This document shows positions 1-33,306 of a stretch of DNA of 33,306 nucleotides, piece after piece. The translations under genes were made by a program, and so were the position numbers. Source of the DNA: Arthrobacter sp. H20 (GTDB lineage: Bacteria; Actinomycetota; Actinomycetes; Actinomycetales; Micrococcaceae); assembly GCF_000520515.1 (NCBI RefSeq), contig NZ_KI914713.1, forward strand, positions 53,129 to 86,434, read 5' to 3'. The notes beneath the pieces were generated by a model. It saw only the letters and a list, made by a program, of their open reading frames with translations, ran no database searches and was not told the DNA's origin. Positions within the stretch are counted from its first letter, which is position 1. Each line of letters opens with the position of its first letter.

Positions 1-1100
1 GGAGTGGCGAGCTTGCGCCGTCCGAGCCAGAGTAAGCATCCCGCCAGTACCGACTGCAGTGCCAGCCCCAAAGGCCAGATTGGGAATCCGTCTTCGGGGA
101 GGTCCCGTCCGGCCCCCTGGGCCTCCTCGCAGGTCGTTTCATAATCTGGGCCAGCCTGCAGAAGCCGGACTCCCTGGCTGATGCCTTCCATTACGCCGGG
201 CTGGACGTAGGTGTCCGAGTTGATCGATGCATAACTCCCGCTGGTATCGAGGCCCCTCCCATAAGGGACCGAATCCGCCACGATGACGAACGGATTGGCA
301 GCAAGCAGCCATGCGGTGCGTTCTGTGTGGTGGACAGTCTGAAGTTGGGTTCTGGTGATGCATTCCATCTCCGCCGACGCCGGCAGCGGCACCGAGTAAT
401 CAGTGCCTGGGGGGAAGTCCATATAGGAGGAGGTCACCTCCACGTTCTCCTCGTCGACCAGCGCGTAGCTCAGCCCAAAGGCGATCAGGGTGCCGATTCC
501 AAGCAGGGCCACCACCATATAGGTGGTCACAATAGAGAACAGCGGCCGGTTGGCCAGGGCGGAAATGCCGATCCCGATCGCCGCGACAATGCCTAACTCG
601 ATGCTGAGCATCAATAGTGAGACGAATGCCTCCGCCGGATTCACTCCGCCCAATGCCAGCGCCCAGAAGATGAACGGGGTACTGACCAGCAGGAAAGCCA
701 GCGACGCCACCCACGAGGCAAGCCATTTACCCCACAGGATCTGCCCAGGAGTCAGGAGGGTGATCTGCAGGATGGCGAGAGTCCCGGCGGCGCGATCCCC
801 GTTGACCGCATTGGCTGAAAGCCCCGGTGCGACCAGGAGGCCGAAGAACAGCACAAAGCCCACCACAAGGTCAAAAAGGACTGCGCCAGTCCCGAAAGTC
901 GACGCCGTAGTTGCCGACGCCAGCAGGAACACCATACCGATGACGAAGAACCAGACGATGAGCATGATGTACCAAGCCCGGGCCCGCAGCCGCTGCCGCA
1001 TTTCGAGACCGAACACTGCCTTCGCTCCGCCCCAGTAGGTCAGGGCAAGGTCGGAGGACGCACCGGTAGAGCCCGGCTGCTCAGTGATTGAGGTACTCAT
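1..1100 (-). CDS. ABC-2 type transporter permease, C-terminus cut by window edge
   Basis: Integral membrane subunit of an ABC exporter. The reading frame is open from an ATG at 1100 to base 1, giving 366 residues without a stop. The N-terminus is cytoplasmic and polar, followed by hydrophobic stretches at about residues 44-60, 70-88, 115-145, 150-180 and 190-210, then a large polar, probably extracytoplasmic loop (about 215-335) and a last hydrophobic segment before a basic end (LGRRKLATP), so only the last few residues are probably missing. The early motif NGDRAAGTLAILQITLLTP matches ABC-2 permeases that read ER.GTLE.LL.TP. The ATG overlaps the stop of the upstream ATPase gene (ATGA), so the two are translationally coupled. 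The substrate cannot be read from the sequence. Confidence 0.85.
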   Translation of the reverse strand, partial: MSTSITEQPGSTGASSDLALTYWGGAKAVFGLEMRQRLRARAWYIMLIVWFFVIGMVFLLASATTASTFGTGAVLFDLVVGFVLFFGLLVAPGLSANAVNGDRAAGTLAILQITLLTPGQILWGKWLASWVASLAFLLVSTPFIFWALALGGVNPAEAFVSLLMLSIELGIVAAIGIGISALANRPLFSIVTTYMVVALLGIGTLIAFGLSYALVDEENVEVTSSYMDFPPGTDYSVPLPASAEMECITRTQLQTVHHTERTAWLLAANPFVIVADSVPYGRGLDTSGSYASINSDTYVQPGVMEGISQGVRLLQAGPDYETTCEEAQGAGRDLPEDGFPIWPLGLALQSVLAGCLLWLGRRKLAT

Positions 1101-2029
1101 TGTCTTTCCGTATCCAGGCTCATGTAGGTTTCTTCGAGTGCTCCGCCAGCCGGTGCGAAGGCAGTAACGGCGACGTCGGCAAGAACCAGCGTCCTAAGAA
1201 GCCACGCTGCCTGATCGGTGCTGCTGACCAGCACCTGGTATTCGGCCCGTCGGGAATCGCCCCGCTCCTCGAACTGGACGCCATGGCTGGCTAGCGCGTC
1301 AGCTAGTGGCTGCATCGGATCCGCTTGGATGTAGTACCGGCGGATCTGGGTGCCTGCCTCGTCGAGGGTCTGGTTCTTGACAGACTCTCCTCGGTTAATG
1401 AACACGGCGCGGTCAGCGATCTCGTCCAGCTCTGACAACACATGGCTTGAGACAACTACCGTCTTCCCCTGGTCCGCCAGCGAGCGCAGGGTTGATCGAA
1501 GTTCCACTCTGGAGCCGGGGTCCAGACCAGACGCCGGCTCGTCCAGCAAGAGCACCGCCGGATCGTGGATCAGCGCCCTGGCCAGGCTTAGCCGTTGCTG
1601 CTGCCCCCGGGACAGCACTCGCGCCGGCTTGTCAGCGAACTCTTCCAGCCGGACGGCTGCAAGCAACTCAGCTGCACGATCCCGACGCCGGTCAACCGCC
1701 ATCCCATAGAGCGACCCCATGGTGGTCAATATCTCGGTGGTGGTCAGCGACTCCCAGACGCCCAGGGTGTCGGGCATCCATCCGACCCGGCGCCGCACCG
1801 CCGCTGCGTCCTGCATCGGGTCCGCCCCACCGACGGTGAGCGTCCCGGTATCCGGTGCCAGGAGTGATGCCAGGATCAGGAGCAAAGTGGTCTTGCCCGA
1901 GCCATTGGGCCCGATCAGCGCTGTCACCTCCCCGGGTGGCGCGTCAAAGTCGATGTGCCTGATGGCCGCGACGGAGCCGAAACTCCGTGCGATCCCCCTG
2001 GCAACGATTCCCCCATACTCGTTGTTCAT
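1097..2029 (-). CDS. ABC transporter ATP-binding protein (exporter type)
   Basis: ATPase subunit of the ABC-2 exporter whose permease gene overlaps its stop codon. Walker A is GPNGSGKTT (about residues 40-48), the signature is LSRGQQQRLSLARAL (about 139-153), Walker B is VLLLDEP (about 159-165) and the switch His is in SSHVLSE. The 310-residue length and the C-terminal extension after the nucleotide-binding domain are usual for drug, lipid or bacitracin-type exporters. The start at 2029 (MNNEYGG) has no clear Shine-Dalgarno sequence. A TAGTGT hexamer lies only 7 bases before the ATG, so a leaderless transcript is possible. It is divergent from lysC. Function beyond ATP-driven export is not determinable. 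Confidence 0.88.
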   Translation of the reverse strand: MNNEYGGIVARGIARSFGSVAAIRHIDFDAPPGEVTALIGPNGSGKTTLLLILASLLAPDTGTLTVGGADPMQDAAAVRRRVGWMPDTLGVWESLTTTEILTTMGSLYGMAVDRRRDRAAELLAAVRLEEFADKPARVLSRGQQQRLSLARALIHDPAVLLLDEPASGLDPGSRVELRSTLRSLADQGKTVVVSSHVLSELDEIADRAVFINRGESVKNQTLDEAGTQIRRYYIQADPMQPLADALASHGVQFEERGDSRRAEYQVLVSSTDQAAWLLRTLVLADVAVTAFAPAGGALEETYMSLDTERQ

Positions 2030-2093
2030 AACGTGAACACTATGCGACTTAGGTCACCCCCATCGCATCCCGACGGAACAATCAGACACGCAA

Positions 2094-2124
2094 TTGGCTG
2101 CCACAAAAGCGACGGGGCTAAACT
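2094..2124 (+). promoter_or_regulatory. Candidate lysC promoter
   Basis: TTGGCT (2094-2099) and TAAACT (2119-2124) are separated by 19 bases, a -35/-10 pair with slightly long spacing. Transcription would begin near 2131, about 60 bases before the lysC start. The same TAAACTTGG string occurs in the purA upstream region. Prediction from pattern only. Confidence 0.4.
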
Positions 2125-2192
2125 TGGACCGTCAACCGAAGCGCCAAAGGTGTCGCCCGGCATCACCTAAAAATCCGTCAGCGAGCGTGCGC

Positions 2193-3485
2193 ATGGCCTT
2201 GATCGTCCAGAAATTTGGTGGCTCCTCAGTGGGGGACGCCGCCGGAATCAAGCGCGTCGCGGAACGGATCGTTCACACCCAGCACGCTGGCCACCAAGTG
2301 GTTGTTGTCGTTTCTGCAATGGGCGACAGCACCGATGAGCTCCTCGATCTGGCAGCCCAGGTGTCCAACGACGCCGTCGCGAACCCCCGCGAGATGGACA
2401 TGCTTCTGAGCGCTGGGGAGCGCATTTCGATGGCTCTCCTGGCCATGGGGATTTACGGTCTCGGCGCCTCGGCTCAATCGTTCACCGGCAGCCAGGCCGG
2501 CATGATCACCGATGCCATTCACGGCCGCGCGCGCATCATTTCCGTGTCACCGCATCGGATCAAGACTGCCATCGACCGCGGCGACGTCGCTATCGTCGCA
2601 GGGTTCCAGGGCATGAGCCGGGAAAGCAATGACATCACCACGCTGGGTCGTGGTGGGTCTGACACGACCGCGGTGGCCCTGGCAGCGGCACTCAAGGCTG
2701 ATGTATGCGAAATCTACACCGACGTCGACGGCATTTACAGCGCTGATCCGCGGGTGGTTCCGAGTGCCCGGAAGATCGATCAGATTTCCAGTGAGGAAAT
2801 GCTCGAGATGGCGGCATCGGGTGCGAAGATCCTGCATCTGCGCAGCGTTGAATACGCGCGGCGGTTCGGGGTGCGGCTGCACGTGCGGTCCTCCTTCAGT
2901 AACCAGGAAGGCACCTGGGTGCTGCCCAGCCCTGACGACCACATCAAGATTCAAGAGGGAGATCCCATGGAACAACCCATCATCTCGGGCGTCGCCCACG
3001 ACCGTTCAGAAGCGAAAGTCACTGTGGTGGGTGTGCCTGACATCCCCGGCAAGGCCGCCGAAATTTTCGGTATCGTCGCTGGGGCTCACTCCAACATCGA
3101 CATGATTGTGCAGAACGTCTCCACGCACGGCTCCGGTCGCACTGACATCTCCTTCACCCTCCCGATTGTTGAGGGTTCTGAAGCACTCGCTGCCCTAAAA
3201 GCTGCCCAGGATCGCGTGGGGTATGAAAGTGTCGACTATGACGAGAAGATCGGCAAACTGTCGCTGATTGGAGCAGGAATGAGGTCGAACCCCGGGGTGT
3301 CATACCGGTTCTTCAAGGCACTCTCCGATGCTGGCGTGAATATCGATATGATCTCCACGTCTGAGATCCGGATCTCAGTGGTCACCGACGCAGACCTGCT
3401 CGATAGCGCGGTCCGCGCCGTCCACGCGGCGTTCGATCTGGACGGCGAGACGGTGGCGACAATCCACGCAGGGACCGGGCGCTAA
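2193..3485 (+). CDS. lysC: Aspartate kinase (alpha subunit, full length)
   Basis: Phosphorylates L-aspartate to aspartyl-4-phosphate, the first step to lysine, threonine, methionine and diaminopimelate for peptidoglycan. The ATG at 2193 gives 430 residues beginning [24 protein letters not shown] is the kinase family signature. The amino-acid kinase domain covers about residues 1-245, including FQGMS and [16 protein letters not shown], and two ACT regulatory domains cover about 265-430 ([33 protein letters not shown]). The length and layout match actinobacterial LysC, which is usually feedback-inhibited by lysine plus threonine. The frame is open further upstream to 2094, but that region carries the likely promoter. 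No asd gene follows; the next gene is convergent and overlaps the stop codon. Confidence 0.95.
2967..3485 (+). other. lysC: Internal in-frame translation start: aspartokinase beta subunit
   Basis: Within lysC an in-frame ATG at 2967 is preceded at 5 bases by a strong ribosome binding site (GAGGGAG). Initiation here would give a 172-residue protein made of the two ACT domains only. Corynebacterium and Bacillus type aspartokinases are alpha2-beta2 complexes whose beta subunit comes from such an internal start, and the corynebacterial beta chain has nearly the same length. The site is seen in the sequence; its use is inferred from the family. Confidence 0.75.
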
Positions 3486-3763
3486 TCCTCGGTGTGAAGG
3501 GCCTTCTTGCCTGAGAAGTCGGGGTACCTCATCGGCGGCTCGGGCGGGGGTACCGTTGGGTGCTCTTTCCGCACCGCGTAGTGGTGACCCTCCGAGTCTT
3601 CCTCCACTTCGAACCCGGCAAGGTCAGCGTCGGACGCCTCCTCAAATTCGTCGTGCCGATGAACCACAGGGAGGCTCGGATCACTCCGATCCGCCGGGCC
3701 CATGAACACTTTGGCAGGGTTCTTCAACCACTTTCGCGGTGACCCCTTGGTGGGATTACTCAT
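3482..3763 (-). CDS. Hypothetical protein, 93 aa, acidic
   Basis: I do not recognise a named family. The product is soluble, starting with a basic segment ([13 protein letters not shown]), then an acidic middle ([22 protein letters not shown]) and a proline-rich patch (PTVPPPEPP). No signal peptide or membrane segment is visible. The ATG at 3763 has an AAGG Shine-Dalgarno about 9 bases upstream, which supports real translation. Its TAG stop overlaps the lysC TAA on the other strand, leaving no room for a separate terminator between the convergent genes. It probably belongs to small conserved actinobacterial proteins of unknown role. Confidence 0.6.
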
Positions 3764-3857
3764 TCGAACCGCCTTCTTTCGTCAAGATGCCCTGAGGTCA
3801 ATTTTACGGCCGAAACCCGGAAAAGGCGCCGCCTCTTCGGTTCCTGAACTGTCGGCA

Positions 3858-4460
3858 TCAGAAGACTGGCTGGCGAAGAATTACCTTCAACTTGTCGGCA
3901 GCGGTCCGACGGGAATCGCTGAGATAAATCTCATGGTGCTTGCCGGTCATCGTTAGCGAGTGGGCTGGGATGAACTGGCGGTGCATCGCCTCGAGCACTG
4001 GCCCTTCGGCGTCATAAGACCCGATGTGCAAGGTCTGTGCGGCTCGACCCTCATCGAACCGTTCGAGTCGCAGAGCGCTCAGGACCGGGGCGCTGCCCTT
4101 GCGCTCGACTGCCTGCCTGGCGGCGTCGAAATGGTCGTCAGTGATCCGATCGGGGACCATGTTCATCATGGTCCAGTCCCACCGGGACTTGTCCCGCGAG
4201 GTAGTGAACGTGTCCATATCTGCTGACCACCACAGTGCTTCCAGCGGCATCACTACGTAATCGCTGCCGAGGTCGACCTTGCTGAGGAACTTCAATCTGT
4301 AGGCAACCGGGTAGACCGTCGCCAGAGCGTCAGCAAAAGCATTCGAGGTGTTCGGGTCTCCGCGGCCATCGATCATGAGGAACTTCATCGCCGGGACCCT
4401 GACAAGTTCGATGTCGCCGCGGGGTGCGCGGTAGGTGTTGATCTGCTTCTTGAAATCCAC
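3858..4460 (-). CDS. GyrI-like domain protein (SOUL/AraC effector-binding fold)
   Basis: About 200 residues beginning VDFKKQINTYRAPRGDIELV. Recognisable motifs of the stand-alone GyrI-like small-molecule binding family are FLMIDGRGDPN, MPLEALWW, WTMMNMVPD, LHIGSYDAEGP and TGKHHEIYLSD near the C-terminus. Members of this fold bind small hydrophobic or cationic ligands, and some hydrolyse cyclopropanoid toxins or counter gyrase inhibitors; the substrate here is unknown. The start is uncertain: the frame is open upstream to 4550, but homologues begin at a DFKK/DYKK-like segment, so I chose GTG 4460 (GTG 4466 is nearly as good). It lies 35 bases downstream of the small gene at 4496-4702 and probably shares its transcript. 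Confidence 0.78.
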   Translation of the reverse strand: MDFKKQINTYRAPRGDIELVRVPAMKFLMIDGRGDPNTSNAFADALATVYPVAYRLKFLSKVDLGSDYVVMPLEALWWSADMDTFTTSRDKSRWDWTMMNMVPDRITDDHFDAARQAVERKGSAPVLSALRLERFDEGRAAQTLHIGSYDAEGPVLEAMHRQFIPAHSLTMTGKHHEIYLSDSRRTAADKLKVILRQPVF

Positions 4461-4495
4461 TCTCACTGTCGCGTCTGTCGAGGTGGGGCGATCAG

Positions 4496-4702
4496 CTAAC
4501 TTTTCGGCACAACGTAGGTGCTGCCGTTCGGCCGCTTCACCGTTTCCCATTGGGATGCATCAGCTTCGCGCTCTTTCAGCGAGGCCTGGTTCTCCTTGGT
4601 CATCGGGTGGTCCAACGAGCTACTCTGCGCTGGACCGAAGATCGCTCGCGCCCGGCCGGTCGTCCTCATGAACCGGTGCACAAAACTGGGCTTTTCAGCC
4701 AT
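4496..4702 (-). CDS. Small hypothetical protein, 68 aa
   Basis: A short gene supported by a strong ribosome binding site (GGAAGGA, 5 bases before the ATG at 4702). The product begins MAEKPSFVHRFMRTTGRARAI and ends in TVKRPNGSTYVVPKS; it is basic and soluble, with no signal or membrane segment. It is unrecognised as a named family. It precedes the GyrI-like gene in the same direction, 35 bases apart. The long open frame continuing to 5728 on this strand is an antisense shadow of the gene at 4814-5788. Confidence 0.6.
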   Translation of the reverse strand: MAEKPSFVHRFMRTTGRARAIFGPAQSSSLDHPMTKENQASLKEREADASQWETVKRPNGSTYVVPKS

Positions 4703-4813
4703 CGTGTTCCTTCCGCGCGTGCTGCTCGAACGAGATGTCCATTTACCATTATCCTCCCTGGCTGACGGCTCGGACACTTCGGCAGACCGGGGCCCCGGTG
4801 AGACACTTGACGG

Positions 4814-5788
4814 GTGAGCAGTCCAACCACCACTGAGCCAACCATGAACCGGTCGAGCTCCCTGACCGTGCCCTCGCGGGACGAGTGGCTCGCCGCTGCG
4901 GCGGCGCATCGGGACAGGGTAGTACCGTTTTCGCGGCCCTACCTTGAGCGTCGAGCCGCCGGAGAGAAACACCCGGTGGAGGACTTCCTGTTCACTTACT
5001 ACACTCAAAAACCCGGTCCGCTGGCTCGATGGCACCCCGGTGCCGGCGTCGTACTCACCGGGCCGGAGGCCGCGGAGCGCGCCGCCTGGAAGCACTATCG
5101 ACGGCTCACCGCCGCAGAGTGTGATGAGCTCTCCCTGACGGCCAAGGATGAAGCCGTCACTGCGGACGTGAACGGGTTCCGTCGGGACCGGGTCGAAGCC
5201 CTGGAGTTTGCGGCGATTATTGTCCGCCGCACCCAGGCCCGGCGGGCACAGCTGGGCTGTTTCGGGTTGCACGAGTGGGCGATGGCTTACCGATCGCAGG
5301 TCAACGGCGTGCGCCATGAGTACCTCGAGCTCCGCCTGGGCGCCGGCGGTACCGATCAGGTCGTGGAGGACAGCAGGATCAGCTGCACCCACTTTGACGC
5401 GTTCCGTTTCTACACTCCGCAGGCAACACCCCTGAACATGATTCAACCCACCCGTGAAACCCAACGGGACCTGGAACAGCCCGGCTGTCTGCACGCCAAC
5501 ATGGACCTCTACAAGTGGGCCTATAAGCTCACTCCCCTGCTTCCGAGCGACCTGGTGATGGACTGCTTCGAACTGGCGTGGCGGATCCGGGCGATGGATA
5601 TGCGGGCATCGCCCTACGATCTGGGCGCCTGGGGCTATGCGCCGATCCGCATCGAACGTCCCGAGGGCCGCGCTGAGTACTCCCGATTGCAGCGTGGATT
5701 TTCTGAAGAATCCCAGGAGCTTCGGCAACGATTAGGTACCGCTTTGGAGAACCTGGAACCCTCCCAAGGACTGTCCTCGTTGAGCTAG
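4814..5788 (+). CDS. Conserved actinobacterial protein usually annotated 3-methyladenine DNA glycosylase
   Basis: A soluble protein of 324 residues (GTG start at 4814; ATG 4844 is an alternative). Conserved blocks include GEKHPVEDFLFTYYTQKPG, RWHPGAGVVL, LGCFGLHEWAMAY, SCTHFDAFRFYTP and QPGCLHANMDLYKWAYKL, which I recognise from a widespread actinobacterial family. Databases commonly label that family 3-methyladenine DNA glycosylase. I do not see a helix-hairpin-helix or the AAG-type fold signature, so that enzymatic label should be treated as inherited rather than shown. The many conserved His, Cys, Asp and Glu residues would suit a metal or active site. It is divergent from the small gene at 4496-4702 and followed by an SSI-like lipoprotein gene with its own ribosome binding site. 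Confidence 0.7.
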   Translation: MSSPTTTEPTMNRSSSLTVPSRDEWLAAAAAHRDRVVPFSRPYLERRAAGEKHPVEDFLFTYYTQKPGPLARWHPGAGVVLTGPEAAERAAWKHYRRLTAAECDELSLTAKDEAVTADVNGFRRDRVEALEFAAIIVRRTQARRAQLGCFGLHEWAMAYRSQVNGVRHEYLELRLGAGGTDQVVEDSRISCTHFDAFRFYTPQATPLNMIQPTRETQRDLEQPGCLHANMDLYKWAYKLTPLLPSDLVMDCFELAWRIRAMDMRASPYDLGAWGYAPIRIERPEGRAEYSRLQRGFSEESQELRQRLGTALENLEPSQGLSSLS

Positions 5789-5857
5789 TGACCGGCCCCA
5801 GCGCAGGTCTTTACAGTATCCATGGCGGGGTTGCCACCCGCAGGCGAAGGAGATCCG

Positions 5858-6361
5858 ATGATTCGCGAACACCTTTCCCGGCGCTCGTTGACACCAGCGA
5901 ATCTCCTGGTCGGCTCCGGCATCCTTCTGCTGGCGCTCACCGGCTGCGGCGCCGAAAGCGGCGGAACATCGCCGACAGCACCCGAGCCGTCGGCATCCGC
6001 CAGCGCGGAACCCGCCGCCGACTCCCAGCTCACTGTGGTGGTCACCGCCGGCGACGGCGTCGAACCCATCACCTACGAGCTGGCCTGCACCAACGGCGAA
6101 CCGGTCGGCGAGTCGGAGTTAGAGGATCCCGCTGCGGCCTGCGAGGTGCTCATGGCCCACGGTGATGTGATCATGGCCGAGCCCGATGCCAATGTCATGT
6201 GCACCCAAATGTACGGGGGTCCGGAGACCGCCGTCGTGACCGGGATCGTGGACGGGGACGAGGTCAACGCCACCTTCTCGCGTCAGAATGGCTGCGAGAT
6301 TGACCGGTGGGCGATGTTCGAGCCGGTACTTGGAACCCCCGGCGGCACGGGCACCCTGTAA
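5858..6361 (+). CDS. Lipoprotein with subtilisin-inhibitor-like (SSI) domain
   Basis: A predicted membrane-anchored protease inhibitor of 167 residues. The ATG at 5858 follows an ideal AAGGAGA site. Residues 1-30 form a lipoprotein signal ending in lipobox LTGC; a Ser/Pro/Ala-rich linker runs to about 57. The remainder follows the Streptomyces subtilisin inhibitor pattern: LTVVVTAGDG, then four cysteines at 77, 95, 115 and 146, CEVLMAHGDV, VMCTQMY and TGIVDGDEVNATFSRQNGCE. The spacing matches the two disulfides of SSI (77-95 and 115-146). By alignment the reactive-site P1 residue is Gln117, whereas classical SSI has Met. Typical SSI proteins are freely secreted, so the lipid anchor is notable. 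The SSI assignment is from motif memory and the target protease is unknown. Confidence 0.72.
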   Translation: MIREHLSRRSLTPANLLVGSGILLLALTGCGAESGGTSPTAPEPSASASAEPAADSQLTVVVTAGDGVEPITYELACTNGEPVGESELEDPAAACEVLMAHGDVIMAEPDANVMCTQMYGGPETAVVTGIVDGDEVNATFSRQNGCEIDRWAMFEPVLGTPGGTGTL

Positions 6362-6378
6362 CAGTGCCGCCAGTGCCC
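6341..6378 (+). terminator. Stem-loop spanning the stop codon of the SSI-like gene
   Basis: GGCGGCAC (6341-6348) pairs perfectly with GTGCCGCC (6364-6371), and GGGCAC (6349-6354) can alternatively pair with GTGCCC (6373-6378). There is no T-run, as is common for high-GC actinobacterial terminators. It sits between the SSI-like gene and the purS promoter region. Confidence 0.45.
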
Positions 6379-6413
6379 TCCGGGCGAAATCACCGGTGGT
6401 GGGTGATCCCCGT

Positions 6414-6419
6414 TAGACT
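6414..6419 (+). promoter_or_regulatory. Candidate -10 box for purSQL
   Basis: TAGACT fits the actinobacterial TANNNT -10 pattern and lies 105 bases before the purS start. No convincing -35 hexamer is seen 16-18 bases upstream. The remaining leader to 6523 shows no riboswitch that I can recognise. Confidence 0.3.
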
Positions 6420-6523
6420 GGTAGGGCAAGCTCGCGGAGCGCTGGATTCACCATATTTCTCAGCGTGAGACGGCACCTCCGGAGCTACTGCATTTAACGC
6501 ACCTTGAGCCCAGGAGTAACCGG

Positions 6524-6793
6524 ATGCCCCGGATAGTTGTTGACGTCATGCCCAAGCCTGAAATCCTTGATCCGCAGGGAAAGGCCATTGCTGGCGCGTT
6601 GCCCCGGCTGGGCTTTACCGGGTTCACTGGGGTCCGCCAAGGCAAACGATTCGAACTCACCGTCGCCGGTGAGGTGACCGAGGAAGTGCTGGAGCAGGCC
6701 AGGACAGCGGCCAGCACACTCCTCTCGAACCCGGTCATCGAGGACGTCACCCGCGTTGAGGTTCTCCCCGAAACCAACGAGGGCGAGCAGTGA
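6524..6793 (+). CDS. purS: Phosphoribosylformylglycinamidine synthase subunit PurS
   Basis: The small 89-residue subunit of the three-part FGAM synthase (PurS, PurQ, PurL) of de novo purine synthesis. It bridges the amidotransferase and synthetase subunits. The family pattern is clear: [22 protein letters not shown] at the start, [20 protein letters not shown] in the middle and [15 protein letters not shown] near the end. The ATG at 6524 follows CAGGAG. Its stop overlaps the purQ GTG start (GTGA), so purS and purQ are translationally coupled. Confidence 0.95.
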
Positions 6794-7533
6794 GGCCGGA
6801 AGCCACCACACTCGACTCCGTGCGGGTCGGGATTGTCACCTTTCCCGGCTCGCTCGATGACCGCGATGCGGCGCGGGCTGTGCGGCTCGCCGGCGGCATC
6901 TCAGTCCCCCTCTGGCACGGCGAGCACGATCTGCAAGGCGTGGACGCCGTCGTCGTCCCCGGCGGTTTTTCCTACGGTGACTATCTTCGGGCCGGTGCCA
7001 TCTCCCGGTTCGCTCCCCTGATGGAACAGATCACCATGGCCGCCTCCGGTGGCCGCGATGCCTTACCGGTGCTTGGCATCTGCAACGGCTTCCAGGTCCT
7101 CACCGAGGCGCACTTGCTGCCTGGCTCGATGATCAAGAACAACCACCTTCACTTCCTTTGCCGCGACCAGCGCCTGCGCGTCGAGAACTCCGCTACCGCC
7201 TGGACCAGTTCCTACGCAGCCGGCGACGAAATCATCATCCCGCTGAAAAACCAGGACGGACAGTTTGTCGCTGATGAGCGGACCCTCGACGAGCTGGAGG
7301 GCGAGGGCCGGGTGGTGTTCCGCTACGTCGGCGACAACCCCAACGGGTCGCGCCGCGACATTGCCGGGATCTCGAACGCTGCCGGGAACGTGGTGGGCCT
7401 CATGCCGCATCCCGAACACGCAGTTGAAGCCGGTTTTGGTCCTGACTCTTCGGCCGCCGGACAGGTCGGTGTCCGCGGTGGCACCGACGGCCTGGGAATA
7501 TTCACCTCTGTACTGAAGAAGCTGGTTAATTAG
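6790..7533 (+). CDS. purQ: Phosphoribosylformylglycinamidine synthase, glutaminase subunit PurQ
   Basis: A class I glutamine amidotransferase of 247 residues that releases ammonia from glutamine for PurL. The oxyanion segment [18 protein letters not shown], the nucleophile Cys in [10 protein letters not shown] and the His/Glu dyad in MPHPEHAVE are all present. The GTG at 6790 overlaps the purS stop; the first ten residues before [11 protein letters not shown] are a short extension, and the overlap favours this start. The stop overlaps the purL GTG by one base (TAGTG). Confidence 0.95.
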
Positions 7534-9851
7534 TGACGCTCAATAGCTCCGCTGCCCCCGCACCCTCCGAATCCCGGAAGTTCAACATCGACACGGTTGC
7601 CCATGCCACCGATACCCCGGAACTGGAACTCCCCTGGGCCGCTCTTGGGTTGAAGGAAAACGAGTTCGACCGGGTGGTCGAGATTCTCGGCCGTCGTCCC
7701 ACCGCAGCCGAGCTGGCCATGTACTCGGTGATGTGGAGCGAACACTGCTCCTACAAATCCTCCAAAGTGCACCTCAAGCAGTTCGGCGACAAGGTCACCG
7801 ATGCCATGAAGAAACACCTCCTCGTGGGTATCGGTGAGAACGCCGGCGTCGTCGACATCGGCGATGGCTGGGCCGTTACGTTCAAGGTGGAATCCCACAA
7901 CCACCCCTCCTTCGTGGAGCCGTACCAGGGTGCCGCGACCGGAGTCGGCGGCATTGTCCGCGACATTATTTCGATGGGCGCCCGCCCGGTGGCAATCATG
8001 GATCCGCTGCGGTTCGGTGCGATCGACCACCCCGACACCCCACGGCTGGTGCACGGCATCGTGTCGGGTATTGGCGGGTACGGCAACTCACTGGGCCTGC
8101 CGAATATCGGCGGCGAAGTGGTGTTCGGCTCCGTTTACCAGGGAAACCCGCTGGTCAACGCACTGGCCGTGGGTGTCCTGCGCCATGAGGACATCCGCCT
8201 GGCCAACGCCTCAGGTGTAGGCAACAAGGTGGTGCTCTTCGGTGCCCGCACCGGTGGAGACGGCATTGGCGGCGCGTCAGTGCTGGCGTCGGAGTCATTC
8301 GATGCCGACAAGCCATCCAAGCGCCCGGCCGTCCAAGTGGGCGACCCATTCGCCGAGAAGGTACTCATCGAGTGCTGCCTCGAACTGTTCAAAGCCTCGG
8401 TGGTTGAGGGCATCCAGGATCTCGGTGCCGCCGGCATCTCCTGCGCCACGTCCGAGCTGGCGTCCAACGGCGATGGCGGCATGCACGTGGAACTGACCGA
8501 TGTACTGCTGCGCGATCCGTCACTGACACCCGGTGAGATCCTGATGTCCGAGTCGCAGGAACGCATGATGGCAGTTGTGACCCCTGCCAACACTGCGGCG
8601 TTCGAAGCGATCATGGAGAAGTGGAACGTCGAGTACTCCTGGCTTGGTGAGGTCACCGACACCGGCCGCCTCATCATCGAGTGGGACGGCGAGAAGATCG
8701 TCGACGTCGATCCCCGCACCGTCGCCCACGACGGCCCCGTCTACAACCGCCCTTTCCACCGGCCCTCCTGGCTCGATGCGCTCCAGGAGGACACGTTCGA
8801 TGGTGACCGGCCAGCGGACGGCGATGCGCTGCGCGCAGCGGTCCTGGAACTTATGGCAGCACCGAACATGTGTTCAAAGGACTGGATCACCAACCAGTAC
8901 GACCGCTTTGTGCAGGGAAATACCGCTCTCGCGATGCCCGACGACGCCGGAGTGGTGCGGGTGGATGAGGAAACGGGCCTCGGCGTTGCCATCTCCACCG
9001 ACGCCAACGGCCGCTACTCCTACCTCAACCCCTACGAGGGCGCCCGTCTGGCCCTCGCCGAGGCTTACCGCAACGTCGCCACCACCGGCGCCAAGCCATT
9101 GGCCGTCACCGACTGCCTGAACTTCGGCTCCCCCGAGGATCCCGAGGTGATGTGGCAGTTCGCCGAAACTGTGCGCGGCCTAGCCGACGCCTGCCACGAA
9201 CTCGGCGTCCCGGTCACCGGCGGCAATGTGTCCCTCTACAACCAGACGGGCGGCGTTGCCATCCACCCGACGCCGGTGGTCGGAGTCTTGGGCGTGTTCG
9301 ACGACGTCGCCCGCCGCACCCCCTCGGGCTGGCGTGATGACGGCCAGGCCATTTACCTGCTGGGCACCACCCGTAACGAGCTGGACGGCTCCGAGTGGGC
9401 CAACCTCCGCGGGCACCTGGGCGGGCAACCCCCTGTGGCTGATCTGACTGCTGAGAAAACCCTCGCTGCCATCCTGGTCAATTCATCCCGTGACGGCATG
9501 ATCGACGCAGCACATGACCTTTCCGAGGGAGGGCTGGCCGCAGCGCTGTCCGAGGCAGCACTGCGCTTCGGCGTTGGCGCCCGGATCGGGATTGACGAGC
9601 TCTGCGAGCGCGACGGCGTCGACCCGTTCACCGCACTGTTCTCCGAATCGCAGGGGCGCGCAATCGTCAGCGTTGCCCGTTCCGAGGAGGTACGGTTCAA
9701 CGACATGTGCACGGCACGCAACTACCCGCACCTCAGAATTGGTGTAGTCGATGCTGAGAACGGCGCGTTGGACGTGCAGGGACACTTCACCCTGCCACTT
9801 GGAGAGTTGCGCACCGCTCACGAGGCCACCCTGCCCGACCACTTCGCCTAG
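7533..9851 (+). CDS. purL: Phosphoribosylformylglycinamidine synthase subunit PurL
   Basis: Converts formylglycinamide ribotide, ammonia and ATP to FGAM in purine synthesis. At 772 residues it is the short PurL that works with separate PurS and PurQ. It carries duplicated AIR-synthase-type halves; diagnostic segments are [80 protein letters not shown] and [15 protein letters not shown]. The GTG at 7533 overlaps the purQ stop by one base. It ends the purSQL cluster; a repeat/hairpin follows directly. Confidence 0.96.
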
Positions 9852-9862
9852 CGCTCCGCCGC

Positions 9863-9935
9863 ACCCGATACCGGCAGCCGAACCCGATACCGGCAGCCGC
9901 GCCCGATATTTCAGGGGCGTTTGCCGGAATCGGGT
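9863..9935. repeat. 19-bp tandem repeat forming a hairpin between purL and a convergent gene
   Basis: Two copies of a 19-base unit start at 9863 and 9882 (ACCCGATACCGGCAGCCG followed by A or C), with a degenerate third start at 9901 (GCCCGATA). An inverted arm TGCCGGAATCGGGT at 9922-9935 can pair with the first 14 bases of either copy with one mismatch. The location between the convergent ends of purL and the DUF1990 gene suggests a bidirectional terminator whose 5' arm has been duplicated. Confidence 0.6.
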
Positions 9936-9941
9936 CGGAAA

Positions 9942-10472
9942 CTAGCGGGCCAGCCGTTGCGCGGTAGCGAGGTACCGGCGGGTCACGAGCTCCTGGCAGA
10001 ACCGGGCTACGGGGGCGCCCAGGACAAAGAACCAGTTGGCGTGCCGGCTGAAGGCGAACACTTCAAAGTAGACAGCCCCGTCCGGCGCTAGTACAGCGAT
10101 GAAAGCCTCTTCTCCGCGTTCGGGGTGGCCCGGCAGCGTGCCATACCCAAACCCGGCCCGCTGCGCCCCACCGGCGTGGTCGTTATCAACCGGTTCTTCG
10201 GTCCAGACAACCCGACATGGCGCCGGCAGCCGGAGCCGACCAACACCAAAGGCTGGCACCACATCGCTGCCAACGACTGCACGGGCCTGGCCTGCCGGAA
10301 CGCTTAGCCCGGCGCCGCGGTGCAGTTGCCAGGACAGGATCCCCTCGGCGAGCCGTGCGTAGGCTGTGTACCCTGTTCCCACGCGAGCCCGCCGGCTGAC
10401 CGTGCGATAACCGGGTAGGGATTCGCCCCGCTGGCTCAGTCCAACTGGCTCATACGTAAAATTAGGTGTCAT
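9942..10472 (-). CDS. DUF1990 family protein
   Basis: About 176 residues from ATG 10472 (MTPNFTYEPVGLSQRGE). Family-like features are the early F.Y..VG segment, GYRTVSRRARVGTGYTAYARL, a central LRLPAPCRVVWTEEP strand, GFGYGTLPGHPERGEEAF and the C-terminal FSRHANWFFVLGAPVARFCQELVTRRYL. DUF1990 proteins are small and soluble with no proven activity; plant members are linked to UV responses. The start lies inside the upstream MmcQ-like gene, overlapping it by 11 bases, so the two are likely co-translated. A longer open frame to 10556 is antisense to nothing but is inside the upstream gene and lacks family similarity. Confidence 0.8.
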   Translation of the reverse strand: MTPNFTYEPVGLSQRGESLPGYRTVSRRARVGTGYTAYARLAEGILSWQLHRGAGLSVPAGQARAVVGSDVVPAFGVGRLRLPAPCRVVWTEEPVDNDHAGGAQRAGFGYGTLPGHPERGEEAFIAVLAPDGAVYFEVFAFSRHANWFFVLGAPVARFCQELVTRRYLATAQRLAR

Positions 10473-10857
10473 CTTCTGCTGCCCATCTGCTCCAGCCGAG
10501 CGTCGCGCGGTCTCGCACCGGCAGCGATGCCACCACGAGGTCGTAGGAATCCTCAATCATGTCGCGGATCATCGGGTCCGGGAGGCTACCGGTACACGAC
10601 ACACCATTCCAGTGTGTTTTATTCAGGTGGTAGGCGCCCACAATCTCCGGGTGCGCGGCTCGCAGCTGTTCCGCCAGTTGAGGTTCACACTTCAGGCTGA
10701 TTGACAATGCCACGTCCGATAGATCGGACAGGGCAAACATCTTCGCAACACCCCCCGGCGCTTTCACCTTGAACACCGAGGCTGTGGGGCCAAAGGGGAA
10801 GTCCTCGAACGCACCCGGCAGCCCCAGGCACAAATCCCGCAGAACAGCTGCTTCCAT
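10462..10857 (-). CDS. MmcQ/YjbR family DNA-binding-like protein
   Basis: 131 residues from ATG 10857 (MEAAVLRDLCLGLPGAFEDFPFG). Recognised by the MmcQ/YjbR pattern: the LPGAFEDFPFG segment, VFKVKAPGGVAKMFALSDL, SLKCEPQLAEQLRAAHPEIVGAYHLNKTHWNGV and the C-terminal MIEDSYDLVVASLPVRDR. The fold resembles double-wing DNA-binding proteins such as CyaY-like folds, but the biological role is not established. It overlaps the DUF1990 gene start and is divergent from the DUF1206 gene, with 60 bases between starts. The frame continues upstream to 11094 inside the divergent gene and was trimmed to this start. Confidence 0.82.
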   Translation of the reverse strand: MEAAVLRDLCLGLPGAFEDFPFGPTASVFKVKAPGGVAKMFALSDLSDVALSISLKCEPQLAEQLRAAHPEIVGAYHLNKTHWNGVSCTGSLPDPMIRDMIEDSYDLVVASLPVRDRATLGWSRWAAEDDT

Positions 10858-10917
10858 AGAGTGAGCGTACCGCCAAAGAATGGCAGGATGGGAGGACACC
10901 AACTGCAGGAGAGCACC

Positions 10918-11745
10918 ATGAGCGAGGCAAAACGCCAGGCCGGCAAGGCAGCCGACGCCGCCGAAGACGTATCGGATTCCAAGGCCTTCGAAATCGCCGC
11001 CAGGGCAGGCTACATTGCGGCCGGGCTGCTGCACCTCCTGATCGGCGTGATCGCGCTCCGGGTAGCGATGGGCGGGTCCGGCAGTGCTGACCAAAGTGGT
11101 GCGATCAGCGCCCTGGGGAACGGGCCCGGCGGCTCGCTGCTCTTGTGGGCCTGCTCGATCGGATCGATCGCCCTAGCCCTCTTCATGCTCAGCGAGGTGT
11201 TCTTCGGCGCCCACGGAATGAAGGACTCCGACAAGCTCAAGTTCCGCGCCAAGAACGCGGCCAAAGGGGTGACCTACGGCGTCATCGGTGGCACCTTCGC
11301 CACCTACGCTGCGGGTGGCAGCAGTGACAGCAGCGAAAGCACCCAGAACGTGAGCGCCTCCCTCATGTCCAACCCCGCAGGCTCGTTCCTGCTGATAGCG
11401 GTCGGAGCAGCAGTGATGGTGGTCGGTGGATACTTCATCTACAGCGGCGTAACCAGGAAATTCCGGGAGAACCTGTCGGGACTGCCCGGCAAAGGCGCCG
11501 GCACCGCGGTGGTCCGCCTCGGCATGATCGGCTATGTCGCCAAGGGAGCGGCTCTGCTGGTGTTGGGCCTGCTGTTCATCGTTGCAACGCTCCAGAATGA
11601 TCCCGAGGAGTCCACCGGCCTGGACGGCGCCCTGAAGTCCCTGCAGGGCCAGCCCTACGGTGCGTGGATTCTTGGCGTGATAGCAGTTGGCCTGATCGCC
11701 TACGGCGTCTTCATGGTGATCCGGTCCCGCTACCAGAAGATGTAG
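10918..11745 (+). CDS. DUF1206 domain membrane protein
   Basis: 275 residues from ATG 10918, preceded by GGAG at about 7 bases. The protein shows the DUF1206 repeat architecture: three similar units of two helices, each opening with a Gly-rich helix after a basic segment (ARAGYIAAGLLHLLIGVIAL; AAKGVTYGVIGGTFATYA; RLGMIGYVAKGAALLVLGL). The six predicted membrane helices are at about 30-52, 75-97, 115-132, 150-172, 193-215 and 235-258. The function of the family is unknown. The stop is one base from the stop of the convergent CoA-binding gene. The frame is open upstream to 10861, but that part lacks a ribosome binding site. Confidence 0.85.
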   Translation: MSEAKRQAGKAADAAEDVSDSKAFEIAARAGYIAAGLLHLLIGVIALRVAMGGSGSADQSGAISALGNGPGGSLLLWACSIGSIALALFMLSEVFFGAHGMKDSDKLKFRAKNAAKGVTYGVIGGTFATYAAGGSSDSSESTQNVSASLMSNPAGSFLLIAVGAAVMVVGGYFIYSGVTRKFRENLSGLPGKGAGTAVVRLGMIGYVAKGAALLVLGLLFIVATLQNDPEESTGLDGALKSLQGQPYGAWILGVIAVGLIAYGVFMVIRSRYQKM

Positions 11746-11746
11746 C

Positions 11747-12163
11747 CTACAGCCCGAGTCGCGGCGCTTCGATCGCCGGGCAGGTGTCCATAACGACGGC
11801 GAGGCCAGCTGATGCCGCGCGGGCGGCAGCCGCCTCATCGATCACACCGAGCTGCAGCCAGACCGCCTTTGCCCCCACCTCGATGGCCTGATCCACTACC
11901 GCGCCCACCTTCGACGAATTCACAAAACAGTCGACAACGTCGATAGTTCCTGGGATGTCGTCCAACCGCCGGTACCCGGTCCGACCGTGAACCTCGTCGC
12001 CCTTGAGGCTGACCGGGATCACCTCCATCCCGAGGTGATCAATCAAGAACCTGGAGACCCCGAGCGCCGCGCGTCGGGGGTTATTGGAGAGCCCGACCAC
12101 CGCCCAGCGGGCGGGCGTGGTGAGGAGTGTGCGGATTACTTCAGGATCGTTGCTTTGTGACAT
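11747..12163 (-). CDS. CoA-binding domain protein (YccU-like)
   Basis: A stand-alone Rossmann-type CoA-binding domain of 138 residues. The nucleotide-loop segment is WAVVGLSNNPRRAALGVSRFL, followed by VIPVSLKGDEVHGR, the IDVVDCFVNSSKVGAVVDQAIEVGAKAVWLQLG block and VVMDTCPAIE, all typical of the succinyl-CoA-ligase-alpha-like YccU family. Small members bind CoA or acyl-CoA, but their role is unclear. It is transcribed away from the first SAM riboswitch, and a second family member ends the sfnG-metY unit at 20759-21262. The ATG at 12163 is preceded by GAAAGGTGCG. Confidence 0.88.
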   Translation of the reverse strand: MSQSNDPEVIRTLLTTPARWAVVGLSNNPRRAALGVSRFLIDHLGMEVIPVSLKGDEVHGRTGYRRLDDIPGTIDVVDCFVNSSKVGAVVDQAIEVGAKAVWLQLGVIDEAAAARAASAGLAVVMDTCPAIEAPRLGL

Positions 12164-12209
12164 AGTGGCGCACCTTTCGCTGCAATCGGTCGGATTGTTA
12201 CGCCAGCAC

Positions 12210-12239
12210 TTGCGATGAACCCGTGAACAGGAGTTTAGT
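12210..12239 (+). promoter_or_regulatory. Candidate promoter of the first SAM-riboswitch unit
   Basis: TTGCGA (12210-12215) and TTTAGT (12234-12239) are 18 bases apart. Transcription would start about 7 bases downstream, just before the P1 stem of the riboswitch. The second riboswitch has a similarly placed pair, which supports the call. Confidence 0.4.
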
Positions 12240-12246
12240 GGTTCTT

Positions 12247-12380
12247 GACCATCCCGAGCGGCCGAGAGACCTGGATCGATGAAGCCGCAGCAACCCTGGC
12301 CATCCGGCTGACCACCTGCAGAGCATGAGTGCAGCGGAAAACCGGTGACAGTAGGGTGCTACCGCCAGGACCGATGGAGA
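12247..12380 (+). promoter_or_regulatory. SAM riboswitch (SAM-I clan; possibly SAM-I/IV variant) before the ABC-acs unit
   Basis: The conserved core is present: GAGCGG, GAGAGA, then GATGAAGCCGCAGCAACC, a variable hairpin region (12296-12345) and AGGGTGCTA followed by GCCAGG. P1 is CCATC (12249-12253) with GATGG (12373-12377). CCTGGC after GCAACC pairs with GCCAGG. Only about 3 bases separate GCCAGG from the P1 3' strand, leaving no room for the P4 hairpin of classical SAM-I. The ribosome binding site GGAG (12376-12379) overlaps the P1 3' strand, 8 bases before the ATG at 12388, which suggests control of translation start. The class call is from memory of consensus; Rfam models would decide it. 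Confidence 0.87.
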
Positions 12381-12387
12381 TAATCCT

Positions 12388-13200
12388 ATGACCGTTCTGG
12401 CATCACCACGCTCAACTGCTGCTGTGCCCACCAAGCAGGCTCTCAATGTGACCTTCGCAGGACTGGGCCGCAGCTTCGGATCGGGCTCCGACCGGCGCAC
12501 GGTCCTGCGGGACATCAACTTCGAGGTCAGCGCCGGCGAAGTCCTCGCTATCCTAGGCCCCAGCGGCTGCGGAAAATCAACGCTGCTCAGAGCGGCCGCA
12601 GGACTGGATGCACTCAACGCCGGGTCAGTACTGATTGACGGTATCGAAGTCCACGGCATCAACGAACGGTGCGCAGTGGCGTTTCAGGAACCACGGCTCC
12701 TGCCCTGGCACACGCTGCAGGCCAACGTGGCCATCGGCTTACCGAAAGCGTCCAGCGCCAGCGAGGGCAAGACCAAGGTAGCTGAGCTGCTACACCTCGT
12801 GGAGCTCGACGCGTTCGCCAAACACCGGCCGCGGGAAGTGTCAGGGGGAATGGCGCAGCGTGCCTCTCTGGCACGTGCACTGGCGCGCAACCCAGGGGTC
12901 CTCATTCTCGACGAACCGTTCGGAGCGCTCGACGCCCTGACCCGGATCAAAATGCAGGACTTGCTCCTCGATATCCACCGTGCCCAGCCCACCACCGTCC
13001 TGCTCGTGACCCACGATGTCGACGAAGCGCTGCAACTGGCAGACCGCATCATCGTCCTCGGTTCCGATGCGGACTTGCCCGGCGCGACGATCACCGAGGT
13101 GCTCACCGTTCCGGGTCAGCGCCCCCGCAGCCGCAACTCAGCCGATCTGGGCCGAATGCGCAGCTCCCTGCTGACCTCCCTTGGGGTTACTGGCCACTAG
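12388..13200 (+). CDS. ABC transporter ATP-binding protein, sulfonate/nitrate/taurine type (SsuB-like)
   Basis: Energises import with the binding protein and permease that follow. 270 residues. Walker A is GPSGCGKST (about 52-60), the Q-loop is VAFQEPRLLPWHTL, the signature is VSGGMAQRASLARAL, Walker B is VLILDEPFGALD and the switch is THDVDEAL. QEPRLLPW and DEPFGALDALTR are characteristic of the SsuB/TauB/NrtD subfamily. The gene is directly behind a SAM riboswitch whose P1 stem includes its ribosome binding site, so it should be expressed when SAM or methionine is low. That points to organosulfur as cargo rather than nitrate. A 147-base gap precedes the binding-protein gene. Confidence 0.9.
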   Translation: MTVLASPRSTAAVPTKQALNVTFAGLGRSFGSGSDRRTVLRDINFEVSAGEVLAILGPSGCGKSTLLRAAAGLDALNAGSVLIDGIEVHGINERCAVAFQEPRLLPWHTLQANVAIGLPKASSASEGKTKVAELLHLVELDAFAKHRPREVSGGMAQRASLARALARNPGVLILDEPFGALDALTRIKMQDLLLDIHRAQPTTVLLVTHDVDEALQLADRIIVLGSDADLPGATITEVLTVPGQRPRSRNSADLGRMRSSLLTSLGVTGH

Positions 13201-13347
13201 GCCAGGCCAGCTCCTGCCCTTCGGGCTCCCCCGCATCCCCCTGCCCTGCTGCACCTGCGGCCTCCGTGCCGTCCGCGTCGCCCACCCAACGCATTCTTCC
13301 TCTCACGCAAGTCGTCCTGAACGATTTGTCTCACCCTAAGGACCCTC

Positions 13348-14391
13348 ATGACCAGCCACCCCGCCTCCCGCTCCCGCCGCCCAGTCCTGTGCGTCGCTTC
13401 ACTCGCCGCCGTCGTCTCCCTTTCGCTGACGGGCTGCATGGCCGGTGAGGACGCCGCCGGACCAGCTGGCGCCGCTGGCGGAGAGCTGAACATCGACTTC
13501 GCCACCTATAACCCGCTGAGCCTGGTAATCAAGGAGCAGGGGTGGCTGGAGGATGAGCTGGCTGACCAGAACGTGACAGTCAACTGGATCCAATCCGCCG
13601 GGTCCAACAAGGCCAACGAGGCACTGCGGGCGGGAGCCATCGACGTCGGCTCCACAGCCGGTTCAGCAGCTCTGCTTGCCCGGTCCAACGGCTCGCCCAT
13701 CAAGACGATCGACATCTACTCCCAGCCGGAATGGGCTGCCCTGGTGACCAACGAAAACTCCGACATCCAGGAGATCGAAGACCTGCGCGGCAAGTCCATT
13801 GCCGCGACCAAAGGCACCGACCCGTACTTTTTCCTGCTGCAGGCCCTCGAAGCCGGCGGAATCGATCCGTCCGAGGTGACAGTTCAGAACCTGCAGCACG
13901 CCGACGGGCGGGCTGCCCTGGCGAACGGGTCGGTCGACGCCTGGTCCGGCCTCGACCCGATCATGGCTTCAGCCGAGCAGGACGGCGCCACCCTTTTCTT
14001 CAGGGACATCGACTTCAACACCTACGGTTTCCTGAACGCCACCGAGGACTTCCTCGAGGAAAGTCCCGAGCTGGCCCAGACCGTCGTGAACGCCTATGAA
14101 AAGGCCCGTGAATGGGCCACTGAAAACCCTGAGGAGACGGCCGAGATCCTCGCCGAGGTGGCAGGGATCGACGTCGAGATCGCCAATGCGGTCATCATTG
14201 ACCGCACCAACCTGGACATCGATCCAGCCCCGGGCGAGGCACAGCGGGCTGTGCTGGAGAAGATCGGCCCGGTATTCGTCGAATCCGGTGACGTCTCCAG
14301 CCAGGAACAAATTGACGAAGCGCTGGACACCCTCTTTGACGACTCCCTGGTGAGTAACGCGGATCCCACGGCTATTGAGGCCTCCTCATGA
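13348..14391 (+). CDS. Sulfonate-type ABC transporter substrate-binding lipoprotein (SsuA-like)
   Basis: Captures the substrate outside the membrane. 347 residues; the ATG at 13348 has AAGGA 5 bases upstream. The lipoprotein signal ends in SLTGC (Cys about residue 31). The mature part fits the periplasmic binding fold of SsuA/TauA proteins: FATYNPLSLVIKEQGWLEDEL, the AGAIDVGSTAGSAAL block, IYSQPEWAALV, the DLRGKSIAATKGTDPYFFLLQALEAGG hinge region and VDAWSGLDPIMASAEQDG. The exact ligand (alkanesulfonate, methanesulfonate, sulfoacetate or another) is not readable. The stop overlaps the permease ATG (ATGA). Confidence 0.88.
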   Translation: MTSHPASRSRRPVLCVASLAAVVSLSLTGCMAGEDAAGPAGAAGGELNIDFATYNPLSLVIKEQGWLEDELADQNVTVNWIQSAGSNKANEALRAGAIDVGSTAGSAALLARSNGSPIKTIDIYSQPEWAALVTNENSDIQEIEDLRGKSIAATKGTDPYFFLLQALEAGGIDPSEVTVQNLQHADGRAALANGSVDAWSGLDPIMASAEQDGATLFFRDIDFNTYGFLNATEDFLEESPELAQTVVNAYEKAREWATENPEETAEILAEVAGIDVEIANAVIIDRTNLDIDPAPGEAQRAVLEKIGPVFVESGDVSSQEQIDEALDTLFDDSLVSNADPTAIEASS

Positions 14392-15290
14392 CGGGCGTCG
14401 GGAATCCGTACGTTGACGAGAAGAGTGTTAGTGGCGTGGACACGGCCGGAGGCTCTACCGTGGCAACTGCTGGGCCTGCACAGCCGCCGCCTAGCCGTGG
14501 CGGACCGGCGCATGGATGGTCCCACACCGGCCTGCTGCAGCGCAGCTGGGTGCGTCTGCTCCTCGGGTTGATCCTCCCCGGGCTGATTCTCACCCTCTGG
14601 CAGTTGAACTCGGTAATCGGCCCGTTCAGCGCCGTCCAGGTCCCACCACCCGCGGCGGTATTCAACGCGGCCGTCGAGCTGATCCAGCGTGGTGAACTAT
14701 GGACCCACATCGGTATCTCCACCCAACGGGTGCTCCTTGGTTTTACCTTCGGCGCAACCCTTGGCCTGACCATCGGGTCGCTGGTGGGACTGTCGCGGAT
14801 CGCCGACGCCCTGCTGGCGCCGACCATCGGCGCGCTGCGGGCCGTCCCATCGCTGGCCTGGGTGCCACTGCTGATCCTGTGGATGAAGATCGGTGAAGAT
14901 TCGAAGGTCACGCTGATCCTCATTGGCGCTTTCTTCCCAGTCTTCACCACCGTGTACCTCGCCCTGCGCCATGTTGACCGGAACCTGGTGGAGGCTGGCA
15001 GGGCGTTCGGGCTGAACGGATTCAAGCTGTTGACCACAGTGCAGCTCCCTGCGGTGATTCCCTCGGTCTTCTCCGGTCTGCGGCTGGGCCTCGCCCAGGC
15101 GTGGCTGTTCCTGGTCGCCGCCGAACTCATTGCCTCCTCGCTGGGCCTCGGGTATCTGCTCACCGATTCGCAGTACAACGGGCGGGTAGACAGGATCTTC
15201 CTCGCGATCATCCTGCTGGCAGTCATCGGCAAGAGCACCGACGCTCTTTTGGGGGTCGCTGAGAAGTGGGCGGTGCGACGATGGACCTGA
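14388..15290 (+). CDS. Sulfonate-type ABC transporter permease (SsuC-like)
   Basis: A membrane subunit of 300 residues with a ~60-residue Gly/Pro-rich cytoplasmic start, then about six helices. The EAA loop that docks the ATPase reads VEAGRAFGLNGFKLLTTVQLPAVIPSVFSGLRLGLAQAW, a good match to the binding-protein-dependent permease family. GALRAVPSLAWVPLLILWMKIGE is a typical SsuC/NrtB/TauC segment. The start ATG 14388 overlaps the binding-protein stop, and the 3' end overlaps the acetyl-CoA synthetase start by 10 bases. The four genes therefore form one tightly coupled unit. Confidence 0.9.
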   Translation: MTGVGNPYVDEKSVSGVDTAGGSTVATAGPAQPPPSRGGPAHGWSHTGLLQRSWVRLLLGLILPGLILTLWQLNSVIGPFSAVQVPPPAAVFNAAVELIQRGELWTHIGISTQRVLLGFTFGATLGLTIGSLVGLSRIADALLAPTIGALRAVPSLAWVPLLILWMKIGEDSKVTLILIGAFFPVFTTVYLALRHVDRNLVEAGRAFGLNGFKLLTTVQLPAVIPSVFSGLRLGLAQAWLFLVAAELIASSLGLGYLLTDSQYNGRVDRIFLAIILLAVIGKSTDALLGVAEKWAVRRWT

Positions 15291-17248
15291 GCCTGCAGGA
15301 AGCCGGCCAGCTCACCGACGCCAACCGGTTGGCGTTCTGGGATCGGGCGGCACACCGGCTCGAGTGGGCCACCGAATGGTCAACAGTTCACAGCTTCGAA
15401 CCAGCCCGGCCGGTCACCGACGGTGCCGACGGCGACCTCACCGTCCCAACGATCGAGTGGTTCGCCGGCGGCCGCCTCAACGTGGCCTACAACTGCGTTG
15501 ACCGGCATGTCGACGCAGGGTTCGGCGACAAGGTAGCCCTGCACTTCGAGGGCGAGCCAGGCGACCGACGGACAGTCACCTACATCCAATTACAGGCAGA
15601 GGTGTCCCGCGCCGCCAACGCGCTGCTGAATCTCGGGATCGACCAGGGCGACCGGGTGGTCATCTACCTACCCGTCCTAGTGGAAACCATAGTCATCACC
15701 CTGGCCTGCGCCCGGATCGGCGCGGTCCATTCACTGGTGTTCGGGGGGTTCTCGGCAGAAGCCCTCCGGTTCCGGGTAGAAGACACCGGCGCGAAATTAC
15801 TGGTCACCACCGACGGGCAGTACCGCCGGGGTACAGCGGTGCCCGTCAAGGCCAACGCTGACAAAGCGGTATCCGGGCAGAACAGCATTGAGCACGTCCT
15901 CGTGGTCCGCCGCACCGGCGACGACGTCCAATGGACCGATGGCCGCGATGTCTGGTGGCATGAAGCGGTTGGTGCCGCTTCCCCGCACCACGTCCCCGAG
16001 GCGTTCGACGCCGAGACCCCTCTGTTCATCATGTATACCTCCGGCACCACCGGTAAACCAAAGGGCCTGGTGCACACCTCCGGTGGGTACCTGACCCAGG
16101 CGTCGTGGAGTTTTGAGTACCTGTTCAGCCACCCTGAGCCTGCCCGGCGGGAGCGGGATGTCCACTGGTGCACCGCTGACCTCGCGTGGGTGACCGCCCA
16201 TACCTACGAGATCTACGGGCCGCTCTCCAACGGTGCCACCCAGGTGATCTTCGAGGGCACGCCCAACACGCCGCACCCGGGACGGCACTTCGAAATCATC
16301 GAACGCTACCGCGTGACCAGCTACTACACGGCGCCCACCCTTATCCGGTCGCTGATGGGCTGGTTCCCTGACGGCGTGCCGGCTGGCTACGACATCTCCT
16401 CGATCCGGCTGCTCGGAACAGTCGGTGAGGCGACCAACCCGGAGGCCTGGCGGTGGTTCAGGGAACACCTCGGGTCGGGTACAGCGCCCGTCGTCGACAC
16501 CTGGTGGCAGTCCGAAACCGGTGCCACCATCCTGTCCCCGCGCCCCACCGACACCTCCTTCAAGCCGGGCTGCGCCTCCCGCGCCCTCCCAGGAGTCAGT
16601 ACCCGAATAGTTGACGACGCCGGTGAGCCGGTACCATCCGGCGAACAGGGACTGATCGTGGTCGACCGGACCGGACCGGCCATGGCACGAACAGTCTGGG
16701 GAGACCCGCAGCGCTACCTGGATTCCTACTGGCGAAAGTTTGCGGCGCAGGGCTGGTTCCTGGCCGGGGACGGCGCACGGCACGACGAGGACGGCGACAC
16801 GTGGATCCTCGGGCGGGTCGACGACGTCCTCAATGTGTCTGGTCACAGGCTCTCCACCATTGAGGTCGAATCCGCGTTAGTGGCTCACCCATGGGTAGTC
16901 GAGGCGGGCGTCTGCCCGGTCGCTGACCCGCGGACCGGGCACGCCATTGCCGCCTTCGTCGTGCTCTCCGGCCCATCCGGTCCTGGCGACCTTCCCCAGG
17001 ACGAGGTGACCCGGGTCCTTCGGGACCACGTCGCGACGGTGATCGGGCCGATCGCCAGGCCCGCCGCCGTCGTCGTCGTCGAAGACGTCCCCAAAACCCG
17101 TTCCGGCAAGATCATGCGGCGGCTCCTGACCCAACTGTTCGAGGACAAGACACTGGGTGACACCACGTCCCTGCAGAACGAGGCCTGCGTGCCCGGAATC
17201 GCTGCGGCCCTCGCCGCGCGGACACCACCCGCCCCAGCCCTTCGCTGA
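15281..17248 (+). CDS. acs: Acetate--CoA ligase (acetyl-CoA synthetase) family
   Basis: An AMP-forming acyl-CoA synthetase of 655 residues from ATG 15281 (GTG 15266 is an alternative), close to standard Acs length. It activates a short carboxylate with ATP and CoA. ATP-binding P-loop MYTSGTTGKPKGL, WCTADLAWVTAHTY, LLGTVGEATNPEAW, DTWWQSETGATI, GDGARHDEDG, GRVDDVLNVSGHRL and the catalytic-lysine end PKTRSGKIMRR are all present. The acetate-pocket Val and Thr (WVT), Val (TVGE) and the size-limiting Trp pair (TWWQ) are kept, which favours acetate. Differences from enteric Acs are VTA for VTG, GEA for GEP and TGA for TGG. Unusually, it overlaps an ABC permease gene and lies behind a SAM riboswitch. 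The PKTRSGK lysine is the usual site of regulatory acetylation. Confidence 0.9.
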   Translation: MDLSLQEAGQLTDANRLAFWDRAAHRLEWATEWSTVHSFEPARPVTDGADGDLTVPTIEWFAGGRLNVAYNCVDRHVDAGFGDKVALHFEGEPGDRRTVTYIQLQAEVSRAANALLNLGIDQGDRVVIYLPVLVETIVITLACARIGAVHSLVFGGFSAEALRFRVEDTGAKLLVTTDGQYRRGTAVPVKANADKAVSGQNSIEHVLVVRRTGDDVQWTDGRDVWWHEAVGAASPHHVPEAFDAETPLFIMYTSGTTGKPKGLVHTSGGYLTQASWSFEYLFSHPEPARRERDVHWCTADLAWVTAHTYEIYGPLSNGATQVIFEGTPNTPHPGRHFEIIERYRVTSYYTAPTLIRSLMGWFPDGVPAGYDISSIRLLGTVGEATNPEAWRWFREHLGSGTAPVVDTWWQSETGATILSPRPTDTSFKPGCASRALPGVSTRIVDDAGEPVPSGEQGLIVVDRTGPAMARTVWGDPQRYLDSYWRKFAAQGWFLAGDGARHDEDGDTWILGRVDDVLNVSGHRLSTIEVESALVAHPWVVEAGVCPVADPRTGHAIAAFVVLSGPSGPGDLPQDEVTRVLRDHVATVIGPIARPAAVVVVEDVPKTRSGKIMRRLLTQLFEDKTLGDTTSLQNEACVPGIAAALAARTPPAPALR

Positions 17249-17365
17249 CTGTCGCAGGGGTCCTGTGGCGACCGAAGGGCCTCGTTCCGGGGGTGCCACC
17301 TGGCCCACCTCACCGTCCGGGCGGCGTGTTTGTCCGTCCTGGCGCGTGTGTGGTCAGGTAAGACT

Positions 17366-18061
17366 ATGAGCGTTGACAAGGATGAACAGAAGCGGCGCGA
17401 GGATCGACTGGCCATTACCCGCATAGTGCTTCGGCCCACGGGAACCCCGCTACCGCTGGCGTTCATGGCCTTGGCAGTGGCAACCATCGGGGTCAGCGCA
17501 TTGCAGGTAGGACTGATTCCGGCCGACGAGGAACTCATCATCACGCTGGCGATCCTGGTTCTGACTGTGCCGCTGCAGCTGTTTTCCTCCATCATCGGCT
17601 TTGGCGCCCGCGATCCCATCGCAGGCACCGGGATGGCAATGGTTGCCGGCACGTGGGCCGTTATTGCAGTGGCAATGCTGGCCACTCCGGACGGGGCGTC
17701 GATTCCCAGCCTGGGGGTCCTCCTGATTACCTCGGCGGCAACCATGGTCGCTCCCGTGCTGGGCGCCAAAGGCAAGCTGGTTGCCGCAGCCGTGCTGACC
17801 GGGTCCGCACTGCGCTTCGCCATGACCGGCGTCGCCCACCTGACCGGTGCCGATGGGTGGGAAATGGCCGCCGGACTCTTCGGCTTTGCCCTCGGTGCCT
17901 TGGCAATCTACGCTGCGATCGGTTTCGAGACTGAAGAGGCTGGCGGACCGATCCAGTTCCCACTCCTGCGCCGCGGAACAGGAACTAAACCGCTGGTCGA
18001 TGACATGGGCGAACAAGTCGAAGGCATAGCCCGGGAGGCAGGCGTCCGCCGACAGCTGTGA
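17366..18061 (+). CDS. Six-helix membrane protein, possibly GPR1/FUN34/YaaH (acetate transporter) related
   Basis: 231 residues from ATG 17366. Six hydrophobic helices are visible, at about residues 33-55, 60-80, 88-110, 115-135, 140-160 and 168-190. The first opens with a PTGTPLPLAFMALA motif and the last reads GFALGALAIYAAIGFETEE. This resembles SatP/YaaH acetate transporters, which start NPAPLGL and end GASAIYLAMGEVLNE, with the same six-helix size. The similarity is by eye and distant. Its position 117 bases after acs would suit acetate or short-acid transport. The ribosome binding site is weak (GGTAAG). If the family call fails, it is an unnamed integral membrane protein. Confidence 0.55.
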   Translation: MSVDKDEQKRREDRLAITRIVLRPTGTPLPLAFMALAVATIGVSALQVGLIPADEELIITLAILVLTVPLQLFSSIIGFGARDPIAGTGMAMVAGTWAVIAVAMLATPDGASIPSLGVLLITSAATMVAPVLGAKGKLVAAAVLTGSALRFAMTGVAHLTGADGWEMAAGLFGFALGALAIYAAIGFETEEAGGPIQFPLLRRGTGTKPLVDDMGEQVEGIAREAGVRRQL

Positions 18062-18100
18062 CCATTCCGGTGGTCGGACGCTGCGCCTCAACTCGTTTCC

Positions 18101-18117
18101 CTGCCCCAGAGGGGCAG
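18101..18117 (+). terminator. Short perfect stem-loop after the six-helix gene
   Basis: CTGCCCC (18101-18107) and GGGGCAG (18111-18117) form a 7-bp stem with a 3-base loop. No T-run follows. It lies 40 bases after the stop at 18061 and before the second riboswitch promoter, a sensible place to separate two transcripts. Confidence 0.4.
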
Positions 18118-18140
18118 ACTCGCAACGGAGAGCAACAATG

Positions 18141-18169
18141 TTGGCTCACCGGGATAGGACTGCCACACT
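18141..18169 (+). promoter_or_regulatory. Candidate promoter of the second SAM-riboswitch unit
   Basis: TTGGCT (18141-18146) and CACACT (18164-18169) are 17 bases apart. A start near 18176 would place the transcript's 5' end at the base of riboswitch stem P1, the same geometry as at 12210-12249. Confidence 0.4.
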
Positions 18170-18175
18170 GGGGGT

Positions 18176-18280
18176 GACCATCCCGAGCGGTACGAGAGAT
18201 CTGGCTCATTGACACCGCAGCAACCCTGGCCACTGCCTACAGCAGTGACATTAGGGTGCTAATGCCAGGCACGATGGAGG
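18176..18280 (+). promoter_or_regulatory. SAM riboswitch (SAM-I clan; possibly SAM-I/IV variant) before sfnG-metY
   Basis: A second copy of the element at 12247. Shared core strings are CCATCCCGAGCGG, CGAGAGA, CCGCAGCAACCCTGGCCA, AGGGTGCTA and GCCAGG. P1 is CCATC (18178-18182) with GATGG (18273-18277). Again only 3 bases lie between GCCAGG and P1, so there is no P4 hairpin. The variable hairpin is much shorter than in the first copy. The ribosome binding site GGAGG (18276-18280) overlaps P1 and is 5 bases from the sfnG ATG at 18286, which suggests translational control. Confidence 0.88.
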
Positions 18281-18285
18281 ATCGC

Positions 18286-19431
18286 ATGGCTATTGACCTT
18301 TCCCAACCCCTCAAGTTCGCCTACTGGGTGCCCAATGTGAGCGGTGGCCTGGTGGTGTCGACAATTGAGCAGCGCACCGGCTGGGACTTTGACTACAACA
18401 AGAAGCTCGCGCGCATCGCCGAGAACGCCGGTTTTGAGTACGCGCTCTCGCAGACCCGGTACGCGGCGTCCTACGGCGCTGACAAACAGCACGAGGCGAC
18501 AGCATTCTCGCTGGCCCTGCTCGGCGCGACCGAGAAGCTGAAGGTGATCGCCGCCGTCCACCCCGGCATGTGGCAGCCCGGCGTACTGGCCAAATTCATC
18601 ATCACCGCCGACCACATTTCAGGCGGGCGGGCTGCCGTGAACATTGTGTCGGGCTGGCTGAAGAGCGAGTTCTCCGGATTCGGATTGCCCTGGCTGGAGC
18701 ACGACGAACGGTACGTGCGGACCGAGGAGTTCATCCGGATCCTGCGCGGCCTCTGGACCGAGAAGAACTTCTCGCAGGCCGGCAAGTACTACAACATCAC
18801 CGACTTCACCCTCAACCCGCCGCCCGTTGACGTGCCGGGGCGGCCGCACCCGGAGATCTTCTTCGGCGGGAACTCGACCGCTGCGCAGGCAACCGCTGGC
18901 AGGGTGGCCGACTGGTACTTCTCGAATGGGAAGGATCTGGAAGGTTTCAAGGAGAACATCGCTGGTGTGCAGGCGTCAGCCGAAGAGGCGGGTCGGCACC
19001 CGCGATTCGGGCTCAACGGGTTCGTGATCGCCAGGGACACCGAAAAGGAAGCCCGCGAGACGCTCCGCGAAATCGTGGCCAAGGCGCACAAGCCCGCCGT
19101 CGAAGGGTTCCGCGGGGCAGTCCAGGAGGCCGGAGCCTCCACCCGGGACGGCAAGGGCATGTGGGCCGACTCGTCCTTCGAGGACCTGATCCAATACAAC
19201 GACGGGTTCAAGACGCAGCTCATCGGCACTCCTGAACAGATTGCCGAGCGCATCGTCGAGTACAAGAAGATCGGCGTGAACCTGATGCTGACCTGCTACC
19301 TACATTTCCAGGAGGAGGTCGAGGCATTCGGTAGGGACATCCTTCCCATCGTCCGCGAACTCGAAGCGGACCTCGCCCGTAAGCAGGGCCTAGATTTCAT
19401 TGTTGACGACCAGATTAAGGCAGGTGTCTGA
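18286..19431 (+). CDS. sfnG: Dimethyl sulfone monooxygenase SfnG (FMNH2-dependent, luciferase-like)
   Basis: Oxidises dimethyl sulfone to methanesulfinate using reduced flavin supplied by a separate reductase. 381 residues of luciferase-like TIM-barrel type. I recognise SfnG from KFAYWVPNVSGGLVVSTIEQ, FEYALSQTRYAASYGA, LKVIAAVHPGMWQPGV, VVSGWLKSEF (binding-site region NIVSGW), PWLEHDERYVRTEEFIRIL, PEIFFGGNS, FEDLIQYNDGFKTQLIGTPEQIAERI and HFQEEVEAFGRDILP. The start at 18286 (MAIDLSQP) is fixed by GGAGG 5 bases upstream and by family alignment; earlier in-frame ATGs lie inside the riboswitch. The stop overlaps the metY start by one base (TGATG). No flavin reductase gene (SfnF/SsuE type) is in the window. 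A related LLM sulfonate oxygenase is the alternative. Confidence 0.88.
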   Translation: MAIDLSQPLKFAYWVPNVSGGLVVSTIEQRTGWDFDYNKKLARIAENAGFEYALSQTRYAASYGADKQHEATAFSLALLGATEKLKVIAAVHPGMWQPGVLAKFIITADHISGGRAAVNIVSGWLKSEFSGFGLPWLEHDERYVRTEEFIRILRGLWTEKNFSQAGKYYNITDFTLNPPPVDVPGRPHPEIFFGGNSTAAQATAGRVADWYFSNGKDLEGFKENIAGVQASAEEAGRHPRFGLNGFVIARDTEKEARETLREIVAKAHKPAVEGFRGAVQEAGASTRDGKGMWADSSFEDLIQYNDGFKTQLIGTPEQIAERIVEYKKIGVNLMLTCYLHFQEEVEAFGRDILPIVRELEADLARKQGLDFIVDDQIKAGV

Positions 19432-20762
19432 TGGCTGACCGCAGCTTCGGTTTCCGCACGCGAGCTCTTCACGCGGGCGGCACCCCCGACTCGGCCCACG
19501 GGGCCCGGGCAGTACCCATTTACCAGACGACGTCCTTCGTCTTCAAGGACACGAACGACGCCGCCAACCTCTTCGCACTGCAGAAGTACGGCAATATCTA
19601 CTCACGAATCGGCAACCCAACTGTCGCAGCGTTCGAGGAGCGGATCGCCTCTCTCGAGGGCGGGATCGGGGCGGTGGCGACGGCGTCGGGGATGAGCGCC
19701 GAGTTCATCACCTTCGCAGCGTTGTGCCAGGCCGGGGACCACATTGTCGCCGCATCGCAGTTGTACGGTGGCACAGTCACTCAGCTCGACGTGACGCTCC
19801 GCCGGTTCGGCATCGACACAACCTTCGTGCCCGGCACTGACCCCGCCGATTATGCTGCTGCGATCCAGGACAACACCAAGGCCGTCTACGCTGAGGTGAT
19901 TGCCAACCCATCCGGCGAGATCGCTGACATTCAGGGGCTGGCAAAGATCGCCCACGACGCCGGAGTGCCGCTGATTATCGACTCCACCCTGAGCACTCCC
20001 TACCTCATCCGGCCGATCGAGTACGGGGCGGACATTGTGATCCACTCCGCCACGAAGTTCATCGGCGGACACGGGACTACCCTCGGCGGCGTCGTCGTCG
20101 AAAGCGGGAAGTTCAACTGGGGCAACGGCCGGTTCCCGACAATGACCGACCCCGTGCCCTCCTATGGCAACATCCAGTGGTGGGCCAACTTCGGCGAGTA
20201 CGGGTTCCTGACCAAGCTCCGCACCGAGCAACTGCGTGATATCGGCCCGTCGCTGTCACCCATGTCCGCCTTTCAGCTGCTGCAGGGCGTCGAAACACTA
20301 GCCCAACGACTCGACGAACACCTTTCCAACGCGCAGGCCGTGGCCGAATGGTTGGAGAACGATCAGCGGATTGAGTACGTCAACTACGCCGGACTCCCTT
20401 CGCATCGCCATTTTGAGCGGGCCGCCAAATATCTGCCACAGGGTCCGGGCGCGGTCTTCAGCTTCGGTGTGACGGGCGGCCGGGCAGCGGGGCAGAAATT
20501 CATCGAATCGCTGCAGCTAGCCTCGCATCTGGCGAACGTCGGTGATGCGCGCACGCTGGTCATCCACCCCAGTTCAACCACCCACCAGCAGCTCTCGGCT
20601 GAGCAGCTGGTCACCGCTGGCATCCCTGAGGACCTGGTGCGCATTTCGGTGGGGCTTGAGGACCTTGAGGACATCCTGTGGGACATTGACCAGGCGCTGG
20701 ACCTTGCCACCGCTCCCACCCTTGAAGCAACCCCCACTCCACATGAGGAAGTGACTGCATGA
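19431..20762 (+). CDS. metY: O-acetylhomoserine aminocarboxypropyltransferase (sulfhydrylase)
   Basis: A PLP enzyme of the Cys/Met metabolism family, 443 residues. It makes homocysteine from O-acetylhomoserine and sulfide, or methionine directly from methanethiol, releasing acetate. Family markers are FRTRALHAGGTPD, PIYQTTSFVF, YSRIGNPT, the PLP lysine in HSATKFIGGHGT, IIDSTLSTPYLIRPIEYGAD, and TLVIHPSSTTHQQLS followed by VRISVGLED at the C-terminus. The extra segment NWGNGRFPTMTDP is typical of MetY rather than MetB or MetC. It overlaps sfnG upstream and the CoA-binding gene downstream (ATGA). Control by the SAM riboswitch fits its place as a methionine-supply step. metX is not in the window. 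Confidence 0.94.
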   Translation: MADRSFGFRTRALHAGGTPDSAHGARAVPIYQTTSFVFKDTNDAANLFALQKYGNIYSRIGNPTVAAFEERIASLEGGIGAVATASGMSAEFITFAALCQAGDHIVAASQLYGGTVTQLDVTLRRFGIDTTFVPGTDPADYAAAIQDNTKAVYAEVIANPSGEIADIQGLAKIAHDAGVPLIIDSTLSTPYLIRPIEYGADIVIHSATKFIGGHGTTLGGVVVESGKFNWGNGRFPTMTDPVPSYGNIQWWANFGEYGFLTKLRTEQLRDIGPSLSPMSAFQLLQGVETLAQRLDEHLSNAQAVAEWLENDQRIEYVNYAGLPSHRHFERAAKYLPQGPGAVFSFGVTGGRAAGQKFIESLQLASHLANVGDARTLVIHPSSTTHQQLSAEQLVTAGIPEDLVRISVGLEDLEDILWDIDQALDLATAPTLEATPTPHEEVTA

Positions 20763-21262
20763 GCGCTGATCTGCAAACTGCACGGACCTGGGATGGCCCA
20801 TCCGCCCCGGAACGGCTTTCTCTCTTACGCAGCGCGAAGTCGGTCGCCATTGTGGGGGCATCCGACAAGCCGTCCCGTGCATCGTACTTCGTTGCGACCT
20901 ACCTGCAGTCGTCGGCTCCCTACCGGTTGTACTTCGTCAATCCGGTGGCCAAACAAATTCTGGGCCAACCCGTGTATGCGTCGCTCGCGGACCTGCCCGA
21001 GGTCCCCGACATTGTTGATGTCTTCCGGAAACACGATGACCTGCCCGGCGTTCTTGAGGAAACAACTGCGGTCGGCGCCAAGACGCTGTGGCTGCAGCTG
21101 GGATCCTGGCACGAGGGCGTGGCGCACGACGCCGAAGACGCCGGGCTGAACGTGGTGATGGATCGCTGTATCAAGATCGAGCACGCGCGGTTCCATGGCG
21201 GGCTCAACCTGGCCGGCTTCAACACGGGAGTGATTTCCTCCAAGCGTCAGGTCACGGCCTAA
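20759..21262 (+). CDS. CoA-binding domain protein coupled to metY
   Basis: A 167-residue YccU-like CoA-binding protein. Loop segment VAIVGASDKPSRASYFVATYL, LYFVNPVAKQILGQPVYASLADLPEVPDIVDVF, TTAVGAKTLWLQLGSWHEGVAHDAEDAGLNVVMDRCIKIEH and a C-terminal tail HGGLNLAGFNTGVISSKR are seen. The ATG overlaps the metY stop (ATGA), and such a protein next to metY is a recurring pairing in actinobacteria as far as I recall. Its partner role is unknown; CoA or acetyl-CoA sensing for O-acetylhomoserine synthesis is a possible but unproven reading. It is a paralogue of the gene at 11747-12163. Confidence 0.88.
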   Translation: MSADLQTARTWDGPSAPERLSLLRSAKSVAIVGASDKPSRASYFVATYLQSSAPYRLYFVNPVAKQILGQPVYASLADLPEVPDIVDVFRKHDDLPGVLEETTAVGAKTLWLQLGSWHEGVAHDAEDAGLNVVMDRCIKIEHARFHGGLNLAGFNTGVISSKRQVTA

Positions 21263-21373
21263 GTCGTACGACCTCATCCGCCCGGCTTAAGATGCCCGGC
21301 CTAGGACGGCAAACACGCCGATGAGTTCCACCCCGACTATTTATCGACCTCACCGCTCAATCACGGCGAATCC

Positions 21374-21401
21374 TTGACGAAGGTCACAAAATGATTAGGG
21401 G
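21374..21401 (+). promoter_or_regulatory. Weak candidate promoter before the interrupted secreted-protein gene
   Basis: TTGACG (21374-21379) with TAGGGG (21396-21401) 16 bases downstream. The -35 is good but the -10 is poor. The ~200-base gap 21263-21459 shows no other gene; it contains a direct repeat GCCCGGC at 21280 and 21292. Confidence 0.28.
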
Positions 21402-21459
21402 TTGAAGAGTCAGCAGGAAGTGAAAACGCCGCCAGGCGGACTAAACGAAAGGCAGACAA

Positions 21460-21999
21460 ATGATGATCAAGCGACAGAGTGCTTTAACGGGAATCGGACT
21501 GCTTCTGAGTGTCGGTCTTATCGCGGGTACCGCATCAATTGCCAGTGCCGCCCCTGCGCAACCCGTGCTCAGCTCGACGACTATCGCTGCAGAATCGCAG
21601 GCTGCTCCCAGTTCAGCTGAAACAGCCAAATTAACTGACGGACTCGATTTCATCATGTCGATCCCGGACAGCGTGCTTGCCCAAGGGCATAGCGCGACTC
21701 AACAGTGGGTTGCCGCCTAGCAAGCCCAGCCTTCCGGGGGCACTGTTCAACCAGCGGCTAACATCTTGAGCTGCTCAGGCGCTATCGCCGTGGCTATCGC
21801 TGGTGTTGCACTTCCGGCAGCCAAGTTCCTGACGATCAAAAAACTTGCCAACGAACTCTGCGGTGTATCCGAGGCTGTGAAGCTGATGTGGGGCGCGAGC
21901 TTCCAGTACGAGAAAATGCAGACCGCAGGCGGAGCTCTCGCTGCGCTCGGCGCCGAACTTTTGGGTATCGCTGCCATCCAGCAGGAATGCTTCAACTAA
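21460..21999 (+). pseudogene. Secreted protein gene interrupted by one in-frame TAG (21718-21720)
   Basis: The frame from ATG 21460 (AAAGG 7-8 bases upstream) to the TAA ending at 21999 is continuous for 180 codons apart from codon 87. The N-terminal half has a clear Sec signal peptide (basic MMIKRQ start, hydrophobic core, ASA-AP cleavage near residue 29) and a polar Ser/Ala/Thr-rich mature part ending WVAA before the TAG. The second half resumes at once with QAQPSGG and continues into a hydrophobic, Ala/Gly-rich domain with three cysteines (ILSC, NELC, QQEC) and KLMWGASFQYEKM. I recognise no named family, though the second half looks like small secreted hydrophobic proteins of actinomycetes. 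Options are a nonsense mutation, readthrough, a sequencing error, or reinitiation at TTG 21766. Confidence 0.6.
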
Positions 22000-22026
22000 C
22001 CTGTTCACTGAAGTGAAAGGAAAACC

Positions 22027-22290
22027 ATGAAGAAGCTAATACCTATCGCCATCCTGGTGCTCGCCGCTGCGGGGATCACAGTTGGCGTGATCTTCTCGAA
22101 TCTTCTCGTCGGCTTGGCCCTGGTCGCCCTGGCACTCGGGCTGTGGGCCTACTCGACGAGCGTCATGGGACGGGCCACGCCGGGAGGCGCCCAGCCCGGG
22201 TCAGCGGACGCCGCTACCATGCGCCGCTACCGTGAGGAACACCCCGACGCCACCATCATGGACGCTGTCCGGCGTACCCGCGCTGAATAG
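22027..22290 (+). CDS. Small two-helix membrane protein, 87 aa
   Basis: Starts at ATG 22027 with AAAGGAAAA directly upstream, 27 bases after the interrupted secreted-protein frame, so probably in the same transcript. It has two hydrophobic helices (about residues 4-23 and 27-47) in a hairpin, then a polar tail rich in charged residues (MRRYREEHPDATIMDAVRRTRAE). No family is recognised. Its size, topology and position would be consistent with an accessory or immunity-type partner for the secreted peptide next door, but that is inference only. A terminator hairpin follows. Confidence 0.65.
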   Translation: MKKLIPIAILVLAAAGITVGVIFSNLLVGLALVALALGLWAYSTSVMGRATPGGAQPGSADAATMRRYREEHPDATIMDAVRRTRAE

Positions 22291-22311
22291 TCGATCCACG
22301 AACCTAAAGAA

Positions 22312-22373
22312 ACGACCCCGAGGCTCAGGTCTGCTGGTCCCTACCGGCAGTGCTTTGTCTCAGGGCCGTTTTT
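22312..22373 (+). terminator. Rho-independent terminator-like structure with T-run
   Basis: An inner hairpin CTGCTGGT (22331-22338) / ACCGGCAG (22343-22350) with loop CCCT is enclosed by outer arms ACGACCCCGAG (22312-22322) and CTCAGGGCCGT (22359-22369; 9 of 11 pairs). Five T residues (22369-22373) follow. It lies just after the small membrane-protein gene. Confidence 0.6.
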
Positions 22374-22505
22374 GCGCGGACTCACTGTGCGCCGCTTGAA
22401 GTCGTTCTCAAACACGCCGTCGGGATCCAGTTCTCGGACCAGGGCGCGGAAGTTCCCTGGCCTCGGGTAGAGCGCCTCCATAGGAGGCAATACCCACGGA
22501 TCGAG
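22341..22505 (-). pseudogene. C-terminal remnant of an FAD-dependent oxidase (lactone oxidase type)
   Basis: A 55-codon stretch without stop, bounded by TGA at 22506-22508 and ending with TAG at 22341. It reads PMEALYPRPGNFRALVRELDPDGVFENDFKRR, the typical end of D-arabinono-1,4-lactone oxidase/FAD-linked oxidases (LYPR, DP.GVF.NDF). No FAD-binding domain is present upstream; that space is occupied by the nitrilase-family gene. It therefore looks like a gene remnant left after a deletion. The last codons overlap the terminator hairpin on the other strand. Confidence 0.55.
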
Positions 22506-22513
22506 TCAATCCG

Positions 22514-23320
22514 TTAGTGGGACTCGACGATTTCCTCATTGCGGGCGAACCGGCGGTTCTTCAGCACTGGAAGAAATTCACGTACGTCCGCGATCCGCTT
22601 TCGGGAGACGTCAGTGGTGACCACGCCCTCCTCCTCATCGGTGAGGAACACCTGCGGGATACCCATCGGATCGAGGATCGCCGAGTGGCCGATGGTATGC
22701 CCGCTCGAGGTCCCCGCGGCAGCAATCCAGACGGTGTTTTCGATGGCGCGGGCCTTCAGCAGCGTCTCCCAGTGATCAACTTTGTGGTCACCCTTGAACC
22801 AGGCGGCCGGCACCAGGATCAGGTCTGCCCCGCGGTCGGCGAGCGCACGAGCCTGTTCCGGAAAGCGGATGTCATAGCAGGTCATCAGCCCCACTGAGAG
22901 GTCGCCGATCGCGACCACCTTGATGCCGCCGTCGCCCGGTTTGATCCGGGTGGACTCCTGGTAGCTGAACGCGTCATACAGGTGCAGCTTGCGGTACGTG
23001 TCAACGATTTTCCCCGTGGCGTCCACTAGAACCAGCGTGTTGTAGGGGCGATCCTCGCCGCTCCCTTCATACCCGCCGGCAACAATAGCGATGCCCAGTT
23101 CCACTGCGATGAACGACAGTTGCTGCACGAACGTCGACCAATTCTCGTCCACGGCTCGAGCCAGCGAACCCTCCACCTTTCCGATGGAGAACATGGACTC
23201 CTCGGGAAAGACGATTAGCTCCGACCCTTCGGAACGCGCCTGTTCGGCGAGCCCCCGCATGGTCTTGAGGTTCTCTGAGACGTCTCCGCCCGGTCGGAAC
23301 TGCCCAACGCTGATCTTCAT
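22514..23320 (-). CDS. Carbon-nitrogen hydrolase (nitrilase superfamily)
   Basis: A cytoplasmic amidase-like enzyme of 268 residues. The nitrilase triad is visible: Glu in VFPEESMF (about residue 40), Lys in YRKLHLYDAF (about 112) and Cys in LMTCYDIRFPEQARAL (about 145). YDAFSYQESTRIKPGD and LVPAAWFKGDHKVDHWETLLKARAIENT are typical of the branch containing omega-amidase, deaminated-glutathione amidase and carbamoylputrescine-type enzymes. The substrate is not decidable, although deaminated glutathione or a similar omega-amide is plausible. The start is ATG 23320 with a weak ribosome binding site. It is divergent from the DUF427 gene across a 72-base region containing a perfect inverted repeat. 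Confidence 0.88.
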   Translation of the reverse strand: MKISVGQFRPGGDVSENLKTMRGLAEQARSEGSELIVFPEESMFSIGKVEGSLARAVDENWSTFVQQLSFIAVELGIAIVAGGYEGSGEDRPYNTLVLVDATGKIVDTYRKLHLYDAFSYQESTRIKPGDGGIKVVAIGDLSVGLMTCYDIRFPEQARALADRGADLILVPAAWFKGDHKVDHWETLLKARAIENTVWIAAAGTSSGHTIGHSAILDPMGIPQVFLTDEEEGVVTTDVSRKRIADVREFLPVLKNRRFARNEEIVESH

Positions 23321-23330
23321 TGTCGCCGCT

Positions 23331-23375
23331 TTCAGTCATGAAATAGGTGCCCTAATAGCCTACCGAATGACTGAA
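23331..23375. promoter_or_regulatory. Inverted repeat in a divergent promoter region
   Basis: TTCAGTCAT (23331-23339) and ATGACTGAA (23367-23375) are exact reverse complements separated by 27 bases. A second symmetric element, TAGG-TGC-CCTA (23344-23354), sits between them. The location between the divergent nitrilase-family and DUF427 starts suggests an operator, but no regulator gene is nearby. Confidence 0.4.
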
Positions 23376-23392
23376 CGTCCTATCGTTGGGTT

Positions 23393-23887
23393 ATGAGACT
23401 GCAACCTATACCCCCAGGGCCCGGCCAGGAATCCGTCTGGGACTACCCTCGCCCGCCACGGTTGGAGAAGGTTCCTGAACCGGTGCTGATCGAATTTGGC
23501 GGAAAGTTGATTGCTGAGAGCACGACCGCGGCCCGCGTCCTCGAAACCAGCCATCCACCGGTGTACTACGTGCCGATCGACGACTTCGTTGCAGGTGCGC
23601 TAGCCCCGGTGGAGGGCTCGTCGCTGTGCGAGTACAAGGGAATGGCCGCCTATTACGACGTCGTCAGCGGGAACCAACGCGCACGGCGGGCTGGCTGGAC
23701 CTACCCGACCCCGACCCCGGGTTTCGAGGCGCTGCAGACCCGGGTGGCAATTTACCCAAGTACTATGGATCGCTGCCTGGTCAACGGCGAAGTAGTCACA
23801 GCGCAGGAGGGCGATTTCTATGGCGGATGGATCACCAGCCGCATCGTTGGGCCGTTCAAAGGAGCGCCGGGCACCTGGGGCTGGTAG
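23393..23887 (+). CDS. DUF427 domain protein
   Basis: 164 residues from ATG 23393. The DUF427 pattern is clear: VLIEFGGKLIAESTTAARVLETSHPPVYYVP, the SSLCEYKGMAAYYDVV block and GWTYPTPTPGFEALQTRVAIYP, with VNGEVVTAQEGDFYGGWIT near the end. The family forms small beta-tent proteins of unproven function. No signal peptide or membrane segment. There is no good Shine-Dalgarno; TATCGT lies 6 bases before the ATG, so a leaderless message is possible. Confidence 0.88.
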   Translation: MRLQPIPPGPGQESVWDYPRPPRLEKVPEPVLIEFGGKLIAESTTAARVLETSHPPVYYVPIDDFVAGALAPVEGSSLCEYKGMAAYYDVVSGNQRARRAGWTYPTPTPGFEALQTRVAIYPSTMDRCLVNGEVVTAQEGDFYGGWITSRIVGPFKGAPGTWGW

Positions 23888-23997
23888 GCCGGGCCAGTCC
23901 CCGACGACGAAGCACCCGTCGGAAGGTAACGCCCAGCTAACGCTCATAGAGAGCTGATAACTTCGCAGGTTGGTTATCTATCTGGCAGGAGAACGTT

Positions 23998-24774
23998 GTG
24001 CGCAAAAAGTTGTTACTGAGTATTGCCTTGGCCGGAATTGTGTCGGTGGCGTCCGCATGCGGCACACCCGAGTCCGGCAGTGAGTCCGGATCCGACACGT
24101 CGCAGGCCCCAGCCGAGGAGAGCGCAGCCCCCGACGCGGCTCCGGAAATACCAGAGGCCGATCTCGAGGGCGTGCCCGATGTGGTGGCAGTGGTCAACGG
24201 CACCGAAATTCTGAAGGCAGATTTCGAGTCCGTCTACACCACCCAATATCGAACGTCGGCAACGCAGTCCCAGATGTCTGGGGAGCCCGTCGACCAGGAC
24301 GAGCTGAAAACCCAGACCATTGACGGCATGATCGGCACCGAGTTGCTGGTCCAGGAGGCTGGCGAGCGGGGGCTTGAGGCAAGCGATGAAGCCATCACCG
24401 CAGCACTCGACGAGCTCGTGGCAGCGAACCAGCTCGGCTCGGCCGACGAGTTCTACGCGGCGCTCGCTGAGCAGGGTATGGACGAGGCAACAGTCAAAGA
24501 CCAGCTTGCCACCCAGGTCCAGGTGGAACAGCTCATCCAGGAAGAGGCCGGGGACACCGCGCCATCAGAGGAGGAGCTCACCGCTGCCTACGACGAGGCA
24601 GTGGCCCAGCAGGAGGAGCAGAACGCCCAGAGCGGCGAGGAGACCGAGGTTCCTCCCTTCGAGGAAGCAAAGCCGGCTCTGGAGGAGCAGCTCAAGACCC
24701 AGAAGGAGTCCGCAGCAGCGGAAACCCTGGTGACCAGCCTCCGTGAGGAGGCTGACGTCACGATCAACCTGTAG
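23998..24774 (+). CDS. SurA N-terminal domain lipoprotein (foldase-like)
   Basis: A surface lipoprotein of 258 residues with a GTG start at 23998 after CAGGAGAACGTT. The signal peptide ends VASAC (Cys about 20), followed by an acidic Ser/Pro/Glu linker to about 60. The SurA-N-like domain follows: DVVAVVNGTEILKADFESVY, then helices with IDGMIGTELLVQEAGERGLEASDEAITAALDEL and ATVKDQLATQVQVEQLIQEEAG. The C-terminal part is a charged helix rich in Glu and Gln (VAQQEEQNAQSGEETEVPPF). No parvulin PPIase domain is seen, so a chaperone role outside the membrane is the best reading. A perfect stem-loop follows the stop. Confidence 0.85.
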   Translation: MRKKLLLSIALAGIVSVASACGTPESGSESGSDTSQAPAEESAAPDAAPEIPEADLEGVPDVVAVVNGTEILKADFESVYTTQYRTSATQSQMSGEPVDQDELKTQTIDGMIGTELLVQEAGERGLEASDEAITAALDELVAANQLGSADEFYAALAEQGMDEATVKDQLATQVQVEQLIQEEAGDTAPSEEELTAAYDEAVAQQEEQNAQSGEETEVPPFEEAKPALEEQLKTQKESAAAETLVTSLREEADVTINL

Positions 24775-24780
24775 GACCGT

Positions 24781-24808
24781 GGTGCCGCAGTTACAGCGCT
24801 GCGGCACC
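24781..24808. terminator. Bidirectional stem-loop between convergent genes
   Basis: GGTGCCGCAG (24781-24790) and CTGCGGCACC (24799-24808) form a perfect 10-bp stem with loop TTACAGCG. The stop codon of the leftward EAL gene (24791-24793) falls in the loop and the rightward gene's stop is 7 bases away. No T-run on either side. Confidence 0.6.
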
Positions 24809-26567
24809 GGGAGCGGTCTGCGTCCGCTCGGGGGATTCCATGGCGAACCATGAAGCCAACTCCGCCGCTGGCAGCGGCCTGGCGTAATGGTACCCCTGCG
24901 CCAGGTCGCAGTTGAGTCCGATCAGGGCCTCCCGCTGGTCTTCCGTTTCGACGCCCTCGGCCACCGCCTTGATTCCCACGGCATGCGCCAGCTGCACACA
25001 GCTGGCCACAATGGCCGAGTCCCCACTGTTGATGCCCAGTCCTGACACGAACGTCCGGTCGATCTTTAGCTCGTCGATGGGGAACTGTCGCAGGTAGGTC
25101 AGGCTGGAGTATCCGGTACCGAAGTCATCCACCGCCAGCCCCACCCCCAGCGCCTTCAGTGCGCCCAGCGCCTTCGCGGCCGTCTCGGGCCCCACCATCA
25201 GTGACGTCTCGGTAATCTCGAGTGTCAACAGGGGCGGGTCAAAACCGTGACGCGCCAGCACTGCACCCACCCGACGCGGAAGCTCGGGGTCGGTGAGCTG
25301 CCGGGTGGAAAGGTTCACTGCCATTTCCACGGGCCCGCGGGCTGGCTGCTCGCCGCCCAGCGCACCGCCTGCGCCACTGCCTCGTCCAGCACCCACGCCC
25401 CCAGTTCACGGATCAGCCCTGATTCCTCGACCAGTCCAATGAAGTCCGACGGCGGCAGGAGGCCCGGGTGGGGTGTTCCCATCGAACGAGCGCCTCCACC
25501 CCGGTGAGGCTGCCATCCTTCAGGTTCACGCGCGGCTGGTAATACACGCGGAGCTCGCCGTTGGCAATCGCGTGCCGCAGTTCGCCCAGCAGCTGCATTC
25601 GGTCAACTGCGGGATCGGACTGGGCCGAGTCGTGGAGTTCCCAGGTGTTCCGCCCGCTGGCCTTCGCCTGGCACATCGCAATGTCGGCCCGGCGCAGCAG
25701 CCGCTCGGGCGTATCACCGTCCTCGAAGACCGCCGCACCGATACTCGCGCCCACCACCACTTCGAGACCCTCGATCATGATCGGGGATCTCAGTGACTCC
25801 AGTAAACGCCCGGCCACGGTCGCAACCTCAGCCGTGTCGCTGACCATCTCGACGACGAAGAACTCGTCACCTGACAGCCGCGAAACACGCAGCGGGTCAC
25901 TGACCGCATCCTGTAGCCGCCCCGCCACCGAGCTGAGCAGTTCATCCCCGGCCGCATGGCCCAGACTGTCGTTGACCGCCTTGAAATGGTCGAGGTCAAC
26001 GAAGAGTACGACGGCGCGCCCGTCCGAGGAGGGCGCCTTCGACAGTGCGTCGCCCAGTTCCTGGATCAGTCCGGCCCGGTTCAGCACCCCTGTCAGTGCG
26101 TCGTGGAGGGCCAGGTGCTGCAGCAGGGCCTCTGCGGCGGCCCGCCTTGCTTCCGACTCTTCCGCCCGGCGGAGCGCATCCAGCAGGCTCTTTTCATACC
26201 GCAGGCGCTGGGGTGCCCCGAAGATTCCTACCCTGACCATCGCCGGTGTGGTGCCCGACGCCGGAACGCGGTTCGCTGACAGGAACGCTGCACGCCGGGA
26301 GCCGTCCTTACCGACGACCTCCAGGGCAATCTCGGAGACGGCACCGACCAGGGTCAGCTGGGGGACGCAATGCATGGTGTAGAGGAACTGGTCCCCGGCG
26401 GGGAGCAGGGCGTGAAGCGGCGTCCACAGCAGATCGGTACGGGAGTAGCCGGCCCAGGCAAGGAACGTTTCGTTGACGTCGGTGATGACGCCGTCGTCGT
26501 CGGTCAGCAGATACCCGCACGGTGCGTGCTGGAACGGGGCCTGGTAATCCAGCCTGGGGGCGCTCAC
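24791..26567 (-). pseudogene. PAS-GGDEF-EAL cyclic-di-GMP protein with two apparent frameshifts
   Basis: Together the pieces describe one protein of about 592 residues. The first frame (25413-26567, GTG start) has a PAS domain (about 8-115), a linker helix and a GGDEF domain (LHDALTGVLNRAGLI, FVDLDHFKAVND, SGDEF at 232-236), then begins the EAL domain with GVEALVRWEHPTR and leaves frame. A middle frame (about 25355-25460) continues correctly with LLPPSDFIGLVEESGLIREL and LDEAVAQAVRW. A third frame (to 24791) supplies AVNLSTRQL, LEITETSLM, VDDFGTGYSSL and EGVETEDQ. Both transitions look like single missing bases, near 25459-25468 (GGCCCGGGTGG) and 25331-25355 (GC-rich). The remaining motifs are intact, so the damage is recent or is sequencing error in GC runs. 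Confidence 0.85.
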
Positions 26568-26744
26568 GGCAAACGTCGGTGGGCGGGAAGTGCCCGCTCA
26601 GAAAACGCCGTCGGCGTCATTACTGCCCCTCGAAAAGTTGGTGTGGGCGACGGCCTCGTCGCCTGGCCGTCTGCTCCTCACTGAACTGTCGGCGGGCGCG
26701 AGCCAAATGTAAGGTCCCTCAACGCGAGGTTCGGCACTGGAAGG

Positions 26745-27011
26745 TCAGTCGCGCCGGCGGCGAATCCTGATGGGGCCTTTGATCGTCGAGGGATCAATGA
26801 CCGTCCCGCCCTGGGTGATCTCCACCTCGCCGGCAGCGGCCAGCCGCCGGGCGGCGTCGCGAGACGCCTCCATCAGGTTCCGCCACTGCCCGTCGGACAC
26901 GGCGCGCGCGGCCTCCGACGGGCAGATCGTCGCCTCAGGTGCGCGCTCGTCGAGCAGCCGCCGGATGGCGGCCTCAAGGAGCTGACCGGTGTCGGCGCTG
27001 GCGGGGGCCAC
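26745..27011 (-). CDS. DUF3253 domain protein
   Basis: 88 residues from GTG 27011, starting 8 bases after the purA stop and probably co-transcribed with it. The winged-helix-like pattern of DUF3253 is visible: LLEAAIRRLLDERAPEATICPSEAARAV, QWRNLMEASRDAARRLAAAGEVEITQGG and VIDPSTIKGPIRIRRRR. Small and basic at the C-terminus. Function unknown; DNA binding is possible given the predicted fold. The 177 bases downstream to the GGDEF gene start hold no recognisable feature. Confidence 0.8.
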   Translation of the reverse strand: MAPASADTGQLLEAAIRRLLDERAPEATICPSEAARAVSDGQWRNLMEASRDAARRLAAAGEVEITQGGTVIDPSTIKGPIRIRRRRD

Positions 27012-27019
27012 TGGCTGTT

Positions 27020-28306
27020 CTAGCCGATCAGATCGTAAATGACTATGGTCTGGTCGCGGTCCGGCCCAACCCCGATGGCCGAGAACTGGGCGCCCGACAT
27101 CTTCTCCAGCGCTCGCACGTACACCTGTGCGTTCTCCGGCAGGTCATCGATGGTGCGGGCCGTGGTAATGTCCTCGGTCCAGCCGTCGAAGTACTCGAAG
27201 ATGGGCTTGGCGTGGTGGAAGTCGGTCTGGGTCATTGGCATCTCATCGTGCCGGACGCCGTCGACGTCGTACGCCACGCAGACGGGAATACGTTCAATGC
27301 CCGTGAGCACATCGAGCTTGGTCACGAAGTAGTCGGTAAAGCCATTCACTCGGGCTGCGTGGCGGGCCAGCACGGCGTCGTACCAGCCGCAGCGGCGGGG
27401 ACGGCCGGTGTTGACCCCAAACTCGCCGCCCTTCGTCTGCAGGTACATGCCCATGTCGTCGAAGAGTTCGGTGGGGAACGGTCCGGCGCCCACCCGCGTG
27501 GTGTAGGCCTTGATGATGCCCACGGCACGACTGATCCGGGTGGGGCCGATCCCCGACCCGACAGATGCCCCACCGGCTGTGGGGTTCGACGACGTCACGA
27601 ACGGGTAGGTGCCGTGGTCCACATCCAGGAAGGTGGCCTGGCCGCCCTCCATGAGCACTACCTTGCCAGCGTCGAGGGCTTCATTGAGCACATAGGTGGA
27701 ATCGATGACGAGCGGGCGGAGACGGTCGGCGAAGGACAGGAAGTAGTCGACCACTTCCTCCACCTCGACGTCACGGCGGTTATATACCTTGACCAGCAGC
27801 TCATTCTTCTGGGCAAGCGACCCCTCAACCTTCTGGCGCAGGATTGACTCGTCAAAGACGTCCTGGACACGGATACCCAGCCGGGCCACCTTGTCCATGT
27901 AGGCCGGGCCAATACCGCGGCCAGTGGTACCGATGGCACGCTTTCCCAGAAACCGTTCGGTCACCTTGTCCAAGACCTGGTGATATGGCGCCACCAGGTG
28001 GGCGTTAGCTGAAATGCGCAGCTTCGACGTATCGGCGCCGCGGGCCTCGAGCCCCTCGATCTCCTCGAATAGTGCTTCGAGGTTGATAACGCAGCCGTTG
28101 CCGATGATCGGGATCGCGTTGGGGCTCAGGATGCCTGCGGGCAAAAGCTTCAGCTCATACTTTTCACCGCCGACGACGACAGTGTGCCCTGCGTTGTTTC
28201 CGCCGTTTGGTTTGACGACATAGTCAACCCGGCCGCCGAGCAGGTCGGTTGCTTTACCTTTACCTTCGTCGCCCCACTGGGCTCCGACAATAACGATCGC
28301 TGGCAT
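27020..28306 (-). CDS. purA: Adenylosuccinate synthetase
   Basis: Joins IMP and aspartate with GTP to give adenylosuccinate, the committed step to AMP. 428 residues from ATG 28306, which follows GGGGGAGGATCCC. Active-site segments are all present: [75 protein letters not shown] and [14 protein letters not shown]; the C-terminus ends [17 protein letters not shown]. The frame is open upstream to 28381 but the family start and the ribosome binding site fix 28306. purA stands apart from purSQL here and is followed closely by a DUF3253 gene. Confidence 0.97.
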
Positions 28307-28428
28307 GGGATCCTCCCCCATCGTTGCGGCAGCACCGGCAGAACACACCGATGCCGCCAGAAGTGCATGAGAATGCCCCAAGATCTACTACTGCATACCT
28401 GCAAGAGATCTGGGGCTCTTACCACCCA

Positions 28429-28434
28429 AGTTTA
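28429..28434 (-). promoter_or_regulatory. Candidate -10 box of purA
   Basis: On the minus strand TAAACT followed by TGG matches the candidate lysC -10 context exactly (TAAACTTGG). It would give a leader of about 115 bases before the purA ATG. No good -35 is visible upstream. Two AGATCT palindromes (28381 and 28406) lie in the leader; no meaning is assigned to them. Confidence 0.35.
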
Positions 28435-28461
28435 GCAACAGATCCTGCCGGCGCTCCGCTA

Positions 28462-28496
28462 TGGTGGGAGAGTAGGGAGACCCCGCTCTCCCACCA
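28462..28496 (-). terminator. Stem-loop after proX
   Basis: TGGTGGGAGAG (28462-28472) and CTCTCCCACCA (28486-28496) are perfect inverted arms of 11 bases with a 13-base loop, 8 bases after the proX stop. There is no T-run. It separates the transporter unit from the purA promoter region, with both genes read leftward. Confidence 0.6.
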
Positions 28497-28503
28497 CGGG
28501 GTG

Positions 28504-29415
28504 TTATCCCTTGAGGCTATCGATGAAGTCTGGGTTTTCCTCGAGCCACTGATCAACGGCTTCGGCCTCCTGGCCCGACCCAAACTCGTTGACAACCAGA
28601 TTCTCCAGCTGACCGTACTGCTCGTCGTTCAACTTGAAGTTGGTCATCATTTCGGCCACCTCGGGGAATTCCTCGGTGAATCCGGTACGTGCCAGCGTGT
28701 GCAGTCCTTCTACTGGGCCGAGCGCGGCCTCTGGATCCTCGAGATCCTTCAACGGGAAGGAGCTATTCGCCCAGAACGGCTTCCACAAGGTCACCACAAT
28801 GTCTTCCTCAGCGTCGACGGCACTCTGCAGCTCGGTGAGCATCGCCGTGGTCGATGATTCGATCAGTTCGTAGTCGCCATCAAGGCCATACGTCGGCATG
28901 ACGCTGTCCTTGGTTACGGCTGTGAGGCCCGCGCCTGGCTCGATGCCCACGATCCGGCCGTCGAACATGTCCGCGTTGCCGGTGAGATCGGCGATCGAAT
29001 CGATGTCGGTGTACTCCGGAACAGCGAAGGTCAGCTTGGCATTGTCGTAATAGGCACCCAGGTCCTCGATGTCATCTCCGTACTCTTCCATGTACTCGGC
29101 ATGGGTCGCTTCGGACCAGCCCGAGGGGTACACGTCAACATCACCGTTGGACAGACCGGTGTAGAGCGGCGCAGCTTCGCTCAGCTCCTGAATCTCAACG
29201 TTCATTCCTTCGCCTTCAAGAATGTTCTCCCAGAGGTACGCGGTGCTCAGACCGTCCGTCCAGGAAGGGATGATGCCCAGCGTGATGGTCTGAGCCTCTG
29301 CCTCGGACCCCTCATCGCTTGAGGCATCCGATCCTCCACATGCGGTGGCGCCCAGCGCAACAGTCATGAGAGCAGCCAGTACGCCGACTCGTCGTGTTCT
29401 TAGTTTATCCGTCAT
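28504..29415 (-). CDS. proX: Glycine betaine/proline-type ABC transporter substrate-binding lipoprotein
   Basis: Binds a quaternary-ammonium compatible solute outside the membrane and hands it to the permease. 303 residues; ATG 29415 with AAGGAAGAAG upstream. The lipoprotein signal ends GATAC (Cys about 26), then an acidic linker. The OpuAC fold shows as ITLGIIPSWTDGLSTAYLWENILE, YTGLSNGDVDVYPSGWSEATHAEYMEEY, GRIVGIEPGAGLT and DIVVTLWKPFWANSSFPLKDLEDP; the Trp residues in these blocks would form the aromatic cage. It is last in the leftward set, 64 bases after the permease gene. Confidence 0.9.
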   Translation of the reverse strand: MTDKLRTRRVGVLAALMTVALGATACGGSDASSDEGSEAEAQTITLGIIPSWTDGLSTAYLWENILEGEGMNVEIQELSEAAPLYTGLSNGDVDVYPSGWSEATHAEYMEEYGDDIEDLGAYYDNAKLTFAVPEYTDIDSIADLTGNADMFDGRIVGIEPGAGLTAVTKDSVMPTYGLDGDYELIESSTTAMLTELQSAVDAEEDIVVTLWKPFWANSSFPLKDLEDPEAALGPVEGLHTLARTGFTEEFPEVAEMMTNFKLNDEQYGQLENLVVNEFGSGQEAEAVDQWLEENPDFIDSLKG

Positions 29416-29479
29416 TGATCTTCTTCCTTATTCATCGGAGGGCGCCTTTCGAAGCGGCACCCATGGATTGGTGGGAGGG

Positions 29480-30424
29480 TCAAGATTGGGTGGCGTGCTG
29501 AAGCGGCTTGGGACCAGGTCGGCGGAGCAACCGGGCGAGCGCGACCAAAACGCGGCGGTCGCGGCTGGATCTGCCGTCCCCGACGGCTGCTGTCACACGA
29601 TCGAGGAAAATCGCCAGGACGACCACTGACAATCCAGCTTCGAAACCGAGGCCGATGTCGAGCTGCGCGATCGAGGAGGTCACGGCACCCCCGAGACCGC
29701 CAGCGCCCACAAGTCCAGCAATGACCGCCATCGAAAGAGCCAGCATGATTACCTGGTTGATGCCAGCCATGATCGTCGGCAGCGCCAGCGGGATCTGGAT
29801 GCTACGCAGAATCTGTCCTGGTGTGCTACCGAACGCGTGTCCTGCCTCGACCACCTCAGCATCGACCTGTCGGATGCCCAGCTCAGTGAGACGCACTCCC
29901 GGCGGTAGCGCAAAGATGACGGTGGCGACCACGCCCCCGGCTGGACCAATGCTGAAGAGTGTGACCACGGGCACCAGCCAGACGAAGGCAGGCATGGTCT
30001 GCATGAGGTCCATCACCGGGCGGATCGCATTGCTCACCGATGTCGACTTCGCCGCGGCGATGCCGAGGGGTATGGCGATCACGAGCGCGATGAAAGTCGC
30101 GATAAGTACCAGAGCCAACGTGGTCATCGCGTTCTGCCATTGATCAACACTGATCACAAAGGCGAGGCCAACAAATGAGACGATGGCAAACTTCCAGTCC
30201 TTCACCAGCCAGGCCAGCAAGGAAAACAAGGCAACGAGTACGAGGGGAGCTGGTGCGTTGAGCAAGTCGGCTAGGCCGTCGGTGGCGCCTAGGATTACAT
30301 CGCGCACGGATTCGAAAAAGGAACCAAGGTTATCGTCCACCCAGTCGAATATGGTCTCGATGCCTTCTCCGACAGGGATACGGGGCACGATGGCGCCACC
30401 GGTGCGGCTGATCATAAGGCTCAT
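29480..30424 (-). CDS. proW: Glycine betaine/proline-type ABC transporter permease
   Basis: A membrane subunit of 314 residues. Residues about 50-240 hold the helices of the ProW/OpuAB type: MTTLALVLIATFIALVIAIPLGIAAAK, RPVMDLMQTMPAFVWLVPVVTLFSIGPAGGVVATVIFALPPGVRLTELGIRQV, and the EAA loop VEAGHAFGSTPGQILRSIQIPLALPTIMAGINQVIMLALSM. The run MQTMPAFVWL is characteristic of this family. The C-terminus adds a basic tail (RSSRDRRVLVALARLLRRPGPK). The start overlaps the ATPase stop (ATGA). Confidence 0.9.
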   Translation of the reverse strand: MSLMISRTGGAIVPRIPVGEGIETIFDWVDDNLGSFFESVRDVILGATDGLADLLNAPAPLVLVALFSLLAWLVKDWKFAIVSFVGLAFVISVDQWQNAMTTLALVLIATFIALVIAIPLGIAAAKSTSVSNAIRPVMDLMQTMPAFVWLVPVVTLFSIGPAGGVVATVIFALPPGVRLTELGIRQVDAEVVEAGHAFGSTPGQILRSIQIPLALPTIMAGINQVIMLALSMAVIAGLVGAGGLGGAVTSSIAQLDIGLGFEAGLSVVVLAIFLDRVTAAVGDGRSSRDRRVLVALARLLRRPGPKPLQHATQS

Positions 30425-31638
30425 GCCATCACCTCCTGATCGGGTCCAACATGTTCGACTGTCGCGTTGGGGTCGCCGAGGGCGTTGAGGAGGGTGACGC
30501 GCGGAATTACTCCGCAGAGCCGTCCGCGTTCATCGAGCACCGCCAGCGCCACGACACTTTCCGCGGCTGCTGTGAGCAGGTCGGCGAGTGGGGTGTCGAG
30601 TCGGACTGTCGCCGCCGAGCGGACCAACCCGTCGAGCTTGTCGGCGCCCTTCGCCACAGCATTGGCGACATCGTTCTCGTGCACGATCCCGTGCAGGGTC
30701 TTGTCCCGACCGACAACCATCAGGCTGGAGAGCTGGTGTTCACGCAGTAGCTTGTGGGCCGCCCGCGGGCCTTGTCCGCTGCCGAGTACTGCTGCCGGGG
30801 GCTCCATGACGGCAGACGCGGAGAGCACACGCGTGCGGTCGACGTCCTGAACGAACTGTGCGACGTAGTCGTTGGCGGGGTCGTTAAGAATCTGCTCGGT
30901 GGTGCCGATCTGCACAATCCGTCCGTCACGCATCATTGCTATCCGGTCGCCGAGACGCATCGCTTCATTAAGGTCGTGGGTGATGAACAAAATGGTTTTA
31001 CCGAGCTGGTGCTGCAGGTCAATCAACTGGTCCTGCATCTCGCGCCGGATCAGTGGGTCGAGCGCGCTGAACGCCTCGTCCATCAGCAGTACGTCGGTCT
31101 CAGCAGCCAGCGCCCGGGCCAAGCCGACCCGCTGCCGCATTCCACCGGAGAGTTCGCCCGGGAGGGACCCGCCCCAGCCGTCAAGGCCGACCATCTGCAA
31201 CGCTACCTGTGCTTTTTTCTCGCGCTCGGACCGATTTAGCCCCTGCACCTTCAGCCCATACGCAGCGTTCTCACCAACTGTCCGGTGGGGGAGCAACGCG
31301 AAGTGCTGGAAAACCATGCTGACCCTTTCCCGCCGTACCCGCCGGAGGTCTTTCCCCTTCAGGCGGGTGATGTCTTCGCCTGCGATGCTCAGAGAGCCAG
31401 CTGTCGGGGTGAGCAGGCCGTTGACCATCCGGATCAACGTCGACTTCCCTGAACCAGACAGGCCCATGACGACGAAGATCTCGCCCTGAGCTACATCAAA
31501 TGTGGCATCGATGACGGCCGGGGTCAGGTTGTCTTTGCGGAGGTCCTCGCGCGTTGCGCCGGTGCGCATCCGTTCGATGGTGCGTTCGGGCCTGTTTCCG
31601 AAGATCTTGGAGACCTCTATGGCCTCAATGACTGGCAC
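30421..31638 (-). CDS. proV: Glycine betaine/proline-type ABC transporter ATPase with CBS domains
   Basis: The ATPase of the osmoprotectant importer, 405 residues, with a GTG start at 31638 after GAGGAGC. It has the long N-terminal segment typical of ProV/OpuAA, then Walker A GLSGSGKST, Q-loop VFQHFALLPHRTV, signature LSGGMRQRVGLARAL, Walker B VLLMDEAFSALDPLIR and THDLNEAM. The C-terminal ~120 residues are a tandem CBS pair (LLREHQLSSLMVVGRDKTLHGIVHENDV; ESVVALAVLDERGRLCGVIPRVTLL). In OpuA such CBS domains sense ionic strength or cyclic di-AMP; whether that holds here is inferred. First gene of the leftward trio. Confidence 0.92.
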   Translation of the reverse strand: MPVIEAIEVSKIFGNRPERTIERMRTGATREDLRKDNLTPAVIDATFDVAQGEIFVVMGLSGSGKSTLIRMVNGLLTPTAGSLSIAGEDITRLKGKDLRRVRRERVSMVFQHFALLPHRTVGENAAYGLKVQGLNRSEREKKAQVALQMVGLDGWGGSLPGELSGGMRQRVGLARALAAETDVLLMDEAFSALDPLIRREMQDQLIDLQHQLGKTILFITHDLNEAMRLGDRIAMMRDGRIVQIGTTEQILNDPANDYVAQFVQDVDRTRVLSASAVMEPPAAVLGSGQGPRAAHKLLREHQLSSLMVVGRDKTLHGIVHENDVANAVAKGADKLDGLVRSAATVRLDTPLADLLTAAAESVVALAVLDERGRLCGVIPRVTLLNALGDPNATVEHVGPDQEVMA

Positions 31639-32098
31639 AGTTATCTTGCTCCTCGCTTTTAGTTGCTATTTGTCGCCATACCCTGCGGCGTTACAAAGTC
31701 GACCTGCTGCGAAACTTCCGATGTCACTTGCAAAATGCGCCAGCCCACGGACGATTGGGCTTTTGCGCTCTGGCCCTCCGTACCGCAAATGAATCGAAGT
31801 AAATACCTGCTATTAACCAGGCGATGGGCGGAAAGAAGAGGACCGTTGTCCAAACGCTGCGATTGGCATCCGCGGTATTGAGGATCCGAATATACCCGCA
31901 ATTAACCTGCCGGTACGGGGCCGGGCGCCCCGCGGAGACTCCGATTGCCTTGTCAAATACGGGAGAGAATTTTGTCCGATGCCCCTCTCAGGCGCGTCCA
32001 CCCGGGGGTTCCCCCTCAGTGAGCAGTGCGGCGGGGCGCTGGTTGAGTCCATCTAAATCGATGTTCTTTCGTTACACGTTCAGGTTCCTGTTTGCCCC
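31639..32098. other. ~460-bp intergenic region upstream of proV, no gene recognised
   Basis: AT-richer than its surroundings. On the minus strand TTGACA (31956-31951) lacks a fitting -10, and TATATT (31894-31889) lacks a fitting -35. GC-rich palindromic patches (GGGGCCGGGCGCCCC region at 31917-31931; CCCGGGGGTTCCCCC near 31999) could form hairpins. Short open frames here have no ribosome binding sites or recognisable products. It may hold the osmo-responsive control region of proVWX, but no known riboswitch pattern was identified. Confidence 0.4.
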
Positions 32099-32485
32099 TC
32101 AGCTAGGGCGGTCGTCCCGCTGGAAACGGTCCAGGAGGTGGGTGCGTCCCTGCCAAGCAAGCAGCAGCGCGCCGGCGCCCAGCAGCACATTGGTCCATAC
32201 GTACCCGAGGTCACCGTTCACGATGTTCGTTACTGCGGCACCCGCCATGACGAGCACCAGCAGCAGGGCGCCCAGGGCACGGAACCGCGGCGCGAACAAC
32301 GCGGCGCTGCCGACAAACTCGAACACCGCGGTCAGGTAAACAGTCCATCCCGGCAGCCCCGACTTTTGGAACGGCAGCAGGGCCGCCGGCTCCCCAATGA
32401 CCTTCTCGATGCCCGCCCGCACGAAGAAGAAGGCAAGCACCGCAGCGAGCGCCAACCACACCAATTCGATCCGCTTCGTCTGCAT
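32099..32485 (-). CDS. DoxX family membrane protein
   Basis: 128 residues with four predicted helices (about 8-27, 45-65, 70-88 and 95-112). The DoxX pattern is visible: an early helix followed by RAGIEKVIGEP, then LPGWTVYLTAVFEFVGSAALFAPRFRALGALLLVLVMAGA. The family includes small quinol-oxidase-associated and thiosulfate-related membrane proteins, but most members, like this one, have no defined role. It is divergent from the hypothetical gene at 32533 and its stop faces the long region upstream of proV. Confidence 0.8.
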   Translation of the reverse strand: MQTKRIELVWLALAAVLAFFFVRAGIEKVIGEPAALLPFQKSGLPGWTVYLTAVFEFVGSAALFAPRFRALGALLLVLVMAGAAVTNIVNGDLGYVWTNVLLGAGALLLAWQGRTHLLDRFQRDDRPS

Positions 32486-32532
32486 AGGCCCATGATGCCA
32501 CTCCCGGCGCGCGGAGAGGAGAGAATACCCTT

Positions 32533-33135
32533 ATGGATCGTTTTATCGGCAACATCGCCGGCATTGGCACGGCGTCGGGCACGCGGCTGGTCATCGGAGT
32601 GTGGGGGGAATCCCCGTTGGGAACCTTTACCGACGTCATGGTCGAGGACGCCCGAGGGGTGCGGACCCTGTTGGCGCCGACGCAGTCCGTGGTCGACTAC
32701 GTCAGTGCTACCTACACGTTTGATCGCATCCGCGTGGTCGACGTGTCGTCGACTCTCAACCCAAAGTATCTGACCGTTTCAGCCGGCCCCCTTGAGGTCA
32801 CCGCTGAACTGGGTGGAGTGACTGGGCTAGGGAGGATGCTGGGATTCATTCCCGCCCGGTTGTCGACCTCCCCGCGCTGGCTCAGCCTGATCAACCCGGT
32901 CGCCGGCTTGATCATGCCGGGCGTTCAGACTGCCGGCTCGGCCGGCAACGGCCGCACTGAGTATTACGGGGTCACCACAGCCCGGAAAGTCACAGCGGCA
33001 TCGGCACGCTGGGACGGCGAGGATCTGGGAGCAATCGCCCAGTTGACCCCTCCGGTGCGGTTCGGATTCAGCTCCGCCCCGGCAACGCCGATGCTGGTCA
33101 CCGTGGTGACCAGCATCAAGCGCCCATCCGTGTAA
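32533..33135 (+). CDS. Conserved hypothetical protein, 200 aa
   Basis: Starts at ATG 32533 with GGAGAGGAGAG about 10 bases upstream. The protein seems soluble, rich in beta-strand-forming segments (MVEDARGVRTLLAPTQSVVDYVSATYTFDRIRVVDV; LEVTAELGG), with a mildly hydrophobic stretch SPRWLSLINPVAGLIMPGVQ that could lie at a membrane, and no signal peptide. TEYYGVTTARKV and LTPPVRFGFSSAPATPMLVTVVTSIK form its end. I recognise it only as a conserved actinobacterial protein without a named domain. Convergent with the DUF3151 gene, 12 bases away. Confidence 0.65.
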   Translation: MDRFIGNIAGIGTASGTRLVIGVWGESPLGTFTDVMVEDARGVRTLLAPTQSVVDYVSATYTFDRIRVVDVSSTLNPKYLTVSAGPLEVTAELGGVTGLGRMLGFIPARLSTSPRWLSLINPVAGLIMPGVQTAGSAGNGRTEYYGVTTARKVTAASARWDGEDLGAIAQLTPPVRFGFSSAPATPMLVTVVTSIKRPSV

Positions 33136-33147
33136 CTACCAAACGTC

Positions 33148-33306
33148 CTAGCTGCCGAGCTGCTTGCTGGCTTCCGGGTCTGATTCACCGAGGAACTTGG
33201 CGATCCGCTCAGCCTCGTCAATTTCGCCGATGGAGGCCGCTGCCCTGCCCAGCGCATACAGCGAGCGAAGGAACCCACGGTTGGGCTCATGCGAGTACGG
33301 AACGGG
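33148..33306 (-). CDS. DUF3151 family protein, C-terminal part (5' end outside window)
   Basis: The last 52 codons of a leftward gene, stop TAG at 33148-33150. The tail reads EPNRGFLRSLYALGRAAASIGEIDEAERIAKFLGESDP, matching the C-terminus of DUF3151 proteins (W-x-HEPNRGFLRALYALGRAA..IGE.DEAERC..FL..SDP). The family is actinobacterial, about 130-140 residues, helical and of unknown role, and is often found near purA and fructose-bisphosphate aldolase genes. Only about a third of the protein is visible. Confidence 0.75.
   Translation of the reverse strand, partial: PVPYSHEPNRGFLRSLYALGRAAASIGEIDEAERIAKFLGESDPEASKQLGS

Follow-up and report, generated by a model that had tools for sequence, protein, structure and literature searches.

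A candidate SAM-controlled regulon for organic sulfur scavenging and homocysteine synthesis in Arthrobacter

We analyzed a 33,306-nt stretch of the Arthrobacter sp. H20 genome (GCF_000520515.1; contig NZ_KI914713.1, positions 53,129–86,434, forward strand), hereafter the window, whose numbering is used throughout. It contains a gene island that we read, with a probability of about 65%, as a SAM-repressed locus for scavenging sulfur and building homocysteine. The cluster probably collects organic sulfur for the synthesis of homocysteine or methionine, and the acetate freed in that synthesis may be recycled. At high SAM, the P1 helix of each of two aptamers would shut over the Shine–Dalgarno site of the following gene, and translation of ssuB (with ssuA, ssuC, and acs) and of sfnG (with metY and a CoA-binding gene) would be held down; as SAM falls, the ribosome sites would be exposed. 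The ABC importer would take up a sulfur-bearing organic acid that is probably a sulfonate, and SfnG would oxidize dimethyl sulfone or a related compound of the sulfone or sulfonate type. Sulfur would arrive at MetY as sulfide or methanethiol, and MetY would combine it with O-acetylhomoserine to give homocysteine or methionine plus acetate, which a dedicated Acs could convert to the acetyl-CoA needed by MetX for more O-acetylhomoserine.

The protein families detected by NCBIfam and Pfam scans agreed with the gene names proposed in a first-pass annotation of this DNA. The first gene set, on the forward strand, consists of an ssuB-like ABC ATPase (12388–13200, 270 aa; PF00005, with scores under the cut-offs of the nitrate and sulfonate ATPase models), an ssuA-like substrate-binding protein (13348–14391, 347 aa; TIGR01728, SsuA_fam, 213.6 bits against a cut-off of 163.5) whose nearest solved chain was the aliphatic sulphonates-binding protein 2x26, an ssuC-like permease (14388–15290, 300 aa; PF00528, with the SsuC model below its cut-off), and acs, encoding an island-type acetyl-CoA synthetase (15266–17248, 660 aa, or 655 aa from the ATG at 15281; TIGR02188, 780.8 against 724.95). 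The second, on the same strand, comprises sfnG of the dimethylsulfone monooxygenase family (18286–19431, 381 aa; TIGR04021, 624.6 bits against 382.95), metY of the O-acetylhomoserine sulfhydrylase type (19431–20762, 443 aa; TIGR01326, 600 bits against 495.1; solved chains 8erb, 7kb0, and 8sf5 at E below 1e-140), and a gene for a CoA_binding_2 protein (20759–21262, 167 aa; PF13380, 134.3 bits; solved chains 2duw and 1iuk). The tight overlap described earlier was found in ssuA-ssuC-acs and in sfnG-metY-CoA-binding, but not between ssuB and ssuA, which are separated by 147 bases. A forward-strand ORF between acs and the second riboswitch (17366–18061; frame scanned from 17330) had no Pfam or NCBIfam match and a relative in one of the 80 named loci described below (L032), and lies outside the conserved island. 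A second CoA_binding_2 gene (11747–12163, reverse strand, 138 aa; PF13380, 119.9 bits) is the divergent neighbor of the first riboswitch and had a relative in 52 of the 80 loci.

Both gene sets are preceded by matches to the Rfam SAM-I (S-box) family RF00162, the result on which the earlier proposal of two SAM-binding leaders had been made to depend. Riboswitch 2 (18175–18280, forward strand) scored 45.2 bits (E 2.3e-07), above the gathering score of 44.4 bits. Riboswitch 1 (12246–12380, forward strand; long P3 form) scored 42.1 bits, just under it (E 1.3e-08 in a 241-base scan and 4.3e-08 genome-wide); its alignment spans the whole model, and we read it as SAM-I from this alignment and its conserved position despite the sub-gathering score. 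It reached 102.8 bits with a model of 20 aptamers of the genus that included itself, which is a circular measure for the copies in the window. A scan of the whole genome returned no RF00162 match beyond these two sites. Single-strand folding was not significant for either leader (z −1.04 and −0.19), so that the evidence for the riboswitches is homology and conservation rather than fold energy. In an alignment of 103 aptamers (102 distinct) fitted to the SAM-I structure, 98.2% of cells were paired, and the covariation score, the doubly changed cells, and the pair types each exceeded 500 of 500 shuffles; six pairs were changed on both sides, a number matched by 80 of 500 shuffles. Pair changes were confined to P3 and one pair of P2. 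P1 and P2 were nearly invariant across the 102 distinct aptamers, and P1 thus yields no covariation.

The two aptamers of the window are identical in 0.85 of their core columns; across 16 loci with such a pair, the value ranges from 0.80 to 0.91. Class means, taken as identities over 82 columns rather than from a tree, were 0.91 between near-sfnG and metY leaders, 0.88 between near-sfnG and ssuB leaders, and 0.92 between ssuB and acs leaders. A recent duplication of one leader inside the island was not supported at the level of sequence.

The geometry of the leaders suggested how they could act. The P1 3' arm of riboswitch 1 (GATGGAGA) carries the Shine–Dalgarno site of ssuB, and that of riboswitch 2 (GATGGAGG) carries the site of sfnG, with the ATG codons following 7 and 5 bases after the respective aptamers, the arrangement of a direct translational SAM-I platform. 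Each aptamer ends within the ribosome site of the gene that follows it, so that a direct block of translation by SAM is expected; we infer that SAM binds, and that it represses, from this geometry and what is known of SAM-I riboswitches. Counting the window, a start codon 4–9 bases past the aptamer with the ribosome site in the P1 3' arm was found in 29 of 30 ssuB-led, 20 of 23 acs-led, and 13 of 24 sfnG-led leaders; in the other 11 sfnG-led leaders, the start did not clearly adjoin the aptamer, and the SfnG match began 37–152 bases further on. In the window, the start of sfnG is most likely the ATG at 18286, behind the ribosome site, rather than the upstream GTG at 18256 inside the aptamer. 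Candidate promoters were recognized by eye on the forward strand at 12210–12239 (−35-like TTGCGA and −10-like TTTAGT, directly before the aptamer) and at 18141–18169 (−35-like TTGGCT and −10-like CACACT). Within 20 bases 5' of the aptamer, a TAGT-type box occurred in 22 of 23 acs-led leaders and in 18 of 30 ssuB-led leaders, one of the 30 being too short to be read, and CA(C/G)ACT occurred in 14 of 24 sfnG-led leaders. A generic sigma-70 scan returned nothing at either candidate promoter, and generic promoter and terminator predictions were no more numerous than in shuffled sequences.

We examined conservation in 80 named SfnG loci, the best 80 of 575 SfnG relatives and thus biased toward sfnG carriers; several are cut by contig ends. 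In this tally, tblastn matches shorter than 45% of the query were discarded and only those with at least 50% identity were counted. The pairs sfnG-metY and metY-CoA-binding each occurred in 76 loci, acs in 72, ssuBAC together with acs in 40, and a riboswitch at the head of the unit in 60. In 53 of the 80 loci acs lay no more than 200 bases from sfnG, and in 52 it led into sfnG over this short distance without an intervening riboswitch, which probably makes one operon there. The division into two units thus belongs to some clades rather than to the island as such. In seven relatives that lack sfnG, the CoA-binding gene and ssuBAC-acs-metY are still present, and the unit holds one or more RF00162 matches in every case, which marks sfnG as an optional cassette. 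These data support, at the sequence level, one SAM-sensing regulon with two leaders that is conserved across Arthrobacter-like genera.

Next, we considered the sulfur chemistry. The binding protein passed the cut-off of the SsuA subfamily model, while the ATPase (190.4 bits against 395) and the permease (179.5 against 347) scored below the equivalog cut-offs for sulfonate transport; the imported substrate is probably an organic sulfur acid, perhaps a sulfonate. The solved chain nearest to SfnG was the FMNH2-dependent dimethylsulfone monooxygenase 8t0u (452 bits), and chains named alkanesulfonate monooxygenase reached at most 162 bits; SfnG would thus be expected to convert dimethyl sulfone to methanesulfinate. 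SfnG-type enzymes require a flavin reductase (PMC8234197), and none was found among the island proteins scanned. The genome yielded one MetY over the TIGR01326 cut-off and one MetX-like gene, interrupted by masked bases, no piece of which passed its cut-off. Among five PF08028 matches in the genome searched for MsuC, four ORFs (L163–L166) were scanned, of which three resembled acyl-CoA dehydrogenases and L164 gave a weak DszC/SfnB-like match. No SsuD-type protein (TIGR03565) passed the cut-off in 38 genomes of the genus, the window's being 94.6% complete, and no TauD was found in 37; the last C–S cleavage therefore has no known enzyme here. In the same 38 genomes, neither MsuD nor SsuD, either of which would complete a route from dimethyl sulfone to sulfite, was found over the TIGR03565 cut-off, and C–S cleavage enters the proposed chain as a presumed step. 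The first-pass annotation had envisaged a single regulon that scavenges organic sulfur for sulfhydrylation: the regulon holds up, whereas the chain to MetY lacks a known enzyme at this cleavage.

This gap leaves room for an alternative in which SfnG itself, rather than or besides acting as a dimethylsulfone monooxygenase, desulfonates the cargo of the SsuBAC-like importer, so that import and cleavage would be complete without SsuD, MsuD, or TauD. Such a role would fit the absences above and the finding of just two luciferase-like monooxygenases in the genome, SfnG and one of MsnO8 type; moreover, dimethyl sulfone is small and uncharged and should hardly need an SsuA-type importer. However, SfnG exceeds the cut-off of its family model by a wide margin and is far closer to 8t0u than to the alkanesulfonate monooxygenases, the importer is kept in relatives without sfnG, and stretches of the incomplete genome are masked. 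We regard desulfonation by SfnG as rather unlikely.

We then focused on acs, to which the first-pass annotation had assigned no role. In a tree of Acs proteins, 21 island copies fell on one side of a branch with 100/100 support and 13 housekeeping copies on the other (L107, L034, and the C42 row are on long branches); judged by its sequence, the island acs is a paralogue separate from the housekeeping Acs. The residues at V310, T311, V386, and W414 of chain 2p20, which we take to be those of the acetate pocket, were kept in 72, 72, 73, and 73 of 73 island copies, respectively. Of 37 genus genomes, 33 carried an island-type copy (757–797 bits, a band that we set), which in 30 of these 33 lay no more than 10 kb from an RF00162 match; the other four (G010, G011, G013, and G034) had no such copy. 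Three of those four genomes hold a 163-base RF00162 match resembling the ssuB leaders. Since MetY frees acetate, the island acs most likely recycles it. Alternatively, Acs might activate a sulfur-bearing acid imported by SsuBAC, such as sulfoacetate or a mercapto-acid, instead of acetate. Acyl-CoA ligases for sulfoacetate are known elsewhere, and acs accompanies the sulfonate-type importer in half of the loci; against this stand the acetate–CoA ligase assignment, the unchanged pocket including W414, 23 loci in which no ssuBAC was found between the leading riboswitch and acs, and the persistence of acs beside metY without sfnG, and we consider this activity improbable. Returning to acetate recycling, a more ambitious form of it remains tentative and in our view falls short of even odds: one SAM signal would drive a closed acetyl cycle, in which MetX spends acetyl-CoA, MetY frees acetate while fixing sulfur, and the dedicated Acs lineage beside metY restores acetyl-CoA, and the locus would free sulfone or sulfonate sulfur without MsuD, SsuD, or TauD, through SfnG alone or a new enzyme.

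The riboswitch is absent in part of the loci. All 14 loci from Brachybacterium, Georgenia, Cellulomonas, and Brevibacterium lacked it at the unit, and 12 of them carried the same genes or, in one case on a short contig, some of these genes, indicating that the gene set can do without SAM-I control. Another RNA class was considered for these 14 loci and rejected: aptamer model R1 gave no match in the 14, and Rfam gave only tRNAs in the seven scanned. The riboswitch was also missing at six Arthrobacter loci, in two of which the contig ends before the head. Rfam detected no riboswitch in 14 short loci from a class-wide search or in L052, L057, L068, and L073. A possible degenerate aptamer before acs in L057, noted from its position and by eye, scored 11.6 bits (E 0.48), below three unrelated places in the same search. 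The genes without riboswitches, together with a leader of just 32.5 bits in L065 and mere fragments seen by eye in L068 and L073, could suggest that the leaders are relics or weak switches and that a protein regulator of sulfur starvation truly controls the island. The near-invariance of P1 and P2 and the kept spacing to the start codon argue otherwise, as does the occurrence in relatives of this aptamer family ahead of further methionine genes. Among the loci read, it precedes a MetE-like gene in four, MetN/MetI-like genes accompanied by a luciferase-like monooxygenase in two, and MetF-like with MetE-like genes in one; all were named by eye, and the MetE-like gene gave weak methionine-synthase matches below cut-off. 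Relic leaders thus appear very unlikely, and chance or misread riboswitches were rejected by the RF00162 matches and the conservation and pairing of the 103 aptamers.

SAM control of the island would suggest that Arthrobacter-like soil bacteria couple organic sulfur use to SAM. It also offers a possible function for a second acetyl-CoA synthetase that would pass as housekeeping in an annotation and marks the C–S cleavage step as something to look for, and the loci that retain the genes but apparently lack the aptamer are ready comparisons for measuring the effect of the switch.

Finally, we compared the island with known systems. The E. coli ssu sulfonate system shares the SsuA-type binding protein, the SsuC-type permease, and the ABC ATPase, whereas the island lacks ssuD and places acs after the permease gene. 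Known AMP-forming Acs enzymes have the family, acetate pocket, and PKTRSGK motif in common with the island Acs, which differs as a separate clade beside metY. SAM-I riboswitches that sequester the ribosome site directly, with the same aptamer core and the site on the 3' side of P1, are already in print; the island leaders precede ssuBAC-acs and sfnG-metY, targets not named in the SAM-I literature consulted. There, a 2005 survey reported no conserved RNA structures before the methionine operons of its Actinobacteria (PMC1262725), and the actinobacterial groups listed in a 2013 survey were Corynebacteriaceae and Mycobacteriaceae (PMC3766115). The Pseudomonas sfn/msu system for dimethyl sulfone (SfnG, MsuC, MsuD, and MsuE; PMC8234197) has SfnG in common with the island, which differs in lacking an SsuD/MsuD-type protein over the cut-off and in joining sfnG to metY, and often to acs, behind a SAM-I leader. 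With an organic source of sulfur, Rhodococcus qingshengii IGTS8 showed increased MetY, abundant SfnG, and enriched sulfonate transporters, but there the genes are dispersed, judging from their locus numbers, and the string "acetyl-CoA synth" is absent from the text (PMC8557817). Thirty sfnG loci were drawn from the best of the 53 genomes, among 394, that gave a match; in 27 sfnG loci outside the window's family, flanks of up to 1.5 kb contained no metY or acs match. Our literature search found no description of this combination of genes and riboswitches, in agreement with the first-pass annotation; on the evidence of its sequence, the island is a new regulon of known parts.

The SAM-I-led island (window positions 12246-21262), in which a riboswitch precedes ssuB, ssuA, ssuC, and acs and a second one precedes sfnG, metY, and a CoA-binding gene, is real and conserved. 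Its main interest lies in the link between the acetyl-CoA synthetase (Acs) and MetY, together with the absence of a cleavage enzyme. The window lies in an Arthrobacter-type genome, at positions 53129-86434 of its contig. The comparison covered 80 named loci, chosen as the top-ranking of 575 SfnG relatives (the nearest two from Arthrobacter species, 95-96%); sfnG was followed by metY in 76 of them and metY by the CoA-binding gene in 76. The acs gene was found in 72 loci, within 200 bases of sfnG in 53, and ssuBAC occurred together with acs in 40. A riboswitch headed the unit in 60 loci, preceding ssuB in 29, acs in 23, and sfnG in 23, with both ssuB and sfnG preceded in 15, as in the window; 52 of the 53 loci with acs joined to sfnG had none at sfnG. 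The 20 loci without a riboswitch comprised 14 from Brachybacterium, Georgenia, Cellulomonas, and Brevibacterium and six from Arthrobacter, two of these six being cut by a contig end.

Several features adjoin the conserved genes. A second CoA_binding_2 gene (11747-12163, reverse strand) diverges from the first riboswitch and lies beside the island in 52 of the 80 loci. Between the two units, a forward-strand ORF (17366-18061), hydrophobic by eye, had no match in Pfam or NCBIfam and was placed in this way only in the window and L032 among the loci compared. In two Tersicoccus loci (L092 and L094), the ssuBAC-acs unit is inverted and divergent from sfnG-metY, and the upstream CoA-binding gene sits between the units with a riboswitch on either side. 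Group II intron pieces (RF02001 and RF01998) lie directly 3' of the CoA-binding gene at L052:8604-8915, and a regularly repeated segment resembling a CRISPR array lies 3' of position 13740 in L070, in a long frame behind the leader.

The forward-strand aptamer before sfnG (18175-18280) matched RF00162, the Rfam SAM-I model, over the gathering score. The aptamer before ssuB (12246-12380, forward strand) scored 42.1 bits in the genome search, 2.3 bits under the gathering score, and its alignment spanned the full model; no further RF00162 sites were found in the whole genome. Its P3 arm is long, and its total length is 135 bases versus 165-174 in 25 of 30 ssuB-led leaders. Single-strand folding of either strand was no better than that of shuffles, so the riboswitch case rests on homology. 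Across 103 aptamers (102 distinct; 500 shuffles as control), 98.2% of cells were paired and the covariation score exceeded all 500 shuffles; the plain count of doubly changed pairs was six, a value equalled in 80 of the 500. Only P3 and a single P2 pair contained pair changes; all other P2 pairs and P1 were nearly invariant, and covariation is therefore uninformative there, for or against.

In both window leaders, the P1 3' arm reads GATGGAG(G/A) and contains the Shine-Dalgarno site; the ATG follows the arm after 5 or 7 bases. SAM-bound closure of P1 would mask the ribosome site; this type of switch is already known. The aptamer-to-start spacing recurred in 29 of 30 ssuB-led, 20 of 23 acs-led, and 13 of 24 sfnG-led leaders. 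In the remaining 11 sfnG-led leaders, the SfnG match starts 37-152 bases 3' of the aptamer, and most of these must work in some other way. Those of L070, L075, L084, L087, and L091-L095, in which the match starts 75-152 bases on and several aptamers end in GATGGAGAgagcgcaagc, likely carry a different expression platform. Decayed-looking leaders stand before an intact acs-sfnG-metY operon in four loci: that of L065 (6709-6847) retained 32.5 bits, in L068 and L073 nothing more than fragments resembling a promoter and P1 could be seen by eye just 5' of acs, and the L057 match before acs (6906-7024) was non-significant at 11.6 bits (E 0.48), a level that chance also yields.

The composition of the island varied among relatives. 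In 23 loci, the gene behind an ssuB-like leader was acs, and no ssuBAC was detected between the two. Leader identity was 0.92 between the ssuB and acs classes and 0.91 between sfnG (near) and metY; the window's own pair shared 0.85, within a range of 0.80-0.91 for pairs of this kind. In seven genus relatives that lack sfnG (G012, G015, G017, G031, G035, G036, and G037), ssuBAC-acs-metY is accompanied by the CoA-binding gene; six of them carry a riboswitch upstream of ssuB, and four carry one upstream of metY. The best SsuD-model match in these genomes was at most 78 bits, where sfnG itself scores 135-164; thus sfnG seems to be missing genome-wide, beyond the cluster alone. Our cautious reading is that the island has two leaders, perhaps of separate lineages, and that ssuBAC and sfnG are cassettes subject to gain and loss. 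In this reading, acs and metY form its lasting core.

MetY releases one acetate per O-acetylhomoserine consumed, and MetX spends one acetyl-CoA per O-acetylhomoserine made. An Acs adjoining MetY would close the loop from acetate to acetyl-CoA, and we infer that the island Acs may recycle acetate. A branch with 100/100 support divided 21 island Acs copies (four families) from 13 housekeeping copies, and by this tree the island Acs is a lineage apart. The second Acs of the window's genome, broken by masked bases, shared 53.8% identity over 444 residues and 63.6% over 129 with the island Acs; the Cellulomonas island Acs shared 65.0% over 645 residues. Island-type Acs, defined by score band, occurred in 33 of 37 genus genomes, 30 of the 33 with an RF00162 match within 10 kb; three of the four genomes without it carried an ssuB-like RF00162 match. 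The positions corresponding to V310, T311, V386, and W414 of chain 2p20, which we take to form the acetate pocket, were kept in 72, 72, 73, and 73 of 73 island copies. The window's genome held a single MetY match over the cut-off and one MetX-like gene, broken by masked bases.

Only two luciferase-like monooxygenases were found in this genome, SfnG and an MsnO8-type protein. None of 38 genus genomes had an SsuD-type protein over the cut-off (best score 99.1 bits against 518, with sfnG places beside riboswitches set aside), and no TauD was found in 37. The window's genome is 94.6% complete with some stretches masked, but loss of the enzyme through assembly is unlikely because the absence is genus-wide. 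Either SfnG acts beyond dimethyl sulfone, or another enzyme performs the final cleavage.

RF00162 is widespread (35 of 38 genus and 247 of 295 family genomes). In relatives it also precedes genes that were assigned by eye to MetE-like proteins, MetF-like with MetE-like proteins, MetN/MetI-like proteins with a luciferase-like monooxygenase, a DmoA-like monooxygenase, and peptide- or sugar-type binding proteins. The MetE-like class was seen at L048:15847-15948, L086:15862-15965, L084:897-1011, and L089:17981-18097, with twelve further leaders assigned from position and ending alone; in L084, L087, and L091 such a leader lies about 1.3-1.4 kb 5' of the ssuB leader. At L061:5819-5908 and L048:2093-2184 (both reverse strand), the aptamer precedes MetN/MetI-like genes, behind which lies an NtaA/DmoA-like monooxygenase of the luciferase family, and five further leaders were assigned to this class from position. 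This monooxygenase is a candidate second SAM-linked C-S enzyme in relatives.

Arthrobacter reportedly grows on dimethylsulfone (Borodina, 2000). Among 27 sfnG loci from other families, none showed a metY or acs match in flanks of up to 1.5 kb. The parts of the island are known; its combination of SAM riboswitch, sfnG, metY, acs, and importer was not found described in the literature searched, with most subscription papers and regulon databases outside reach. Pseudomonas converts dimethyl sulfone to sulfite through SfnG, MsuC, and MsuD (PMC8234197), whereas the 38 genus genomes had no SsuD-type protein over the cut-off. Rhodococcus IGTS8 resembles the island in its response to an organic sulfur source, on which MetY was up and SfnG abundant; the text of that paper has no word starting with "acetyl-CoA synth" or "acetate" (PMC8557817).
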